Shown here piece after piece: positions 1 to 64,000 of a DNA stretch of 64,000 nucleotides (positions are counted from its first letter, which is position 1; every line of letters begins with the position of its first letter). The position numbers were made by a program, and so were the translations under genes. The stretch is from Bradyrhizobium arachidis (GTDB taxonomy: Bacteria; Pseudomonadota; Alphaproteobacteria; Rhizobiales; Xanthobacteraceae), in the NCBI RefSeq assembly GCF_015291705.1, contig NZ_CP030050.1, forward strand, positions 3,100,001 through 3,164,000, read 5' to 3'. The notes below the pieces were generated by a model, which saw nothing but the letters and a program-made list of their open reading frames with translations, was not told the origin of the DNA and did no database searches.

Positions 1-213
1 TACGCCATGGTCGGCGGCCTCCTGGTCAGCCAGGTCCTGACGCTGTTCACCACTCCGGTCGTTTATCTCTATCTCGACCGTGTCTCGCAGTGGCTGAGCC
101 CGACGCGTCACGCAGACGGCGATCGCCAGGACGACGGCATTGCGGACGACGACGATCTCGACGTCGTCGAGACGATCGACCGGAAGAAATCCAGGGTCTT
201 GGCGGCGCAGTGA
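1..213 (+). CDS. RND efflux transporter, C-terminal end (partial)
   Basis: This is the last 70 codons of a gene that begins before the window. The first residues read [20 protein letters not shown] followed by VYLYLDRV. That is the final transmembrane helix of the AcrB/MdtB/MdtC family of RND proton-driven pumps, where a VGGL...LTLF.TPV.Y pattern is standard. A hydrophilic Asp-rich tail of about 35 residues follows. These pumps sit in the inner membrane and export drugs or other toxic compounds through a periplasmic adaptor and an outer-membrane channel. The family call is firm; the subgroup and substrate cannot be read from this fragment. Confidence 0.85.
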
Positions 214-256
214 TGGTTCGGTGGCTACGGCGGCGTTGACGGGCGCACGCCTTACG

Positions 257-625
257 CTACGTCCGCTCGAACGTGTCGACATTGGTTGTCACGGCGCGCC
301 ACCAGTTCAGCGGCTTGAGCTTGGCGGGCTCGCCTTCGCTGGCGGCGCCCAGCGCCTGGTCGGCGACCACGAACCAGGCGGTCTCCATCTTCCCGCGACG
401 CAACAAGCCCGCGTAGGTCACGACGCGGTCGCCTGCCGCCGACGAGCCGACGGCGGCAAAGCCGATGCAATTGCCGCGATGAAATCCGGTGACCTGCACC
501 GTCTGCCCATAGAACCCGCTGTCTTCCAGCGCGGTCTCGAACGTGCCCTCGATGCGTCCCTCCGCATCACTGATGATGCGCAGGATGGAGCCGAACTGGT
601 TTCGCCAACTGCCGACCCATGACAT
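257..625 (-). CDS. Avidin/streptavidin-family biotin-binding protein
   Basis: A 122-residue protein that fits the avidin fold. It opens with GSWRNQFGSILRI, matching the first strand of streptavidin with the biotin-contacting Asn and Ser (here N9 and S13). It closes with WWRAVTTNVDTF, matching the last strands with the Trp and Asp that contact biotin (W108 or W109, and D117). W84 lines up with streptavidin W108. Two other tryptophan positions look replaced: F56 for W79 and Y71 for W92. No signal peptide is visible, unlike avidin, streptavidin or bradavidin, so the protein may be cytoplasmic or start elsewhere. It is convergent with the RND gene and 16 bp downstream of the CYTH-CHAD gene. Biotin binding is inferred, not shown; affinity may be reduced. 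Confidence 0.82.
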   Translation of the reverse strand: MSWVGSWRNQFGSILRIISDAEGRIEGTFETALEDSGFYGQTVQVTGFHRGNCIGFAAVGSSAAGDRVVTYAGLLRRGKMETAWFVVADQALGAASEGEPAKLKPLNWWRAVTTNVDTFERT

Positions 626-641
626 GCCGGTTCTCCCCCGT

Positions 642-2156
642 TCACTTGCCCGGCGCGACGCGCAGCCGGTGCAGTCGATGCAGTTCTTTTGCGGCGTCCT
701 TCATCAAACCGTTCGCCGCCTCGCGCTCGCGGCCGACGATGAATCCCGATGCGAACGCCTGGGCGCGGCGGTTCGCCGGCGGCGCCGCCAGCGCCGCCTC
801 GGTCGCCAGCTCGCGATGCGCCATGAAGTCGTTGAGCGATCCCAGCGCGGATTGAATCTGCTTCAGGCTGCCGGAGAGGCTGGTGAGCTGCTTGCGGTCG
901 CGATCGCTGTAGAGACTCCCAAAGAAGTCGACGGCGTAGCGGATCTTCTTGACCTTGATCCGCAGCTTGTGGCGCTGCGTCGGGTCGAGATCGTCCAGAT
1001 GCTTGCCTTGCTTGCGTACCTTCTTGATCCGCCGGTCGAGCAATGCCGCGGCATAGGTGGCAATCGACCGGTCGTCGCCGGCGCGGGACTGCCCGGTCTC
1101 GATCCACTCGATCACGCCGATCAGCAGGCGGCGGTAGCGGGCCGACCCGACCGCCTCGCGGGCGCGTGCGAAGGCTTCGCTTCGTTCCGCGGAAAACTTC
1201 TTGGCGATCGCGCGAGCGCCGCGCTTCGGCACGCCCTGATCGGCGATCGGCTGAATGCTTTCCTTGAGGAATACGTCGATCTCGCGCGCCGACGCCAGCT
1301 CGCCCGTGAGCCATTTGAGCTCGGCCTTGATCCGCTCAGTGCCGGCGCGCGGCAGGATGTCGGAGAACAGCGAGATCGCGGCCCGCAAGCGCCGCAGGCC
1401 GACGCGCATCTGGTGGACACCTTCCGAATCCATGTCCCGCACCGGATCGGCATTCGCCGTGATCTGGCGCAGCGTCGAATGCGCGATCACGCCGAAGGCA
1501 TTGCGCGGCGAGAGCTCGCCTTTCAGCGCGATCGGTTCGGCGTGCTGCGCGCCTGCGCCGTGTCCCGTGACGAGTTGAAAGCCTCGCTCGGCTTTCGATC
1601 GCAGATCGAGCTCGGCGCCCGTCTTGCGTTCGAGATTGCGCGCCAGTCGGAACAGATCGGCGACCTGTCCGGACTTCAATTCCAGCTCGAGCTCGGCAAC
1701 CGGCCGCGAGTGCCGCCCGGCAGCGACGTGGCCGCGGTCGACGGCGAGCTCGATCTGGCTCTTTCGCACCCGCCTTGCCTCGGTCGTACGATGAACCTCG
1801 GTCTGAAACACCGGCCGCAGCTTGCGCGGAAGTTTCTTGGACGCGAGGTCGTCGAGAGGCGTGTTCTTGATCTTCTTGAAGTCGGGCTTTGCGCCTGCGA
1901 CCTCATGTTCCCATTCGCCGCGGGTCACGGTTCCGGAGCCGCCCGCCTTCACGGTCTGCACGTAGCGATCGCCAACCTTGCGGACGCGGAGCGTGAGACC
2001 ATGTCGCCTGAGCTTCTGCTTGCCCGTGTCGTAATAGGTCGACAACAGCGCCTGCTCCGACCGGTCGCCACGCCGTCCGTTCGAATTAGCGGCGCGCAAG
2101 ACGGATGACAGCTTTCGCGGCGCAAGGCGGAATTTGAGTTCCGTTTCGGCGTTCAT
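642..2156 (-). CDS. CYTH-CHAD domain protein (triphosphatase-like)
   Basis: A 504-residue protein with two domains. The N-terminal CYTH domain (about residues 1-200) has the hallmark ExExK motif at the start (ETELKFR), then STYYDT and LRVRK elements; it normally hydrolyses inorganic triphosphate or related tri-phosphorylated substrates in a metal-dependent way. The C-terminal CHAD domain (about 210-490) is helical and rich in conserved His, Arg and Lys, including VHQMRVGLRRLRAAI; CHAD domains bind polyphosphate. The start is set at the ATG giving MNAETELKF because CYTH proteins begin right at the ExExK motif; an upstream ATG seven codons earlier is also possible. A role in polyphosphate metabolism is a family inference. 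Confidence 0.9.
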   Translation of the reverse strand: MNAETELKFRLAPRKLSSVLRAANSNGRRGDRSEQALLSTYYDTGKQKLRRHGLTLRVRKVGDRYVQTVKAGGSGTVTRGEWEHEVAGAKPDFKKIKNTPLDDLASKKLPRKLRPVFQTEVHRTTEARRVRKSQIELAVDRGHVAAGRHSRPVAELELELKSGQVADLFRLARNLERKTGAELDLRSKAERGFQLVTGHGAGAQHAEPIALKGELSPRNAFGVIAHSTLRQITANADPVRDMDSEGVHQMRVGLRRLRAAISLFSDILPRAGTERIKAELKWLTGELASAREIDVFLKESIQPIADQGVPKRGARAIAKKFSAERSEAFARAREAVGSARYRRLLIGVIEWIETGQSRAGDDRSIATYAAALLDRRIKKVRKQGKHLDDLDPTQRHKLRIKVKKIRYAVDFFGSLYSDRDRKQLTSLSGSLKQIQSALGSLNDFMAHRELATEAALAAPPANRRAQAFASGFIVGREREAANGLMKDAAKELHRLHRLRVAPGK

Positions 2157-2351
2157 CGGCGTGTGTCCGTTGCCCATTCAAAGTGGCGCCACCGCGAGAA
2201 GTTCCGGCCTGCAACGGACATTTCGAATCGCGAAGATCTCGCGACTGATCGCGCCGCCGGCGTCATCGAAAATTCACGGAACTCCGCCTGAGAACGCTCG
2301 ATTGACTGGCATCATCGCGTCACTTGATCTCGTCACCTGGAGGAGGCGTCC

Positions 2352-2489
2352 GTGAGCATAAAGAACGTCATTGCCATCCTTGTCATCGTGCTTGTCCTGG
2401 CGGGCGGTGCGACCGCGCTCTATCATTTGGACAATGGCGAGGGCCACCGCACCAGCCACGATGTCTCGGCCAAGACGGCGTCGGACTGA
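2352..2489 (+). CDS. Small single-pass membrane protein (45 aa), GTG start
   Basis: A short gene starting with GTG, preceded by a strong GGAGGA ribosome-binding site at about 2339-2344. The product begins MSIKNVIAILVIVLVLAGG and has one hydrophobic segment (residues 5-20), then a hydrophilic tail with two His. It is divergent from the CYTH-CHAD gene. I do not recognise the family. The strong start site, clean transmembrane segment and intergenic location support a real gene. It could be a small membrane or lipid-anchored stress protein, but nothing in the sequence gives a function. Confidence 0.6.
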   Translation: MSIKNVIAILVIVLVLAGGATALYHLDNGEGHRTSHDVSAKTASD

Positions 2490-2527
2490 CGAGCTTTGCC
2501 CGTCGAAACGCTGCTACGGACTCCGGC

Positions 2528-2570
2528 CTCATCCTGAGGGCCCGCCGAAGGCGGGCGTCTCGAAGGATGC
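2528..2570. repeat. Palindromic intergenic repeat
   Basis: A hairpin with core stem GCCCGCC (2540-2546) and GGCGGGC (2550-2556), flanked by CATCCTGAG and CTCGAAGGATG arms. It resembles a dispersed Bradyrhizobium intergenic repeat. It lies between the small membrane gene and the end of the response regulator and could also act as a transcription terminator. I see nothing else in 2490-2670. Confidence 0.6.
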
Positions 2571-2670
2571 ACCGCGGGTAAGCTTCTCGCCACGTTCGTC
2601 TTCACATGCGATTGCTTGCGGCCGGCGGGGGCCGGAGATAGCGCCTTCCTCTGACTGCAACAAAGCGCAG

Positions 2671-3030
2671 CTATCGGCGCGCCGCCTCCGCGAGCAGCGC
2701 CGTCGGGTAGATGGGCTTGGTGAAGAATTTCGCGCCGTCTGGCAGGGGCCGCGGCAGCGGACGGCCCGAGATCACGATGATCCGCACATTGGCGTGTTGC
2801 TGCTGTGCGTAGTGCGCAAGATCGACGCCATCCATCTTTCCGACCAGGTTGATGTCGGTGACGATCAGGGCAGGGTGCTTCGCTTTCAGTGCCAGCGCCG
2901 CGGTTTCGGCGTCCTCGCATTGCAAGACGTCGAAATTGCTTTCCTCGAGCAGCAGCGCGAGCATTTCGCGCTGAATGTCATCGTCCTCGACGACGATCGC
3001 GGTCGGGCGGATCGGCTTTGATTGGCCCAT
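2671..3030 (-). CDS. Single-domain response regulator (CheY-like receiver)
   Basis: A 119-residue protein made only of a receiver domain. The acidic triad EDDD is at residues 15-18, the phospho-acceptor is D59 in VTDINL, the conserved Ser is in VISGRP and the Lys is in FFTKPI. There is no output domain, so it would signal by protein-protein contact or pass phosphate on, as in stand-alone regulators common in rhizobia. The start has a good GAGGTG site. No histidine kinase lies in the window. The 5' end overlaps the tail of the upstream HGG-motif gene by 53 bp on the same strand. Confidence 0.93.
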   Translation of the reverse strand: MGQSKPIRPTAIVVEDDDIQREMLALLLEESNFDVLQCEDAETAALALKAKHPALIVTDINLVGKMDGVDLAHYAQQQHANVRIIVISGRPLPRPLPDGAKFFTKPIYPTALLAEAARR

Positions 3031-3400
3031 GGTTGCACCTCACTGACTTATCATATGTTAAGTGCGCAGCGGCGGATCCGTTCCCGGTTGGGTGTTCGGG
3101 TTCCGTGTCGCCAAAATTGCGGATGGCTTTGAATCCCGAGGGCAGTTGGCGGAGCAGTCTCTCTGCTTCCCTCAGCACGGTGCGAACAAGCTCTCGCTCC
3201 TCAATGGCTTCGCTGGTGAAAAAGCCGTGCTTGACGGCATTACTGTTTCCAAAGGGCGCTCCGGATCCCGCCGCGCCGCCGTGCATGCGGCAGCGAGGCC
3301 GGCCGCGCAGCGCCGGTGCGCGGCAGGTGTCGCCGTCGCGCGTTTGCGCCCCGCAACGCGGGCTCGTTCGCATCGGGGCTGTGTTGCGCGCATGACTCAT
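2978..3400 (-). CDS. HGG-motif protein of unknown function (140 aa)
   Basis: The product has an N-terminal Cys/His cluster (CGAQTRDGDTCRAPALRGRP then CRMHGG) followed by GAPFGNSNAVKHGFFT and a helical Glu/Arg-rich stretch. The Cys-Cys-Cys-His arrangement with the HGG...G.P.GN.NA.KHG signature recurs in small proteins of phage and rhizobial genomes and looks like a small zinc-binding or nucleic-acid-binding module; the function is unknown. It is translationally coupled to the 200-residue gene before it through an ATGA overlap (3397-3400). Its low-complexity tail runs 53 bp into the response regulator gene, which is unusual; a frameshift that lengthened the tail is possible. Confidence 0.7.
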   Translation of the reverse strand: MSHARNTAPMRTSPRCGAQTRDGDTCRAPALRGRPRCRMHGGAAGSGAPFGNSNAVKHGFFTSEAIEERELVRTVLREAERLLRQLPSGFKAIRNFGDTEPEHPTGNGSAAAHLTYDKSVRCNHGPIKADPPDRDRRRGR

Positions 3401-3999
3401 GCGCCGACGGCCGCCGCGTCCACTAGGCCCGGCTGCGCAGCGATCAAGTTCGCATGTTGTGTGAGATTGCCGACGACGGCCCTGCCGCCATCCTGCACCG
3501 ACAAATTCTGCACCGTGATCGCACACGCGCCGCTGCTGCGGTGACGGTTCAAGGCCTCGACCTGGGCTGCGAAGGTGCGCGCCAGCCGGGTCAGTGCGCG
3601 CGTGAGGCTCTCCTGCTGCGACACGTCGTCGGTGCAGGCGAGACGGCAGGCGCTGCGCATCGACGCGACGTGGACGCTCACCATCTGCGCCGCCAGCATG
3701 GCTTCGAACGAGTCCTTTGCCGCGATGCTCTTCAGCATCGAGACCATGAAGGCAAGATTGCCCTGGTCCGGTTTGCGTGCAACCACGCTGGCTTTCGCCA
3801 ACTGGCTCAAGAGACCATGCAGCGCGTCGCGGTCGACGGCGCCGAGCGCATCCGCCAGCAGCTTTTCGCCGGCGCTCGGATCGGGATGGTCGATCACGAT
3901 GCGCCTGCGGCGGAGTTTGACTTTCGGGCTTGCGATGGTCGCGGCGCGGTCGTCCGCGGCGATGGGCATCGTCTGGGTGCTCGTCGGGGATGTCGTCAT
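3397..3999 (-). CDS. Unknown protein (200 aa) coupled to HGG-motif gene
   Basis: I do not recognise this gene. The 200-residue product starts after an AAGGACACC site. It has a basic stretch VKLRRRRIVIDHPDP (residues about 27-41), a long helical middle with many Ala, Leu and Met, and a C-terminal motif VQNLSVQDGGRAVVGNLTQ. No signal peptide or membrane segment is visible. Its stop overlaps the start of the HGG-motif gene by four bases, so the two are probably made in a fixed ratio and may act together. The basic segment and the small putative zinc partner would suit DNA binding, but that is a guess. Confidence 0.7.
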   Translation of the reverse strand: MTTSPTSTQTMPIAADDRAATIASPKVKLRRRRIVIDHPDPSAGEKLLADALGAVDRDALHGLLSQLAKASVVARKPDQGNLAFMVSMLKSIAAKDSFEAMLAAQMVSVHVASMRSACRLACTDDVSQQESLTRALTRLARTFAAQVEALNRHRSSGACAITVQNLSVQDGGRAVVGNLTQHANLIAAQPGLVDAAAVGA

Positions 4000-4180
4000 G
4001 CAAGGTGTCCTTTGCCCGCACAGGCGCGAGGGCTCGCGGAGCGCGAGGCCGATCGCGCGCCTGTTGCGCGGCGGTTGAGATTTGAGATGTCGCTCAGGGG
4101 TTTACGCGCGCCAGGTCGAGCCGCCCATGATCGGGCGTGGTGCCGGCTCCGGCGATTGTCGCGATGATGCCATTCTGCAC

Positions 4181-4290
4181 CTGTTTTGCCCGACGTGTCA
4201 AACGCATTTTCGGGATACGCGAAATCGTCTTGCGCGGGCCCCGGTTCTGACGGGCGCCGCCTACTGTGCATGGGGTTGTTTTCGCGGTTT
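4181..4290 (+). repeat. Dispersed repeat, copy 1 (inverted copy at 44555-44668)
   Basis: Two blocks, TGTTTTGCCCGACGTGTCAA (from 4182) and a 24-base block starting CTACTGTGCATGGGG (4261-4284), occur again in the opposite orientation at 44555-44668, with different sequence between them. This is a dispersed intergenic repeat. It fills the middle of the 435-base gap 4000-4434, in which I see no gene; apparent reading frames there come from the repeat. Confidence 0.75.
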
Positions 4291-4434
4291 TGTCTGGATA
4301 GCAGGCTCTCGCCTGCCGCGCGGCGGAATGCCGGCGTGGAAACGCGATTGCGGAAATCGGCGCGACCGCTATTCATGGTTGGCGACGCGCCGCATCAACA
4401 ACAATCAGAGGCGCCGAGGTCGGGGAGAGAACCA

Positions 4435-5415
4435 ATGCAACGAACGCTTCGCCTGCTGGCGCTCATCGCCGCGCTCTGCGCCTCGCTGTCTTCACAGGCG
4501 TTCGCGCAAAAATATCCGACGCATCCGGCCAAGATCATGGTCGGCTTCAGCGCCGGCGGCCCGGTCGATGTCGTCGCGCGCATCGTCGCCGACCGCCTCG
4601 GCAACAAGCTCGGACAGCCCTTCGTGGTCGAGAACCGCGCCGGCGCCAACGGCATGATCGCAGCCGAGGGCGTGGCGCGCGCGGATGCGGACGGCTACAC
4701 GATCCTTGCCTGCAACTCGTCCACCATCACCCTCAACAAGACGCTGTTCAAGGAGGCCCGCTACGATCCGATAGGCGATTTCGCGCCGCTCACCACCGTC
4801 GTCTCGGCGCCGCTGGTGCTGGTGGTCAATCCGGAGAATCCCAAGACGGCGAACATCAACACCGTCGCCGATCTCGTCGCAGCCGCAAAGGCCGCGCCCG
4901 GCGCGCTCGCTTACGGCTCGGGCGGCAACGGCAACCTCGCCCATCTCGCCATGGAGCTGCTGAGTCAGAAAGCCGGCATCAAGCTGATCCACGTGCCCTA
5001 TCGCGGTGGGGCGGCGTCCGAGGTCGGCATCCTCGCGCAGGAGGTGCTCGCCGTGTTCGATCCGCTCTCCGCGGTGCCGCTGGTGAAGGCCGGCAAGCTG
5101 CGCGCGCTTGCGGTGTCCTCCGCCGAGCGGCTGCCGTCGCTGCCTGACGTGCCGACCGTCGCGGAAGCCGGCTATCCCGGCTTCGACATCTCGTTCTGGG
5201 TCGGCTTCTTCATGCCGAAGGCGACGCCCGCGCCGATCCTCGAGACGTTGCACCGTGAGATCGTCGCCGCCGCCAAGGATCCGGTGTTGCAGGAGCGGCT
5301 GGAGACGCAAGGCGTCGTCAGCGTGCTGAGCCCGGCCGACTATGCCGCCAAGATTGCGAAGGAGACGAAGGAGCTCGCCGAGGTCGTCGCGGCCGCGAAC
5401 ATCAAGGCGGAGTGA
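4435..5415 (+). CDS. Bug/TctC-family periplasmic solute-binding protein
   Basis: A 326-residue secreted binding protein. The signal peptide is MQRTLRLLALIAALCASLSS followed by QAFA. The mature protein begins YPTHPAKIMVGFSAGGPVDVVAR and contains VPYRGGAA (about residues 185-195) and the PDVPTVAEAGYPGFD block near 245, all typical of the Bug (tripartite tricarboxylate transporter receptor) family. These bind carboxylates or related small acids in the periplasm. No TctA or TctB membrane subunits are nearby, so this is an orphan receptor, as is common in the family. The ATG is preceded by GGGGAGAGA. The ligand is unknown. Confidence 0.93.
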   Translation: MQRTLRLLALIAALCASLSSQAFAQKYPTHPAKIMVGFSAGGPVDVVARIVADRLGNKLGQPFVVENRAGANGMIAAEGVARADADGYTILACNSSTITLNKTLFKEARYDPIGDFAPLTTVVSAPLVLVVNPENPKTANINTVADLVAAAKAAPGALAYGSGGNGNLAHLAMELLSQKAGIKLIHVPYRGGAASEVGILAQEVLAVFDPLSAVPLVKAGKLRALAVSSAERLPSLPDVPTVAEAGYPGFDISFWVGFFMPKATPAPILETLHREIVAAAKDPVLQERLETQGVVSVLSPADYAAKIAKETKELAEVVAAANIKAE

Positions 5416-5446
5416 GACGGCCGGGTGAGGAGCGCACCGCGGCGAG

Positions 5447-5911
5447 CTAGTCCGAGCCGCCGACCAGTCGCACCAGCCGCTCCAGCAGCGGACGCTGGCC
5501 CTCATTCATCTTCTCGGCCGCTTCCTCGAGCGTGAAGAACGCCGCGCGGTCGATCTCGGGAAACGCCTGCCGCTTGCCGCTGCGCGGCGGCCATTCGATC
5601 TCGAACGTGTTGCTGCGGATAGTGTGCGTATCGACATCGAGCTCGATGGCGAAGGCGGTGACGATCTTGCCGCCGCGCTGCTTCACCTCGCCCAGCGCAG
5701 TGAGGGGCTCGGCCACCTCCACGCCAAGCTCCTCGGCGAATTCGCGCCGCGCAGCTTCCTCGGCATCTTGCCCGTCTTCATATTCGCCCTTCGGGATCGA
5801 CCAGGCGCCGAGATCCTTGTTGCGCCAGAACGGGCCGCCGGGATGGACCAGCAGAACCTCGAGCTCCGATCGCATGCGATAGGCGACGATCCCGGCGCTT
5901 CTCGTTGGCAT
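5447..5911 (-). CDS. Nudix hydrolase
   Basis: A 154-residue Nudix protein. The Nudix box runs from G42 to V64, with the key residues G42, E47-class spacing, REFAEELG and the metal-binding glutamates. The sequence before it, AWSIPKGEY, and the opening SAGIVAYR are typical of the subgroup related to diadenosine polyphosphate and nucleotide-sugar hydrolases. It would hydrolyse a nucleoside diphosphate linked to another group and clear toxic or signalling nucleotides. The start has GAGGAA upstream. It is convergent with the Bug protein gene. The exact substrate is not readable. Confidence 0.92.
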   Translation of the reverse strand: MPTRSAGIVAYRMRSELEVLLVHPGGPFWRNKDLGAWSIPKGEYEDGQDAEEAARREFAEELGVEVAEPLTALGEVKQRGGKIVTAFAIELDVDTHTIRSNTFEIEWPPRSGKRQAFPEIDRAAFFTLEEAAEKMNEGQRPLLERLVRLVGGSD

Positions 5912-6006
5912 CGCTGGTTCCTCATCGCGTCACGGCCCGGAGAAATCTGAACAGGCCTCTCAACGTCGTTCAACGCCGCTCCGGCGAACGGTTTCCAGTC
6001 CGCGCA

Positions 6007-6957
6007 TCAGCCTGAAGACCTTTCGCGCGCGGCAAGGCGGATGGCGCGGGCCTTGGCGCTCCTGCCGGCCGCGCGCGCCGCGATCATGCTGCGCGCCTTG
6101 GTGGTCTTCCGGATCACCAAGGCGAGCCGCTTGCGCGCGCGGTTGGCGGTCAAACGCGCTGCCAGTTGCTCGGCCTTGCGCATGATGGTGGCGACCGAGG
6201 GCGTGAGGTTCACCGGAACCCAGGCGACATCCCTGGTCTTGGAAAGACTGCCGATGCCTTCACAAGGTGCTTCACGCGGCAGGTCGATCCGGATCGCAAG
6301 CGCTTCGGCGCGCGCGGTCCAGTCTTCGGCGCTGGTGCCGGTGATGATGCGGACATAGTCGCGCGTCTCGCGCGGCAGCTCGCTTTCCTTCGCGAGCCAT
6401 TTCTGGATGCGGCCGGGTCCGGCGTTATAGGCGGCTGCGGCAAGACCGAGATTGCCGAAATCGTCGCGCAGCTTGCCCAGGAATTTCGCCGATGCGGGCA
6501 GCGCCTTCATCGGATCGAAGGGATCGTCGAGCCCGACCTCGGCGGCCGTGTCCGGCATGAATTGCGCAACGCCTTGCGCGCCGGCCTGGCTGACCTCGTT
6601 GGATTTGAAGCGGCTCTCCTGCCAGATCAGGCGCGCGAAGAAGGGCACCGGAATTCCGCTGGCCTCCGCGGCCTCGCGCAGCGCGTGGCAGAATTTTTCA
6701 GTCGGCGAAAGCGGGGCGGGAGCGACGGTTTCGACCGTGCGCGCCGGCGCGATCGTCTCCTCATAGGCGGCGCGCGCATTCGCGAGCTCAATGGCCTGCA
6801 CGCTGGAAAGGAAGAGCTCGACGAGGGGAACCAGAGAGGGCCCGCGATCGGATTTGAGAAGGGCGTTGTCGGTGTTGTCCGCTTGCCGGGACGTCGTCGA
6901 GCCGACGTCGCACATCACGATCAGGAACGCAGCGCAAGCCGCGACGAGAAATCGCAT
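6007..6957 (-). CDS. Lytic murein transglycosylase (SLT domain)
   Basis: A 316-residue exported protein. A hydrophobic N-terminus (MRFLVAACAAFLIVMCDVGS) acts as signal sequence, and the Cys suggests but does not prove a lipoprotein. The SLT domain at about residues 85-215 shows the catalytic Glu in IWQESRF, then GAQGVAQFMPDTA and AAAYNAGPGRIQKW, the standard order of the family. It cleaves the glycan strands of peptidoglycan in the periplasm, giving anhydro-muropeptides. The C-terminal 60 residues are very basic. It appears to be a single-gene unit. Confidence 0.93.
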   Translation of the reverse strand: MRFLVAACAAFLIVMCDVGSTTSRQADNTDNALLKSDRGPSLVPLVELFLSSVQAIELANARAAYEETIAPARTVETVAPAPLSPTEKFCHALREAAEASGIPVPFFARLIWQESRFKSNEVSQAGAQGVAQFMPDTAAEVGLDDPFDPMKALPASAKFLGKLRDDFGNLGLAAAAYNAGPGRIQKWLAKESELPRETRDYVRIITGTSAEDWTARAEALAIRIDLPREAPCEGIGSLSKTRDVAWVPVNLTPSVATIMRKAEQLAARLTANRARKRLALVIRKTTKARSMIAARAAGRSAKARAIRLAARERSSG

Positions 6958-7136
6958 CTCGGTAAGAGTCCTCGAACTGTGGGGGAACGACCGGCATGTG
7001 CGCCGGCAACGAGGACTTCATTAACCGCAATTGCGGCGAAGCTGCGATTCCGCTGGAGGCTCGGTGTTAGTACGGGTGTTCCCGCCGCAGAACCGGGAAC
7101 CACGGGCAAGTGCGGTGTGCAACCGGTAGCGCGGGG

Positions 7137-7412
7137 CTACGTCTTGGGAAAGTCCTTGCGCATCGCGATCTCGGCGGCATCGCCGGGCGACAGCACGGTC
7201 TGGTCGAACGCCGCTTGCGGTCTCGTCATGATGTCGTAGAGCGAGATGCCCTTGATGGGTTTGCCCATCAGCTCGCGGACGCATTCGGCGAGCGTGCCGT
7301 TGTAGACGAGATAGGGCGGCCCTCTGTCCTTCTGCCGCTCGCCCTTCAGCGACGGCCACTTCTTCAGTTCGGCCGGCGCGTCATAGGCGATCGGCGATTC
7401 CTCTTTGAACAT
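7137..7412 (-). CDS. Conserved hypothetical protein (91 aa)
   Basis: A small soluble protein without signal peptide, opening MFKEESPIAYDAPAELKKWP and containing ECVRELMGKPIKGISLYDIMT, which looks like a folded helical core. The codon use matches its neighbours and the gene stands alone between the transglycosylase and the VOC gene. I do not recognise the family and see no catalytic motif. The intergenic stretch 6958-7136 before it shows nothing recognisable. Confidence 0.7.
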   Translation of the reverse strand: MFKEESPIAYDAPAELKKWPSLKGERQKDRGPPYLVYNGTLAECVRELMGKPIKGISLYDIMTRPQAAFDQTVLSPGDAAEIAMRKDFPKT

Positions 7413-7492
7413 GCGCTTGACCCGGGGCGGCGTGAAAGGCCCGGAAATCCTAAGGCCTGCCCGGTAAACGCTTGTTAAAGAATTAGTTCAAA

Positions 7493-8350
7493 TCAGCCGG
7501 CAACGAAGGCGAGCAGGGTGCCGTTGGCCTTGGCCGGGGGCACGCAGATCGCGGCCCCGCTGCGCACTGACGCCGAGCCCAGCGCCTTTTCCGTCGCCGC
7601 GAGATCGCCGCTGACGAGAACGAGCGCCGCACCGCCGCGCTCGGAGAGGCCCGCGAGCGGCACGCCCGGATAGCGTTGGCCGAGCTGCTCCAAGGTCAGA
7701 TAGACGAAGTCGGCACGATCGCCGCCGGAGGGTACCTTCACAGCACCATCGGTTTCCGCCTTCGGCTCGCGGTCGATCAGACGCGCGAGATGCGCGGCCT
7801 CCTTCGCCGGCTCCGCCGTTGCGATCAGCGTCTGTTTGATCCGCCTGGCCGCATTGGCGTGCTTCATCAATTCAGGGATCCACACCGTCTCGCGGGTCTT
7901 GTGCTGGCAGGCGAAGATGCGCACGCCGCCCGGCGCCTCCGCGGTCGGCCACATGAAGGTCCGGAATTTCGCCGCCGAGACCGTGCCATCGGGTAGCGTC
8001 ACCGGCCGTTCGAAATCGGTCGGGCCGATCGGCTCTAAGCCGCGCGCGCGGATCTCCTCGGCGCCGGCGGCGGAGTCGACCGCGGTGAAGGCGATGCGCT
8101 CGATGCCTTCGCCGTGCTTGTCGACAAAGGCGCGCGCCGGCGCATTGTGCTCGGTTGCCACGAGGACGCCGAGCAGCTCCATGTAATCGGGGTCGAACAT
8201 GATGGTGTAGTTGCCGGTGCCCATATGCGCGCTGTGGGTGCCGCGCGGCGATACGGTGAAGCCGAGCTGCCGGTAGTTCTCGGCGGCCTTGTCGAGGTCT
8301 TTCACCATGACCACGGCGTGGTCGATACCGATGACGTTCTTGAGGGCCAC
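7493..8350 (-). CDS. VOC-superfamily protein (glyoxalase-like)
   Basis: A 285-residue protein of the vicinal oxygen chelate fold. The opening IGIDHAVVMVKDLDKAAENY is the first module of a glyoxalase-like domain, followed by a GTHSAHMGTGNY block and a FDPDYMELLGV block with metal-ligand-type residues (H in IDHAV, E in MELLG). A second, weaker module lies in the C-terminal half. I chose the GTG start giving VALKNVIGIDH because a GGGGAAAG ribosome site lies just before it; an ATG 18 codons upstream has none. Members include ring-cleavage dioxygenases, lyases and bleomycin-resistance-like proteins; the substrate is unknown. Confidence 0.88.
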   Translation of the reverse strand: MALKNVIGIDHAVVMVKDLDKAAENYRQLGFTVSPRGTHSAHMGTGNYTIMFDPDYMELLGVLVATEHNAPARAFVDKHGEGIERIAFTAVDSAAGAEEIRARGLEPIGPTDFERPVTLPDGTVSAAKFRTFMWPTAEAPGGVRIFACQHKTRETVWIPELMKHANAARRIKQTLIATAEPAKEAAHLARLIDREPKAETDGAVKVPSGGDRADFVYLTLEQLGQRYPGVPLAGLSERGGAALVLVSGDLAATEKALGSASVRSGAAICVPPAKANGTLLAFVAG

Positions 8351-8485
8351 TATTCTTTCCCCGCATGCAAGCTGATTTCGGCCGCTGCAGCGGCCACGAG
8401 ACATGTCTACGCCGGATGGGCGGTCAAGTCATTTTCAAATCGGCGGCAGATGCGGAATTTCATTCCGCCAAAGGCGGGCCCGACG

Positions 8486-9676
8486 TCAGCGCGCCTGCTC
8501 GAGATAGGCGGCGAGGATGGCGCGCTCCTCGCCGGTCATCTCGGTGATGTTGCCCGGCGGCATCGCGTTGGACCAGGCCGCGACACGACCGATCAGGCGG
8601 ATGTTGCGATGGATGTGCTCGGGCGCGTCGAGCAGAATGCCCTTCGGCGCGGTCACGATGCCGGCCCAGACCGGTTCGGCCGCATGGCACATGCTGCAAC
8701 GGGACATCACGATCTCCTCGACATTGGCGAACGTGGGCTGCGCCTGTAGCGCGCTCGTCTTCACCTCGCGCGGGCCGGCCGCAGAAAGGAGGCAAATCGC
8801 GATCGCGCCGGCTGCCGCAACGCCCCACACCCACCACGGCGATTTTCGCCCGGCATGGCGCTCGTTGAAGAAGTGGCGGATCACGGGGCCGAGCGCCAGC
8901 ACGATCGCGACGATGATCCAGTTGAAGCGCGTGGCGTAGAGCAGGGGATAGTGGTTGCTGATCATCAGCACGACCACGGGGAGCGTCAGATAGTTGTTGT
9001 GGACCGAGCGCTCCTTGCTCGCCTTGCCGAGCTTCGGGTCGGGCGCGTGTCCCGCGATGAGCGCCGCTACGATCTTCTTCTGGTTCGGGATGATCAGGGC
9101 GAAGACGTTGGCAACCATGATGGTGCCGATGATCGCGCCGATCTGGTTGAAGGCGCCACGGCCGCTCAATACATGGGTGAAAGCGTAGGTCAGCGCGACC
9201 AGGAACAGATAGCCGCCGATGGCGAAGGGCAGCTCGCGCTGTGCCAGCCCGGTGCGACACGCGGTCTCGTAAAGCAGCCATGCGAGAGTAAGACTGCCGA
9301 GGCTGAACAGGCCGGCCTGGAATGGCGAGAGATCGAGGATCGACTTGTCGACCAGGAACAGATCGGCATCGAGATAATACACCACCACCATCAGCGCGAA
9401 GCCGGACAGCCAGGTGGTGTAGGCCTCCCATTTGAACCAGGTCAGCTCGTCCGGCATCTGGCTCGGCGCCACCAGATATTTCATGATCCGGTAGAAGCCG
9501 CCGCCATGGACCTGCCAGGCCTCGCCCTGTACGCCGCCGGGCAGGTCGCCCTTCGGCCTGAGGCTGAGATCGAGCGCGATGAAATAGAATGAGCTGCCGA
9601 TCCAGGCGATCGCGGCGACCACGTGCAGCCAGCGAAGCAGCAGGCTCGCCCATTCCGATATGATGGATCCCCACAT
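8486..9676 (-). CDS. puuD: Urate hydroxylase PuuD (membrane, cytochrome c tail)
   Basis: A 396-residue membrane protein with about eight hydrophobic segments, starting MWGSIISEWASLLLRWLHVV and containing IAWIGSSFYFIALD. The C-terminal 85 residues form a cytochrome c domain with heme motif CSMCH (about residues 320-324) and an axial-ligand-type Met in NAMPPGN. This fusion is characteristic of PuuD, which oxidises urate to 5-hydroxyisourate in purine breakdown and feeds electrons to the respiratory chain. No other purine-degradation enzymes sit next to it. The family call is strong. Confidence 0.93.
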   Translation of the reverse strand: MWGSIISEWASLLLRWLHVVAAIAWIGSSFYFIALDLSLRPKGDLPGGVQGEAWQVHGGGFYRIMKYLVAPSQMPDELTWFKWEAYTTWLSGFALMVVVYYLDADLFLVDKSILDLSPFQAGLFSLGSLTLAWLLYETACRTGLAQRELPFAIGGYLFLVALTYAFTHVLSGRGAFNQIGAIIGTIMVANVFALIIPNQKKIVAALIAGHAPDPKLGKASKERSVHNNYLTLPVVVLMISNHYPLLYATRFNWIIVAIVLALGPVIRHFFNERHAGRKSPWWVWGVAAAGAIAICLLSAAGPREVKTSALQAQPTFANVEEIVMSRCSMCHAAEPVWAGIVTAPKGILLDAPEHIHRNIRLIGRVAAWSNAMPPGNITEMTGEERAILAAYLEQAR

Positions 9677-9912
9677 GATCGTCCCGTCAATTGCGGCGCC
9701 GATGCCGCAGCTTTGATGACCGCAACCGGCGGCTCAACCCCTACAATGTGTCGCACCGATCCGTGCTATTTTCCAGTATGCTAGGTCATAGCTGATGCAC
9801 ATCGTGCGGGCAGGACGTGACGTGGGATTCGGCAGGCGTTGGATCTGCCGCAGAACGTTTGCGAGTTGAACGGCGTTGATGCCGAGACGTGCAGGCCGGG
9901 AGGAAGACCGAG

Positions 9913-11238
9913 GTGAGAAACAGGATTTCCATCGCGATGACTGCGGTCGTGGTTGCGACCGCTGCGCAGGCCGAGCCGGTACTGCAAGGCAAGGATGCCT
10001 ACGGCGATTGGCGGGCCGACAAGCCCGGTACAGTCCGGTTGATCCGGCCGGAGGATCTGGTGCGGCCCGGTGCCACGCGCTCGTTTGCGAGTTCGGCTCG
10101 TGTGGCGTCGCGCCCGTCGGAAGCCGCGCCCCAGGTGCCGGCCGGTTTCAAGATCGAGTTACTCGCGGACGGTTTGCGTGCGCCACGCATCATCAGGGTC
10201 GCACCGAATGGCGACGTCTTCGTCGCGGAGACGCGGGCCGGCGCCGTTCGCGTGCTGCGTAGCGGCGACGGCGGCAAGCTCGCGACCAACGAGGTGTTCG
10301 TCAGCGGCCTGAGGCAGCCGTTCGGCATCGCCTTCTTTCCGAACGGCGACAATCCGCAATGGGTCTACGTCGCCAACACCGATAGTGTCATCCGCTTCCC
10401 CTATCAGGCCGGCGATCTCAAGGCGCGCGGCAAGGCGGAGACGATCGTGGCGAGCCTGCCGCATGACGGCGGCCATTCCACGCGTGATGTCGTCTTCACG
10501 CCCGACAACAAGCGCATGCTCGTGTCGGTCGGCTCGCTCAGCAACGTCGCCGAGGGCATGGGCACGCCGCCGGGCGGGATGCAGGCGTGGGCGAAAGCGC
10601 GGCCGCTTGGCGCAGCCTGGGCGAGCGAGCTCGAGCGCGCCGCGGTGCTGGCCTTCACGCCTGATGGCAAGGATCGGAAGATCTATGCCACGGGCATCCG
10701 CAATTGCGTCGGCCTTGCGGTCCAACCGGAGACCAGCTTGCCCTGGTGCTCGACCAACGAGCGCGACGGTCTCGGCGACGATCTCGTGCCTGATTACGTG
10801 ACCAGCGTGAAGGAGGGCGCGTTCTACGGCTGGCCGTGGTTCTATATCGGCGGCAACGAAGACCCGCGCCATGCCGGCGCGCGGCCGGACCTCAAGGACA
10901 AGGTGACGGTGCCTGACGTGCTGATCCAGCCGCACTCGGCCTCGCTCGGCATGACCTTCTATCAGGGCACGCAGTTTCCGTCCGAGTATCAGGGCGATGC
11001 CTTCGCCGCCGAGCACGGTTCGTGGAACAGATCGAAGCGCACCGGCTACAAGGTGATCCGCATCCGGATGAAGGACGGCAAGCCGACTGGCGAGTACGAG
11101 GATTTCGTCACGGGGTTCGTGGTCAGCGACACGGAGGTGTGGGGCAGGCCGGTCGGCGTTACGGTCGCGAAGGATGGATCGCTGCTGGTGTCGGAGGACG
11201 GCAACGGCACGATCTGGCGGGTGACGCACTCGCGCTGA
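9913..11238 (+). CDS. PQQ-type sugar (sorbosone-like) dehydrogenase, secreted
   Basis: A 441-residue beta-propeller protein. I chose the GTG start because GGGAGGAAG lies just upstream and the product then begins with a clean signal peptide, (M)RNRISIAMTAVVVATAAQA. The mature part carries typical soluble glucose/sorbosone dehydrogenase blocks: LRAPRIIRVAPNGDVFVAET, GLRQPFGIAF, HDGGHSTRDVVF, GIRNCVGLA and AEHGSWNRSKRTGYKV. These enzymes oxidise sugars or alcohols in the periplasm with PQQ. The HSTRD motif replaces the HxGxR of the well-studied soluble glucose dehydrogenase. The substrate is unknown, and no PQQ synthesis genes are in the window. Confidence 0.9.
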   Translation: MRNRISIAMTAVVVATAAQAEPVLQGKDAYGDWRADKPGTVRLIRPEDLVRPGATRSFASSARVASRPSEAAPQVPAGFKIELLADGLRAPRIIRVAPNGDVFVAETRAGAVRVLRSGDGGKLATNEVFVSGLRQPFGIAFFPNGDNPQWVYVANTDSVIRFPYQAGDLKARGKAETIVASLPHDGGHSTRDVVFTPDNKRMLVSVGSLSNVAEGMGTPPGGMQAWAKARPLGAAWASELERAAVLAFTPDGKDRKIYATGIRNCVGLAVQPETSLPWCSTNERDGLGDDLVPDYVTSVKEGAFYGWPWFYIGGNEDPRHAGARPDLKDKVTVPDVLIQPHSASLGMTFYQGTQFPSEYQGDAFAAEHGSWNRSKRTGYKVIRIRMKDGKPTGEYEDFVTGFVVSDTEVWGRPVGVTVAKDGSLLVSEDGNGTIWRVTHSR

Positions 11239-11251
11239 GCGCGCGCTTCGC

Positions 11252-11273
11252 CTCTCCCCGCAAGCGGGGAGAG
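11252..11273. terminator. Palindromic terminator-like repeat
   Basis: A perfect 10-base stem, CTCTCCCCGC (11252-11261) and GCGGGGAGAG (11264-11273), with a two-base loop, sits between the convergent sugar dehydrogenase and SDR genes. It belongs to a widespread repeat class in this genome (compare 35821-35840 and 58923-58947) and may terminate transcription from both sides; there is no clear T-run. Confidence 0.55.
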
Positions 11274-11284
11274 GGGGAGGAGAC

Positions 11285-12085
11285 CTACCCCCGTCTCACA
11301 CTCGCCCCGCCGTCCACCGGCAGCGTCACCCCCGTGATGAAATTCGCTTCGTCCGACGCCAGGAACAGCGCGGCGTTCGCGACGTCCCAGCCCGTGCCCA
11401 TCTTCCTGCGCAGCGGCACCTTGCTGTCGCGTTCGGCTTCGACTTCGGCGCGGGTCTTGTGCCATTCGCGGGCGCGGGTGTCGACCGCCATCGGCGTGTT
11501 CATCAGGCCGGGAAGGATGACGTTGGCGCGGATGCCGTATTCGGCGTTCTGGTAGGCGAGCTGCTCGGTGAAGGCGATCATCGCCGACTTCGTCGCCTTG
11601 TAGGCGACGTAGGGATAGGTCGTGATCGCCGCCATGGAGGAGATGTTGATGATGGCGCCGCTTCGCTGCGCGCGCATGATCGGGATCACTTCCTTCGCGG
11701 CGAGAATGCAGCTCTTCAGATTGATGGCGACGACGCGGTCGAACGCCTCTTCGGTGATTTGAAGCAGCTCGGCATCGCCGCCGGAGAGGCTGACGCCGAC
11801 ATTGTTGTGCAGCACGTCGATGCGGCCCCAGCGCGATTGCGCGTCCGCCACCATCGCCTTGATATCGGCAGCTTTGGTCACGTCGGCCTTGCAGGCCGCG
11901 GCGGTGCCGCCTTGTGCGGCGATCATCGCAACCGTCTCCTGCGCCGAGTCCAGATGGTGGTCGACGCACAAGACCTTCGCACCCTCGCGCGCGAAAGTCA
12001 GCGCGGTGGCGCGGCCATTGCCCATGCCTTCGCCGGGGCTCTGGCCGGCGCCGACCACGATCGCAACCTTGTCCTTCAAGCGCAT
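11285..12085 (-). CDS. SDR-family oxidoreductase
   Basis: A 266-residue classical short-chain dehydrogenase. The nucleotide-binding glycine motif is the unusual GAGQSPGEGMGNG (residues about 12-24), with a small insert relative to TGxxxGIG. The NNVG motif and the catalytic pair in YVAYK follow in the expected order. The C-terminus ITGVTLPVDGGASVRRG is typical. It would use NAD(P)H to interconvert an alcohol and ketone. The start lies one base after the stop of the decarboxylase-like gene, with GGGAGTG inside that gene, so the two form an operon. The substrate is unknown. Confidence 0.92.
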   Translation of the reverse strand: MRLKDKVAIVVGAGQSPGEGMGNGRATALTFAREGAKVLCVDHHLDSAQETVAMIAAQGGTAAACKADVTKAADIKAMVADAQSRWGRIDVLHNNVGVSLSGGDAELLQITEEAFDRVVAINLKSCILAAKEVIPIMRAQRSGAIINISSMAAITTYPYVAYKATKSAMIAFTEQLAYQNAEYGIRANVILPGLMNTPMAVDTRAREWHKTRAEVEAERDSKVPLRRKMGTGWDVANAALFLASDEANFITGVTLPVDGGASVRRG

Positions 12086-12086
12086 C

Positions 12087-12641
12087 TCAATTCACTCCCG
12101 GAATCGGGTACTGCTGGAGTACCTCTTTGTAATAGGGCTCGTTGTCGATCTTCATGGTGGCGAGCACGCGCACCACGCCGCAATAGAAGGCGATGGTCAG
12201 CACGAGGTCGACCATGTGCTCGTCGGACAGGTGCTGCTTGATCGCGGCGAAGGTCGCATCCGACATCGCGAGCTCGCGCACCATCTCGCGTGCGCCCTTC
12301 AGGATCGCCTTCGCCAGCGGCTCCAGCTTCGACGGCTTGCCTTCGGTCTCGGCCATCAGGCCGGCAATGTCCTCGTCGGTGACGCCGAATTCCTTGCCGA
12401 TCTTCACGTGGTGGGTGAATTCATATTCCGACTTCTCCATCCAGCCGACCTGGAGGATCGCAAGCTCGCGCAGGCGCGGATCGAGCTTGCTCGTGAAGCG
12501 GATATAGCCGCCGATGCCGTTGAATGCGCGCGCCATCTCTGGCGAGTTGACCAGCAGCTTGTGCAGATTGGTGTTGCGCTTGAGCATGTCGCGATATTCG
12601 GGCGCGACCTGGTCGGCCTCGAGATAGGGCAGGCGGGCCAT
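12087..12641 (-). CDS. Carboxymuconolactone decarboxylase-family protein
   Basis: A 184-residue, all-helical protein with the family pattern LDPRLRELAILQVGWMEKSEYEFTHH (about residues 53-78) and a C-terminal HMVDLVLTIAFYCGVVRVL. The paired Cys of peroxidase-type members (CxxC) is absent, with EYEFTHH in that place, as in decarboxylase-like members. It is first in a two-gene operon with the SDR, which suggests a joint role in breaking down an organic acid or ring compound. The start has AGAGGAAA upstream. The real substrate is unknown. Confidence 0.88.
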   Translation of the reverse strand: MARLPYLEADQVAPEYRDMLKRNTNLHKLLVNSPEMARAFNGIGGYIRFTSKLDPRLRELAILQVGWMEKSEYEFTHHVKIGKEFGVTDEDIAGLMAETEGKPSKLEPLAKAILKGAREMVRELAMSDATFAAIKQHLSDEHMVDLVLTIAFYCGVVRVLATMKIDNEPYYKEVLQQYPIPGVN

Positions 12642-12669
12642 TGCGGTGTTTCCTCTGATGTTCTTGTGA

Positions 12670-12818
12670 CTAGCGTTCGGGGGACAGTGTCACCTCGCGA
12701 CCCGCGAACGACGCCTTTGCGCCGGCGCGGGCCAGCAAATTGCTGCAACGCGGCCGCCGCCGCCGCTGATCAATGCCGTCCTGCCGGCGAGGCCGGCTTT
12801 GTCCTCAGGGCTCCGCAT
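12670..12818 (-). pseudogene. Decayed SDR N-terminal fragment (frameshifted)
   Basis: Reading the minus strand from the ATG at 12818 gives DKAGLAGRTALISGGGGRVA, which matches the first strand and glycine-rich loop of a short-chain dehydrogenase. A shift of frame then gives LLARAGAKASFAGREVTL, matching the next helix and strand of the same fold, before a stop at 12670. About 45 residues of an SDR remain, broken by one frameshift, directly upstream of the decarboxylase-SDR operon. It is shorter than any functional SDR. Confidence 0.55.
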
Positions 12819-12891
12819 GTCGTTTCATCCCGATATTTTTCGTGCAAGTTAGCAATGCGGCGCGGAGGTGAGAAGACCGACTGTCCTGCTC

Positions 12892-12908
12892 CGATGTCAT
12901 TGACATCG
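12892..12908. promoter_or_regulatory. Perfect dyad upstream of cyoA (possible operator)
   Basis: CGATGTCA-T-TGACATCG is an 8-base perfect inverted repeat with a one-base centre. It lies 58 bases before the chosen cyoA start, where a regulator of the oxidase operon would be expected to bind. I see no poly-T run, so it is not a typical terminator. Which protein binds it is unknown. Confidence 0.5.
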
Positions 12909-12966
12909 CATGGAATTGCATGCCGCCGCACGGTACGGCCGACCGGTGTGTCGTGGAACTGTCCCG

Positions 12967-13878
12967 ATGCAACTTCGTTTGCTGCAACGGAGCTTTTCGC
13001 GTTACGCTCTCCTTCGGGGCTTCCCAACCGCCAGTGGCTTGCCGATGAATCTGCTTGATCCACAAGGGCCCGTAGCTGCGGCCAACAGCACCATTTTGGT
13101 CGATTCTGTCTTCATCATGCTCGTGATCGTGGTGCCAACCATTTTCGCGATCCTGGCGTTCGCGTTCTGGTTTCGCGCCTCCAATACCAAAGCGCGCTTC
13201 CAGCCGGGCTTCGTCTATTCCGGCCGCGTCGAAATGGTGGTGTGGGCGATCCCCGCGCTCACCGTCATCCTGCTCGGCGGCGTCGCCTGGATCGGCTCGC
13301 ATCAGCTCGATCCTGCCGCCCCCGTGCCGGGCACCGGCAGCCCGCTGCGGATCCAGGCCGTCTCGCTCGACTGGAAATGGCTGTTCATCTATCCCGACCA
13401 GCGCATCGCCACCGTCAACACGCTGACGGTGCCGGCCGGTGCGGAGCTGAATTTCCAGCTGACCTCGTCGAGCGTGATGAACGTGTTCTTCATCCCGCAG
13501 CTCGGCAGCATGATCTACACCATGAACGGCATGGTGACGCGGCTGAACCTGCGCGCCGACAATGAGGGCAAGCTCCAGGGCCTGTCGGCGCATTTCTCCG
13601 GTGACGGCTTTCCCGACATGCTGTTCGACGTCAACGTGGTCTCGCCGCTCGCTTTCCCTGATTGGGTGGCGAACACCGCGAAGACCGACGCCGTGCTGAA
13701 CGAGGACAGCTACAAGAAGCTGATGCAGCAGGGCATCGAGCGGGGCCGGCCGGTTTATCGCCTCGATGATCCTCGCCTGTTCGACCTGATCTCGACCCAG
13801 CACATCCCGCCGGGGCCTGGACCGGAGCTCGCGTCCGGCGCCGGCCGGCCGCACAGTGGAGGCCTTGATGCTCGGTAA
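12967..13878 (+). CDS. cyoA: Cytochrome bo3 ubiquinol oxidase subunit II
   Basis: A 303-residue subunit with two transmembrane helices (about 37-65 and 87-110) and a periplasmic cupredoxin-like domain. The [18 protein letters not shown] opening and [15 protein letters not shown] block ([11 protein letters not shown]) match CyoA. The CuA ligand motif of cytochrome c oxidases (CxxxC...H) is replaced by [10 protein letters not shown], so this subunit accepts electrons from quinol. The usual lipoprotein Cys is not seen, and the N-terminus is uncertain: ATG at 12967 is chosen, with ATG at 13045 possible. First gene of cyoABCD; its stop lies inside cyoB. Confidence 0.92.
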
Positions 13879-15868
13879 GCTCGATTGGTCGGCGATCCCG
13901 TTCGATCAGCCCATTCCGCTCGTCGCAGGCGGGGTCGTGCTGGTGGCGATCCTGGGCGTGCTGGCCTGGGTCGTGGTGAGGGGACATCTGCCCTATCTCT
14001 GGCACGAATGGATCACCAGCGTCGACCACAAGCGCATCGGCGTGATGTACATCCTGCTCGCGTCCGTGATGCTGCTACGCGGCGGCAGCGACGCCATCAT
14101 GATGCGGATCCAGCAGGCAGTCGCCTACCAGTCGCAGGGTTATCTGCCGCCCGAGCACTACAACCAGATCTTTTCGGCTCACGGCACCATCATGATCTTC
14201 TTCGTCGCGATGCCGTTCGTGATCGGGCTGATGAACCTCGTCGTGCCGCTCCAGCTCGGCGTGCGCGACGTTGCCTTCCCGACGCTCAATTCGGTCGGCT
14301 TCTGGCTGACGGCGACCGGCGCGCTGCTGGTCAATCTCTCGCTGGTGATCGGCGAGTTCGCGCGCACCGGCTGGCTCGCCTTTCCTCCGCTGTCGGGACT
14401 GTCCTATTCGCCGGGCGTCGGCGTCGATTATTACGCCTGGTCGCTCCAGATCTCGGGCGTCGGCACGCTGGTGGCCGGCATCAATCTGGTCACGACGGTT
14501 CTGAAGCTGCGCACGAAGGGCATGAACTATCTGCGCATGCCGATGTTCTGCTGGACCACGCTCGCCTCCAACCTCCTGATCGTCGCCGCGTTCCCGATCC
14601 TCACCGCCACGCTCGCGATGCTGCTGCTCGACCGTTACCTCGGCTTCCATTTCTTCACCAATGAAGCCGGTGGCAACGTCATGATGTTCATGAATTTGAT
14701 CTGGGCCTGGGGACATCCGGAGGTCTACATCCTGGTGCTCCCCGCCTTCGGCATCTTCTCCGAGGTGGTGTCAACCTTCTCCGGCAAGGCATTGTTCGGC
14801 TACCGCTCCATGGTGCTCGCGACCATGGCGATCTGCGTCATCTCCTTCATGGTCTGGCTGCACCATTTCTTCACGATGGGCGCGGGCCCCGACGTCAACG
14901 CCATCTTCGGCATCGCCAGCATGATCATCGCGGTGCCGACGGGGGTGAAGATCTACAACTGGCTGTTCACGATGTATGGCGGCCGCATCCGCTTTGCGAC
15001 GCCGATGCTGTGGGCGGTCGGCTTCATGGTCACCTTCATCATCGGTGGCCTCACGGGCGTGCTGGTCGCGGTGCCGCCGGCCGACTTCATGCTCCACAAC
15101 AGCATGTTCCTGGTGGCGCATTTCCACAACGTCATCATCGGCGGCGTGCTGTTCGGCGCCTTCGCCGGCTTCGAATACTGGTTTCCGAAGGCGTTCGGCT
15201 TCCGCCTCGACGAGCGCTGGGGCAAGGCCGCGTTCTGGTTCACCTTCGTCGGATTCTACGTCACCTTCATGCCGCTCTACATCGCCGGTATGCTGGGCAT
15301 GACGCGGCGGCTGCAGCACTACGATGTCGCTGCGTGGCGGCCATGGATGTTCGTGGCAGCGTTCGGCATGGCCGTGCTGAGCGTCGGGGTGATCTGCCAG
15401 ATCATGCAGCTCGTGGTCAGCATCCGCAACCGCGAGGCGCTGCGCGACCGCACCGGCGATCCCTGGGACGGGCGCTCGCTGGAATGGGCGACCTCGTCGC
15501 CCCCGCCCGTATTCAATTTCGCTTTCAATCCGGATGTACGCGGCGAGGACGCCTATTGGGACATGAAGGCCAAAGCCCAGCAGCAATCGCTCGAGCACGA
15601 CGAGCCCGAATATCAGGACATCGAGATGCCCCGGAACTCGCCGACCGGTTTCGTCTGCGCCTTCTTCGCCACCATCATGGGCTTTGCGCTGATCTGGCAC
15701 ATCTGGTGGATGGTGATGGTGGGTGGTGTCGGTGCGTTCGCGACCTTCGTCGTGTTCGCCTGGCGCGACCATGATGAATACGTCATTCCGGCCGCCGAGG
15801 TCGCCCGCATCGACCGCGTCAATCTCGAAGAGCGGCGCAGCCTCGTCAGCATGGCGGGAGCAGTCTGA
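13868..15868 (+). CDS. cyoB: Cytochrome bo3 ubiquinol oxidase subunit I
   Basis: A 666-residue heme-copper oxidase core subunit with about 14-15 transmembrane helices. The heme and CuB ligands are in [16 protein letters not shown] (with the cross-linked Tyr), WLHHFF and VAHFHNV. The quinol-site residues [10 protein letters not shown] match the Arg and Asp of the E. coli enzyme. It reduces oxygen to water and pumps protons. ATG at 13868 is chosen because GGAGG lies five bases before it; a GTG four codons earlier is less likely. It overlaps cyoA by 11 bases and cyoC by one. Confidence 0.96.
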
Positions 15869-16509
15869 TGTCGATGACCGCGACCGCCGGCCACGCCCAT
15901 GCCGATCCCCATCACATCGGCCTTGTCATCGAGCATCCCGGGCCCGCGTCGAAGCGGATCGTGACCGCGTACGGCTTCTGGGTCTTCCTGCTCTCCGATA
16001 TCGTGATGTTCTCCTGCTTCTTCGCTGCCTATGCGGTGCTTGTCCATCAGACCGCAGACGGACCGAAGGGCTCGGAGATCTTCGAACAGCGGAATGTCGC
16101 GATCGAGACGGTCTGCCTACTGCTGTCGAGCTTCACCTGCGGCATGGCCAGCATTGCAGCCGACGTGCGCAACCGGTTCTGGTTCTACCTCGGCATGACC
16201 GTGACCTGTGTGCTCGGCCTGATCTTCCTCGTCATCGAATTCCGCGAATTCGCCGATCTCGTTGCGCGCGGCTACGGCCCGTCACGGAGCGCCTTCCTGT
16301 CGTCGTTCTTCTCGCTGGTCGGTTGCCACGGCCTGCATGTCTCTGCCGGTGTCCTGTGGCTGCTCACCATGATGGCCCAGGTCTTCGCCAAGGGCTTTCG
16401 CGCCGACGTCCTGCGGCGGATGATGTGCTTTGCGCTGTTCTGGCACGCGCTCGACATCATCTGGGTCGGGGTCTTCTCCGTCGTCTACCTGCTCGGGAGT
16501 GCCGTATGA
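15868..16509 (+). CDS. cyoC: Cytochrome bo3 ubiquinol oxidase subunit III
   Basis: A 213-residue membrane protein with five helices. It has the family blocks YGFWVFLLSDIVMFSCFFAAY, FFSLVGCHGLHVSAGVLWLL and CFALFWHALDIIWVGVFSVV. Subunit III stabilises the core oxidase. The start codon shares its A with the cyoB stop (TGATG), and the stop overlaps cyoD (ATGA), so all four subunits are tightly coupled. Confidence 0.95.
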   Translation: MSMTATAGHAHADPHHIGLVIEHPGPASKRIVTAYGFWVFLLSDIVMFSCFFAAYAVLVHQTADGPKGSEIFEQRNVAIETVCLLLSSFTCGMASIAADVRNRFWFYLGMTVTCVLGLIFLVIEFREFADLVARGYGPSRSAFLSSFFSLVGCHGLHVSAGVLWLLTMMAQVFAKGFRADVLRRMMCFALFWHALDIIWVGVFSVVYLLGSAV

Positions 16510-16892
16510 GCGATCAGACGCACATGCATGCCGAACATGACCTCGCACCAGGCGAGGAAGAGCAACACAGTGTCGGCGAACGGATCCTCGGCTATGTCGT
16601 CGGCCTCGTCCTGGCGCTGCTGCTCACGGCGACGTCGTTCTTCATCGCGGGGACCGACCTTGTCTGGCAGCCTTCGATCCCCGTCGCGCTGATCGTGCTC
16701 GCGATCGCGCAGATGGGCGTGCATCTCGTGTTCTTCCTGCACATCACCACGGGCCCGGACAACACTAACAACGTACTGGCGCTGGCGTTCGGGCTGCTGG
16801 TCGTCTTCCTGGTGGTTGGCGGCACCGTCTGGATCATGTCGCATCTCAACCAGAACATGCCGCCGATGGATCAGATCATGATGCGCCAGTAG
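16506..16892 (+). CDS. cyoD: Cytochrome bo3 ubiquinol oxidase subunit IV
   Basis: A 128-residue protein with three transmembrane helices after a His/Glu-rich N-terminus. The blocks ILGYVVGLVLALLLTATSFF and AIAQMGVHLVFFLHI are diagnostic of CyoD, which assists assembly of the CuB centre. It is last in the operon. The heme O synthase gene cyoE does not follow, so heme O must be supplied from elsewhere or a different heme used. Confidence 0.93.
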   Translation: MSDQTHMHAEHDLAPGEEEQHSVGERILGYVVGLVLALLLTATSFFIAGTDLVWQPSIPVALIVLAIAQMGVHLVFFLHITTGPDNTNNVLALAFGLLVVFLVVGGTVWIMSHLNQNMPPMDQIMMRQ

Positions 16893-16944
16893 CTCGCATG
16901 GCAGCTGAGGAAGTCTTGAGCTTGATGCGTTGATCTCACCGCGT

Positions 16945-17019
16945 CGTCATGGCCTGGCTTGACCCGGCTATCGGCGTCTTGCTTCTCGGCATGAAGAACG
17001 TGGATGCCCGGGCATGACG
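16945..17019. repeat. Palindromic intergenic repeat
   Basis: CGTCATGGCC...GGC...CCCGG arms at the left (from 16945) and CCCGGGCATGACG at the right (to 17019) form an imperfect 75-base palindrome, a REP-like type I associate with Bradyrhizobium. It follows the cyo operon and may help end transcription. The remaining part of the 364-base gap 16893-17256 holds only the hairpin at 17057-17079; I see no gene. Confidence 0.65.
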
Positions 17020-17056
17020 GCCGGAGTTGGCACCCACAGCTCCGCAAAAAAGAAGA

Positions 17057-17079
17057 GCCGCTTGTTTGTGACAAGCGGC
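17057..17079. terminator. Stem-loop between cyoD and the nuclease gene
   Basis: GCCGCTTG (17057-17064) pairs perfectly with CAAGCGGC (17072-17079) around a seven-base loop. An A-run (AAAAAAG) precedes it, which on the minus strand would read as a stem followed by a T-rich run, so it fits a terminator for the minus-strand nuclease gene. A GGGAGGAAAC sequence on the plus strand just after it looks like an orphan ribosome-binding site without a downstream gene. Confidence 0.5.
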
Positions 17080-17256
17080 CCAAGTCTAGGGAGGAAACGC
17101 CCGAGCAAAGACAATCGGCCGAAGCCGGATTGCTGCCAAGGAAACGCTCGCGCAAAGCGCTTGCGTACACATATAGGTGCAGCAACTCCCGCTGAAGTTC
17201 AATTCCGGATCAATACTGTCTCGGAGTACCACTCACGGCTGCGTGAAACCCCTTGT

Positions 17257-18045
17257 TCACTTTGGCCGGCGGCAGTTGTAGGCCTTGCGGAACCCCGCGG
17301 CCTGGGCGTCGTCCTCGGAGCAGAACCAGCGGTCCGGCTTGGTGGTCGCCGGGTAGCTCGGGCAACCCCGCAAATGGTAGATGCCGATATTGCCGGTGAC
17401 GCGTGCGCGCACCGCAAGCTTGCCCTTGATGCTGCAGCTCGGCGGCATGGTCAGATCCTCCGGAAAGAGTACGGCGCGGATTTCCTTGTCGCGGTCGGCG
17501 CGGCAGGCGGCGCCCAGCAGCGCGCCGTCCTTCTTGCCGGTGCGGAAATCTTGCGGTGCAACAAAGCAGCCCTTCCAGATCCCGGTTGATGCAGTTTTGG
17601 CGTCGGCCGCCGCTGGCTTGACGTTGGCCTTGATCGGCTCGCGCGCGATGGCGTAGCCGAGCTTGACCAGCTGCTCGTTCAAGCTCGCCTTGTCGCCCTC
17701 GGCGGTGCAGATCGCGCGGTGCCGCTTGCCAAAGCTCTTTTCCGGCCCGACGTCGTCGCAGCGCACCGAGCGCTTGTTGATCAGCTTGCTCAGCTGCTCG
17801 CGGGCCTCGATGCCGCAGGTCCAGGGATCGGCGTGGTCGTCGATGCAGACCTGGTCCAGCTCGGGCGCATCGACGCCGTCGAGCCGATAGGTCACATCGC
17901 CGAGCTGGATGGAGTTGCCGTCCCGGACCGTCGCGGCAGCGGTCAGCGCGGCGGCCGGTTCGGACGGGACCAGTAATCCGGGCAGAGCGAAAAACGAAAC
18001 GAGCGCAAAAGCGCGGGCGGCGGCAAAGAAACTTCGGAAGGACAT
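17257..18045 (-). CDS. Secreted thermonuclease-like protein (SNase fold)
   Basis: A 262-residue exported protein. A signal peptide of about 34 residues ([20 protein letters not shown] region) is followed by an SNase/TNase domain: [23 protein letters not shown] holds the Arg, Asp and Glu expected at the calcium and catalytic site. The C-terminal extension (about 190-262) has paired Cys and the motif [20 protein letters not shown], like the metal-binding Ada/excalibur-type modules attached to some nucleases, and could anchor or stabilise the domain. It probably cuts nucleic acid outside the cytoplasm. It is a single-gene unit. Confidence 0.85.
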
Positions 18046-18246
18046 ACGGTCTCGCTATCGATTGCTCTGGCGCCTTGTTCCTAGCATCCGGGCGAGGCGT
18101 TACCAATGGTCTGCGCCCTGCGAAGTGCGACATTCCGGCCTCGCGGCTTTACTCAGCCGTCGCTCTGCCCCTATCGTTTGCACAGCCTTCCGGACTGCGG
18201 AGGCCGAATCGCCCGGAAAGCGGCGAGGGGGGAGGACAAGGTTGCA

Positions 18247-19845
18247 ATGAAAGATCCCGTGGACGTCCTGATCATCGGTGCCGGCGCGTCAGGCGCGGCG
18301 GTGGCGTGGTCGCTGGCCGAGACCAAGATGCACATCCTCTGCCTGGAGCAAGGCGGCTGGATGAACCCGGCGGAATATCCGAGCACGGGCCGGGACTGGG
18401 AGGCCAAGTTCTACGGCGAGTGGTCGTCGAGCCCGAACGTGCGCGGCCGGCCCGAGGATTACCCGATCAATGACGACAATTCGCCGATCAAGGTCGTCAA
18501 CTACAACGCGGTCGGCGGCTCGACCGTGATGTACACCGCGCACTGGCCACGGCTGCATCCTTCCGACTTCAAGGTGAAGACGCTCGATGGCGTCGCCGAT
18601 GACTGGCCGATCGATTACGACGCGCTGACCTCGTTCTTCGAAGAGAACGACCGCATGATGGGCACGTCGGGCCTATCGGGCGATCCGCTGTCGCCGCTGA
18701 CGCATCCGCCGATGCCGCAACAGCCGATGGGATTGTCCGGCGTGATCATCGGCAAGGCCATGAACAAGCTCGACTGGCACTGGTGGCCGTCGGACACCAC
18801 GGTCGCGACCATGGATTATGAGGGCCGCGCGCGCTGCATCAATCTCGGCCATTGCACGCCGGCTTGCGCGCAGGGCGCAAAGTCCTCGACCGACATCACC
18901 TATTGGCCGCACGCCATCCGCGCCGGCGTCGAGCTGCGCACCCATTGCCGGGTGCGCGAGATCACCACCGACGAGAACGGCATGGCCTCGGGCGTGGTCT
19001 ATTACGACAAGGACGGCGTCGAGCAGTTCCAGCCGGCGCATGTCGTCATTATCGCCTGCAACGGCGTCGGTACGCCGCGGCTGCTGCTCAATTCGAAATC
19101 GAACCGTTTCCCGAACGGTCTTGCCAATTCATCCGGCCTCGTCGGCAAGAATTTGATGTTCCACCCCTATGCGCAGATCTACGGCTACGTGAAGGAGCCG
19201 ACCGACAGCAACCGCGCGCCGCCGACCTGCCTGTGGAGCAAGGAGTGGTATGACACGGACCTGTCGCGCGGCTTCGTGCGCGGCTATGGCGTCCAGTTCG
19301 TGCGCGGCGCAGGGCCGGTGTTCGAGGCGGTGGTCAGCGAGCAGAAGGGAATTCTGCCCTGGGGCGAAGATCATCACCGCGTCTTCCGCAAGCTCAACGG
19401 TCATCGGCTGGGCTTCTCCGCGATCTGCGAGGACCTGCCGGAGGAGCACAACCAGGTCACGCTCGATCCGGTGCTGAAGGACAGTCACGGCATTCCAGCC
19501 CCAAAGATCGACTACACCATCAGCGAAAACAGCCGGAAGATGATGGAGCATGCGCTCGCCCGCGGCCGGGAGTTTCTCGAGACGGCGGGGGCAACCGACA
19601 TCTGCGTCAACTCGCCGATCCCCTGGGGTGGCTGGCATTTGCTCGGCACCGCGCGGATGGGCACCGAGCCCGAACGCTCCGTCGTCAACGAATGGGGCCG
19701 CACGCATGACGTGAAGAATCTCTTCATCGTCGACGGCAGCATCTTCGTCACCTCGGGCGGGGTGAACCCGACCTCCACCATCCAGGCCCTCGCGCTCTAC
19801 ATCGCCGACCAGATGAAGCAGCGGCTGGCAAATTTGTTCGATTAG
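18247..19845 (+). CDS. GMC-family FAD-dependent oxidoreductase
   Basis: A 532-residue flavoprotein. The FAD-binding motif DVLIIGAGASGAAVAW is at residues 5-20. NAVGGSTVMYTAHWPR and, near the C-terminus, GGWHLLGTARMG and SGGVNPTSTIQALALYIAD are the GMC signatures, with the catalytic His in GWHLLGT. ATG at 18247 is chosen because GGGGGGAGGAC lies before it. With the following small gene it resembles the gluconate or sorbitol dehydrogenase large and small subunits, which oxidise sugars or alcohols and pass electrons to cytochrome c or quinone. No Tat signal is seen here. The substrate is unknown. Confidence 0.92.
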   Translation: MKDPVDVLIIGAGASGAAVAWSLAETKMHILCLEQGGWMNPAEYPSTGRDWEAKFYGEWSSSPNVRGRPEDYPINDDNSPIKVVNYNAVGGSTVMYTAHWPRLHPSDFKVKTLDGVADDWPIDYDALTSFFEENDRMMGTSGLSGDPLSPLTHPPMPQQPMGLSGVIIGKAMNKLDWHWWPSDTTVATMDYEGRARCINLGHCTPACAQGAKSSTDITYWPHAIRAGVELRTHCRVREITTDENGMASGVVYYDKDGVEQFQPAHVVIIACNGVGTPRLLLNSKSNRFPNGLANSSGLVGKNLMFHPYAQIYGYVKEPTDSNRAPPTCLWSKEWYDTDLSRGFVRGYGVQFVRGAGPVFEAVVSEQKGILPWGEDHHRVFRKLNGHRLGFSAICEDLPEEHNQVTLDPVLKDSHGIPAPKIDYTISENSRKMMEHALARGREFLETAGATDICVNSPIPWGGWHLLGTARMGTEPERSVVNEWGRTHDVKNLFIVDGSIFVTSGGVNPTSTIQALALYIADQMKQRLANLFD

Positions 19846-19854
19846 AGGACCGAC

Positions 19855-20304
19855 ATGTCCGAGCAGATTACCCTCTCGCCGCGGCAGCGCCAGGACTTGC
19901 GCACCATCGCCGCGATGATCATTCCACCGAGCGAGGAATACCGTGTGCCCGGCGCTGATGACGACATCATCCAGGCCGACATCCTTGCAACGCTCGGCCG
20001 CGACACCAGACCTGTCGCGGCAGCGCTGGATCATGTGGCGCGGCTTGCGGGCATGCCGCTCGCTGATCTCGAACCTGCCGCGCGCGACGCGGTGGCGCAG
20101 GAGTTTCGCAACTCCGGCGGCGCGCCTGCCGCAACGCTCGTTCGCGTCGTGCTGCAATGCTACTACCGCGACGACCGCGTGTTGCGCTCGCTCGGGCTGG
20201 AGCTGCGTGCGCCGTTCCCCAAGGGCCATGTGCTCCCGGACGGCGACTGGTCGCTGCTCGATCCGGTCAAGGCGAGGGCGGGCACGCTGCGGCGGGCGCC
20301 CTAG
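19855..20304 (+). CDS. Gluconate dehydrogenase subunit 3-like protein
   Basis: A 149-residue protein beginning nine bases after the GMC gene with AGAGGACC as ribosome site. The opening LSPRQRQDLRTIAAMIIPPSEEYRVPGADD matches the small-subunit pattern (IAAxIIP.....PGA.D) of the gluconate 2-dehydrogenase subunit 3 family, which helps fold or export its GMC partner. Unlike many members it lacks a Tat signal. It is paired with the GMC enzyme as an operon. Confidence in the family is moderate. Confidence 0.75.
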   Translation: MSEQITLSPRQRQDLRTIAAMIIPPSEEYRVPGADDDIIQADILATLGRDTRPVAAALDHVARLAGMPLADLEPAARDAVAQEFRNSGGAPAATLVRVVLQCYYRDDRVLRSLGLELRAPFPKGHVLPDGDWSLLDPVKARAGTLRRAP

Positions 20305-20395
20305 CCACCTGGGCAGTCCAGCCTTGCGCGCCCGGTGGGCTACTTGCGCCGGAGGGAACAGGCCACCATCTGTGTGAGCCTCAAGGACGCCTACC

Positions 20396-21415
20396 ATGCT
20401 GGATTTTACCTCAGATATCGCCGATGACGCCCCGTCATCGCGAACGGCGGCGGCTGCGCCGGCCGATGACCGGGCGCTGCTGGACGCCTATTCCAACGCC
20501 GTGATCGACGTCACCGACCGCGTCGGCCCCGCCGTCGTGCGGGTCGAGACCGGGCCAAAGGTGCCGAACGGCCGCGAGCGCGGCGGGCTTGGCTCGGGCA
20601 TTGTGATCTCGCCGGACGGACTCGTGCTCACCAATAGCCACGTGGTCGGCTCCTCCAGGGAGATCCGCCTGCGCGACGTCGAGGGCCATGTCGGCGATGC
20701 GCGGGTGCTGGGCGTCGATCCCGACACCGATCTTGCGCTGCTCCGCGCCAACGGCGTGCGCGATCTGCCCTATGCTGCGCTCGGCAATTCCAAGAGCCTC
20801 AAGCGCGGCCAGCTCGTGATCGCGATCGGCAATCCGCTCGGCTTCGAATCGACCGTGACCGCCGGCGTGGTCTCGGCGCTCGGCCGCTCGATCCGCTCGG
20901 TGAGCGGGCGCACCATCGAGGACGTGATCCAGACCGATGCCGCGCTCAATCCCGGCAATTCCGGCGGCCCGCTGGTGTCGTCGAATGCCGAGGTGATCGG
21001 CATCAACACCGCCATCATCAACGGCGCGCAAGGCATCTGCTTTGCGGTCGCCAGCAACACCGCGCAATTCGTGCTCTCGGAGATCATCCGCCACGGCTAT
21101 GTCCGCCGCGCTTATATCGGCGTGGCTGGACAGACCGCGCCGGTCCCGCGACGGCATGCGGTGCTGGCCGGCGTCGAGAACAAGATGGGCGCGCTGTTGA
21201 TGCAGATCGAGCCGGACGGGCCGGCGGCCAAGGCGGGCCTGCTGCCCGGCGACGTCGTGATCAGGCTCGACGGCGTCGACATCAACGGCGTCGACGATCT
21301 GATCCGCGTGCTCGACCGCGACCGGATCGGCCGGCGGCTCGCCATGGACGTGCTGCGGCTCGGCCGCCTGCGGGCGATCGACATCGACCCGATCGAGCGC
21401 AAGCCACAGCGCTAG
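20396..21415 (+). CDS. HtrA/DegP-like serine protease with PDZ domain
   Basis: A 339-residue trypsin-fold protease. The catalytic triad is His in TNSHVVG, Asp in DTDLALLR and Ser in NPGNSGGPLV. A single PDZ domain occupies about residues 235-335 (KAGLLPGDVVIRLDGVDING). No signal peptide is visible, so it may work in the cytoplasm, unlike DegP. The start has AAGGACG upstream. It would degrade or refold damaged proteins or cleave a specific substrate. It follows the GMC pair by about 90 bases. Confidence 0.92.
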   Translation: MLDFTSDIADDAPSSRTAAAAPADDRALLDAYSNAVIDVTDRVGPAVVRVETGPKVPNGRERGGLGSGIVISPDGLVLTNSHVVGSSREIRLRDVEGHVGDARVLGVDPDTDLALLRANGVRDLPYAALGNSKSLKRGQLVIAIGNPLGFESTVTAGVVSALGRSIRSVSGRTIEDVIQTDAALNPGNSGGPLVSSNAEVIGINTAIINGAQGICFAVASNTAQFVLSEIIRHGYVRRAYIGVAGQTAPVPRRHAVLAGVENKMGALLMQIEPDGPAAKAGLLPGDVVIRLDGVDINGVDDLIRVLDRDRIGRRLAMDVLRLGRLRAIDIDPIERKPQR

Positions 21416-21473
21416 CTGCGAGCCCGCGGGCGGGGTATGACGATCGCATGCCTCGCCTCCGGACCCCCGCCGC

Positions 21474-23201
21474 ATGATGCCGGCGCATGAGACCTACGAC
21501 GTCATTGTCATCGGCGCCGGTGCCGGCGGCATGACGGCTGCGGCAGTGGCCGCCGCTGAAGGCTTGCGCGTGCTGGTGATCGAGAAGACCGCCTTTGTCG
21601 GCGGCACCACGGCCTGGTCCGGCGGCATGGTTTGGATTCCCGCCAATGCCAAGATGAAGGAAGCGGGGCTCTCCGACAGCATCACGGATGCGGTCCAGTA
21701 TCTGTCGAGCATGGTCCCCGAGCCTGCCAATGCCAGCTTGCGTGCTGCGTTCCTCGCGCGTGGGCCGGAGGCGGTCGCATATCTCGAAGCCAACACGGAG
21801 GTCCGCCTTCAGCCGGTGAAAGCCTATCCCGATTATTATCCGGAGCGGCTCGGCGCGACGCCGGGCGGGCGCGTGCTGGAGCCGGTGGCGTTCGACGGCA
21901 CACGGCTTGGCCGGGCTTTCGCGCGGCTGCGGCCGCCGCTGCCGGAGTTCACGCTGTTCGGCGGGATGATGGTCAACCGGCTCGACATCCCGCATCTGCG
22001 CCGGATCGGCAAATCGCTGCGCTCGACATTGCGTGCGGCGCAACTGGTGTCCGCATACGCATTGCAGCGGTTGCGCAGCCCGCGCGGCACGACGCTGCAT
22101 CTCGGTAATGCTCTGGCCGCGCGGCTTTACGCCTCGCTGCTGGCGCGGGAGGTCGAGATCCTCTTCAGCGCCGATGTCGAGGATCTATCGATGCAGGGCG
22201 ATCGCGTCGCGGGCGTGGTGATCCGCCATGGCGCCCGTGATCGCCCGATCGCGGCGCGCTGCGGCGTGGTGCTGGCGACCGGCGGCTTCTCGCATGATGC
22301 TGCTTTGCGCAAGCGCTTCTTCCCTGCGGCGGCCGGATTTGTCTCAGCGACGAACACATCAGGCACCGGGGACGGCCTCCGACTCGCGACCGCGACGGGC
22401 GCTGCCCTCAACACGGATGCCACCAGCCCGGCCTATTGGGTGCCGGCCTCGCTGTTCCGTCGCGCCGACGGCAGCCGTGGTGTCTTCCCTCATACGGTGA
22501 CCGACCGCGCCAAGCCCGGCGTGATCGCTGTCAATGCCGCCGGCCGCCGCTTCGTCAACGAGGCGCTGTCGTATCATGAGTTCGTGCTCGCGATGCTGCG
22601 CGACGGCAATGGCGAGCCGGACCGGCCGTTCTATCTGATCTGCGACCGCCACTTCCTGCGGGCTTACGGTCTCGGCCGCATCAAGCCGTTCACGCGCAAT
22701 GTGCGGCGCTATGTAGCCAGCGGCGAATTGGTCGAGGCTCCTGATATTGCGCAGCTGGCGGCGAAGCTCGGCATCAAGCCAACCACCCTCACGGCGACGA
22801 TTGAGAATTACAACGCGGATGCCAGGGAAGGCCGCGATCCCGAATTCGGCCGCGGCAGCACCATCTATCAGCGGCATCTTGGTGATGCCGCTCACAAGCC
22901 GAATCCCTGCGTCGCGCCGATAGTTCGCGCGCCGTTCTTCGCGATGCGCATCCATCCGGCCGATCTCGGCACGGCGATCGGGATGAGGGTGGATGCGCAG
23001 GCGCGCGTGCTGCGCGAGGACGGCACGCCGATTGCGGGGCTCTATGCTTGCGGCAACGACATGGGCTCGATCATGAATGGGAATTACCCGGGGCCCGGGA
23101 TCACGCTCGGCCCGGCGCTGACGTTCGGGTATATCGCGGGGAGGCATCTGGCGGAGGGGGCTGGGGCAAGCACGACGAACGCTGCGAATGCGGCTGTCTG
23201 A
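21474..23201 (+). CDS. FAD-dependent dehydrogenase (3-ketosteroid dehydrogenase-like)
   Basis: A 575-residue flavoprotein of the fumarate reductase/ketosteroid dehydrogenase superfamily. The FAD motif VIVIGAGAGGMTAAAVAAAE is near residue 10, with GGTTAWSGGMVWIP after it, VVLATGGFSHD in the middle and GLYACGNDMGSIMNGNYPGPGITLGPA near the end, the standard FAD-binding order in this family. These enzymes introduce a double bond next to a ketone in steroids or related compounds. No other steroid genes are near, so the substrate is open. The start codon lacks a strong ribosome site; ATG ATG gives two choices. Confidence 0.88.
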   Translation: MMPAHETYDVIVIGAGAGGMTAAAVAAAEGLRVLVIEKTAFVGGTTAWSGGMVWIPANAKMKEAGLSDSITDAVQYLSSMVPEPANASLRAAFLARGPEAVAYLEANTEVRLQPVKAYPDYYPERLGATPGGRVLEPVAFDGTRLGRAFARLRPPLPEFTLFGGMMVNRLDIPHLRRIGKSLRSTLRAAQLVSAYALQRLRSPRGTTLHLGNALAARLYASLLAREVEILFSADVEDLSMQGDRVAGVVIRHGARDRPIAARCGVVLATGGFSHDAALRKRFFPAAAGFVSATNTSGTGDGLRLATATGAALNTDATSPAYWVPASLFRRADGSRGVFPHTVTDRAKPGVIAVNAAGRRFVNEALSYHEFVLAMLRDGNGEPDRPFYLICDRHFLRAYGLGRIKPFTRNVRRYVASGELVEAPDIAQLAAKLGIKPTTLTATIENYNADAREGRDPEFGRGSTIYQRHLGDAAHKPNPCVAPIVRAPFFAMRIHPADLGTAIGMRVDAQARVLREDGTPIAGLYACGNDMGSIMNGNYPGPGITLGPALTFGYIAGRHLAEGAGASTTNAANAAV

Positions 23202-23220
23202 TTGTGCCCGCGCTATTCCA

Positions 23221-23307
23221 CGTCATTGCGAGCGTAGCGAAGCAATCCAGAAATTTCTCCGCGGAGGCAGTCTGGATTGCATCGTCGCTTCGCTCCTCGC
23301 AATGACG
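23221..23307. repeat. Palindromic intergenic repeat
   Basis: An 87-base palindrome with outer arms CGTCATTGCGAG (23221-23232) and CTCGCAATGACG (23296-23307), and inner arms GCAATCCAG and CTGGATTGC. It sits between the convergent flavoprotein and ferredoxin-oxidoreductase genes and may terminate both. It is a REP-like element common in Bradyrhizobium-type genomes. Confidence 0.75.
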
Positions 23308-23331
23308 AGTGGAGAGGGAGTAGGCTAGTCG

Positions 23332-26300
23332 CTACTCCGCCGCCGCCGCAAAGCGGCTATTCTCCAGCTCCGCGTCCAGCCGCGCCGTTTCGGCGGCGGC
23401 CAGTTTGATATTGGCTTCCTTGACATGCCCGAAGCCGCGGATCGTCTCCGGCACCCTCGCGAGCCGCGCCAGCAGCGGGATCTGCTCCGCCGTCAGTCTG
23501 GCGATCCGCTGGTCGATCATCGCAAAATAATCCTCGACCAGCTTCCGCTCGGTCCGGCGCTCCTCGGTGCGGCCGAACGGATCGAGGGCGCCGCCGCGCA
23601 GGAATTTCAGTTTTGCAAGAATGCGGAAGGCGTGGATCATCCAGCCGCCGAACTCCTGCTTCTGAAGCCGTCCCGTCGTCTTATCGCGCTTGGCGAAGAT
23701 CGGCGGTGCCAAATGGTACTTCAGCGTGAAGTCGCCGTCGAATTTTTCCGACACCTTCTTCGCAAAGCTGCCGTCGGTATAGAGGCGGGCGACCTCGTAC
23801 TCGTCCTTATAGGACATCAGCTTGAACAGGTTCTTGGCGACGGCCTCGGTCAGCTCCGTGGATGCGGGCGAGGCGGCGGCTTCCGCCTTGCGCACCTTGG
23901 CAACCGCCGCGACATAGCGGTCGGCGTAGGCCTTGTCCTGATAATTGGTCAGAAACTCCGCTCGGGTCGCGATGATGTCGTCGAGCGATTTGGTCGGCGC
24001 GGACGCCCGGGCCTTGAACTGCAGCACGCTGCGCACCCGCGACATGTCGTGGGCGGCGAGACGGCCCCAGGTGAAGGCAAGCTTGTTCATCTCGATTGCG
24101 GCGCCGTTGATCTCGATCGCGCGGAGCAGGGCCTCCAGCGACAGCGGGATCGCGCCCTTCTGGAAGGCGAAGCCGAGCATGAAGGGATTGGTCGCGATGC
24201 TGTCGCCCATCAGCGCCGCGGCAATGCCTGTCGCGTCGATGATGTCGAGGTTCTTGTCACCGACGGCATCGCGCAGCACGGTCTGCATCGTGCCCAGCTC
24301 GAAATCGAGGTCGGGGTTCTGCACGAAGCTCGCGGTCGGCTGCAGGTCGGCGTTGACATAGGCCTTGGTCACGCCGCGCTCGGCGCGGCTCAGCGCGGTC
24401 GGGCCGGCCGACACGATCATGTCGCAGCCGAGGATGACGTCCGCGCCGCCGCTGGTGATGCGGACCGCGGAAATGTCTTCAGGCTTCGGCGCGATGCGGA
24501 CATGGCTCATCACCGCGCCGTTCTTCTGCGACAGGCCGGTGAAATCGAGCGCCGAGCAGCCGCGGCCGTCGACATGGGCGGCCATGCCGAGCAGGGCGCC
24601 GATGGTGATGACGCCGGTGCCGCCGATGCCGGTGACGAGGATGTTGTAGGGGCCGTCAAGCTCACGCGCCGGCGGCAGCGGCAAATCGGCGAACAGCTGG
24701 CCTGAATCCACCGCCGAAGTCTTCATGCGCTTGAGCGAACCGCCATGCAAGGTGACGAAGCTTGGGCAAAAGCCCTCGACGCAGGAAAAATCCTTGTTGC
24801 AGTTCGACTGGTCGATCTGGCGCTTGCGCCCGAACTCGGTCTCCAGCGGCTGCACCGAGACGCAGTTGGAGGCCTGCGAGCAATCGCCGCAGCCCTCGCA
24901 GACGAGCTCGTTGATGAAGGCGCGCTTCGCGGGATCGGGATAGAGCCCGCGCTTGCGGCGGCGGCGCTTTTCCGCCGCGCAGGTCTGGTCGTAGATGACG
25001 ACGGTGAGACCCTGGATGTCGCGCAGCTCGCGCTGCACGGCGTCGAGCTCGCGGCGGTGATGGATCGTCGCGCCTTGCGGGAAGTAGTTTCCTTCCGGAT
25101 ATTTGCTGGGATCGTCCGAGACGATCGCAAGCCGCTTGACGCCCTCGGCCCAGACCTGGTGCGCGATCTGCGCGACGTTGAAGGCGCCTTCGGCCGGCTG
25201 GCCGCCGGTCATCGCGACGGCGTCGTTGTAGAGGATCTTGTAGGTGATGTTGATGCCGGCCGCCGACGCGGCGCGAAGGGCAAGGAGCCCGGAATGCGTG
25301 TAGGTGCCGTCGCCGAGATTCTGGAAAATATGCTTCTCGGTGGTGAAGGGCGATTGGCCGATCCAGTTCACGCCCTCGGCGCCCATATGCGAGATCAGGT
25401 CGGTGCGGCGCGTCGGCATGCTCAAGGCCATGCCGTGGCAGCCGATGCCGGCCATGGCGCGGCTGCCTTCCGGCACGCGCGTCGAGGAATTGTGTGGGCA
25501 GCCCGAGCAGAAGAACGGCGTGCGCGCGAGCTTGATCTGCGTGCTTGTCGTGACGGGATTGTCGAACGCCTCGAGCCGGGCGAGGCGCTGCTCCAGCACC
25601 GGGCTGTGATGGCCGAGCTTGCGCAAGCGGTTTACCAGCGCGCCCGCAACGATGGTCGGCGTCAGCTCGCCCTCGCTCGGCAGCAGCGGCGCGCCATTCT
25701 CGTCGCGCTTGCCCGTCACGGTCGGGCGCCGGGACGCATCGATGTTGTAGAGGATGCGCATGAGCTGGTCTTCGATGAAGCCGCGCTTCTCCTCGACCAC
25801 CAGCACGTCCTGCAGACCTTCGGCAAAGCGCTTCGCGCCGCTTTCCTCCAGCGGCCAGGTCAGCGCGACCTTGTAGATGCGAAAGCCGAGATCCTGCGCG
25901 TCCCTGTCGGTGATGCCCAAATCGGCGAGCGCCTGGCGCAGATCGAGATAAGCCTTGCCGGTCGCGACGATGCCGAGCCGGGCCGGCTTGGAATCGAGCA
26001 CGATGCGGTCGAGCTGGTTGGCGCGGGCAAAGGCCTGCACTGCTGCCATCTTCGGGCCGAACAGGCGCCGCTCAGCCTCCAGCGGCGGATCGGGCCAGCG
26101 GATGTTGAGGCCGCCCGGCGGCATCTCGAAATCGTCGGGCAGCACGATCTTGATGCGCTCGGGGTCGCTATAGATCGAGGCCGAGCTCTCGACCGTCTCG
26201 CTGATTGCCTTGAAGCCGACCCAGCAGCCCGAGAAGCGCGACAGCGCAAACCCGTAGAGGCCGAGATCGAGATAGTCCTGCAGTGTCGCCGGATTGATCA

Positions 26301-26808
26301 CGGGGATCAGCGCCGCCGCGAACACCTGCTCGCTCTGATGCGCGAGCGTCGAGGACTGGCAGCCATGGTCGTCGCCGGCAAGTGCGAGCACGCCTCCATT
26401 GAGCGCGGTGCCGGCCGCGTTCGCATGCTTGAGCGCGTCGACCGAACGGTCGACGCCGGGCCCCTTGCCGTACCAGATGCCGAACACGCCATCGACCTTG
26501 GCGCCGGGGAACAGGCCGACCTGCTGGCTGCCCCAGACGGCGGTCGCCGCCAGATCCTCGTTCAGGCCGGGGACGAAGGCGATGTCCTGCTGCTGGAGAA
26601 ATGACTTCGCGCGCCACAGCGCGTGGTCGTACATGCCGAGCGGGGAACCGCGATAGCCGGAGATGAAGCCGCCGGTGTTGAGCCCCTGAAGCCGGTCGCG
26701 TTCGCGCTGCAACATGGGCAGGCGGACCAGGGCCTGTGTGCCGGACAGGAATATCCGCTTCGATTCGAGCCGGTATTTGTCGTCCAGCTCGACCTGCATC
26801 AGCGTCAT
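23332..26808 (-). CDS. Indolepyruvate ferredoxin oxidoreductase, fused subunits
   Basis: A 1158-residue fusion of the two subunits of a 2-oxoacid:ferredoxin oxidoreductase. The N-terminal part binds pyrophosphate-type cofactor partners (GYRGSPLGMYD), the middle has FFCSGCPHNSSTRVPEGSRA and a GIGCHG thiamine-diphosphate region, then a ferredoxin-like cluster with Cys residues in CEGCGDCSQASNC, and the C-terminal gamma domain starts at ILVTGIGGTGVITIGALL. It converts aryl pyruvates to aryl-acetyl-CoA in the breakdown of aromatic amino acids. The start at MTLMQVELDD is chosen because GAGGACT lies upstream and the length then fits the family. Confidence 0.94.
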   Translation of the reverse strand: MTLMQVELDDKYRLESKRIFLSGTQALVRLPMLQRERDRLQGLNTGGFISGYRGSPLGMYDHALWRAKSFLQQQDIAFVPGLNEDLAATAVWGSQQVGLFPGAKVDGVFGIWYGKGPGVDRSVDALKHANAAGTALNGGVLALAGDDHGCQSSTLAHQSEQVFAAALIPVINPATLQDYLDLGLYGFALSRFSGCWVGFKAISETVESSASIYSDPERIKIVLPDDFEMPPGGLNIRWPDPPLEAERRLFGPKMAAVQAFARANQLDRIVLDSKPARLGIVATGKAYLDLRQALADLGITDRDAQDLGFRIYKVALTWPLEESGAKRFAEGLQDVLVVEEKRGFIEDQLMRILYNIDASRRPTVTGKRDENGAPLLPSEGELTPTIVAGALVNRLRKLGHHSPVLEQRLARLEAFDNPVTTSTQIKLARTPFFCSGCPHNSSTRVPEGSRAMAGIGCHGMALSMPTRRTDLISHMGAEGVNWIGQSPFTTEKHIFQNLGDGTYTHSGLLALRAASAAGINITYKILYNDAVAMTGGQPAEGAFNVAQIAHQVWAEGVKRLAIVSDDPSKYPEGNYFPQGATIHHRRELDAVQRELRDIQGLTVVIYDQTCAAEKRRRRKRGLYPDPAKRAFINELVCEGCGDCSQASNCVSVQPLETEFGRKRQIDQSNCNKDFSCVEGFCPSFVTLHGGSLKRMKTSAVDSGQLFADLPLPPARELDGPYNILVTGIGGTGVITIGALLGMAAHVDGRGCSALDFTGLSQKNGAVMSHVRIAPKPEDISAVRITSGGADVILGCDMIVSAGPTALSRAERGVTKAYVNADLQPTASFVQNPDLDFELGTMQTVLRDAVGDKNLDIIDATGIAAALMGDSIATNPFMLGFAFQKGAIPLSLEALLRAIEINGAAIEMNKLAFTWGRLAAHDMSRVRSVLQFKARASAPTKSLDDIIATRAEFLTNYQDKAYADRYVAAVAKVRKAEAAASPASTELTEAVAKNLFKLMSYKDEYEVARLYTDGSFAKKVSEKFDGDFTLKYHLAPPIFAKRDKTTGRLQKQEFGGWMIHAFRILAKLKFLRGGALDPFGRTEERRTERKLVEDYFAMIDQRIARLTAEQIPLLARLARVPETIRGFGHVKEANIKLAAAETARLDAELENSRFAAAAE

Positions 26809-26970
26809 TTCAGGAGTCCTCGTGTCTCGTTCGGCGTGGGGTTTGCGCTGCGGGAGAGTTGCGGCTGCGCGACGCGAATTGTGACAGTCAAAAGCATGGG
26901 GCCGCGAAGTCAATATCGCTGGCCGCATCCGTGGCGCTCCTGCTAGTCATGGCTGCCAATGGAGAGCACC

Positions 26971-27927
26971 ATGGCTGACGCGTTCGACACCGAGATCACC
27001 GAGACGGCCGAGGCCCTGACCGGCCCGTGGCGCCAGCCGCGCCAGATGCTGCAGGCGCAGACCTACGACGCGCATGCCTCGATCCACGACGACGCCACCG
27101 CGCAGAAGCTCGGCTTCAAGGGCGGCACCATCGAGGGCCCGACCCATTTCAGCCAGTTCGCTCCGCTCGGTGCGCGGCTGTGGGGACACGCCTGGTTCGA
27201 GACCGGCTGCATCTCAGCGCATTACCGCAGCGTCTGCTACGAGGGTGAGGAGGTGCGGGCGATCCTGTCGAAGCCGCTGCCGGAAACGCGCCAATGCGAG
27301 ATCCAGATGGTGAAGCGCGACGGCACCGAGGTGCTGCGCGGCACGGCCTCGCTAGGTGAGCCGCACGCCCAGACTGCGCTGGAGACGCGCCTTGGCGAGC
27401 TCAGGCCGCTGACCGATCCCGTGATCCTGCGCGATGTGAGGGTGGCACAGACCAGCCAGCGGCAGACTGTGCGGATGGCGTTCGACCAGAACATGGGCGA
27501 CCTCTATCCGTTTTCGCTGCGGCAGAAGCTCGCCGTCATCACCGAGAACTCGCCTTACTACGCAACCGCCGATAATCCGTGGCGCAGGCCCATCATTCCG
27601 ATGGAGATGCTGAGTGTCTTGTTCCAGTACCGCTCCAAGGAGGATCCGCTGCCGGCCAAGGGCCCGGCGGTCGGCCTGTTCGCCGATCAGGAGATCCGCC
27701 TGGTGAAAGGCCCGCTCTTCGTCGACGAAGAATACGAGGTCGAGCGCGAGGTGGTCGCGCTCTCCGGCAGCCGCCGCACCGAGAGCGCCTGGGCGAAGAC
27801 GCGCGTGTTCGACAGAGCGGGCACGATGGTCGCCACGATGTTGCTCAACATGGCAACGCTGAAGGATTCGTATGCGCCGTATGAGAATGAGTATCGGCAG
27901 CTGTATGGGGTGGGCGGTAGGCGCTAG
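26971..27927 (+). CDS. Hotdog-fold (MaoC-like) protein, function unknown
   Basis: A 318-residue soluble protein. The N-terminal half has HASIHDDATAQKLGFKGGTIEGPTHFSQF, which resembles the start of MaoC/hotdog acyl-dehydratases (D..A...G..GG...P). The C-terminal half (about 165-310) looks like a second hotdog, so the protein may be a double-hotdog hydratase or thioesterase acting on acyl-CoA. The usual catalytic D..H pair is not clearly placed. ATG at 26971 is chosen because GGAGAG lies six bases before it. It is divergent from the ferredoxin oxidoreductase gene. Confidence 0.75.
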   Translation: MADAFDTEITETAEALTGPWRQPRQMLQAQTYDAHASIHDDATAQKLGFKGGTIEGPTHFSQFAPLGARLWGHAWFETGCISAHYRSVCYEGEEVRAILSKPLPETRQCEIQMVKRDGTEVLRGTASLGEPHAQTALETRLGELRPLTDPVILRDVRVAQTSQRQTVRMAFDQNMGDLYPFSLRQKLAVITENSPYYATADNPWRRPIIPMEMLSVLFQYRSKEDPLPAKGPAVGLFADQEIRLVKGPLFVDEEYEVEREVVALSGSRRTESAWAKTRVFDRAGTMVATMLLNMATLKDSYAPYENEYRQLYGVGGRR

Positions 27928-27940
27928 GCGTCGTCACACA

Positions 27941-28062
27941 CTCTCCGCCGTCATTCCGGGGCGCGCGTAGCGCGAACCCGGAATCCATTTCACCTCGCGT
28001 ACTGCGGCCCGATGGATTCCGGGCTCGACGCTGACGCGTCGCCCCGGAATGACGGCGGAGAG
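27941..28062. repeat. Long palindrome with 21-bp perfect arms
   Basis: The arm beginning CTCTCCGCCGTCATTCC (27941-27961) is the exact reverse complement of 28042-28062, with further imperfect pairing between GAACCCGGAATCCAT and GATGGATTCCGGGCTC inside. It lies after the hotdog gene and can fold into a long hairpin. Within the 330-base gap 27928-28257 it is followed by the sigma-54 promoter region. Confidence 0.8.
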
Positions 28063-28194
28063 TGCGCCGTGCGCCGCTCATCCTTTAAGCAAATGCACGT
28101 CGCAAAGCCGTCGCACAGGGAATAAGCAGCCGTCGATCGCCGCCGTAACCTTCTGACCGCACAACGAATTCCCTCACGTCCCACGCCCCATCGC

Positions 28195-28206
28195 AATTGT
28201 ACACAA
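28195..28206. promoter_or_regulatory. Short dyad next to sigma-54 promoter
   Basis: ATTGT-AC-ACAAT is a five-base inverted repeat immediately upstream of the -24 element of the sigma-54 promoter at 28207. It could bind a regulator such as a GntR-type repressor. It is short, so chance is possible. Confidence 0.35.
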
Positions 28207-28222
28207 TGGCACGGCGCTTGCA
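28207..28222 (+). promoter_or_regulatory. Sigma-54 (RpoN) promoter
   Basis: TGGCACGGCGCTTGCA matches the sigma-54 consensus TGGCACG-N4-TTGCA at every fixed position with the correct spacing between the GG and GC pairs. It lies 36 bases before the start codon of the biuret-hydrolase-like gene, on the same strand. The transcript would start near 28232. This predicts activation by an enhancer-binding protein such as NtrC under nitrogen limitation. Confidence 0.85.
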
Positions 28223-28245
28223 GAACTCTCCGTAAAGAGAGTTCT
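28222..28245. promoter_or_regulatory. Perfect 9-bp inverted repeat at the transcript start
   Basis: AGAACTCTC (28222-28230) and GAGAGTTCT (28237-28245) form a perfect stem around CGTAAA. It begins at the last base of the sigma-54 promoter and ends 12 bases before the start codon, so it spans the predicted start of transcription. It could be an operator or a 5' leader hairpin that affects translation. Confidence 0.55.
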
Positions 28246-28257
28246 CGCGGGGGCGTC

Positions 28258-28956
28258 ATGTTGAACTCAAGCAAGTCGACACTGGGCGTCATCAGGGCCG
28301 AGCCCGAGCCGATCAAGCTCGACTGGTCATCGACCGCGCTCGTGATCATCGACATGCAGCGCGACTTCATGGAGCCCGGCGGCTTTGGCGAGACGCTCGG
28401 CAACGACGTCAGCCAGCTTGCGCGCGCGGTAAAGCCGATCGGTGCAGTGCTCAGGATGGCGCGCGACACCGGCATGCTGGTGATCCATACCCGCGAGGGA
28501 CATCTGCCTGATCTTTCCGATGCGCCGCCGGCAAAGGTCGAGCGCGGCGCGCCGTCCTTGCGCATCGGCGATCCCGGCCCGATGGGGCGCATCCTCATTC
28601 GCGGCGAAGCCGGGCACGACATCATTCCCGAACTCTATCCGCTCGACAGCGAGGTCGTGATCGACAAGCCCGGCAAGGGCGCGTTCTACGCTACCGAGCT
28701 CACCGACGTGCTGGAGAAATACGGCATCGAGAATTTGCTGGTGTGCGGTGTCACCACCGAAGTGTGCGTCAACACGACGGTGCGCGAAGCCAACGACCGC
28801 GGCTATCGCTGCGTCGTCATCTCCGACGGCTGTGCATCCTACTTCCCCGAGTTTCACGAGATGGGCCTGAAGATGATCAAGGCCCAGGGCGGCATCTTCG
28901 GCTGGGTCACGGACTCGGCCGCAGTTCTGGAGGCAATGAAAACTTCGAGCACATAG
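28258..28956 (+). CDS. Biuret-amidohydrolase-like cysteine hydrolase
   Basis: A 232-residue protein of the isochorismatase-like cysteine hydrolase family. The catalytic Asp is D32 in IIDMQRDF, the Lys is K140 in DKPGKGAF and the nucleophile is C170 in [11 protein letters not shown]. Blocks [25 protein letters not shown] and IIPELYPLD agree closely with the rhizobial biuret hydrolase as I recall it, also shared by some ureidoacrylate hydrolases. It would release ammonia from a ureide. The sigma-54 promoter and the downstream permease support a nitrogen-scavenging role. The precise substrate is not settled. Confidence 0.88.
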
Positions 28957-28966
28957 GGGTATTTTC

Positions 28967-30619
28967 ATGAGCACATTGACGGGGACGGCCGGCAAGTCCA
29001 GCTTCAAACCGGCACTATGGACATCGGGCGACTGGAACGCATTTTTCGGCTTCGGCACCAACATCCTCGTCAACATGCTGGTGCTCACGGGCCTGCTTCG
29101 CTTCGTCTTGAAGATGCCTGACAGCCTCGTGTTCGGCCGCATCCTGCCCGCGCTCGGGCTGATGATGTGCCTCTCCACCTTCTATTACGCGTATCTCGCC
29201 TATCGCCTAGCGCAGAAGACCGGCCGCAGCGACGTTTGCGCGCTGCCCTCGGGCGTCAGCGTGCCGCACATGTTCATCGTCACCTTCGTGATCATGCTGC
29301 CGATCACGCTGAAGACGGGCGATCCGCTCAAGGGCTGGTCGGCCGGCCTCGTCTGGGTGTTCTTCCAGAGTTTCATTCTTATGATCGGTGGCTTCGTTGC
29401 CCCATTCATTCGAAAAATCACGCCGCGTGCGGCGCTGCTCGGCACGCTTGCCGGTGTCTCCGTCACCTTCATCTCGATGCGGCCTGCGCTGGAGATGTAC
29501 ATGACGCCGCAGATCGGTCTGGTCTGCTTCGCCATCATCCTGGTGAGCTGGTTCGGCGGCGTGAAATACTGGCGCGGCATTCCCGCGGGCCTCGTCGCCA
29601 TCGCGGCCGGCATGATCATCGCCTGGGGCTCCAACCTGTTCGGGCTCGGCCTTGGCGGATTGAGCATCGCGGGTGTTGGAGCCGCTTTCGCGAACTTCGG
29701 CTTCTCGGTGCCGATCCCGGCCGTGGGCTACGTCTTCTCCGGCTTCGAATTCCTCGGCATCATCCTGGTCACCGCCATTCCGTTTGGCATCTACGACCTC
29801 GTCGAGGCCATGGACAATGTCGAGAGCGCTGAAGCGGCCGGCGACGAATATCCGACCACGCGCGTGCTGACCGCCGACGGCGTCGTCAGCCTGATCGGCT
29901 GCCTGATGGGCAATCCCTTCATCAACGCGGTCTATATCGGCCATCCCGGCTGGAAGGCGATGGGCGGCCGCATCGGCTATTCCGCTGCGACCGGCATCAT
30001 GGTCGTGGTGCTGGCCTGGTTCGGCATCATCTCGGTGCTGCTGGCGCTGGTGCCGGTCGTCGCGATCTCGCCGATCCTGCTCTATATCGGCATGCTCATC
30101 GGCGCACAGGCGTTCCAGACCACGCCGGTCAAGCACGCGCCCGCGATCGTGCTGGCGCTGACGCCGCATCTTGCGGCCTGGGCCAAGCTCCAGATCGACA
30201 CCATGCTTGGCTCGACCATGACGGCTGCGGCGACGGTCGGCGGAATGGCCGCCGACAAGGCCGACGCGGTCAAGGCTGCCGCGATCGCCGCGCTGCCGCA
30301 GCAGGGCGTATTCTATCACGGCCTGGAGGTGATGGGCGGCGGCTCCATCCTCGGCGGTCTCATCCTGGGTGCGATCGGTGTCTTCATCATCGAGCGCGAT
30401 CTCGAGAAGGCCTCCGCCTTCGCGCTGGTCGGTGCGGTCCTGACCTACTTCGGCTTCATGCATGGCGAAGCCGTCGGCATCGGCGGCGGCTTTGGCGTGA
30501 CGCCGGCGGTCGCGCTCGCCTATGCCGTGGTGTCGGCCGGCCTGTTCGCGGCCAGCAAGCTCGGTACCAGCGAGCACTACGCCGCGCATCCGGAGATGCA
30601 CGCCGCGCCGGCGGAGTAG
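28967..30619 (+). CDS. Purine/uracil-type permease (NCS2/AzgA-related)
   Basis: A 550-residue inner-membrane protein with about 12 or more hydrophobic helices. FFGFGTNILVNMLVLTG near the start, the ALPSGVSVPHMF block and GNPFINAVYIGHPGWKAMGGRIGYS near residue 320 resemble the xanthine/uracil/AzgA permease superfamily. It starts ten bases after the hydrolase gene, so both use the sigma-54 promoter. By context it imports the nitrogen-rich compound that the hydrolase attacks. It ends next to the convergent sugar-permease gene with no gap, leaving no room for a terminator. Confidence 0.85.
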   Translation: MSTLTGTAGKSSFKPALWTSGDWNAFFGFGTNILVNMLVLTGLLRFVLKMPDSLVFGRILPALGLMMCLSTFYYAYLAYRLAQKTGRSDVCALPSGVSVPHMFIVTFVIMLPITLKTGDPLKGWSAGLVWVFFQSFILMIGGFVAPFIRKITPRAALLGTLAGVSVTFISMRPALEMYMTPQIGLVCFAIILVSWFGGVKYWRGIPAGLVAIAAGMIIAWGSNLFGLGLGGLSIAGVGAAFANFGFSVPIPAVGYVFSGFEFLGIILVTAIPFGIYDLVEAMDNVESAEAAGDEYPTTRVLTADGVVSLIGCLMGNPFINAVYIGHPGWKAMGGRIGYSAATGIMVVVLAWFGIISVLLALVPVVAISPILLYIGMLIGAQAFQTTPVKHAPAIVLALTPHLAAWAKLQIDTMLGSTMTAAATVGGMAADKADAVKAAAIAALPQQGVFYHGLEVMGGGSILGGLILGAIGVFIIERDLEKASAFALVGAVLTYFGFMHGEAVGIGGGFGVTPAVALAYAVVSAGLFAASKLGTSEHYAAHPEMHAAPAE

Positions 30620-31444
30620 CTACCCGCCCTTGACGGCACCCGCGGTGAGCCCGGCGACGATCTGTCGCTGGGCCATCACCGTCAGCAGCAGCACTGGAAA
30701 CGTCACGATCAGGGCGGCCGCGGCCAGCGGGCCCCAGCTCAGTTGGTCGAACGAGATCATGTTGTAGACCGCGACGGGCAGGGTGCGCGTCTCACGCCCC
30801 GCCAGCACGATGCCGAACACGAAATTGTTCCAGGAGAAGATCACTGCGAGGATGAAGGCCACAGCGATACCGGGCCTCGCAATCGGCAGCGCCACGTGCC
30901 GAAACACCTGCCAGCGGCCGGCACCGTCGATCAGGGCGGCTTCCTCCAGCTCCATCGGTGTGGTCTCGAAATAGCCGATCATGATCCAGATCACGATCGG
31001 CACCGTGACGACAAGATGGATGATGATTTGCGGCACCAGCGTGCCGAGCAGGCCGAGCCACTGGAACAGCAGGAACAGCGGGATCAGGTAGGACAGTCCC
31101 GGCGTGATGCGGGCGATCAGGATCACGATCGCGGATTTATGCGCGGCCATGCGTGCGATGCCGTAGCCGGCGGGGACGCCGACGATCAGCGCGAGCAACG
31201 TCGCGCTGCCCGTCACGATCAGGCTGTTGATGAAATAGGTCAGGAAGCGGTTGGAGGCGAGCACGTCGGCGTAGTTCTTCCATGCGATGCGATCAGGAAA
31301 GAACACCGGCGGATAGGCGGCGTTATCGACCTCGAATTTGAGTGACAACGAGAGCATCCAGAGGAAGAACAGGATCGCCGGCGATACGATGACGAACACC
31401 GAAAGCCACAAGCCGATCCTGCCGATGAGCTGACGAAAGTTCAT
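30620..31444 (-). CDS. Sugar ABC importer permease (MalG type)
   Basis: A 274-residue inner-membrane permease with six helices. The EAA-loop signature that docks the ATPase is EEAALIDGAGRWQVFRHVALPIARPG. It is the second permease of a carbohydrate (CUT1) importer. The start is the ATG overlapping the stop of the upstream permease (ATGA, 31441-31444). No ATPase subunit is found in this operon, so it must share one from elsewhere, as CUT1 systems often do with MsmK-like ATPases. Confidence 0.93.
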   Translation of the reverse strand: MNFRQLIGRIGLWLSVFVIVSPAILFFLWMLSLSLKFEVDNAAYPPVFFPDRIAWKNYADVLASNRFLTYFINSLIVTGSATLLALIVGVPAGYGIARMAAHKSAIVILIARITPGLSYLIPLFLLFQWLGLLGTLVPQIIIHLVVTVPIVIWIMIGYFETTPMELEEAALIDGAGRWQVFRHVALPIARPGIAVAFILAVIFSWNNFVFGIVLAGRETRTLPVAVYNMISFDQLSWGPLAAAALIVTFPVLLLTVMAQRQIVAGLTAGAVKGG

Positions 31445-32379
31445 GCGCCGCTCGCGATTTCGGTCCACAGCATGCGCTGGCGGGCGTAAAGCATCACCGC
31501 CGCAAGCAGGACGATCAGCAGGAAGAACACGACCGCGATCGCAGATCCGTAGCCGAGGTCGTAATAGGTGAAGGCGACGCTGTAGAGATAGATGTTGATC
31601 GTCTCCGATGCCGAGCCGGGTCCGCCTTGCGTGATCGCGAAGATGATGTCGAAGCTCTTGACCGCGTCGATCATGCGGATCATGCCAGCGATGAACAGGA
31701 ACGGCATGATCAGCGGCAGCGTGATGAAGCGGAACACCTGCCAGAAGTTGGCGCCGTCGATCTGCGCGCTCTCATAGGGCTCGGTCGGGATTGCGGCCAG
31801 GCCGCCGAGCACGATCAGCATCACCAGCGGCGTCCATTGCCAGGTCTCGACCAGCACCAGCGAGGGAATGACGGTCGCGGGGTGAAAGACCCAGAGTTGC
31901 GCCGGAATTCCAACCAGCGACAGCAGGTAGTTCAGCACGCCGAGCTGCGGGTGGAACATCATGGTCCAGACCAGCGCGATCGCGACGGGTGTCGCCATCA
32001 TCGGCATGATGAACACGCCACGCAGGAATCCGCGGCCGGCGAATCTCTGGTGAAACACCACGGCTGCAAACGTCCCCAGCACCAGCGGTAGCAGGACCGA
32101 CAGCGCGGTGTAGACCATGGTGTGTCCGATCGCCTCGATGAAGCGGGGATCGCTGGTCAGCCGCAGATAGTTGGACAGCCCGACGAAGGTGGTCGGCGAG
32201 CCGACCTTCCATTCGTTCAGGCTCATCCAGATGGTGAAGACCCACGGGAAGATGATGATGGCCAGCACGACGACAAGCGCCGGCACCACGAACGGCCAGT
32301 AGGACGGCGGCCGCAACCCCTTCTCCGGCGCGGCCTCGGTCGAAGCCGCGGCCGGAGTCGATTGTGTCAACGCACTCAC
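31441..32379 (-). CDS. Sugar ABC importer permease (MalF/UgpA type)
   Basis: A 312-residue permease with an N-terminal cytoplasmic stretch and six helices. Its EAA loop is in ESAQIDGANFWQVFRFITLP, and LVLVETWQWTPLVMLIVLGG is typical of UgpA/MalF. The start codon is GTG, overlapping the stop of the binding-protein gene (GTGA, 32376-32379). It forms the channel with the MalG-type subunit. Confidence 0.93.
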   Translation of the reverse strand: MSALTQSTPAAASTEAAPEKGLRPPSYWPFVVPALVVVLAIIIFPWVFTIWMSLNEWKVGSPTTFVGLSNYLRLTSDPRFIEAIGHTMVYTALSVLLPLVLGTFAAVVFHQRFAGRGFLRGVFIMPMMATPVAIALVWTMMFHPQLGVLNYLLSLVGIPAQLWVFHPATVIPSLVLVETWQWTPLVMLIVLGGLAAIPTEPYESAQIDGANFWQVFRFITLPLIMPFLFIAGMIRMIDAVKSFDIIFAITQGGPGSASETINIYLYSVAFTYYDLGYGSAIAVVFFLLIVLLAAVMLYARQRMLWTEIASGA

Positions 32380-33701
32380 GCTTTTTCGCTGCGCTCCAGG
32401 ATCGGCCGGTACTGATCGTTGGCTTTCTTCAGTTCAGTCGCGGGATCGGCTCCGGACAGCGTCGCCGTGAGCGCTGCGCCGACGATGTCGCGGAATTCCG
32501 CAACGGGGATGACGACGGGCAGGCCGAGTTTGCTGATCTTGGCGGAATCGATCACCGATTGCAGCCACTCCTTGGGCATCTTCACGCCCTGCTGGATCTC
32601 GGGATCGTTCAGGATCGAGTTGCGGAACGGCACGCCGCCGCCGGCCTGCAGCAGCCGCGCGCCCTGCTGCTTCGAGACCACCCACTGGCAGAGCAGATAG
32701 GCAGCTTCCTTGTTCTTGCTCGCAGCGGCGATGCCGATGCCGTCGCCGTAAGTGGCCGAATACTGCCCCTTCGGTCCGGCGGGCACGACGGTGTAGCCGA
32801 CCTTGCCGACGACGCGCGAGGCGGCGGGATCCTCCAGCGGCGGCGCCCAGCCGACGCCGTCTATCCACATCGCAGATCGTCCTTGCGTGAACGAGGCCAT
32901 CGACTCCATCCAGTTGAAGCCGGCGACGCCGGGCGGCGCGACCTTGGTCAGCAGCGTCTGATAGAGCTTTGTCGCGGCGACCGCCTCGGGGCCGTCGGTC
33001 AGGATGTTACCCTTGGCATCGAGGAATTCGCCGCCATAGTTGAGGAAGAAATTGGTCCACAACGTCATGTTGGCGTTGCGCAGGCCGCGACCGACGAAGC
33101 CGTAGGTGCCTTCCTTGGTATCGGTCAGTTTTTCGGCCGCCGCGACCATCTCGTCGAGGGTTTTGGGGACGGCGACGCCCTTCTTCTGGAACAGCTCCTT
33201 GTTGTAGTAGAGGATGAAGTAATCGACCGACCAGGGCAGCGACAGCATCTGGCCCTTGTCGTTCTTGGCGTATTGCAGGCCGGCGGCCGAGAAATCGCTC
33301 TCGACGAGATCGGGCGCGGTCAGCGTCGGATCCTTCATGAACGGCGTCATGTCGGCGAGCCAGCCGGCTTTCTCGAACTGACGCTTCTGGACGTGATAGC
33401 TGAGATGCACCACGTCGAAGCTCGGCCGGCCCGAGGTGAGCTCGATCACGACCTTCTGCCGCTGCTGCTGCTCGGGGATCTGCTCGGATTCCACCTGGAT
33501 GCCGGTGAGTTCGGTGAACTCCTTGATGTTCTTTTGCAGGTTGTCGCCGCGCGGACCCTTGGCGAGGATCACCTCCAGCTTGGTCCCGGCATATTTCTTC
33601 CAGTTGACCTCGGCGCGGGCGGGCAGCCCGGTCAGGCTGAGCGCGCCGGCCGCGGCGGTGCCCTTCAACAGCGTGCGGCGCGAGATATTGTGGTTGGCCA
33701 A
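32376..33701 (-). CDS. Sugar ABC importer substrate-binding protein (Tat-exported)
   Basis: A 441-residue extracellular solute-binding protein of family 1. The start is TTG with GGGAGGG upstream. The N-terminus has a twin-arginine signal, SRRTLLKGTAAAGALSL, then a cleavage site near PARA. The mature part has ADMTPFM, WSVDYFILYYNKELFQKKG and SYLLCQWV-type blocks common to sugar binders. It is first in a three-gene CUT1 operon and lies 81 bases downstream of soxA on the same strand, so read-through from the sox genes is possible. The sugar is unknown. Confidence 0.93.
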   Translation of the reverse strand: MANHNISRRTLLKGTAAAGALSLTGLPARAEVNWKKYAGTKLEVILAKGPRGDNLQKNIKEFTELTGIQVESEQIPEQQQRQKVVIELTSGRPSFDVVHLSYHVQKRQFEKAGWLADMTPFMKDPTLTAPDLVESDFSAAGLQYAKNDKGQMLSLPWSVDYFILYYNKELFQKKGVAVPKTLDEMVAAAEKLTDTKEGTYGFVGRGLRNANMTLWTNFFLNYGGEFLDAKGNILTDGPEAVAATKLYQTLLTKVAPPGVAGFNWMESMASFTQGRSAMWIDGVGWAPPLEDPAASRVVGKVGYTVVPAGPKGQYSATYGDGIGIAAASKNKEAAYLLCQWVVSKQQGARLLQAGGGVPFRNSILNDPEIQQGVKMPKEWLQSVIDSAKISKLGLPVVIPVAEFRDIVGAALTATLSGADPATELKKANDQYRPILERSEKA

Positions 33702-33782
33702 TTTAGTCCCTCCCTCTCTGTCATTTTCTTTGGGCGCGATACTAGCGGCCGTGCCACGCCTGCCTAGTCCTAATCTGGCGCC

Positions 33783-34562
33783 TCAGGGGCGCACGGCGGG
33801 CGTCTCCATCGGCAGGCCGCGCGCCCGCGACATCAGGTAAAGCTCGAGCGCGACCAGTTCCGGTGCGCCGTAATCATAGGCCTGGGCGCGGACGCCGGTC
33901 ATGCAGCTGCGCAAGCGACGCTCCAGAGATCCCAGCGTCTGCCATTCCAGACGGTAGAGCGGATAGCCGGTCGGCTGTCCCTGCGTGATCGGTGATCCAG
34001 CGAGGCGCTTGTCGAAATTGTCATCGTGGCAATTGGTGCAGGCGAGGTTGAGCTGGCCCTCGCGCTGCATGAAGAGATCGCGGCCCTGTGCGACGAACGG
34101 CTTTAGTTGCGGATCGTCACCGGCGGTGATCGCGACGCCGCGCGACTGGTGGGCGACGAAGGCGGATAGTGCCAGCAGGTCGCGACTCTCGTAAGGGAGC
34201 GCCGTCGCCTGCTGATGACTGGCGCGGCAGAGATTGATGCGCTGGTCCAGCGTAACGGGACGGCCGAGCGTTTGATCGAACGCGGGATAGCGCGCCGCGA
34301 CGCCTTTCATGCTGTTTCGCGCATCGCCATGGCAATCCGCGCAGGCCTTGTCGGCGCTGCCGGTCTTCTTGCCCCACAGCGCCTCACCGTCGAGCACGAA
34401 CAGCATGCCGGGATTGGACGTGTCGTCATCCTGCATGGCGCGCGTGTCGGCCCCCATGAACGCATAGCCGGACCGGCGCGCATCGGGCGGGATTTCACCG
34501 GCGAGCAGGGCAGGGGCCGCGGCGAGCAATATCGCCGCCGCTATCGCGCGCCAAAATCTCAT
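33783..34562 (-). CDS. soxA: Sulfur-oxidation diheme cytochrome SoxA
   Basis: A 259-residue periplasmic cytochrome. After a signal peptide (WRAIAAAILLAAAPALLAGE) come two heme motifs, CADCH (about residue 84) and CTNCH (about 180), so this is the diheme type. The C-terminal RSCMTGVRA carries the Cys that becomes the persulfide heme ligand at the active site. SoxAX joins thiosulfate to the carrier SoxY. The start overlaps the soxZ stop (ATGA). It is last of the soxXYZA run; soxB does not follow. Confidence 0.95.
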   Translation of the reverse strand: MRFWRAIAAAILLAAAPALLAGEIPPDARRSGYAFMGADTRAMQDDDTSNPGMLFVLDGEALWGKKTGSADKACADCHGDARNSMKGVAARYPAFDQTLGRPVTLDQRINLCRASHQQATALPYESRDLLALSAFVAHQSRGVAITAGDDPQLKPFVAQGRDLFMQREGQLNLACTNCHDDNFDKRLAGSPITQGQPTGYPLYRLEWQTLGSLERRLRSCMTGVRAQAYDYGAPELVALELYLMSRARGLPMETPAVRP

Positions 34563-34876
34563 TCGACGGTGATCGATGCCGATGCTGTGGACGAATAGCC
34601 GTTGTCGCCGATCCATTCGAACTCGAACTTGCCGCTCTCCTTCACGACGGTGAAGAAGGACAGATACGGATTGGCGGCGATCGCCGGAAACAGGTCGGCG
34701 CGAAAGACCTCGGTGCCGTTGTAGCGGCAGGTGAAGCTGGTGATGATGTCGCGCGGCACCAGCGCGCCGTCGGCGGTGTGGCGGAAGCCTGTTTCCATGA
34801 TGTGCGAGGTCAGCGTGCGGATCTCGATGATGTCGCCGCGTTTGGCCTTCGCGGGAACGTTGATGAGCGCGGCCAT
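34559..34876 (-). CDS. soxZ: Sulfur carrier complex subunit SoxZ
   Basis: A 105-residue immunoglobulin-like protein with no signal peptide; it travels to the periplasm with SoxY. Blocks KRGDIIEIRTLTSHIMETGFR, DIITSFTCRYNGTEVF and YLSFFTVVKESGKFEFEW are the family pattern. It forms the SoxYZ heterodimer that holds sulfur intermediates. The start shares bases with the soxY stop (TGATG), as expected for equal amounts of the two partners. Confidence 0.95.
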   Translation of the reverse strand: MAALINVPAKAKRGDIIEIRTLTSHIMETGFRHTADGALVPRDIITSFTCRYNGTEVFRADLFPAIAANPYLSFFTVVKESGKFEFEWIGDNGYSSTASASITVE

Positions 34877-35343
34877 CAGTTCAGCTCCTCGGTGCAGGCG
34901 GCCAGCGTCACGACGACGTCCGCCGCGACCTGCCAGAAGGTGTCGTCGGACAGGCGCGCGATCGCGACCACCTTCTGGGTGTCGGCGAGGCGGATGCGGG
35001 TCGAGACCTGGGCGCGGCCGGAGGAGGGGTTGAGATAGAAATTGCCGATGTTCGGCTGCGGGTTCTTCTCGTTGAAGACGTGGATGCTCTTGACGTAGTC
35101 GGTCGCCGTCATCGGGCTTGCGACACTCACCGTCATCGGCACGGTGTTGCCATTCTCGACCAGCGGAGGAATGTCGAGCTTGACCTTGCCAGTGCGAATT
35201 GGTGCCTCGCCGACGACGTTGCGGATCGCGGCGCTGAGCATCGCCGGCGTTGCCGCGAGCGGCCGCAGCGTGACGATCGGGATCGTCCCGGCGACTGTCA
35301 CTCCTCCGGCAAGATTCAAGAATTGTCGTCGCGTGGTCGCCAT
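34876..35343 (-). CDS. soxY: Sulfur carrier protein SoxY with atypical C-terminus
   Basis: A 155-residue Tat-exported protein: TRRQFLNLAGGVTVAGTIPI is the signal, followed by the SoxY domain (VPMTVSVASPMT, VKSIHVFNEKNPQPNIGNFY). In most SoxY the chain ends with a flexible GGCGG arm whose Cys carries the sulfur. Here the end reads VVVTLAACTEELN, so the Cys (C150) is kept but the glycines are replaced and five residues follow it. The DNA clearly reads this way. The effect on carrier function is unknown. It sits between soxX and soxZ. Confidence 0.92.
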   Translation of the reverse strand: MATTRRQFLNLAGGVTVAGTIPIVTLRPLAATPAMLSAAIRNVVGEAPIRTGKVKLDIPPLVENGNTVPMTVSVASPMTATDYVKSIHVFNEKNPQPNIGNFYLNPSSGRAQVSTRIRLADTQKVVAIARLSDDTFWQVAADVVVTLAACTEELN

Positions 35344-35347
35344 GAAG

Positions 35348-35974
35348 CTAGTCCCGAAGCGTTGCAAGAAAGGCCACGATGTCCTCGATCTCCGCAGCCG
35401 ACAAGATCGGCTTGCCGGCGAAATTGCGCCCGACGCGGATGAGGCCATCGTTGCGGTAATAGGATGGCATGATGGTCTCCGGGTTGAAGCGCGCCGCATC
35501 GACCAGACGAAGCCGCAACTGGCTCGCCGTCCAGCGGTTCCCGGCGCCGGAGAGATCAGGCGCGAGGTCGCCCTGGAAGCGGGTTTCGGGGAAGGGACCG
35601 GAATGGCAGAGGATGCAGGTCGTCGTGCGCGCCAGCACCAGCGCGCGACCGCGTGCGGCATCGCCGGGAGTGCCGGTGAGGGATTCCGCGATGCCGTCGC
35701 CGGTGATCTTGTAGGGCGCAAGCTCGTCCGCTCGGCAGGGCGAGGTGAAGCTCGCCAGGATCAACGCTGCAATCGCAAGTGCTCGATGGTGCGGCCAAGA
35801 TCGCCGCGCGCTCCTCTTACCTCTCCCGCTTGCGGGAGAGGTCGCGCCGAAGGCGCGGGTGAGGGCTTTCTCCTCTTGGGGGTCCTCGCGGGTGGAGACA
35901 CCCTCTCCCCAACCCTCCCCTGCAGGCGGGGGAGGGGGCGCATTGTGGTCGTGGCGTCGGCTTGGTCTCATCAT
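35348..35974 (-). CDS. soxX: Sulfur-oxidation monoheme cytochrome SoxX, extended N-terminus
   Basis: The conserved part is a signal peptide core (RALAIAALILASFTSPCRA), heme motif CILCH and a Met in ETIMPSYYR, the usual SoxX layout; it is the partner of SoxA. The only in-frame ATG codons are at 35974 and 35971, two to four bases after the stop of the flavoprotein gene. Between them and the signal core lie about 45 residues encoded by a palindromic repeat (35821-35940), for example PPPPPAGEGWGEG. Either the repeat has been inserted in frame, giving a very long signal n-region, or translation starts at an unusual codon after the repeat. Confidence 0.85.
   Translation of the reverse strand: MMRPSRRHDHNAPPPPPAGEGWGEGVSTREDPQEEKALTRAFGATSPASGRGKRSARRSWPHHRALAIAALILASFTSPCRADELAPYKITGDGIAESLTGTPGDAARGRALVLARTTTCILCHSGPFPETRFQGDLAPDLSGAGNRWTASQLRLRLVDAARFNPETIMPSYYRNDGLIRVGRNFAGKPILSAAEIEDIVAFLATLRD
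35821..35940. repeat. Palindromic repeat inside the soxX reading frame
   Basis: A compound repeat: CTCTCCCGC-TT-GCGGGAGAG (35821-35840), then GCGCC-GAA-GGCGC, then CCCTCTCCCCAACCCTCCCC and a GGGGGAGGG arm. The same family appears at 11252 and 58922, always intergenic. Here it is open in the soxX frame with no stop codon, giving a Pro/Gly-rich stretch. Confidence 0.75.
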
Positions 35975-35977
35975 GCC

Positions 35978-37252
35978 CTAGCCAAAGGTGTCCGCCGTGA
36001 TGGTTTGAAACCAGCGCTCCGCGTCCGCGGCCTCGCGAGCGCGAAGCTCGCGCGGTGCATCGACCGGGCTCGTCGCGCCGCCTTCGACTTCGGCAAAGAT
36101 CTCGCCTCTCGGCTGGTAGTTGCCCGCGAGCGAAAAACCGTAACCGGGCGCGACGGTGTTGTAGCAGACGCCAGTCAGCCGTGGCGCCTCCGGTGCGCGA
36201 CCTGCAAGCAAAGCGACAATCGCCGCGGCGCAGGCCTTGCCCTGCGCGCTCGTGGCCGATGCCGATTTGGGGATGCCGCCGCCAAGGCAGGCGTCGCCGA
36301 TGACGTGCATGTTCTTGACGAGTTTTGACTCGAAGGTGACAGGATCGATCGGGCACCAGCCGGTCGCATCTGTAACGCCCGCGATCTCGGCAATACGGCT
36401 GGCGCGCTGCGGCGGGATGACGTTGGCGACATCGGGCGTGTAATTGCCGAATTCGGTGACGATGGTTTTGGTCGCGGCATCGACCGAGGTGACGCGGCCG
36501 CCTTGCGACAGCGCGATGCGCTCGATCATGTCGCCGTAGAGCTCCTTCCACGCCTTCTCGAACAGCCGCTGCTGGGAGAAACTGTCCTTGGCGTCGAGGA
36601 CCAGCACTTTTGAGCGTGGCTTCCTCGTCTTCAAATAATGCGCGATCAGGCTGGCGCGCTCGTAGGGCGCCGGCGGACAGCGCGAGGGATTGGCGGGGAC
36701 CGCGATGGCAACCGTGCCGCCGTCCTCCATCGCTTCCAATTGCCTGCGCAGCAGCAGCGTCTGTGCGCCGGCCTTCCAGGCGTGTGGCATCTTTTCCGAT
36801 GCGGCGTCGTCGTAGCCGGGCAGGGCTTCGAAATGGAAGTCGATACCAGGTGAGAGCACGAGACGATCATACGGCAGCGCCACACCATCGCTCGTCATGA
36901 CGCTGCGCCGCGCCGGGTCGATCGCGGTCACGGCCTGGCCGATCACAGTGACGCCCTCGGCGGCCAGCTTGTCGTAGCCGAACTGCTGCGCCTCGATCTC
37001 GCGCAGGCCGGCGATCACTTCGTTGCTGAAGGGACAGGAGGTGAAGACCGCGTTCGGCTCGATCAGGATGATCTGCAAATTGTCCTGCGCACGCTTCAGC
37101 GCGCGGGCGCAAGCGGCGCCGCCGAAGCCGCCGCCGACCACGACGACGCGTGCCGTGGATTGCGCGCGCAAGATCGATGGCCGCGCCAGCGTCGCGGCCG
37201 CCATGGTGATGCCGAACACGGCATTGCGCCGTGTCACCGGGCGCGTGGTCAT
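35978..37252 (-). CDS. Flavocytochrome c sulfide dehydrogenase flavoprotein (SoxF/FccB)
   Basis: A protein of about 424 residues with a Tat signal (TRRNAVFGITMAAATLARPS). The FAD motif is RVVVVGGGFGGAACARALKR, followed by TSCPFSNEVIAG, a second dinucleotide region and the C-terminal GVCYNTVAPGYGFSLAG, typical of FccB/SoxF. Cys residues in SRCPPAP and GVCYN are candidates for the redox disulfide. It oxidises sulfide or reactivates the Sox system, passing electrons to a cytochrome. The N-terminus is uncertain: ATG codons at 37303, 37285, 37261 and 37252 are in frame and none has a good ribosome site. Confidence 0.9.
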   Translation of the reverse strand: MTTRPVTRRNAVFGITMAAATLARPSILRAQSTARVVVVGGGFGGAACARALKRAQDNLQIILIEPNAVFTSCPFSNEVIAGLREIEAQQFGYDKLAAEGVTVIGQAVTAIDPARRSVMTSDGVALPYDRLVLSPGIDFHFEALPGYDDAASEKMPHAWKAGAQTLLLRRQLEAMEDGGTVAIAVPANPSRCPPAPYERASLIAHYLKTRKPRSKVLVLDAKDSFSQQRLFEKAWKELYGDMIERIALSQGGRVTSVDAATKTIVTEFGNYTPDVANVIPPQRASRIAEIAGVTDATGWCPIDPVTFESKLVKNMHVIGDACLGGGIPKSASATSAQGKACAAAIVALLAGRAPEAPRLTGVCYNTVAPGYGFSLAGNYQPRGEIFAEVEGGATSPVDAPRELRAREAADAERWFQTITADTFG

Positions 37253-37309
37253 CAGGGGCATCTGAAAAAGGGCTGCGGCGGCCATCTCTTGCCGCCGCAG
37301 CATGTTGCT

Positions 37310-39496
37310 TTAAGCGAAGGTGATGTTCTGGTCGCGCAGCGGGAACGAGCGGACCCGCTTGCCCGTCGCGGCGAAATAGGCGTTGAGCACTGCGGGTGCC
37401 GCAACGCCGATGGTCGGCTCGCCGACGCCACCCCAGAACCCGCCGCTCGGCACCATCACCGATTCCACCTTCGGCATCTCGTTGATGCGCATCGAATTGT
37501 AGGTGTCGAAGTTGGTTTGCTCGATCTTGCCGTCCTTGACGGTGCAGCCGCCGTAGAACAGCGCGGAGAGGCCATAGACGAAGGAGCCCGCGATCTGCCG
37601 CTCCACCTGCGCCGGATTGACGACGTAGCCGGGATCGGTGGAGGCGACGATGCGATGCACCTTGATCTTGCTGCCGTCGGTCACCGAGATCTCGGCGGCG
37701 CCGGCGACATAGCTGCCATAGCCCATCACCTGCGCGATGCCGCGATAGACGCCTTGCGGCGCCGGCGTGGTCCAGCCGATCTTCTCGGCGACGGCATTGA
37801 GCACCGCCAGATGCTTGGGATGATTGCCCATCAGCTTGCGGCGGAATTCGAGCGGGTCCTGGCCTGCGGCCTGGGCCAGCTCGTCCATGAAGCATTCCAT
37901 GTAGATCGCATTGTGATTGACGTTGACGCCGCGCCAGAAGCCGGGCGGAACGTGCGGGTTGCGCATCGCATGCTCGATCAAGAGGTTCGGCACCGAATAG
38001 CCGAACGCGGCCTCGCCGGACTGGGCGACGCCCTGGAATGCGGCCGGGTCCATGCCGTTCTGCAGCGCTTCAGGGCGCAGCGAGAACAGGATCGACTGGC
38101 CGGACAGGCGGTAGTGCAGCGCGACCAGATTGTTGTTGGCATCGAACGCGCCGGTCATCTTGCACTGGGTGATCGGGTGATACCGGCCGTGCGCCATGTC
38201 CTCTTCGCGCGACCACAAAAGCTTGATCGGCGTGCCCGGCATCTGCTTGGCGACCATGACCGCCTGGCGGACATAGTCGGTCTGGCCGCGCCGGCCGAAG
38301 CCGCCGCCCGGCATCACCTTGTGCACGTCGCACTTCTCCGCCGGCAGGCCGGAGGCCTCCAGCACGGCCGCAAAGGCGGCTTCGCCGTTCTGGGTGCCGC
38401 ACCAGACCTCGCACTTGTCCGCCGTGTAGAGCGCGGTGGCGTTCATCGGCTCCATGGTGGCGTGGTTCTGGTAGGGATAGGAGTAGACGGCCTCGACCTT
38501 CTTGGCCGCGCCGGCGATCGCGGCTTTCGCGTCGCCGTTCTTGTTGCCGACATAGGCTGGCTGATCGTTGTTCAGGCCTTCGGCCAGCCACTTTGCGATG
38601 GACTCGCTGGACACTTTGGCATTCTCGCCTTCGTCCCAGACGATCGGCAGCGCTTCCAGCGCAGTCTTGGCGTGCCACCAGGTGTCGGCCACGACCGCCA
38701 CTGCGGTATCGCCGACCCTGACGACCTTCTTGACGCCTTTCATGCCGGCGACCTTGGCCTCGTCGTAGCTCTTCAGCTTGCCGCCGAACACCGGACAGTC
38801 CTTGATCGCGGCGTTCAGCATGCCCGGTAGCTTGACGTCGATGCCGTAGATCATGGTGCCATTGGTCTTGTCGGCGGTGTCGAGCCGCTTCACGCCCTTG
38901 CCGACCAGCCTCCAGTCCTTCGGATCCTTCAGCTTGACGTCGGCGGGCGGCGTCAGCTTCGCGGCGGCTTCGGCGACCTTGCCGTAGGTCGTGGTCTTGC
39001 CTGATGGCGTATGGGTGATGACGCCGTTGGCGACCGTGCATTCGGAGGCCGGCACTTTCCACTCATTGGCGGCGGCCTCGATCAGCATTACGCGCGCGGT
39101 GGCGCCGCCCTTGCGGACATAGTCCTGCGAGGAGCGGATGCCCCGGCTGCCGCCGGTCGAGAAATCGCCCCAGACGCGCTTGCGGGCGATGCTCTGGCCA
39201 GGCGTCGGATATTCGGTGGCGACCTTGGTCCAGTCGCATTCGAGCTCCTCGGCGACGAGCTGGGCAAGGCCGGTCAGCGAGCCCTGGCCCATCTCGGAGC
39301 GGGCGATGCGGATCACGACGGTGTCGTCGGGCCGGACCACGACCCAGGCGTTGACCTCCGGCGAGCCATCGGCCGCGCGGACCACAGTGGGGCCGCCGAA
39401 CGGGAGATCGAGGCCGATTGCGAGGCCGGCGCCGACAGCGGCGGTGCCGATGACGAAGGCACGGCGGTTCATCTTGGGAGAGACGTGCTTGTTCAT
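37310..39496 (-). CDS. Molybdenum hydroxylase large subunit (isoquinoline oxidoreductase-like)
   Basis: A 728-residue xanthine-dehydrogenase-family subunit with a Tat signal (MNRRAFVIGTAAVGAGLAIG). Motifs include RSEMGQGSLTGLAQLVAEEL, GGSRGIRSSQDYVRKGG, VMPGGGFGRRGQTDYV and, near the end, GGFWGGVGEPTIG with the catalytic-type Glu. Such IorB-like subunits bind the molybdopterin cofactor and pair with a small iron-sulfur subunit without FAD, giving electrons to a cytochrome in the periplasm. The family oxidises aldehydes or N-heterocycles. The partner is the next gene upstream; a molybdenum-protein chaperone is not in the window. Confidence 0.92.
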   Translation of the reverse strand: MNKHVSPKMNRRAFVIGTAAVGAGLAIGLDLPFGGPTVVRAADGSPEVNAWVVVRPDDTVVIRIARSEMGQGSLTGLAQLVAEELECDWTKVATEYPTPGQSIARKRVWGDFSTGGSRGIRSSQDYVRKGGATARVMLIEAAANEWKVPASECTVANGVITHTPSGKTTTYGKVAEAAAKLTPPADVKLKDPKDWRLVGKGVKRLDTADKTNGTMIYGIDVKLPGMLNAAIKDCPVFGGKLKSYDEAKVAGMKGVKKVVRVGDTAVAVVADTWWHAKTALEALPIVWDEGENAKVSSESIAKWLAEGLNNDQPAYVGNKNGDAKAAIAGAAKKVEAVYSYPYQNHATMEPMNATALYTADKCEVWCGTQNGEAAFAAVLEASGLPAEKCDVHKVMPGGGFGRRGQTDYVRQAVMVAKQMPGTPIKLLWSREEDMAHGRYHPITQCKMTGAFDANNNLVALHYRLSGQSILFSLRPEALQNGMDPAAFQGVAQSGEAAFGYSVPNLLIEHAMRNPHVPPGFWRGVNVNHNAIYMECFMDELAQAAGQDPLEFRRKLMGNHPKHLAVLNAVAEKIGWTTPAPQGVYRGIAQVMGYGSYVAGAAEISVTDGSKIKVHRIVASTDPGYVVNPAQVERQIAGSFVYGLSALFYGGCTVKDGKIEQTNFDTYNSMRINEMPKVESVMVPSGGFWGGVGEPTIGVAAPAVLNAYFAATGKRVRSFPLRDQNITFA

Positions 39497-39508
39497 GGGG
39501 CGGCTCCC

Positions 39509-39958
39509 TTACGCGCTTGCGATCGTGTGGATCGCCTCGCGCACCTGCTGGAAGGTGCCGCAGCGGCAGATATTGGTGATGGCCTCGTCGATGTCTGCGT
39601 CGGTCGGCTTCGGCTTCTCGTTCAGCAGCGCCGCCACGGCCATGATCATGCCGCTTTGGCAATAGCCGCACTGCGGCACGTCCTGGGCGATCCAGGCCTC
39701 CTGCACCTTGTGCAGCGTGGCGCCGGAGGCGAGCCCCTCGATCGTGGTGATCTTCTTGCCCTCGGCCTCGGCGACCGAAATGCCGCAGGAGCGGGTGGCG
39801 ACGCCGTCCATGTGAACCGTGCAGGCGCCGCATTGTGCAATGCCGCAACCGTATTTGGTGCCGGTCAGGCCGGCATTCTCGCGGATCGCCCAGAGCAGCG
39901 GGGTATCCGGCTCGACGTCGAGCGTGAAGGTTTTTCCGTTGATTGTTAGGTTTGCCAT
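39509..39958 (-). CDS. Molybdenum hydroxylase (2Fe-2S) small subunit
   Basis: A 149-residue protein with two 2Fe-2S clusters. The plant-type cluster Cys are in [16 protein letters not shown] and RSCG; the second cluster Cys are in [12 protein letters not shown] and ICRCGTF. This is the IorA-like partner of the large subunit, 12 bases downstream. The start at [11 protein letters not shown] is chosen because AGGGGACTGC lies just before it. It has no signal peptide and would be carried out with the Tat-dependent large subunit. The ribosome site lies in an inverted repeat (39965-40001). Confidence 0.94.
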
Positions 39959-39964
39959 CGCAGT

Positions 39965-40001
39965 CCCCTGATTGGCCCAATCCACCGATTGGACTCAGGG
40001 G
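39965..40001. promoter_or_regulatory. Nested inverted repeat over the ribosome site of the 2Fe-2S gene
   Basis: Outer arms CCCCTGA (39965-39971) and TCAGGGG (39995-40001) and inner arms CCAATC (39977-39982) and GATTGG (39987-39992) form one nested hairpin. On the minus strand the outer arm contains AGGGGA, the ribosome-binding site of the (2Fe-2S) gene, so folding could hide it. Elsewhere in the 318-base gap 39959-40276 I see no gene. Confidence 0.5.
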
Positions 40002-40276
40002 CGCAATGTGTCCGGCAATTTGGAACTCTTCAAATCAATAGTCCGAGGGGCAGCTATTGAAGATTCTCGCGGCTACGGGAAGATTGGGGCACCCGCGGTG
40101 TTTTGCCTCGCCCCGGCTGGGCGGGCTGAACGACCTTTCCCGGAGCGCCAAGGCCCCGCTTGGGGCGACGTTTGCAGGTTCCCTTGCATGCAACGACCAC
40201 AGTTTGGTCCTTTTGTCGGGGTGCAAGATGAGAGCGCTTTGCTACACTGCGCCGACTCAAAAGGAGTGCCATCGAC

Positions 40277-41893
40277 GTGCCGAGCCCCTGTAACGTGCTG
40301 ATGCTCTATCCGCTCTTCACCGCGGAGTCGTTCTGGAGTTTTGGCGAGTCCTGCAAATTGATGGGCGTCCGGCGCCCGGCAGCCCCCCTTGGCCTGATCA
40401 CGGTCGCGGCGATGTTGCCCAAGGACTGGAGCGTCCGGCTGATCGATTGCAACACGCAAGCTTTCAGCGATGACGATTTCGCCTGGGCCGACGTCGTCTT
40501 CACCGGCGGCATGCTGCCGCAGCAGGCCGACACGCTGCGCCTGATCGAGATGTGCCGCGCGGCCGGCAAGCCGGTGGTCGTCGGCGGCCCCGATCCGACC
40601 TCCAGCCCCCACATCTACGAGAATGCCGACTTCCGGGTGCTCGGCGAGGCCGAGGGCATCATCGACGAGTTCATCGCGGCCTGGCAAAGCGGGGCCCGAT
40701 CCGGTGTCTTCACCGCGCCGAAATTCCAGGCCGACGTGACAAAGACGCCGGTGCCGCGCTTCGACCTACTGAAGTTCGAGGACTACCTCTATATCGGTGT
40801 GCAATACTCGCGCGGCTGTCCGTTCACCTGCGAGTTCTGCGACATCATCGAGCTCTACGGCCGCGTGCCCAGGACCAAGACGACCGAGCAGATGTTCGTC
40901 GAGCTCGAGACGCTCTACAACATGGGCTACCGCGGTCATCTCGACTTCGTCGACGACAATTTCATCGGCAACAAGAAGTCGCTGCGGCAGTTCCTGCCGC
41001 AACTCGCTGAATGGCAGCGCGCGCACGGCTATCCCTTCGAACTATCGACTGAGGCATCGGTCAATCTCGCCGATGACCCTGAATTGCTGGAGCTGATGGG
41101 AGCCGCAAACTTCTTCGGTATCTTCGTCGGCATCGAGAGCCCGGATCCCGCGACGCTGGTCGCGATGCGCAAGAAGCAGAATACGCGGCGCAACATCGCC
41201 GAGAGCATCCACAAGATCTACGCCGCCGGCATCCTGGTCACCGCCGGCTTCATCGTCGGCTTCGACAACGAGAAGGTCTCGATGGCGGAGGCGATGATCG
41301 ACTTCATCGAGGAAGCCGCGATCCCGGTCGCCATGGTCGGCCTGCTCTACGCCTTGCCGAACACGCAGCTCACGCGCCGACTGGAGCGCGAAGGCCGGCT
41401 GCATCCGGGCCACGATATAGCGCCGACCATCGGTGCCGATCAGTGCACGGCCGGCATCAACTTCGATCCGGTCCGCCCGTTGCGCGACATCCTGACGGAC
41501 TACAAGCGGGTTCTGGAGCACATCTACAGCCCGGCGGCGTATGCGCGGCGTGTCGACCGCCTGATGACGCTGCTCGACCGTTCGAGGCAGCGCCATGAGC
41601 TCGCGGAAGGCGACATCCGCGCGAAGGTCGGGGCGATGGAGACGGTGCACCGCGTGGTCACCGCGCTTCCGGAGGCGCGCGGGCCGCTGTGGGAGACCTT
41701 CATGAACTGCGCCAAGCGCGACACCTCATCGGCGCGCATCGCGGTGCAGTTGATCGCGGCCTATGCCCATCTCGGCCCGTTCTCGCGCAAGGTCATCGAG
41801 GCGATCGACGGGCGCCTCGCCGCGCTCGACGACGAGCCCGTCGTCGCGGCGGCCGCGGCGATCGACGCGACGGCTGCCCGGCACCTGGCTTAG
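40277..41893 (+). CDS. B12-binding radical SAM protein
   Basis: A 538-residue protein starting at GTG with AAAGGAG upstream. The N-terminal third is a cobalamin-binding-like domain (LGLITVAAML, DVVFTGGML, VVGGPDPTSS), although the DxHxxG motif is absent. The radical SAM cluster is C181-x3-C185-x2-C188 in RGCPFTCEFCDI. STEASVNLADDPELLELM and GFIVGFDNEK follow in the barrel. The C-terminal 150 residues resemble the DUF4070 tail of this group. Such enzymes make methyl transfers or ring rearrangements; the substrate cannot be read. Hopanoid-modifying enzymes are related, but I cannot place this one among them. Confidence 0.88.
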   Translation: MPSPCNVLMLYPLFTAESFWSFGESCKLMGVRRPAAPLGLITVAAMLPKDWSVRLIDCNTQAFSDDDFAWADVVFTGGMLPQQADTLRLIEMCRAAGKPVVVGGPDPTSSPHIYENADFRVLGEAEGIIDEFIAAWQSGARSGVFTAPKFQADVTKTPVPRFDLLKFEDYLYIGVQYSRGCPFTCEFCDIIELYGRVPRTKTTEQMFVELETLYNMGYRGHLDFVDDNFIGNKKSLRQFLPQLAEWQRAHGYPFELSTEASVNLADDPELLELMGAANFFGIFVGIESPDPATLVAMRKKQNTRRNIAESIHKIYAAGILVTAGFIVGFDNEKVSMAEAMIDFIEEAAIPVAMVGLLYALPNTQLTRRLEREGRLHPGHDIAPTIGADQCTAGINFDPVRPLRDILTDYKRVLEHIYSPAAYARRVDRLMTLLDRSRQRHELAEGDIRAKVGAMETVHRVVTALPEARGPLWETFMNCAKRDTSSARIAVQLIAAYAHLGPFSRKVIEAIDGRLAALDDEPVVAAAAAIDATAARHLA

Positions 41894-41897
41894 AGGC

Positions 41898-43286
41898 TTA
41901 CTTCACCGCCAGCCGCAAGAAGCTCATGACGCTGCCGAGCGCGGCAAAGCCGGCGCCGAGCGCCAGCGCCACTGTCGCACCGTTATGTCCGGCCATGGCA
42001 AAGCAGGCCGCGGCGAGTGCGGCGCCGGTCGTCTGTCCGGTCAGGCGCGCGGTAGCGACGATACCGGAGGCGCTGCCGCTGCGATGCGGCGGCGCGCTTC
42101 CCATCAGCGCCTTCATGTTCGGCGCCTGGAAGAAGCCAAACCCCATGCCGCAGATCATGATGCGCCAGACAATATCGGGGATGCTCGGGCTCGCCGGAAG
42201 CAGCGCGAGCAGCGCCATGCCGAGGCCGAGCAGCACGAGGCCGATGCCGCCCAATAGGCCGACCGGATGGCGGTCGGACAGGCGTCCCGCAATCGGCGCC
42301 ATGATGCCGACCACCAGCGGCCACGGCGTCATGAAGAAGCCGGTCTCGACCTGCGAACGTCCCAGCACGTCCTCGAAATAGAACGGCAGCGAGACGAAGG
42401 CGAGGCCCTGCACGGCGAAGGAGCAAACGGCCGTCGCCGCCGACAGCGCGAACATCGGCCGGCCGAACAGGTCGATCGGCAGCATCGGCGCCGGATGATC
42501 GGCGTGGCGGCGGGTCAGGATGAAGCCGAGCGCGATCGCCGCGACCAGCTCGATGCCGACGACAACCGGCGACAGATTGTGCGCGGCGCTGCCGACGCCG
42601 GTGATGAACAGGCCGAGGCATGCGGCGGCAAGGAGCGCGCCGAGGAAGTCGAAGCCGTGATCGGCCCGCGGCGTCTTCGGCAACATCGCAAAGCCGATGC
42701 CGATCGCAACGAGGCCGAACGGGATGTTGACGGCGAACAGCCACGGCCATGGGCCGACCGCGAGGATGGCGGAGGCGATCGACGGTCCGAAGGTGAAGGC
42801 GGTCGCGACCACCAGCGCGTTGTGGCCGAAGCCGCGGCCCTGCATCCGCCCGGGATACACGAAGCGCACCAGTGCCGTGTTGACGCTCATGATGCCGCTG
42901 GCACCTAAGCCTTGCAGCGTGCGCGCGACCAGCAGGCTATCGAGCGACCACGCCACCGCGCAGAGCAGCGAGGCGATGGTGAACAGGACCAGGCCGCCGA
43001 GATAGATGCGCTGGTGCCCGACGATCTCGCCGAGCGCCCCGAGCGGCAGCAGCGTCGCCACCAGCGCGATCTGGTAGACGTTGACCACCCAGACCGACTG
43101 CTCCGGCGTGACATGCAGATCGGCGGCAATGGCGGGCAGGGCGATATTAGCGATCGCGGTGTCGAGCGAGGCCATCGCCAGCGCGGTGAAGATCGCGGCA
43201 ATCGCCCAGCGCCGCTGCGTGACCGGAAGGCCGTCGGCAATGGGATGGTCGGGTTCGCGCGCTGCGGCAGGTAACGTGATTGTCAT
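41898..43286 (-). CDS. MFS drug:proton antiporter (DHA2, 14 helices)
   Basis: A 462-residue transporter with about 14 hydrophobic helices. The DHA2 motif LDTAIANIALPAIAADL is in the first helix, LPLGALGEIVGHQRIYLGG gives motif A, and ARTLQGLGASGIMSVNTALV is motif B with its Arg. It exports drugs or metabolites using proton force. The start at MTITLPAA is chosen because it gives a normal-length N-terminus; the 30 codons before it are Arg/Cys-rich and unlike the family. It is convergent with the radical SAM gene and divergent from the dehydrogenase gene. Confidence 0.93.
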   Translation of the reverse strand: MTITLPAAAREPDHPIADGLPVTQRRWAIAAIFTALAMASLDTAIANIALPAIAADLHVTPEQSVWVVNVYQIALVATLLPLGALGEIVGHQRIYLGGLVLFTIASLLCAVAWSLDSLLVARTLQGLGASGIMSVNTALVRFVYPGRMQGRGFGHNALVVATAFTFGPSIASAILAVGPWPWLFAVNIPFGLVAIGIGFAMLPKTPRADHGFDFLGALLAAACLGLFITGVGSAAHNLSPVVVGIELVAAIALGFILTRRHADHPAPMLPIDLFGRPMFALSAATAVCSFAVQGLAFVSLPFYFEDVLGRSQVETGFFMTPWPLVVGIMAPIAGRLSDRHPVGLLGGIGLVLLGLGMALLALLPASPSIPDIVWRIMICGMGFGFFQAPNMKALMGSAPPHRSGSASGIVATARLTGQTTGAALAAACFAMAGHNGATVALALGAGFAALGSVMSFLRLAVK

Positions 43287-43457
43287 TGCGTCAGCGCGTT
43301 GCTCCGGCGGCGTGGCCAAAAGGGACTTTTGGCATGTACTACGCCGAAGCCGCCTTCCACAGGCATATGCTTGCATGCTGTGTATGCGCGAAGGTCAGGC
43401 GATGTCGCCTCGTGCCGGCGTATGATCGCGCGGTGACTGCAATTTTGGGGAAACGCC

Positions 43458-44519
43458 ATGCAAATCGTCGTTCTGCCCGGTGACGGCATCGGGCCCGAGA
43501 TCACGACCGCGACATCGGGCGTGCTGCGCGCGGCCTCCGAACGCTTCCAGCTCGATCTGCGGCTCGAGGAGCACGCGGTCGGGCATGCCAGCCTGAAGCT
43601 ATCAGGCACCACCGTGCGCCCCGAGCTGCTCGACATCGTCCGCGCCGCCGACGGCCTGATCCTGGGTCCCACCGCCACCTTCGACTTCAAGGACGAGGCG
43701 CATGGCGAGATCAATCCGTCCCGGCATTTCCGCAAGAACCTCGACCTCTACGCCAATGTCAGGCCGGCGCGCACCTATGCCGGGCGGCCCGGCCGCATCG
43801 GTGATTTCGATCTCATCGTGGTGCGCGAGAACACCGAGGGGTTTTATGCCGACCGCAACATGGAGCAAGGCAATGGCGAGATGCTGGTCACGCCTGACGT
43901 CGTGATCTCGTTGCGCCGGATCACGCGCCTTTGCTGCGAGCGCATCGCGCACGCCGCCTGCCGCCTGGCGATGAAGCGACGCAAGCATCTCACCATCGTG
44001 CACAAGGCCAATGTGCTCAAGATCGGCGACGGCATGTTCCTCGACATCTGCCGCGCAGCGGCCAAGGCCTATCCCGGCCTTGAAGTCGACGACATCCTGG
44101 TCGACGCCATGATGGCGCATGTGGTGCGGAGCCCCGATCGCTTCGACGTGATCGTCTCCACCAACATGTTCGGCGACATCCTGTCCGATCTCACCGCCGA
44201 ACTCTCCGGCAGCCTCGGCCTCGGCGGCTCGCTCAATGTCGGCGACCGCTACGCGATGGCGCAGGCCGCGCACGGCTCGGCGCCCGACATCGCGGGGCAG
44301 GACGTCGCCAATCCGGTCTCCCTGATCCTGTCGACCGCGCTGCTGCTGGCCTGGCACGGCGAGAGGAGCGGCGCCGCCCGCTATGAAGAAGCGGCGCGTG
44401 CGATCGAGGCCGCGGTGGCGAAGGCGCTTCGTGAGGGCAGGGCGACGCGTGACGTCGGCGGCAAGCTCGGCACGATCGCGGCAGGCGCCGCGATCGCGGA
44501 GATCCTGCAGGCGGAGTGA
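43458..44519 (+). CDS. Isopropylmalate/isocitrate dehydrogenase-family enzyme
   Basis: A 353-residue beta-decarboxylating dehydrogenase. LPGDGIGPEI at the start, RENTEGFYADR (the Tyr-containing loop), HKANVLKIGDGMF with the catalytic Lys, DAMMAHVVRSPDRFDVIVSTNMFGDILSDL with the metal-binding Asp residues, and AAHGSAPDIAGQ follow in the family order. It oxidises a 2-hydroxy acid such as tartrate, isopropylmalate or homoisocitrate with NAD. It stands alone, away from leucine genes, so a catabolic role is likely. The ribosome site is GGGGAAA. Confidence 0.92.
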   Translation: MQIVVLPGDGIGPEITTATSGVLRAASERFQLDLRLEEHAVGHASLKLSGTTVRPELLDIVRAADGLILGPTATFDFKDEAHGEINPSRHFRKNLDLYANVRPARTYAGRPGRIGDFDLIVVRENTEGFYADRNMEQGNGEMLVTPDVVISLRRITRLCCERIAHAACRLAMKRRKHLTIVHKANVLKIGDGMFLDICRAAAKAYPGLEVDDILVDAMMAHVVRSPDRFDVIVSTNMFGDILSDLTAELSGSLGLGGSLNVGDRYAMAQAAHGSAPDIAGQDVANPVSLILSTALLLAWHGERSGAARYEEAARAIEAAVAKALREGRATRDVGGKLGTIAAGAAIAEILQAE

Positions 44520-44554
44520 AGGGCTTCTTCGCGTTCTTATTGAGGCTCAAAACA

Positions 44555-44668
44555 AAAAATCGAAAACAACCCCATGCACAGTAGAGGGGTCTTGATCGAC
44601 AAGGGGTTTCCAGTCGCGCCGTGACTCCTTGCGTGACCGCGATCACGTTGACACGTCGGGCAAAACAC
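44555..44668 (-). repeat. Dispersed repeat, copy 2 (inverted relative to 4181-4290)
   Basis: The minus strand carries the same two blocks as 4181-4290: TGTTTTGCCCGACGTGTCAA near 44648-44667 and the CTACTGTGCATGGGG block at 44561-44584. The spacing and middle sequence differ. It occupies most of the gap between the dehydrogenase and the zinc-finger gene. Confidence 0.75.
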
Positions 44669-44745
44669 CGGCAGGATGTGATCGTCGCGGATCGCGGCGT
44701 GAATGCGTTCGCGGCGACGGCGCGCACTTGCAGTGGGTTGAACCT

Positions 44746-45099
44746 ATGAAGTCTGAAAGGGATGGCATCAACCCCGCCGCCAGGCCGAGCGGAACGGGCT
44801 GCGTGGAATGCTCGGCTGCGGGCGGGTGGTGGTTCCATCTTCGCAGATGTGTCGAGTGCGGTCACATCGGCTGTTGTGATGCGTCACCCAATCAGCATGC
44901 ATCGAAACACAACGCAGCAACAGGTCACCCGATCATCACGAGCTTCGAGCCGGGCGAACGATGGTTTTACGACTATCGCACGGGTGAGGCTTTCGCCGGT
45001 CCGAAGCTACCAGGCCCGCTCTCCCGTCCGCTGGATCAGCCGGTGCCCGGGCCGGCTGGGGCGGTGCCTCCAGACTGGCAAACGCTGCTCCATGACTAG
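44746..45099 (+). CDS. UBP-type zinc-finger protein
   Basis: A 117-residue protein that is nearly all one UBP zinc finger. The Cys/His ligands are in GTGCVECSAAGGWWFHLRRC, CVECGHIGCCD and QHASKHNAATGHPIITSFEP, and GERWFYDYRTGE closes the domain. In eukaryotes this domain binds the C-terminus of ubiquitin. In bacteria it occurs as a small stand-alone protein of unknown role, perhaps binding a free C-terminal glycine tail. The start ATG at 44746 has no strong ribosome site. Confidence 0.9.
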   Translation: MKSERDGINPAARPSGTGCVECSAAGGWWFHLRRCVECGHIGCCDASPNQHASKHNAATGHPIITSFEPGERWFYDYRTGEAFAGPKLPGPLSRPLDQPVPGPAGAVPPDWQTLLHD

Positions 45100-45299
45100 G
45101 CCGTAGCTCTTTTAGCTATCGGCGGGTGTCCTGAAACTTGTCGGCCCAGACCGGTCGGCTCACGCGATCATTCATGCCGGGGCCGCAACGTCGGTGCGCC
45201 GCGGCAGCGATCTCGCCGTCTGCACCTGCCTCTCATTCGACCCATGAAGCCCAAATTCTCGGTATGGGCCTTGGCTTGCCCATTTCGACGGCTTGGAAT

Positions 45300-45311
45300 A
45301 TGTATAGACAT
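45300..45311. promoter_or_regulatory. Operator-like palindrome, left copy
   Basis: ATGTATAGACAT, preceded by GGAAT, lies 21 bases before the ABC ATPase gene. The same GGAAT-ATGTnTAGACAT sequence recurs at 49916-49932 before the divergent end of the cluster. TGTCTAGACA-like sites are typical of GntR/HutC-family repressors; that assignment is inference. The remaining 45100-45299 shows no gene. Confidence 0.7.
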
Positions 45312-45332
45312 GTTCGTTGAAGGTTGATCGGC

Positions 45333-46124
45333 ATGGATGATCGCGTGCTCGTGTTCGACGGGATAGGCCAGGACTTTCCGTCGCCGGGGCAGCGAACCCA
45401 GATCCGTGTGCTGGACGGGATCAGCTTCGAGGCCGCCCGCGGCAAGTTCATCGCGGTGATCGGACCGAGCGGCTGCGGGAAAAGCACGCTGCTCCAGATG
45501 GCCGCCGGCCTGCTCTTTCCAACGCGCGGGACGGTCCATCACCGTGGCCGCAAGGTCACGTCGGTCAATACCGAGGTGGGCTTCGTGCCGCAGCAGGCGC
45601 AGCTGTTGCCCTGGAAGACTCTTGCCGAAAACGTCGAGTTGCCGCTGGTGCTCCGCGGCGTCCCCGCGCACGAACGGCAAAAACGGGTTGACGATGTCCT
45701 TCGGTCTGTTGGCCTGACGGGGTTCGAGCAGCATTATCCGAGCCAACTCTCCGGCGGCATGCAGAAGCGCGGATCGATCGCGCGCACGCTGGTCTATCGT
45801 CCCGACGTGATCCTGATGGACGAGCCGTTTGGCGCTCTCGATGCCCAGACCCGTATGGTGATGCAAAGCGATCTCCAGACCCTGTCTATGGAAGCCGGCG
45901 CCACCGTCATATTCGTCACCCATGACATTACCGAAGCCGTGCTGCTCGCCGATAACGTCGTCGTGCTGAGCCAGAGGCCCTCACGGCTGCTCGCCAATAT
46001 CGAGATCAGCCTGCCCCGGCCGCGCAACATGTTCGAGCCGTTCAAGAACCCCAGCTTCGATGCCGCCTACGACGCCGTCTGGACCGAATTTCGTTCCCAG
46101 CTTCAAGCCGGACAGATCCATTGA
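45333..46124 (+). CDS. ABC importer ATPase (nitrate/sulfonate/taurine family)
   Basis: A 263-residue ATPase. Walker A is GPSGCGKST (residues about 44-52), the Q-loop is FVPQQAQLLPWKT, the signature is QLSGGMQKR and Walker B is VILMDEPFGALDAQTR, with a FVTHDITEA switch His. It closely follows the SsuB/TauB/NrtD pattern. It powers the permease and binding protein that follow. The start ATG follows GAAGGTTG; a TTG three codons earlier is possible. It sits behind the palindrome at 45300-45311. Confidence 0.94.
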   Translation: MDDRVLVFDGIGQDFPSPGQRTQIRVLDGISFEAARGKFIAVIGPSGCGKSTLLQMAAGLLFPTRGTVHHRGRKVTSVNTEVGFVPQQAQLLPWKTLAENVELPLVLRGVPAHERQKRVDDVLRSVGLTGFEQHYPSQLSGGMQKRGSIARTLVYRPDVILMDEPFGALDAQTRMVMQSDLQTLSMEAGATVIFVTHDITEAVLLADNVVVLSQRPSRLLANIEISLPRPRNMFEPFKNPSFDAAYDAVWTEFRSQLQAGQIH

Positions 46125-46138
46125 GCGAGCAGCAGGCC

Positions 46139-46981
46139 ATGAGCGAAGCTGCATCCCGGTCTTCGATCGCGTCAACGCGTGCGGGCGGCGGACCGGGCTT
46201 GATCGGTGCGAAAGCTTTGCAATGGCTTGCGAAGCTCCTGCCGGGTATCGCACTTCTGGTTTGCTGGCAGTGGGCCTCGGGGCGGTTGATCAAGGAGATC
46301 TACGTCAGCAAGCCGACGGCGGTTGCCGCGCGCCTGTACGAGTTGTTCGCCTCCGGCGAAATCTATCCGCATCTATGGATCACCGGGCAGGAGCTCGTGC
46401 TCGGTTACGTTATCGGCGTCTCAGGCGGTGTTTTCGCCGGTTACGCGCTTGGTCGCTCGCCGCGGCTTGCCCGGATATTCGAGCCCTATGTGATGGCCTT
46501 CTACGGGGTTCCCAAGATCGCGCTGGCACCGCTGTTCATCATCTGGTTCGGCATCGGCATCGGATCGAAGGTCGCGCTTGCCTCGATCATGGTGTTTTTC
46601 CTGGTCTTCTACAACGTGTTCGCCGGCGTCCGCAGCGTCGATCGCGAGCTCGTCAATCTCACGCTGGTGATGGGTGCCAACCAGCGCCAGCTGACCTATC
46701 ACGTCTTCCTGCCCGCCGCCGCCCCGTTCGTCATGCTCGGCATGCGGCTGGCGATTCCTTACAGCGTCATTGGTGTCATCGTCGGCGAGTTCACATCGTC
46801 GATGCAGGGGCTCGGCCTGTTCATCCATGAGGCGTCGTCGACCTACGATCCTGCCGGCGTTTTCGCGGGGATCGTCATCCTGCTCGGCTTCGTTACTTTT
46901 GCAAACCTCGTTGCCGGCGCGATCGAGCGTCGCCTTCTGCGCTGGCGAACATTGTCGGGTTCAGGCCCGATCGACGCTTGA
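46139..46981 (+). CDS. ABC importer permease (SsuC/TauC type)
   Basis: A 280-residue permease with about six helices. The docking loop is in VDRELVNLTLVMGANQRQLTYHVFLPAAAPF, and KIALAPLFIIWFGIGIGSK is the strongly conserved SsuC/TauC block. The start is uncertain: ATG at 46139 after AGCAGG, or TTG at 46121 overlapping the ATPase stop. It is followed 17 bases later by the binding protein. Confidence 0.93.
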   Translation: MSEAASRSSIASTRAGGGPGLIGAKALQWLAKLLPGIALLVCWQWASGRLIKEIYVSKPTAVAARLYELFASGEIYPHLWITGQELVLGYVIGVSGGVFAGYALGRSPRLARIFEPYVMAFYGVPKIALAPLFIIWFGIGIGSKVALASIMVFFLVFYNVFAGVRSVDRELVNLTLVMGANQRQLTYHVFLPAAAPFVMLGMRLAIPYSVIGVIVGEFTSSMQGLGLFIHEASSTYDPAGVFAGIVILLGFVTFANLVAGAIERRLLRWRTLSGSGPIDA

Positions 46982-46998
46982 ATCGGGAGAATTGATCC

Positions 46999-48039
46999 AT
47001 GCGCGTCACGATGAAATGGGCGAGGGCGGCCACGGTCGCCGCGGCAATCGCCTTGCCGCCCAGCCTCGCCGAAGCCCAGCAGGCGGTTCGCATCGGATTG
47101 GGAGCCCCGACGTTAAGCTTCCTCCCGGTCTGGTCGGGGCGCGCGCTCGACACGTTCAAGCCGCAAGGCCTCACCGCCACGATCGCCGCGTTGCCCGGCG
47201 GCGATGCGTCCGCACTCGCGGCGCTCGATGCGGGTGATATCGATCTGGCCGCAGTCGGTCCGGATTCGATGCTGCGTGCGGTGGCCAAGGGCCAGCCGTT
47301 CGAGATCGTCTATTCGTTGATGTCGAAAGTGACGCTACAACTCGTCGTGTCCAAGGACTTCCTCGAACGCGCCGGCGTGAAGCCGACCGATCCCCTGCCG
47401 AAGCGGCTGGCCGCCCTGAAGGGCGCGACGTTCGGCGCGACCGCGCTCGCCGGCGCACAGGAGGCCGCGGCGCGCTGGCTCGCCGGTCAAGGCGGGCTCG
47501 ATGCGAAGAACGATATCAAGGTGGCGCAGGTCGGCAGCCCCATCGCGATCCAGGCGGCGCTCGAGGCCAAGCGCATCGATGCCTTCGTTCTTTCTCCGCC
47601 CGAGGGATTTCTTGCGGAGAAGGCGGGTACTGGCCTCGTGCTCGTCTCGATGGGCGATGAATTCCCGCTTCTCGCCAAGCAACCCTATCTCGTCCTGGTC
47701 GCAAAGAAGCCGATCAGCCCTGGCGCCTCCGAGCTGATCCAGAAGACGGTCAATGCGATGCAGGCGGCAAGCGCAGCCGTGCTCGACAAGCCAGCCGAGA
47801 CGGCTGACGCGATCCAGAAGCAGTTCTTCGCCAAGGCCGATCCGCAGGCGATCGCCTCGGCGGTCAAGAGCATGAGCAGCGGTGTGGCGGGCCGCGGCGC
47901 GATCGACGTCGACGGCATGAAGAACGCGCTGACCTTCAACAAGGAGGTAGGCAACAATTTCGGCAAGGAATTCGACGCCGCGGCGACCAAGGACGATTTG
48001 TGGACCAACAGCTTCGTGGACGCGGCGAAGGCCAAATAG
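46999..48039 (+). CDS. ABC importer substrate-binding protein (SsuA/NMT1-like)
   Basis: A 346-residue periplasmic binding protein. Signal peptide at residues 1-29 (KWARAATVAAAIALPPSLAEA), then VRIGLGAPTLSFLPVWSGRALDTF, a GGDASALAALDAGDIDLAAVGPD block and LKGATFGATALAGAQEAAARW, which match the NMT1/SsuA family. These bind sulfonates, nitrate, thiamine precursors or aromatic acids. It completes a three-gene importer and is convergent with the PhnD-like gene. The ligand is unknown. Confidence 0.92.
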   Translation: MRVTMKWARAATVAAAIALPPSLAEAQQAVRIGLGAPTLSFLPVWSGRALDTFKPQGLTATIAALPGGDASALAALDAGDIDLAAVGPDSMLRAVAKGQPFEIVYSLMSKVTLQLVVSKDFLERAGVKPTDPLPKRLAALKGATFGATALAGAQEAAARWLAGQGGLDAKNDIKVAQVGSPIAIQAALEAKRIDAFVLSPPEGFLAEKAGTGLVLVSMGDEFPLLAKQPYLVLVAKKPISPGASELIQKTVNAMQAASAAVLDKPAETADAIQKQFFAKADPQAIASAVKSMSSGVAGRGAIDVDGMKNALTFNKEVGNNFGKEFDAAATKDDLWTNSFVDAAKAK

Positions 48040-48051
48040 AGCAGGCGGCGC

Positions 48052-48891
48052 CTAGCCTGGTTGCGCATAACCGGCGGCGCGCGCTTCGGCATCCCAGCGC
48101 AACGTGAGCTCGTAGCTGGCAAGGTCGACGGCAGCGAAGGCGTCGAGGCAGAGTCGCTCGCGGAGGGATGCGCAGGCGGGAGCCGCTGCAAAGCCCCAAA
48201 GCGCCGTCTGCAGTGCGGCGATAACGTCGTCGGGGCACCCGCCTGCCGCGACCAGAAAGGGGATCGGCGCAAGGTCGGTGGTCGCGACGATGCGGATCTG
48301 CGAGTCGAGTAGCGGATCGTGGCGCAGCATCAGATCCAGCGCATAGCTGTCGAGCGGACCGACGTCGATCTCATCGTCGAGAAGCGCCCTGATGACCCGG
48401 CCTGGTGTCGTGAGGGGCCCGACGCTTTCGCGATAAAGGTTCGCACCGCGTTGTCGATAATGCGGCAAGAGATGGTGGCGCAGGGCGTTGTAACCCGAAT
48501 GCGAGTCCGGGACGGTGAAGCCAAGCCGGCCGCCGAACGTGTCTTCAAGCGATCGAAATCGGGAGTCGGCACGGACGACAAGGCGCGTCGCATACACCGG
48601 CATCCCGCCGTAGAGCGCGCCGAATGGAACAGGCGCGGCGACAGGCCGGGGGCGGTCGGCCGCGAGCATGAACGGAAATCCGCACATGAAGGCGGCACCG
48701 AGGTCCCTGCGCGCCCACAGATCGGACAGCGGTAGCGGGAATGCATGATCGATGACGTCAAGGGCAATCCCGCTCTCGCGCGCCAGCCAGTCGAACAACT
48801 CGGTCCAGGCCGCAGCCGCTGCAGGCACGCCCGAATACATCCGCGCGTTCGCGACGTAGTACAGCGTGGACGGCCGTGCGCCGCCAGTCAT
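48052..48891 (-). CDS. PhnD-like substrate-binding-fold protein without signal peptide
   Basis: A 279-residue protein with the type 2 periplasmic binding fold of the PhnD family: LYYVANARMYSGVPAAAAAW, LGAAFMCGFPFMLA, LGFTVPDSHSGYNALRHHLLP and LLDDEIDVGPLDSYALDL appear in the usual order. It has no signal peptide, so it may act in the cytoplasm as a sensor or enzyme, or start wrongly. The ATG overlaps the stop of the ornithine-cyclodeaminase-like gene (ATGA, 48888-48891), so the two are coupled. It meets the importer operon tail to tail with 12 bases between them. Confidence 0.85.
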   Translation of the reverse strand: MTGGARPSTLYYVANARMYSGVPAAAAAWTELFDWLARESGIALDVIDHAFPLPLSDLWARRDLGAAFMCGFPFMLAADRPRPVAAPVPFGALYGGMPVYATRLVVRADSRFRSLEDTFGGRLGFTVPDSHSGYNALRHHLLPHYRQRGANLYRESVGPLTTPGRVIRALLDDEIDVGPLDSYALDLMLRHDPLLDSQIRIVATTDLAPIPFLVAAGGCPDDVIAALQTALWGFAAAPACASLRERLCLDAFAAVDLASYELTLRWDAEARAAGYAQPG

Positions 48892-49889
48892 GCAAACCGC
48901 AGACGTTGGCCGATGCCGAGACGCTCGGCCTTCTCCAGCATGGCATGACCCAGTGCGATGTCGGAGAGCGAAAGCCCGCGATGCCAGAGCAGATTGGTCT
49001 CCGCGTCGCTTTCGCGGCCAGGTTTCAGCCCGGCGACGATCTGTCCAAGCTCGGCGTGCAGCGTCTTCTCGGACAGCTTGCCGGCCTCGACGTGCGCGCG
49101 GAGGCTGCCGAACTTGCCCCCTTTGCACTGCCCCCAATCGTCGACCACGAGCTTGGCCATGATATCGGTCAGTGAGAGCTCGATCGCGCTCATCGTGCCA
49201 TAGGGGACGACGAAGGCGCCCTTCTTGATCCATTCGGTCTTGAGCATGGGCGCCGGTTTGTCGAGACGGGACGCCTCGACGACGATGTCGGCGCCTTCGA
49301 GGCAGGACTGCCAATCCGCGGTTGCGATGACCTTCTTTCCGAGATCGCGCGAGAGCCGTTCGGCAAAGCCATTACGGCTGTCTTCTCGCCGCGAATGGAC
49401 CCGGATCTCGTCGAAGTCGAAGAGATGATCGAGCAATCGCACGTTCCAATAGGCGGTGCCGCGCGCCCCGATATGTCCCAGGACTTTCGAGTTCTTTCGG
49501 GCGAGATATTTGGCGCCGATCGCGGTGACCGCACCTGTGCGCATGTCGGTGATGCCGCTGGCGTCCATGATCGCTTTCGGCGCACCGTTTGACGGGTCGA
49601 ACAGGGTCAATATTCCCAGCTCCGAATGGAGGCCGAGCTTGTAATTGTCGACGAAGTCGCCGACGACCTTCACACCGGCCCTGTCGATAGGCGCCTTGAT
49701 CGCCCCGCGAAGCACGTTGAAATGACCGTTCGCCACGCCCGGTTCGAGATGGACTCGCGGTTCGATGACCGTGTCGCCACGGCCTTGCGCCGCCAGGCTA
49801 GTCTCGATCGCGGCCAGGATCTCCTCGTCGGTGATCTTGAGCTCCTCGATGTCGAGGCGATTCAGATAGGCGATGTAGATCGGCGGCAT
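48888..49889 (-). CDS. Ornithine cyclodeaminase/mu-crystallin-family enzyme
   Basis: A 333-residue NAD-dependent protein. The Rossmann core is VLGHIGARGTAYWNVRLLDH with HSRREDSR at the next strand; upstream blocks KVVGDFVDNYKLGLHSELGILTLFD and ITDMRTGAVTAIGAKYLA are the family signatures, with the substrate-binding Arg and Lys. Relatives include ornithine cyclodeaminase, alanine dehydrogenase and ketimine reductases. The GxGxxG is GHIGARG rather than GxGxQG. It is first in a two-gene operon, 31 bases after the palindrome at 49921-49932. By context it acts on the compound the neighbouring importer brings in. Confidence 0.92.
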   Translation of the reverse strand: MPPIYIAYLNRLDIEELKITDEEILAAIETSLAAQGRGDTVIEPRVHLEPGVANGHFNVLRGAIKAPIDRAGVKVVGDFVDNYKLGLHSELGILTLFDPSNGAPKAIMDASGITDMRTGAVTAIGAKYLARKNSKVLGHIGARGTAYWNVRLLDHLFDFDEIRVHSRREDSRNGFAERLSRDLGKKVIATADWQSCLEGADIVVEASRLDKPAPMLKTEWIKKGAFVVPYGTMSAIELSLTDIMAKLVVDDWGQCKGGKFGSLRAHVEAGKLSEKTLHAELGQIVAGLKPGRESDAETNLLWHRGLSLSDIALGHAMLEKAERLGIGQRLRFA

Positions 49890-49920
49890 GGCGAGGCTCC
49901 CGAGAAGACGGCTCCGGAAT

Positions 49921-49932
49921 ATGTCTAGACAT
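49921..49932. promoter_or_regulatory. Operator-like palindrome, right copy (perfect)
   Basis: ATGTCTAGACAT is a perfect 12-base palindrome, 31 bases upstream of the ornithine-cyclodeaminase-like gene and preceded by GGAAT as at the left copy (45300-45311). It is probably the binding site of the regulator that also controls the importer. No regulator gene is found in the cluster. Confidence 0.75.
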
Positions 49933-49977
49933 TAAAGGGCCCGCGGGGGCTGTCAACGCACACGGCGTGGAGCGACC

Positions 49978-50073
49978 TATGCGGCCGGGGGGAGGCCGTT
50001 GACGGGTGATCCCGTGCTCGCCGATCCCCCGCGACAAGCCTTTTGCGAGGCGTGCAGGGCGGCCTCCGCGGCG
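49978..50073 (-). pseudogene. Decayed SDR fragment
   Basis: The minus strand reads RGGRPARLAKGLSRGIGEHG followed by ITRQRPPPGRI. The intact SDR at 53910-54653 has AAVHAWAKGLSREIGEHGIT then INCIPPGRI. About 30 residues of the C-terminal half of an SDR therefore survive, without start or stop context, with altered residues. It sits in the 363-base gap 49890-50252, which otherwise holds only the palindrome at 49921. Confidence 0.65.
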
Positions 50074-50252
50074 TGCCACGCTGGCTCCGTCGATGGGTTT
50101 CGATGCGCTCAACCCCATCCGCTTGTACCACGCGCGGTGCCCGCTTCATGCCGTCCAGCGGCGCGTCTCCCTGGCTACGTTTGAGCCAGATCAACACTCC
50201 CCCGTTCGCCCGCCGGACCTTTCCATCAGCATCCATGGAAAGGGCGGCCGGT

Positions 50253-51353
50253 ATGCAGACTCTGCTCAGGGAAATCCGGGATACCCCTTTGCTCTGGATG
50301 CTGGTGTTCGTGCCGATCGTGCTGGTGGCCGAGGCGGCGGCGCCGCATTCCCACACGCTGCTGTTCGTGCTGGCGGTGCTTGCGATCGTGCCGCTGGCGG
50401 CGCTGCTCAGCCATGCCACCGAGGCGGTCGCCGCCAAGACCGGCGATGCCGTGGGCGGACTGCTCAATGCCACGCTCGGCAATCTGACCGAGCTGATCAT
50501 CGCCATCGCGGCGCTGCGCGCAGGCCAGTACATGCTGGTGAAGGCATCGATTGCGGGTGCGATCGTCACCAATGCTGTGTTCATGCTGGGCGCCTGCCTG
50601 CTGCTCGGCGGCCTGCGCTACCACGTGCAGGAGTATAACCGCGCCGGCGCGCGGCTTTCGTCCGGCCTGCTGCTGATGGCGACCGTCGCCCTGCTGGCGC
50701 CTTCGGCGGTCGCCGATCTCGAGCACCTGCCGCAGGACGGCGGGATCATCCACAAGCTCAGTGTCGGCATTTCGGTCCTGCTGATCATTGCCTACGGGCT
50801 CGGCCTGTTGTTCTCGCTCGGGACGCACAAGGAATTGTTCGCAAGCACCGATCACGGCGATGACAAGGAGGCGCACTGGCCGGTCGGAGTAGCCGCCGGC
50901 ACGCTGCTGGTCGTCACCGTGCTGGTCGCGCTGGTCAGCGAAATCTTCGTGGAATCGGTGCAGAAGGCGGCGGAAACCTTCGGGATGAGCCCGGCCTTCG
51001 TCGGCTTCATCGTCGTCTCGCTGGTCGGCGCCGCCGCAGAATTTGCGGTGGCCTTCGGCGCGGCGCGCAAGAACCGGCTCGACATGGCCGTCAGCATTGC
51101 GCTCGGCAGCGCCTCCCAGATCGCGCTGTTCGTGGCCCCCGCGCTGGTGCTGCTCAGCTACGTCGTGGGGCCGAAGCCGATGGACCTGCAGTTCTGGCCG
51201 GGCGCGGTGACCATGGTGATGATCGCAACGGTCACGTCCGCGTTCGTCACCGCGAGCGGACGCTCGGCCTGGTTCGTCGGCGCCCTGATGATCCTCATTT
51301 ACGCGGTGTTCGCGCTGACCCTCTATGTGGTCCCGCCGGCGGGCGAGGGATGA
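50253..51353 (+). CDS. Calcium/proton antiporter (CaCA family)
   Basis: A 366-residue inner-membrane protein with about 11 helices. The two alpha-repeats are visible: GGLLNATLGNLTELIIAIAAL (about residues 66-86) and SLVGAAAEFAVAFGAARKNRLDMA with ALGSASQIALFVAPALVL (about 255-300), holding the ion-binding Glu residues. An acidic, His-containing loop lies between the halves. It exchanges Ca2+ or Na+ for protons, as in ChaA and Cax. ATG at 50253 is chosen over the ATG six codons earlier because AAAGGG lies upstream. Confidence 0.92.
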   Translation: MQTLLREIRDTPLLWMLVFVPIVLVAEAAAPHSHTLLFVLAVLAIVPLAALLSHATEAVAAKTGDAVGGLLNATLGNLTELIIAIAALRAGQYMLVKASIAGAIVTNAVFMLGACLLLGGLRYHVQEYNRAGARLSSGLLLMATVALLAPSAVADLEHLPQDGGIIHKLSVGISVLLIIAYGLGLLFSLGTHKELFASTDHGDDKEAHWPVGVAAGTLLVVTVLVALVSEIFVESVQKAAETFGMSPAFVGFIVVSLVGAAAEFAVAFGAARKNRLDMAVSIALGSASQIALFVAPALVLLSYVVGPKPMDLQFWPGAVTMVMIATVTSAFVTASGRSAWFVGALMILIYAVFALTLYVVPPAGEG

Positions 51354-51360
51354 AGTGCGC

Positions 51361-51441
51361 AGGATGGGTAGAGCACCTGCGAGACCCATGACGTTTCAAT
51401 TTGGACGGCGATCGATGGGTTTCGCTGCGCTCTACCCATCC
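51361..51441. repeat. Inverted repeat with 14-bp perfect arms
   Basis: AGGATGGGTAGAGC (51361-51374) and GCTCTACCCATCCT (51428-51441) are exact reverse complements, just after the antiporter gene. The type is familiar from Bradyrhizobium intergenic DNA and may work as a terminator. Confidence 0.7.
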
Positions 51442-51448
51442 TACGGGC

Positions 51449-51554
51449 TAGAGCATTTTCGGTTCTGATTGAATCAGAACCGAAGCTCTAGATTCTTGTT
51501 TTGACGCGGTTTCTTCACGCGAACCGGCTTCCACTTCGCTCGAAAACGCTCTAG
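51449..51554. repeat. Compound repeat overlapping the end of the Gly/Tyr-rich gene
   Basis: The element is bounded by CTAGAGC (51449-51455) and GCTCTAG (51548-51554). Inside is a near-perfect hairpin, CGGTTCTGATT-G-AATCAGAACCG (51460-51482), and TTCACGCGAACCGG. The stop codon of the Gly/Tyr-rich gene (TAG, 51551-51553) lies in the right end of the repeat. Confidence 0.75.
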
Positions 51555-52000
51555 TAGGCCCAATAGCTGCCGGAGGGCGCGCAATAATCGTCGGCGTAGC
51601 CGTAGCTGCCGCCATAACCGTAATACGATGCGGACGGGTAGCTGTAGCCGTAGCTGTAGGCGGGATAGCCGCCATAGTAGCCACCATAGCCGCCGTAATA
51701 GGCGCTCCGCGCGATCGCGCCGCCGACCACGGCGCCGGCGACGCCATAACCGAGGCCGCGATAGCCGTAGCCGCGATAGCCCCAGCCTCCGCGATAGCCC
51801 CAACCGCGGTAGCCGCCGCCGCGATAGCCGTAGCCGCCGCGCCAGCCGCCGACCCAACGCACTTCGGTCGTGGCCTGATCGACCATCGATTTCATCGCCG
51901 ACAGATGCGTGGGGATCGGCCCGGCCTGGGCGCCCGTGCCGAGAAGCAAGGTGCTTGCCGCAGCGAGCATGAGGCGACGCAGGAAGTTCGAGGAGGTCAT
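51551..52000 (-). CDS. Secreted Gly/Tyr-rich protein
   Basis: A 149-residue protein with a signal peptide (RRLMLAAASTLLLGTGAQAG). A short spacer with HLSAMKSMVDQ is followed by about 100 residues of GYRGGG/YGG-type repeats broken by one hydrophobic segment (GYGVAGAVVGGAIARSAYY). Such proteins are common in Bradyrhizobium as surface or outer-membrane-associated hypotheticals; I do not know a function. Two Cys are absent apart from one near the end. The stop codon falls within an intergenic repeat, so the C-terminus may have been changed by the repeat. Confidence 0.8.
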   Translation of the reverse strand: MTSSNFLRRLMLAAASTLLLGTGAQAGPIPTHLSAMKSMVDQATTEVRWVGGWRGGYGYRGGGYRGWGYRGGWGYRGYGYRGLGYGVAGAVVGGAIARSAYYGGYGGYYGGYPAYSYGYSYPSASYYGYGGSYGYADDYCAPSGSYWAY

Positions 52001-52124
52001 GATCGATCATCTCCTTGGCTATGGGCGGCGCTTCTGCGCGGCCATCGACAACCATTCCGGAATGGCGGTGCCGTGGCAAGCTTGATCTAGATCAAAGTAT
52101 CCGGCGCCGCCTGTGCAGGCCTTC

Positions 52125-52550
52125 TTACGCGGGCGCGTCCAGCGCCTTCAGATCGTCCGCCGCGGTGACGATCGCATTGCGGATTATCAGGAAATACTCC
52201 GCATCGATCCGGGAGGCGAGCCAGTCCAACTCTCCCCTGTAGCCGTGTTCATTCTCCTTGCGGACCACGCCTTCCTCGATCAGGGCTTCGAGGCAGCGGC
52301 GGACGTTGGAGCGCGGCAATCCCAGATGCCTGGACAGGTCGGAAGCCGTCAAGGGCGGTGCGCCGAGATCGTCGGCGACGCGGATCGCCAGCGCCGTCAG
52401 CAGCTCTTCGAACACCGCGCCGAGATGCTTGCGCGCGTAGCCACTGCGCATCGCCACGAAGCAGGCCACGGTCAAGCGGCCGATGATCGCCGATTGCTTG
52501 TGACGCTTCGCCAATGCTGGATCTGAATTGTCTGAGGTTTTCCCGGCCAT
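52125..52550 (-). CDS. Winged-helix DNA-binding protein (MarR/GntR-like)
   Basis: A small regulator of about 141 residues. The helix-turn-helix is in PLTASDLSRHLGLPRSNVRRCLEALIEEGVVRKENE (about residues 75-110), a winged-helix pattern. The part before it is helical and could dimerise. No ligand or metal domain is seen. The start is uncertain: ATG at 52550 after GAGAGTGG, or ATG at 52577. It lies beside a run of small hypothetical genes; its targets are unknown. Confidence 0.75.
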   Translation of the reverse strand: MAGKTSDNSDPALAKRHKQSAIIGRLTVACFVAMRSGYARKHLGAVFEELLTALAIRVADDLGAPPLTASDLSRHLGLPRSNVRRCLEALIEEGVVRKENEHGYRGELDWLASRIDAEYFLIIRNAIVTAADDLKALDAPA

Positions 52551-52642
52551 TTTCGCCACTCTCGTTTTTGCTTGCATTTGTGTTTAGCGGGGGCATCTTC
52601 GTTTGCAAAACGCGCGGAAAACGCGAAGCAGAAAACGCGGAT

Positions 52643-52870
52643 GTGTCAGCTGGAGTCAAAGCGACCGTGCATAGAAGTCTGCCCTCTGCCGTAGAGTGCC
52701 GCGCACTCGCGAGGGCTTTCAAGCGAAAGGCGACCGAAGCAGGTCTGCCCGCCAGGACTGCCACCATCCTGAAGAGCATATCACGTAGCCTCAGCGCACT
52801 GGCGAGCCAGCTCGAGATGCTGAGCGACACGGCCGCAACCAAGCCGCCGATGTCGCCTCACGGCCCTTAG
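52643..52870 (+). CDS. Possible small protein, start uncertain
   Basis: An open frame with a plausible folded core, SLPSAVECRALARAFKRKAT followed by EAGLPARTATILKSISRSLSALASQ, which looks helical. It may start at GTG 52643 or at ATG 52514, which overlaps the minus-strand regulator; neither has a good ribosome site. I do not recognise it. The absence of better candidates and normal codon use support it weakly. Confidence 0.4.
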   Translation: MSAGVKATVHRSLPSAVECRALARAFKRKATEAGLPARTATILKSISRSLSALASQLEMLSDTAATKPPMSPHGP

Positions 52871-53050
52871 CTGTGATCCTTTAGCTATGGCCCTTGGCTG
52901 ATTTGTCATCAGACAGCGGTTCGCGTCCGGTCGGACGCCTTCGCGAGGAGGCGCGGGTTCCGTCTTAAGGTTGACTGGTGAGGTTAATATCGTCGTCCAT
53001 TTGTCGATCCGCATAGGGCTCGTTATCCCTGTCATCCGTCAGGGACCAAA

Positions 53051-53221
53051 ATGCTTGATAGAACCGCCACGCAAGCAGCGCCTGTCAGCGTTCAGCGCCG
53101 GCAGACCAGCGACTATCTGGTCGCGCTCGCGTTCTTTGGCGCGGTCGGCAGCGCGATGATCGCCTGGATCGGCGCGATCGCCTGGGTCAGCTGGCGTGTC
53201 CTCGCATGGACGTTGTCTTGA
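53051..53221 (+). CDS. Small membrane protein (56 aa)
   Basis: A short gene with AGGGA five bases before its ATG. The product has a hydrophilic N-terminus (MLDRTATQAAPVSVQRRQTS) and one long or two short hydrophobic segments (about residues 22-54) rich in Ala and Trp. The codon use is like its neighbours. I do not recognise the family. It ends 18 bases before the next gene, so they may be co-transcribed. Confidence 0.6.
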   Translation: MLDRTATQAAPVSVQRRQTSDYLVALAFFGAVGSAMIAWIGAIAWVSWRVLAWTLS

Positions 53222-53239
53222 CACGAGCCTGGGATCACC

Positions 53240-53494
53240 ATGGACGACTTTGAAGGCCTCTCCGATCATTTCATCCTGCGGATGTACGAGTTCATCCGCA
53301 ACGAGGTGCAAGCCGATGCCTTGGCTGGCACCCGCCTCGTAGGTGTCCCTGCAAAGCAGCGCGCGGACCGCCTGCTTCGCGAGATCGGCCGCCGCGGCCT
53401 GGTCTGCAGGCCGATCGACTGGCCGGCCTATCTCGCCGCACCGGACGACCTCCTCGACGCGCCCGCGCAGCTGCGGAAGATCACATCGGTCTGA
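53240..53494 (+). CDS. Hypothetical protein (84 aa)
   Basis: A soluble small protein: MDDFEGLSDHFILRMYEFIR, then KQRADRLLREIGRRGLVCRP and IDWPAYLA. It is helical and charged with no signal peptide. It follows the small membrane gene closely and is probably in the same transcript. No family recognised; a role as a small adaptor cannot be shown. Confidence 0.6.
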   Translation: MDDFEGLSDHFILRMYEFIRNEVQADALAGTRLVGVPAKQRADRLLREIGRRGLVCRPIDWPAYLAAPDDLLDAPAQLRKITSV

Positions 53495-53626
53495 CCGCGC
53501 GCTCGCGGTGCAAGTCCTGCACCGGCCGCATGGTCGCCCCTCGTCGCCTCTTATCGACCCTTGGCGGATTGTCGTCCCATCGCTAGGATCGCCGATATTG
53601 ATCCTAAGTCATTTTCGGAATTCCAG

Positions 53627-53824
53627 ATGAGCGCTCGCTATTTCGAGTTCACCACGAATGCCAAAGGCATGATCATCCTTCCCGGACTTTCCCCGGACGA
53701 GACCTTCGAGCTGGAGCAGCTGCTCCATCAGAACGACGATCTTCGCAGCCCGCCTGATCGGGTCAGGCTGGAGGCGCTCTGCGAAAAGCACTGCCGCGCC
53801 GCCAAGAGCAGCGTCGCGCCTTAA
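53627..53824 (+). CDS. Hypothetical protein (65 aa)
   Basis: A 65-residue soluble protein, MSARYFEFTTNAKGMIILPG then DETFELEQLLHQNDDLRSPP, with a helical acidic middle and a C-terminal CEKHCRAA. There is no strong ribosome site. The Cys-x3-Cys end might bind metal, but that is speculative. It is convergent with the following SDR gene. Confidence 0.55.
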   Translation: MSARYFEFTTNAKGMIILPGLSPDETFELEQLLHQNDDLRSPPDRVRLEALCEKHCRAAKSSVAP

Positions 53825-53909
53825 GTGCGACGGCCGCGATCTTCAGATCGTGACCGACTTCAAGAAGCAACGGGAAGCCGGTCAGCGCAACGAGGCTCGA
53901 GCTCCCGCC

Positions 53910-54653
53910 CTAGAACTGATACCTCCGTAATCCCCCATCCACCGGGATCACCGTGCCCGTGATGTAGCGCGCCACCGGCGAGGCCAGGAACACCGCGAGG
54001 GCTGCGAGATCCTCCGGCTCGCCCCAATAGCCGACCGGGATCTCTTCCTCGGCGAAGCGTTCGCGATACTCCGGCGGATAGTTGCGGCGGATCTGCTCGC
54101 TCATGATGCGGCCGGGCGGGATGCAGTTGATGGTGATGCCGTGCTCGCCGATCTCGCGCGACAGGCCCTTGGCCCAGGCGTGCACGGCGGCCTTCGCCGC
54201 GAAGGCGGCGTTGAGGCCTTCCGGCTCGGACTTGCCGGTGATGTTGACGATGCGGCCCCATTTGCGCGCGATCATCTGCGGCAGCAGCGCGTGGGCGATG
54301 CGGCGGTAGCTGGTGAAGTTGAGCGCGATCGCCTCGTCCCATTTGCTGTCGGGCGCATCGACGGGGAGGGGGCGGCTGCCGCCGGCATTGTTGATGAGGA
54401 TGTCGACATGGCCGAGCTCCTTCAGCGCGAACGCCGCGATCTTCTCCGCGGCGTCCTTTTCCATCACATCCTGCTCGAACGGCGTGATCAGCCCGGAGCC
54501 TACTTCTTTCACCAGCTCGGCGAGCAGGTCGGTGCGCCGCGCAACGCCGACGACGCGCACGCCTTCGGCGGCAAGCCCCTTGGCGATGGCGCGGCCGATG
54601 CCGATGCTCGCGCCGGTGACGACTGCGGTTTTCGATTTGAGCCCGAGGTCCAT
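53910..54653 (-). CDS. SDR-family protein lacking the catalytic Tyr
   Basis: A 247-residue protein with the classical SDR fold: TGASIGIG (13-20), LINNAGG (87-92) and ITGTVIPVDGGLRRYQF at the end. The usual YxxxK pair is not intact: Lys is K154, but the residue four before it is A150 (NAAFAAKA), with F151 next to it. The Ser of the triad is also replaced (NITGK). It may be a non-classical SDR or have another role, such as binding a cofactor. A related decayed fragment lies at 49978-50073. Divergent from the methyltransferase gene. Confidence 0.9.
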   Translation of the reverse strand: MDLGLKSKTAVVTGASIGIGRAIAKGLAAEGVRVVGVARRTDLLAELVKEVGSGLITPFEQDVMEKDAAEKIAAFALKELGHVDILINNAGGSRPLPVDAPDSKWDEAIALNFTSYRRIAHALLPQMIARKWGRIVNITGKSEPEGLNAAFAAKAAVHAWAKGLSREIGEHGITINCIPPGRIMSEQIRRNYPPEYRERFAEEEIPVGYWGEPEDLAALAVFLASPVARYITGTVIPVDGGLRRYQF

Positions 54654-54792
54654 AACAACGCTCTCTTGTTTTTTTGCTTGTTGCCGTTCGTTTCCTGCCC
54701 GTCCCGCCGGCTTTGCGAATTGCCTGATCAGGACGAGCAGTGGTAACCAAGAGCGACAGCGAAGGAAACATGAAAAAGAAAAGGCGCATGTA

Positions 54793-55563
54793 ATGGTCTG
54801 GGATCCGCAGCAATATCTGAAATTCTCTGGCCACCGCTTGCGGCCCGCCGTCGACCTGTTGATGCGAATTCCCGATGTTGGCCCGCGCACGGTCGCCGAT
54901 CTCGGTGCCGGTGCCGGCAACGTCACAAAACTGATCAGGGAGCGCTGGCCGGATGCCGTCGTGACCGGTGTCGAGGGTTCGGCCGAGATGGTCGCGGCCG
55001 GCCGCAAGGCGGCGCCTGATGTGGAATGGTCACATGAGGACCTCGGCCAGTGGCGTCCGGCGAAACAGTATGATTTGATCTATTCCAATGCCGCACTGCA
55101 CTGGCTGCCCAATCATGCGGCACTCTTCCCATCGGTGATGGAGAAGGTGAAGCCCGGCGGCATGCTCGCCGTGCAGATGCCGCGCAACTTTCTGGCGCCG
55201 TCGCATGTGCTGATCGGCGAGACCGCGCTCAACGGACCCTGGCGATCCAAGGTCGAGCATCTCGTCACGCCGCCGCCGGTGGAGGGGCCGGCCTTCTATC
55301 ATGATCTCCTTGCTCCGATGTCAGCCAATATCGACATCTGGGAGACCGAGTATCTCCAGGTGCTCGAAGGCGAGAACCCCGTGAAGGAATGGACCAAGGG
55401 GACCTGGCTGACGCGCTATCTCGACGTCTTGCAGGGCGAGGAGAAGGCGGCGTTCGAAGCGGCCTACGGGGAGCGGGTCGCGAAGGCGTACCCGAAGAAT
55501 GCCGCAGGACAGACGCTGTTTCCGTTCCGCCGTCTGTTCATGGTCGCCCAGCGCAAAGGCTGA
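54793..55563 (+). CDS. Trans-aconitate 2-methyltransferase-like
   Basis: A 256-residue SAM-dependent methyltransferase. MVWDPQQYLKFSGHRLRPAVDLL at the start is diagnostic of the Tam family, followed by the SAM motif VADLGAGAGNVT (about 34-46), VTGVEGSAEMV and SNAALHWLPNH. The C-terminal FPFRRLFMVAQR also fits. Tam methylates trans-aconitate, a toxic by-product of the citrate cycle. Length and order are normal. It is a single-gene unit. Confidence 0.92.
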   Translation: MVWDPQQYLKFSGHRLRPAVDLLMRIPDVGPRTVADLGAGAGNVTKLIRERWPDAVVTGVEGSAEMVAAGRKAAPDVEWSHEDLGQWRPAKQYDLIYSNAALHWLPNHAALFPSVMEKVKPGGMLAVQMPRNFLAPSHVLIGETALNGPWRSKVEHLVTPPPVEGPAFYHDLLAPMSANIDIWETEYLQVLEGENPVKEWTKGTWLTRYLDVLQGEEKAAFEAAYGERVAKAYPKNAAGQTLFPFRRLFMVAQRKG

Positions 55564-55763
55564 TGGCATTGCCGCAATGCGACATAAGCGCTCGCTCCAT
55601 TGGCGTGGAGCGGGTGCCGGGTTGCACATGCAGCAGTCGTCAAGATAGCTTGCCTGCGGCAAATTGGGCTTAGGTCTAGTTGGCAGGGTGGCGGATTGCT
55701 GCCACTACTGGGGACGCAAAACAAAAAAGACCCTGTTCTCTGGGGTTATTGGGGAGGTCCTTC

Positions 55764-56774
55764 ATGCGCAAACTGCTTCTTGCGGTCGCAGCGGCGACGC
55801 TTGCTTTCGCCACGTTCCTCGTGGTCCCCGCCTTCGCCCAGAGCCCCATCATCATCAAGTTCAGCCACGTCGTCGCCAATGACACCCCGAAGGGGAAGGG
55901 CGCGCTGAAGTTCAAGGAACTCGCCGAGAAATACACCGACGGCAAGGTCAAGATCGAGGTCTATCCGAACTCCTCGCTCTACAAGGACAAGGAGGAGATC
56001 GAGGCGCTCCAGCTCGGCTCGGTGCAGATGCTGGCGCCCTCGACCGCGAAATTCGCCCCGCTCGGCATCAAGGAATTCGAGGCGCTCGATCTGCCCTGGC
56101 TGTTCAAGGACGATGCGACCTATTCCAGCGCGATGAAGGGCACGGTCGGCAAATGGCTGTTCCAGAAGCTGGAAGCCAAGGGCATCACCGGGCTCGCTTA
56201 TTGGGACAATGGCTTCCACATGGTGTCGTCGAACCGTCCGCTGATGAAGCCGGAGGACTTCAAGGGCCTGAAGTTCCGCATCTCCGGCTCGAAGATCGCC
56301 GACCAGTATTTCCGTCTGCTCGGGTCTATCCCGCAAATCATGGCGTTCTCCGAAGTCTACCAGGCGCTGCAGACCGGCGTGGTCGACGGCTGCGAGAACA
56401 CCGCGTCCAACTATCTGACGCAGAAGTTCTACGAGGTGCAGAAGGACATCACCGTGTCCTATCACGCGCATCTGCAATATGCCGTCATCGTCAATTCGAA
56501 ATTCTGGTCCGGCCTGCCGCCCGACATCCGGGCCCAGCTCGAGAAGGCGATGGTTGAGGCGACCGACTACACCAATCTGATCGCGCATCAGGAGAACGAG
56601 GATGCGCTCGCCGAGATCAAGAAGACCGGCAAGACCACGCTGCATTATCTCAGCGACGCCGACCGCAAGGCATGGCAGGAGGCGATGCAGCCGACTTATA
56701 AATGGGCCAAGGGCCGGGTCGGGCAGGAAGTGCTCGATCTCGTTGCCAAGGAACTCGACGTCAAGATGAACTGA
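55764..56774 (+). CDS. TRAP transporter substrate-binding protein (DctP)
   Basis: A 336-residue periplasmic protein. The signal peptide ends near PAFAQ. The mature sequence begins IIIKFSHVVANDTPKGKGALKF and contains YWDNGFHMVSSNRPL, GLKFRISGSKIADQY and ALQTGVVDGCENTASNY, the DctP pattern for dicarboxylate-type ligands with the conserved Arg in FRISG. A GGGGAGG site precedes the ATG. It feeds the fused permease gene downstream, from which a strong hairpin separates it. The ligand is probably a C4-dicarboxylate or similar acid. Confidence 0.95.
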   Translation: MRKLLLAVAAATLAFATFLVVPAFAQSPIIIKFSHVVANDTPKGKGALKFKELAEKYTDGKVKIEVYPNSSLYKDKEEIEALQLGSVQMLAPSTAKFAPLGIKEFEALDLPWLFKDDATYSSAMKGTVGKWLFQKLEAKGITGLAYWDNGFHMVSSNRPLMKPEDFKGLKFRISGSKIADQYFRLLGSIPQIMAFSEVYQALQTGVVDGCENTASNYLTQKFYEVQKDITVSYHAHLQYAVIVNSKFWSGLPPDIRAQLEKAMVEATDYTNLIAHQENEDALAEIKKTGKTTLHYLSDADRKAWQEAMQPTYKWAKGRVGQEVLDLVAKELDVKMN

Positions 56775-56798
56775 CGCGTTTCCTGAAGAACAATACCA

Positions 56799-56828
56799 AC
56801 GGTCGGGAGTGCAAGCACTTCCGGCCGT
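56799..56828 (+). terminator. Hairpin between dctP and the TRAP permease gene
   Basis: ACGGTCGGGAGTGC (56799-56812) and GCACTTCCGGCCGT (56815-56828) pair over 14 bases with two G-U pairs, followed by TTT. It lies 25 bases after the binding-protein stop. It could partly end transcription or protect the upstream message, giving more binding protein than permease, as is usual for TRAP operons. Confidence 0.65.
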
Positions 56829-56853
56829 TTCGTATCGATAGGGGGATCTTGAT

Positions 56854-58902
56854 TTGCTTCGCGTGCTCAATTCGGCGCTCAACCATCTCGAAGAATGGTT
56901 GATCGCGACGCTCATTGCGGCTGCAACCGGCCTGATCTTCATTGCTGTTGTGCACCGTTACGGCGCCGGCGAATCGATCGCCCTCTCCAGATGGGCGGCC
57001 GCGCACGGGATGAGCTGGCTGGCATCGCTGTCGATGGCGGTATTCACCTTCCTGTCCGAGCTCGATTTGTCCTGGGCGCAAGAGCTCTGCATCTACATGT
57101 TCATCTGGATGGCGAAGTTCGGCGCGGCCTACGGCGTGCGCACCGGCATCCATGTCGGCGTCGACCTGCTGGTCAACCGCCTGCCGGAGCATTCGCGCAA
57201 GCACGTGATCCTGTTCGCGCTGCTCTGCGGCGCGCTGTTCACCGGCATGATCGCCGCCTTCGGCGCCTCGTTCGTGCGCGAGATGTTCCACACCGGCCAG
57301 CAGTCCAACGATCTGGAAGCGCCGATGTGGTTCGTCTATCTGGCGATCCCGCTCGGCTCGGGCTTGATGTGCTTCCGCTTCCTCCAGGTCTCGTGGATCT
57401 ACTATTGGACCGGCGAGCTGCCGCATCACGACGAGAGTCATGTCGAGGGCGTCGAGGCCGACGCCTCGCCGGCGCTGCACCCGCAGCCTGCCGGCGCCGC
57501 AACCCGGGCCGCCGCGCGAAAAGTCTCGCCGCTCGGCGTCATCCTGATCATGGCGCCGGTCCTGATCTTCATGATGTGCCTTGCCGAAAAGTTCGGCGTG
57601 GTGGTGCTGCCGCACTGGATGCGTGCCGCGACCGTGTTCGCGCTGCTGATCGCGCTGATGCTGACCGGCATTCCGGTCTCGATCGCGCTCGGCCTCACCG
57701 TGATGACGTTCCTGTTCACGCTGACCACGGTGCCGATCGAGGCGGTCTCGATGAAGCTCTTCACGGGCATCGAGGGCTTCGAGATCATGGCGATCCCGTT
57801 CTTCATCCTCGCCGGCAATTTCCTCACCCATGGCGGCGTCGCGCGCCGCATGATCAATTTCGCGACCTCGCTGATCGGTCACTGGTATGGCGGCCTCGGC
57901 CTTGCCGGCATTGTCGCCTGCGCCATGTTCGCGCTGGTCTGCGGCTCGAGCGTCGCGACGGTGGCCGCGATCGGCGCCATCGTGCTGCCCGAGATGGTCC
58001 GGCACGGCTATCCGATGCGCTTCGGCGCCGGCATCATCACGGTCGCCGGCTCGCTCGGCATCCTGATGCTGCCGTCGATCCCGAAGATCGTCTACGCGGT
58101 CTCGACCAACACCTCGATCGGCGCGCTGTTCGTTGCAGGCCTGCTCCCCGGCATCCTGCTGACGACCATGCTCTGCATCGTCACCTGGTGGCTCGCCCGC
58201 AATCGCGACTATCCGCGGCTGCCGAAAGCGACCTGGGGCGAAACCGTCCGCACTTTCCGCGAGAGCATCTGGGGATTGATGCTGGTCGTCATCATCATCG
58301 GCGGCATCTATAGCGGCCTGTTCACCGCCACCGAGGCGGCCGCGATGGCCGCGGTCTACTCCTTCGTCATCGCGGTGTTCGTCTACAAGGCGATCAAGAT
58401 GGTGGATGTGCCGCGGGTGCTGCTGCGCGCCGCCAACACCAGCGCGATGCTGCTCTACATCGTCACCAACGCGGTGCTGTTCTCCTTCGTGCTCTCCAAC
58501 GAGAACCTGCCGGCGACGCTCGCCGACTGGATCGCGGCGCAGAATCTCGGCTGGGTCGGCTTCCTGCTGGTGGTCAACATCCTCTTGCTGCTCGCCGGCA
58601 ACTTCATGGAGCCGAACTCGATCATCCTGATCATGGCCCCGATCCTGGCGCCCGCCGCCAAGAAGCTCGGCATCGACCTCGTCCATTTCGGCATCGTCAT
58701 GGACGTCAACATGGAGGTCGGCCTCTGCCATCCGCCTGTCGGCCTGAACCTCTACGTCGCATCCATGATCGCGCGAATGCGCATCACCGATCTTGCGGTC
58801 GCGGTGATGCCGTGGCTGATCACCATGCTCGGCTTCCTCGTCATCGTGACCTATTGGCCGGATTTGACGCTGTGGCTGCCAAGGGTGCTGGGGATGCACT
58901 AG
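56854..58902 (+). CDS. TRAP transporter fused small and large permease (DctQ-DctM)
   Basis: A 682-residue protein that joins the two TRAP membrane subunits. Residues 1-200 resemble DctQ (ELDLSWAQELCIYMFIWMAKFGAAYGVR). A His/Ala linker at about 190-220 leads into DctM, which fills 230-682 (GIPVSIALGLTVMTF, AIPFFILAGNFLTHGGVARR, ATVAAIGAIVLPEMV, VGLCHPPVGLNLYVASMI). Sodium-driven uptake with the binding protein is the role. The start is TTG with GGGGGA upstream. The small part has an unusually long loop before the DctQ core helix. Confidence 0.94.
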   Translation: MLRVLNSALNHLEEWLIATLIAAATGLIFIAVVHRYGAGESIALSRWAAAHGMSWLASLSMAVFTFLSELDLSWAQELCIYMFIWMAKFGAAYGVRTGIHVGVDLLVNRLPEHSRKHVILFALLCGALFTGMIAAFGASFVREMFHTGQQSNDLEAPMWFVYLAIPLGSGLMCFRFLQVSWIYYWTGELPHHDESHVEGVEADASPALHPQPAGAATRAAARKVSPLGVILIMAPVLIFMMCLAEKFGVVVLPHWMRAATVFALLIALMLTGIPVSIALGLTVMTFLFTLTTVPIEAVSMKLFTGIEGFEIMAIPFFILAGNFLTHGGVARRMINFATSLIGHWYGGLGLAGIVACAMFALVCGSSVATVAAIGAIVLPEMVRHGYPMRFGAGIITVAGSLGILMLPSIPKIVYAVSTNTSIGALFVAGLLPGILLTTMLCIVTWWLARNRDYPRLPKATWGETVRTFRESIWGLMLVVIIIGGIYSGLFTATEAAAMAAVYSFVIAVFVYKAIKMVDVPRVLLRAANTSAMLLYIVTNAVLFSFVLSNENLPATLADWIAAQNLGWVGFLLVVNILLLLAGNFMEPNSIILIMAPILAPAAKKLGIDLVHFGIVMDVNMEVGLCHPPVGLNLYVASMIARMRITDLAVAVMPWLITMLGFLVIVTYWPDLTLWLPRVLGMH

Positions 58903-58921
58903 CGTTGCCGCATGGACGGTG

Positions 58922-59120
58922 CACCCTCTCCCCTTGCGGGAGAGGGTGGCTCGCCGCATGGCGGCGAGACGGGTGAGGGGTATCCATCCTCACGAGCAGT
59001 GTTGTGAGCGGAGAGAGGCCCCTCATCCGGCGCCATAGCCGAAGCTTCGCTTCGGCGTCCTCTTGAGAACGGCGGCCATGGGCCGCCTATGCCACCTTCT
59101 CCCGCAAGGGGAGAAGGGAA
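58922..59120. repeat. Compound palindromic repeat
   Basis: The 302-base gap 58903-59204 holds ACCCTCTCCC/GGGAGAGGGT (58923-58947), CTCGCCGC-ATG-GCGGCGAG (58950-58968), GAAGC/GCTTC arms near 59040 and CCTTCTCCC.../GGGGAGAAGG near 59095-59115. It belongs to the same family as 11252 and 35821. No gene is seen in the gap. Confidence 0.65.
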
Positions 59121-59204
59121 GGGCACCTGTGCTGTCTCGGCCAGTGATGGCAATCACCCGCGAGATGCGGTTAGATGCCCGCAACGAGCCGGGAGGAAAC
59201 GAAG

Positions 59205-61133
59205 ATGACCGACATTGTCAGCAACGAGAAGGACGCAACGCCGTCCGTCATCTCGCAGCAAGCGGCGATGCTCGATGCGCTGCCGTTTTCCGACACGCGG
59301 GATTTCGACGATGCTGCGCGGGGCTTCCTCGGCACGATCGACAACGCGAAGGTGACAAATCCGCAAGGGCGCACGGTCTGGAGCCTCGAGCCTTACGGCT
59401 TCCTGTCTGCCGAGCAGGCGCCGCCGACGGTCAATCCCAGCCTGTGGCGGCAGGCGCGGCTCAACATGCGGCATGGGCTGTTCGAGGTCGTGCCCGGCGT
59501 CTACCAGGTGCGCGGGCTCGACATCGCCAACATGACGCTGATCGAGGGCGATCGCGGCGTCATCGTGGTGGACACGCTGACCTCGATCGAAGGCGCGCGT
59601 GCCGCGCTTGATCTCTATTTTACGCATCGCGGCATGAGGCCGGTTGCGGCCGTGATCTTCACCCATACCCACACCGACCATTGGGGCGGCGCGCGCGGCG
59701 TGCTGGAGGAGGATGCGCTCGCGACCGGGCGTGTGCCGATCATCGCGCCGAACCTGTTCATGGAGCACGCCGTCTCCGAGAACATCATCGCGGGCCCCGC
59801 GATGCTGCGCCGGGCGCAGTACCAATTCGGGCCGTTCCTGGCCAAGGGGGCACGAGGCCAGGTCGATTGCGGCCTCGGCAAGTCGATGGCGGCGGGCGCG
59901 GTCGCGCTGCTGCGTCCGACCGATCTGATCATGGCGACCGGAGACAGGCGCGTCATCGACGGCGTCGAGTTCGAATTCCAGATGGCGCCGAACAGCGAAG
60001 CGCCGGCGGAGATGCACTTCTTCATCCCGCGCTACAAGCTCTTGAACCTCGCCGAGAACTGCACCCACAATTTTCACAATCTCTTGCCGTTCCGCGGCGC
60101 CGACGTGCGCGACGCGCTGGCCTGGTCGAAATACCTGAATGAGGCCTTGCAGCTGTGGGACGGCAAGGCGGAGGCGATGTGCGGCCAGCATCACTGGCCG
60201 GTGTGGGGACGCGAGCGCATCGGCACCATGATCCGGCAGCAGCGCGATCTCTACAAGTTCGCACATGACCAGACCATCCGCCTGATGAACCACGGCCTCA
60301 CGGCGACGGAGATCGCCGAGACCATCCAGTTGCCAAAGAGCCTCGAAGGCGCCTGGCACGGCCGCGGCTATTACGGCCATATCAGGCACAATGTGAAGGC
60401 GATCTACCAAAAGTATCTAGGCTGGTATGACGCCAACCCAGTCAATCTCGATCCGCTGCCGCCGGTGGAATCAGGCAAGAAGTATGTCGAGTACATGGGC
60501 GGCGCCGACGCGATCCTGACGCGGGCCCGCGCGGATTTCGACAAGGGTGAATTCCGCTTCGTCGCGCAGGCGCTCGGCCATCTCGTCTTCGCCGAGCCGG
60601 ACAATCAGGCGGCGCGCGCGCTGCTGGCGGACACGCTGGAGCAGCTCGGCTATGCCGCCGAGAGCGCGACGTGGCGCAACGCCTATCTGTTCGGCGCGCA
60701 GGAATTGCGCCAGGGCATGCCGAAGGCCCCGCCGCGTCCGCCGATGCCGCGCGAGACGCTGGCCGCGCTGCGCACCGGGCAGCTCTGGGACGTGCTCGGC
60801 ATCCGCCTCAACGGTCCGAAAGCGGAAGGAAAGCACATCGTGCTGAACTGGAGCTTTTCGGACACCGGCGAGACCTTCGTGCTCAATCTGGAGAATTGCG
60901 CGCTGACCTATACCGAGGGCGTGCAGGCCGAAGGCGCCGATGCCAGCTTCACGCTGGCGCGCGCGACGCTCGATGAGGTCATTGCGAAGCTGACGAGTTT
61001 TCCGGAAGCGGTGGCGGCCGGCAAGATCAAGCTGTCGGGCAACCCGATGAAGCTCGCCGAGCTGATGGGCCTGATGGATGAGTTTCCGCGGATGTTCGAG
61101 ATCGTGGAGCCGAAGCGGACGGTGGTGGTGTAG
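59205..61133 (+). CDS. Alkyl sulfatase (SdsA1-like metallo-beta-lactamase fold)
   Basis: A 642-residue enzyme. The zinc motif THTHTDHWGGARG (about residue 160) marks the metallo-beta-lactamase domain, and the downstream metal and substrate blocks IIAPNLFMEHAVSENIIAG and HNFHNLLPFRGADVRD fit alkylsulfatases. A middle dimerisation region and a C-terminal SCP2-like domain (WDVLGIRLNGPKAEGKHIVLN) complete the SdsA1 layout. It cleaves alkyl sulfates such as dodecyl sulfate to alcohol and sulfate. No signal peptide is visible. The ribosome site is GGGAGGAAA. Confidence 0.94.
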   Translation: MTDIVSNEKDATPSVISQQAAMLDALPFSDTRDFDDAARGFLGTIDNAKVTNPQGRTVWSLEPYGFLSAEQAPPTVNPSLWRQARLNMRHGLFEVVPGVYQVRGLDIANMTLIEGDRGVIVVDTLTSIEGARAALDLYFTHRGMRPVAAVIFTHTHTDHWGGARGVLEEDALATGRVPIIAPNLFMEHAVSENIIAGPAMLRRAQYQFGPFLAKGARGQVDCGLGKSMAAGAVALLRPTDLIMATGDRRVIDGVEFEFQMAPNSEAPAEMHFFIPRYKLLNLAENCTHNFHNLLPFRGADVRDALAWSKYLNEALQLWDGKAEAMCGQHHWPVWGRERIGTMIRQQRDLYKFAHDQTIRLMNHGLTATEIAETIQLPKSLEGAWHGRGYYGHIRHNVKAIYQKYLGWYDANPVNLDPLPPVESGKKYVEYMGGADAILTRARADFDKGEFRFVAQALGHLVFAEPDNQAARALLADTLEQLGYAAESATWRNAYLFGAQELRQGMPKAPPRPPMPRETLAALRTGQLWDVLGIRLNGPKAEGKHIVLNWSFSDTGETFVLNLENCALTYTEGVQAEGADASFTLARATLDEVIAKLTSFPEAVAAGKIKLSGNPMKLAELMGLMDEFPRMFEIVEPKRTVVV

Positions 61134-61162
61134 GGCGCGTTGAACGCGCAGCACACACAACT

Positions 61163-61306
61163 GTCGTCCCGGGGCGCGCGCAGCGCGAACCCGGGACCCA
61201 TAACCACAGGGAGGAATTTTGTACGAGACCGGTCACTCCGAGTCGTCGCCAAACAACGCCCTGTGGTTATGGGTCCCGGATCGGCGCTTCGCTTGTCCGG
61301 GACGAC
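61163..61306. repeat. Palindromic repeat with 20-bp perfect inner arms
   Basis: CGGGACCCATAACCACAGGG (61192-61211) is the exact reverse complement of 61259-61278, and outer arms GTCGTCCCGG (61163-61172) and CCGGGACGAC (61297-61306) also pair. It lies between the convergent alkylsulfatase and glycosyltransferase genes and probably serves as a terminator. Confidence 0.8.
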
Positions 61307-61323
61307 ACCGTTTGTGGAGCCGC

Positions 61324-62394
61324 TTACTCCGCGCTGCTCACCAGCTTGATCCGCGGTGCTTGCTCCTCGGTCAGGCTGCGATAGGCCGCGAGATAGTCGA
61401 GCGCCATCCGCCGCGCGGTGAAGCGCGACTCAAACTGCTTGCGGATCGCGGAGCGATTCAGGCTCGGAAGACGGTTGACCACACCGGCCGCGCTGAGGAT
61501 GTCCTCGACCACGAAGCCGGTGAGGCCCTCGTCGATGATCTCCGGCACGGAGCCGCGATTGAAGGCGACGACCGGCGTCCCGCAGGCCATGGCCTCGATC
61601 ATGACGAGGCCGAACGGCTCCGGCCAGTCGATCGGCAGCAGAAGTCCGAGCGCGCCGCTGAGGAAGTCCGACTTCTCGTGGTCGCTGATCTCGCCGATGA
61701 ACTCCACCAGCGGATTGTTCACGATCATCGGCTTGATCAGCTCGTCATAATAGTCCTGGTCGGCGCGATCGACCTTGGCCGCGATCTTCAGCGGGATGCC
61801 GCAATGGGTCGCGATCTTGATGGCGCGGTCGACGCCCTTCTCCGGCGCGATGCGGCCGAGCACGGCGAGATATTCCTGCTTGGCCGGCTTCGGCGTCAGC
61901 AGATTCTCGGGCAGGCCGTGATGGATCGTCGTCACCCAGTTCGCCTGCGGCACCGGCCGCCGCTGCGCGTTCGAGATCGAGATCACGGGCATCTTGGAGA
62001 AGGTGTCGAACACCGGCTGATGCTCCGGCAGGTCGAGCCGGCCGTGCAGCGTGGTCACAAACGGTGTCGGCTGCCGGTAGAACAGCGACCAGGGATAATA
62101 GTCGAGATGAAAGTGGAGGAAGTCGAACTCCTCGTCGTCACATTTCTGCCGCACCCGCTCCAGCAGCACCATGTGCAACGCGTTGGGATCGCGCACGGAA
62201 CCGTCGAGGCGCAGCGCTCGCGGCCATAGGGCATCCAGCTTCGCCGACGTCTTCGAGTCGCCGCTGGCGAACAGTGTGACGTCGTGTCCAAGGGCAACCA
62301 GCTCTTCCGTCAACCAATGCACCACCCGCTCGGTGCCGCCATACAGCTTGGGTGGAACAGCCTCCGTCAACGGAGCTACCTGCGCGATGCGCAT
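61324..62394 (-). CDS. Glycosyltransferase family 4
   Basis: A 356-residue GT-B glycosyltransferase. MRIAQVAPLTEAVPPKLYGG is the N-terminal donor/acceptor region with GGTERVVHWLTEEL. The C-terminal nucleotide-sugar block is PEPFGLVMIEAMACGTPVVA with a retaining-type E..E pair. It transfers a sugar from a nucleotide donor to a glycan or lipid. ATG at 62394 is chosen because GGAGAAGGTGAG lies just before it. It is a single-gene unit, so its acceptor is unknown. Confidence 0.93.
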   Translation of the reverse strand: MRIAQVAPLTEAVPPKLYGGTERVVHWLTEELVALGHDVTLFASGDSKTSAKLDALWPRALRLDGSVRDPNALHMVLLERVRQKCDDEEFDFLHFHLDYYPWSLFYRQPTPFVTTLHGRLDLPEHQPVFDTFSKMPVISISNAQRRPVPQANWVTTIHHGLPENLLTPKPAKQEYLAVLGRIAPEKGVDRAIKIATHCGIPLKIAAKVDRADQDYYDELIKPMIVNNPLVEFIGEISDHEKSDFLSGALGLLLPIDWPEPFGLVMIEAMACGTPVVAFNRGSVPEIIDEGLTGFVVEDILSAAGVVNRLPSLNRSAIRKQFESRFTARRMALDYLAAYRSLTEEQAPRIKLVSSAE

Positions 62395-62671
62395 CTCACC
62401 TTCTCCTCTGCGATCATGAATATTGAAAACCCCCAGCGCGTACGGCACCGGCAATGCCAGCTAAGGGAACGTTCCCGCAGTTGCGAAGTTCCTCTCAACA
62501 AACGTTACTTATTGGACACATCTCGCACCTGTCTCGATGCTGCCATCTCGTCTTCGCAGATCGTCCGCATCCGCATGTCGTGATCAGCCTGCCCGGGAAC
62601 CGAGGCGAGCTGGTCGATGTTCTGTCGGTCAGCCACAAAACTGGAAATCATCACACGGGGTCGAGTGCCAT

Positions 62672-64000
62672 ATGGATCAGCTTTCTGGATACGCGCGCAG
62701 GCCATTTGCCTTTGTCTTGCGCTATCTTCGGCGTCGTCTCGCGTCGCATCTCGTGATCCTGACTGCTGTCGTCGCAGCCGTTGCCTGCTCCGTGGGCACG
62801 CAGTACGGCGTCAAATCACTCGTCGACAGTCTGTCGGCGGGAACATCGCATGGTGGTAGCGTATGGCTGGCATTCATTCTGCTCATGTCGCTGATCGCTG
62901 CCGACAACTTCCTGTGGCGGATCGCGAGCTGGACGGCGAGCTTCACCTTCGTTCGTGTCACGGGCGATTTGCGCCGTGACATATTTCGTCACCTGACGGG
63001 ACATGCGCCGAGCTACTTCTCCGACCGCATGCCAGGCATGCTGACGAGCCGCATCACGGCGACCTCGAATGCGGTGTTCACCGTCGAGAACATGTTCGTC
63101 TGGAATGTGCTGCCGCCATGCATTGCCACAGTTGCGGCAATCATGCTGATCGGAACCGTCAGTCCTTATATGGCGCTCGGCCTGATCGTGATCGCCGGCG
63201 GGATGGTGATCGCGATGTTCCATCTGGCCGCGGCGGGCAAGCCCCTGCATGACGATTTCGCCGACAAGGCGGCCGTGGTCGACGGCGAGATGATCGACGT
63301 CATCAGCAATATGCCGCTGGTCCGCGCCTTCTGCGGCATCAGCCACGAGCACGAGCGGTTCGACGCTACCGTCAACCGCGAGCTTACCGCGCGCGGCCGC
63401 AGCCTGCGCTATCTGGAGAAGCTGCGGCTCACCCATGCCGGTGTGACAGTCGTCCTGACCGTTGCGCTGATGGCCTGGGCGATCACGCTCTGGCAGCAGG
63501 GTGAGGCGACCACCGGCGACGTCGTGCTGGTCTGCACCCTCGGCCTGTCCATCCTCAACGCCACGCGCGATCTCGCGGTGGCGCTGGTCGACGTCACCCA
63601 GCATGTCGCACGGCTGACCGAGGCCATCGCGACCCTCCTGGTGCCGCATGAGCTACGCGATCACCCCGAGGCGGAGCCGCTGGTGAAGAGCGGCGCGGCG
63701 ATTGCGTTCAACAACGTCACCTTCGGCTATCCCGGCGGCGAGAAGATCTTCGAGCGGTTCAGCCTGCGGCTGCAGCCCGGCCAGCGCGTCGGCCTGGTCG
63801 GCCAGTCCGGCGGCGGCAAGTCGACCCTGTTCACGCTGCTTCAGCGCTTCTACGACGTCGACGAGGGCAGCATCACCGTCGACGGCCAGGACGTCTCGAT
63901 GGTGACCCAGCTCAGCCTGCGCGAGGCGATCTCGGTCGTGCCGCAGGATATTTCGCTGTTCCACCGTTCCATCCGCGAGAACATCCGCTACGGCCGCCCC
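62672..64000 (+). CDS. ABC transporter, permease-ATPase fusion (partial)
   Basis: The first 443 codons of a half-transporter that runs off the end of the window. Residues 1-300 form the transmembrane domain of the exporter type (TQYGVKSLVDSL, FFSDRMPGMLTSRI-like SYFSDRMPGMLTSRITATSN). The ATPase domain has Walker A in VGQSGGGKSTLFTLLQRFYD and Q-loop VVPQDISLFHRSI, typical of MsbA-like lipid or drug exporters. The start ATG has only weak support. Divergent from the glycosyltransferase gene, with which it might share a glycan pathway. Confidence 0.9.
   Translation, partial: MDQLSGYARRPFAFVLRYLRRRLASHLVILTAVVAAVACSVGTQYGVKSLVDSLSAGTSHGGSVWLAFILLMSLIAADNFLWRIASWTASFTFVRVTGDLRRDIFRHLTGHAPSYFSDRMPGMLTSRITATSNAVFTVENMFVWNVLPPCIATVAAIMLIGTVSPYMALGLIVIAGGMVIAMFHLAAAGKPLHDDFADKAAVVDGEMIDVISNMPLVRAFCGISHEHERFDATVNRELTARGRSLRYLEKLRLTHAGVTVVLTVALMAWAITLWQQGEATTGDVVLVCTLGLSILNATRDLAVALVDVTQHVARLTEAIATLLVPHELRDHPEAEPLVKSGAAIAFNNVTFGYPGGEKIFERFSLRLQPGQRVGLVGQSGGGKSTLFTLLQRFYDVDEGSITVDGQDVSMVTQLSLREAISVVPQDISLFHRSIRENIRYGRP

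Follow-up and report, generated by a model that had tools for sequence, protein, structure and literature searches.

A palindrome-flanked importer and ornithine cyclodeaminase-like gene cluster in Bradyrhizobium arachidis as a very likely HutC-controlled remnant of a second histidine-utilization locus

Which regulator and which substrate connect two operons that carry the same palindrome at their outer ends? The question is raised by a 64,000-nucleotide stretch of the B. arachidis genome (NZ_CP030050.1, positions 3,100,001 to 3,164,000; hereafter the window). A sequence-only reading had proposed one regulon with an importer, an NAD-dependent amino-acid-type enzyme and a PhnD-like protein. This gene set is present, and the two operons are convergent, meeting tail to tail as described, with 12 bp between the stop codons (Table 1).

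Table 1. Features of the cluster (positions in the window)
Feature	Position	Strand	Remarks
Putative HutC-type operator ATGTATAGACAT	45300..45311	n/a	Starts 33 bp before the ATPase ATG; exact in 16/16 orthologous loci
ABC importer ATPase, SsuB/TauB/NtrD-like	45333..46124	+	dN/dS 0.04–0.09; possible TTG start at 45324
ABC importer permease, SsuC/TauC-like	46121..46981	+	dN/dS 0.06–0.12
Substrate-binding protein, NMT1-like	46999..48039	+	PF13379, PF09084; dN/dS 0.07–0.11
Junction	48040..48051	n/a	12 bp in the window; hut core (hutD-hutU-hutI / hutF-hutC) sits here in 12/22 loci
PhnD-like type II binding-protein fold (PF12974), 279 aa	48052..48891	-	4-bp overlap with the upstream OCD gene
Ornithine-cyclodeaminase/mu-crystallin family enzyme (OCD), 333 aa	48888..49889	-	dN/dS 0.02–0.04
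Putative HutC-type operator ATGTCTAGACAT	49921..49932	n/a	Starts 43 bp before the OCD start; in 22/22 orthologous loci

The outer palindromes and their regulator

The same palindrome does lie before both outer ends. Each copy is preceded by GGAAT (45295–45299 and 49916–49920), which the sequence-only reading had listed with the site; it is not kept across loci and was rejected as a fixed part of the site, and the only recurring extension is A/T. With up to two mismatches allowed, the window contained just these two sites (four matches, both strands). As 12 of 100 shuffles also reached four, the window count alone was not beyond chance at this stringency. Exact ATGTMTAGACAT was found at three places in the 9,865,973 bases of the 9.87 Mb genome, and the reversed control gave 0. 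In homologous clusters, all 22 orthologous loci kept the 12-mer at the OCD end (exactly in 19, with one mismatch in 3); at the ATPase end, all 16 loci compared kept theirs, always exactly. Rarity in the genome and retention in relatives, both of which the sequence-only reading had called for, rule out a chance palindrome. The mean majority-base share at the OCD end was 0.97 in the site, 0.55 upstream and 0.58 downstream; at the ATPase end, the contrast was weaker (0.98, 0.78 and 0.73, respectively). Sites with one mismatch occur elsewhere in the genome (L004–L007).

At the ATPase end, a conserved CTTGC(C/T)C element is followed by ATGTATAGACAT at the distance expected of a -10 box. At the OCD end of the window, TTGACA starts 24 bases before ATGTCTAGACAT. 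A sigma-70 scan returned 0 promoters at its thresholds (0.6 expected); nonetheless, TTGAC precedes the OCD-end operator in 22 of 22 loci (at -24 in 19, at -23 in 2 and at -27 in 1).

The third exact genomic copy sits in the histidine operon, in the gap separating hutI from hutF and next to the sole HutC gene found in this genome (genome positions 7267595–7268278; one protein at E ≤ 1e-40; 309 bits against a cut-off of 220). The OCD-end site is identical to this hutI–hutF site, and the ATPase-end site differs at one position. All 13 fetched hut loci of the main-operon type carry exact ATGTCTAGACAT between hutI and hutF. Because of this third match and these 13 loci, the shared palindrome is, judged by sequence, most likely the HutC operator. 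The available part of PMC4494728 gives the HutC-subfamily consensus as NyGTMTAKACNy and describes similar palindromes as common to GntR regulators.

A conserved GntR-family neighbour, suggested beforehand as a check, was found: it is HutC (HutC2), which 15 of 22 loci encode within the cluster, and the one of these 15 copies that was scored lay above the HutC cut-off. The HTH gene at 52125–52577 was rejected as the regulator, its best match being an IclR-type HTH, not GntR. With an operator like the hut operator and a genome-encoded HutC both present, the cluster belongs to a predicted HutC regulon.

A second hut locus in related genomes

The window cluster contains none of hutH, hutU and hutI and is not itself a hut operon. 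Among 22 orthologous Bradyrhizobium loci, 12 carry hutD-hutU-hutI / hutF-hutC between the OCD–PhnD pair and the importer side. We refer to this second histidine-utilization locus as hut2; hutH was not in the core of the loci examined, though hutU and hutI were in these 12. Operator and repressor are thus common to the window and the proteobacterial hut regulon under HutC, to which the relatives add hutD, hutU, hutI, hutF and hutC; the differences are that hut2 lacks hutH and that the window lacks any hut core. The HutC of B. diazoefficiens is blr6245 (PMC10454721), and the OCD and PhnD-like genes go unmentioned in the accessible part of that paper.

Where a genome has another hut locus, the core was missing or incomplete in 10 of 13 cases; where it has none, in 0 of 9 (Fisher 4.4e-4, relatedness ignored). 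This loss occurred on at least about four branches, and hut gene relics were found in L050. We consider it very likely, as one joint claim drawn from these sequence comparisons, that the window cluster belongs to a HutC regulon and is the retained outer part of a hut2 locus that lost its hut core. Some hut2 loci are irregular: L049 stops short of the importer, the binding-protein gene is missing from L057 and the importer from L052; in genome G052, the importer genes are split, and the ATPase has no site nearby.

Among five core-less loci (L039 left out), dN/dS was 0.02–0.22. In six core-less loci, the ATPase-end site was exact in all six and the OCD-end site in five, with one mismatch in the sixth. 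As purifying selection was kept after core loss, the outer genes probably do something that an ordinary hut operon does not.

The proteins and their neighbours in other genomes

The OCD enzyme is the most constrained of the five genes and forms a distinct clade (73–96% identity in an 18-row alignment). Its superfamily membership is clear (PF02423, 182.7 bits against a cut-off of 24). It stayed below all 13 NCBIfam cut-offs matched (best: TIGR02371, 180.7 against 409 bits) and could not be assigned to ornithine cyclodeaminase, alanine dehydrogenase, EutC or SbnB by curated scores. The family also includes pyrroline-2-carboxylate reductase 6t3e and the alanine dehydrogenase 1omo of A. fulgidus (E 5.5e-42 with the A2 profile). 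The 1omo segment IGADGPGKQEL reads YGTMS--AIEL in the window OCD; hence, the Asp of this segment, which we take to be catalytic, is replaced according to the alignment. The predicted OCD structure reached a middling mean pLDDT of 77.5. A direct betaine lyase role of OCD was rejected, as we could devise no convincing NAD-based mechanism for a quaternary amine.

The fold of the PhnD-like protein resembles those of AioX (Foldseek E 2e-22) and PhnD (E about 1e-14). With only ~11 residues ahead of its first strand, the protein has no apparent signal peptide and is probably cytosolic. This sets it apart from AioX, ArrX and PhnD, as does its operon partner, which is an enzyme and not an importer. With 34 against 261 and 32 against 112 bits and with OCD as a partner, the PhnD-like protein does not indicate a phosphonate importer PhnCDE. 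The substrate-binding protein encoded on the other strand has a signal-like hydrophobic N-terminal stretch, as judged by eye. Cut-offs for SsuABC, TauABC and nitrate importers were missed by the ATPase (at best 210 against 360 bits), the permease (120 against 295) and the binding protein (55 against 163), and a phosphonate or sulfonate importer was rejected since curated cut-offs were not reached.

In other genomes, orthologues of OCD and of the PhnD-like protein lie near genes for ergothionase (PDB 6s7j) and for S-methyl thiourocanate and S-methyl thiohydantoin enzymes (NF058531, NF058532), none of which is in the window cluster. Of 385 genomes of the class, 26 have OCD, 11 the ergothionase-like lyase and 10 both (Fisher 3e-12, relatedness ignored); 16 of the 26 have no such lyase at the cut-off. 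PhnD was found in 14 of the 385, 12 of them with OCD (Fisher 4e-14, relatedness ignored), and its co-occurrence with the lyase was weak (3 genomes, p = 0.005, relatedness ignored). All eight HutH-like lyases at 29–38% identity were without the MIO Ala-Ser-Gly, an OpuC/ProX-type binding protein was encoded in 7 of their 8 loci, and ergothionase was the best PDB match of both MIO-less lyases tested.

We also inspected 25 further OCD loci of the class (L165–L189), with up to about 8 kb of flank on either side; contig ends truncated several of them. Three had a hut gene or an ergothionase-like lyase nearby (L165, L167, L175), two a distant HutH-like gene (L169, L177; the MIO pattern used gave no match in their proteins) and one PhnD (L168), and 19 had none of these. 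In L165, genes for OCD, lyase, importer and a binding protein of the betaine type lie together and converge on hutD and a truncated hutU; in L167, hutF stands directly before OCD. The S-methyl-thiourocanate operon lies on the same strand as OCD and ends just before the OCD operator, and the starts of such operons have no copy of the site, even with one mismatch allowed.

No trimethylammonia lyase was found in the window cluster or the genome, so the ergothioneine/hercynine link comes from orthologues elsewhere. A search of this genome for PF00221 proteins gave HutH alone, and no lyase appeared at E ≤ 1e-80 (4 of 35 candidates scored). Since the hut2 loci of Bradyrhizobium encode no lyase themselves and 8 of 8 PF00221 proteins inspected in hut2 genomes keep the MIO motif, a betaine step in these genomes would call for a different enzyme. 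Two genomes, G047 and G052 (99 and 100% complete), carry hutU, hutI, hutF and an S-methyl thiourocanate hydratase, and no PF00221 protein was found in them. Hence, urocanate must be either their starting compound or the product of some other route.

Possible substrates and competing explanations

The substrate had been considered wholly open. In view of the hut operator match and the hut2 remnant, it should be histidine-related. Our best explanation, held with moderate confidence and built on comparative genomics, is a HutC-controlled hut2 remnant whose importer and OCD/PhnD arm feed a histidine derivative to the Hut enzymes. HutC is known to be released by urocanate in Pseudomonas. The HutC of the main hut locus would repress both window operons in trans, covering the -10 region, and would likewise be released by urocanate; with one HutC acting on both operons, the five genes would be induced together with the hut operon. 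The NMT1-type importer would bring in a derivative of histidine not directly usable by the main hut operon. This may be an N-methylated or betaine-type histidine such as hercynine or a relative of ergothioneine. The OCD enzyme and its PhnD-like partner may act on this derivative or its products, and the imidazole skeleton would then enter the Hut pathway at or before urocanate.

We lean slightly towards a substrate that is neither plain histidine nor urocanate but another histidine derivative; an N-methylated or betaine-type derivative is a tentative idea, somewhat short of an even chance. Both estimates were lowered a little because the OCD loci without such neighbours were recounted and because the S-methyl-thiourocanate operons are co-directional and have no site of their own. 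It appears unlikely that OCD and the PhnD-like protein convert such a derivative, perhaps a betaine, to urocanate without a HutH-family lyase, a route that would explain the gene content of G047 and G052.

Less probable than derivative uptake, at roughly one chance in a handful, is that hut2 scavenges urocanate, which would be imported, induce the HutC regulon and enter at HutU, with side roles for OCD and PhnD. Such a locus would do without hutH, consistent with the hut2 cores examined and with G047 and G052. Retention of OCD, the most constrained gene, would be left unexplained, and so would its association in other genomes with lyases lacking MIO and with importers of the betaine type.

We regard it as improbable that the importer is an extra histidine importer, with OCD as an accessory amino-acid dehydrogenase or cyclodeaminase. 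The accessible text of PMC5343134 predicts HisXYZ, a novel histidine ABC transporter, in HutC regulons of Rhizobiales, and HutC regulation is what we propose for the window importer. The main hut locus of this genome, however, has its own separate ABC importer adjoining hutC (either set could be HisXYZ), yet the hut2 importer was kept after core loss; moreover, OCD falls far under every NCBIfam cut-off matched (best 181 against 409 bits).

A decaying relic without its own function is very unlikely: the core is gone, and L039 has PhnD in two pieces (two frames) and the mismatched OCD-end site, but the dN/dS values and sites of the core-less loci argue against decay. Least credible is another regulator with the same palindrome, serving phosphonate, sulfonate or ornithine use; the PhnD-like and SsuABC/TauABC-like names and the similar GntR palindromes (PMC4494728, in its available part) would fit, but of the three genomic copies, the third is the operator of hut itself, and 15 of 22 loci encode hutC within the cluster.

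The cluster had been put forward as an undescribed system. This holds for what the OCD and PhnD-like proteins do. A literature search, with most subscription papers outside its reach, returned no paper on either in a hut or ergothioneine cluster. It does not hold for the rest, as the palindrome is most likely the main hut operator and the cluster very likely a second hut remnant.

This reading gives a testable place, at the margin of histidine catabolism and under HutC, to a pair of anonymous proteins, of which one is very strongly conserved. That the hut core was lost repeatedly while the outer genes stayed is a natural experiment, which suggests a role outside the standard pathway. If the substrate is indeed a histidine betaine, this would open up the recycling of hercynine and ergothioneine-type compounds in soil bacteria.

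Palindromes, operons and the hut regulator

The sequence-only reading had placed a palindrome before each of two operons meeting tail to tail. Both palindromes are found in the window where it had put them, and the stop codons of the two operons are 12 bp apart.

Genes of the two convergent operons in the window (OCD, ornithine-cyclodeaminase/mu-crystallin family enzyme)
Gene	Operon	Position	Strand
ATPase	importer	45333-46124	+
permease	importer	46121-46981	+
binding protein	importer	46999-48039	+
OCD	OCD-PhnD	49889-48888	-
PhnD-like	OCD-PhnD	48891-48052	-

Just upstream of the importer operon, a small zf-UBP zinc-finger protein (PF02148) is encoded at 44743-45099.

The palindrome is not common in this genome (G000), a single contig of 9,865,973 bases with the window at 3100001-3164000. 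ATGTMTAGACAT occurred exactly at three places, and the reversed control at none. With one mismatch there were 7 forward and 6 reverse matches, versus 2 and 2 for the reversed control. The third exact match, at 7266153, is intergenic between hutI and hutF, which points to HutC as the probable regulator. It is flanked by hutU-hutH-hutI on one side and by hutF-hutC-ABC importer-amidase on the other (names by similarity). HutI, HutF and HutC of this main locus passed NCBIfam cut-offs, and HutH matched PF00221. A single HutC was counted in the genome (E ≤ 1e-40).

All 13 fetched main-type hut loci (this genome and 12 relatives) carried ATGTCTAGACAT exactly between hutI and hutF, and a further hut locus in relative G149, different in kind, carried TTGTCTATACAT. 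The HutC-subfamily consensus is given as NyGTMTAKACNy (PMC4494728) and the HutC site in Pseudomonas as TGTA-N2-TACA (PMC12977541). At the OCD end of the cluster, the symmetric ATGTCTAGACAT was present in three of the seven genomes with main HutC only and in none of the 15 others. This may reflect a retuning to the main HutC; two of the three genomes are closely related.

Conservation of the sites and loss of the hut core

OCD was found in 23 of 242 genus genomes at E ≤ 1e-60, the window's genome counted. G214 was left out (L059; OCD 81% identical, different context), leaving 22 loci (the window and L038-L058). The palindrome is kept in these homologous clusters: at the OCD end in 22 of 22 (19 exact), and at the ATPase end in all 16 loci examined (L049, L054 and L055 not counted) as well as in G238 (L203). 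In G052, no site within one mismatch was found near the ATPase (L208), and an exact site precedes the binding-protein gene (L056:16912). The OCD-end site was absent from Rhodopseudomonas locus L076.

A TTGAC motif lies upstream of the OCD-end operator in 22 of 22 loci, starting at 24 bases in 19, 23 in two and 27 in one. In 16 of 16 loci, a conserved CTTGC(C/T)C takes the corresponding position before the ATPase-end operator. With this spacing the operator occupies the expected position of the -10 box, and the bound regulator would repress by occluding the -10 region. A consensus promoter scan returned no promoter at its thresholds.

In 12 of the 22 loci, hutU, hutI, hutF and hutC, and in each case also hutD, lie within the fetched stretch. 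The importer follows hutC in full order in nine of these 12. The stretch of L049 stops before the importer; L057 has the permease and ATPase and lacks the binding-protein gene; and in L056 (G052) that gene is inverted, with the ATPase-permease pair farther away. The GntR-family gene that the earlier reading had suggested looking for beside the cluster is hutC in 15 of the 22 loci, namely the 12 core-bearing ones and L043, L045 and L050. HutD is whole in L043 (identity backed by Pfam) and L045. In L050 it is split in two, and fragments of hutF and hutU also remain there. No core genes were found in six of the 22 loci (the window, L038-L041 and L044), and L052 retains only OCD-PhnD, without the importer. 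The five hut genes were also found in L071 and L076 (Rhodopseudomonas), L072 (Xanthobacteraceae MAG) and L091 (unclassified MAG).

Another hut locus was present in 13 of the 22 genomes (12 of the main type, G149 of another kind). The core was lost or partial in 10 of these 13 and intact in three; it was intact in all nine genomes without another hut locus at the cut-offs used, among them the 62% complete G195 (Fisher 4.4e-4, relatedness ignored). According to the OCD DNA tree, in which some forks are weak, the core was lost on about four branches or more (the clade of five genomes that includes the window, L040, L043+L045 and L050), with L052 perhaps a fifth. dN/dS was calculated across five core-less loci (the window, L038, L040 minus the binding protein, L041 and L044; L039 left out). 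The OCD values were 0.02-0.04, those of the importer genes 0.04-0.12 and those of PhnD 0.15-0.22, with some dS > 1. On sequence grounds, the cluster is shown to be what is left of a second hut locus, still under selection, and each of its two promoters has a HutC-type operator.

In one Bradyrhizobium genome (G088), the PhnD-like gene is split over two reading frames (L039:9555-10390 = L075:10001-10836), and the adjoining OCD is intact. A cluster of a different make-up is present in two Bradyrhizobium genomes (L059:3266-12534 and L060), with two OCD-family genes, one of them partial in L060, RidA-, FMO-, TPP-enzyme- and DUF1028-like genes (by eye) and an importer ~65% like the window's.

Neighbouring genes and wider contexts

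An operon of putative S-methyl-ergothioneine genes, read in the same direction as OCD, ends just upstream of the OCD operator in L055, L056 and L058. Its products are a branched-chain-type importer, a DUF917-type protein, a GST and a urocanase paralogue. Two of these proteins scored above model cut-offs in L056: the paralogue with 957 vs 880 bits for S-methyl thiourocanate hydratase (NF058531), and the DUF917-type protein with 548 vs 450 for S-methyl thiohydantoin desulfurase (NF058532). The paralogue is in the same position in L071, L072 and L091, and G047 and G108 have similar operons past the importer end. No site within one mismatch was found at the operon starts in the seven stretches checked, so HutC control of these operons is unsupported. 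In G149, a transposase-like gene (by eye; L055:13743-14900) breaks the operon. Near the hydratase operon or the second hut genes are a UbiX-type flavoprotein gene (PF02441; L200:9442-10044) and UbiD-family genes (L204:5940-7346, passing TIGR00148; L208:186-1568, by eye); a decarboxylating branch is possible from these neighbours. PF00221 proteins were found in 20 of 23 genomes and not in G047, G052 or the incomplete G195. All eight inspected in genomes with the second locus retain the MIO motif.

A PhnD alignment scan of named genomes gave 64 loci, with OCD and PhnD within one locus in Methylobacterium, Bosea, Ancylobacter, Arenibaculum, Trabulsiella and Enterobacter. Twelve loci had a HutH-family protein. 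Eight of these proteins were 29-38% identical to HutH and all eight lacked the MIO Ala-Ser-Gly; the other four kept it. Six of the eight MIO-less lyase loci had both OCD and PhnD (L093 and L113 PhnD only), and seven had an OpuC/ProX-type binding protein. Two of the lyases were compared with the PDB, and both matched ergothionase best. The Methylobacterium locus L079 contains, in addition, a relative of the window's importer (70-85%).

Among 385 class genomes, at least 26 had OCD, at least 11 the lyase and at least 10 both; in the eleventh lyase genome (G346), a 63% OCD directly adjoins the lyase. PhnD was found in at least 14, 12 of them with OCD, and co-occurred with the lyase in three (p = 0.005). 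Scoring was limited to the first few candidates of each genome, so misses are possible. L165 has OCD, a binding protein, a lyase and an importer, and hutD and a hutU truncated where the contig stops run convergently towards them. In L167, hutF is immediately upstream of OCD. Against a hut/lyase link, hut, lyase, HutH-like and PhnD genes were all absent from the stretches fetched for 19 of 25 OCD loci of the class (L165-L189). A fatty-acid-desaturase-like protein adjoins OCD or PhnD-like/HutH genes at L125:7706-9814, L186:6167-8134 and L182:7302-8183 (PF00487 tested for L186 only), with an XRE-type regulator alongside in two cases.

Predicted roles of the cluster

OCD matched PF02423 and passed no NCBIfam cut-off. 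Lys74, Arg45 and Arg117 are invariant, whereas the Asp-containing segment of alanine dehydrogenase is replaced in the window OCD; these residues are presumed to be catalytic. The PhnD-like model (mean pLDDT 94.3) was nearest to AioX/ArrX, then PhnD/PtxB. As it has no apparent signal peptide, the protein is most likely cytosolic. In L081, the PhnD-like gene overlaps the 3' end of a sarcosine/dimethylglycine-dehydrogenase-like gene and a PF16867 (DMSP-lyase family) gene follows, which is another N-methyl/onium setting. In L078, L080, L082 and L086 (MAGs, like L081), the sarcosine-dehydrogenase-like gene (92-100% alike across the five) is also directly 5' of the PhnD-like gene.

No report of a HutC-operator remnant of a second hut locus with OCD/PhnD-like genes was found in the literature searched. 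We propose that HutC would repress both operons in trans, with urocanate as the inducer. The importer would bring in a histidine derivative, perhaps N-methylated, and the OCD and PhnD-like proteins may act at or before urocanate.
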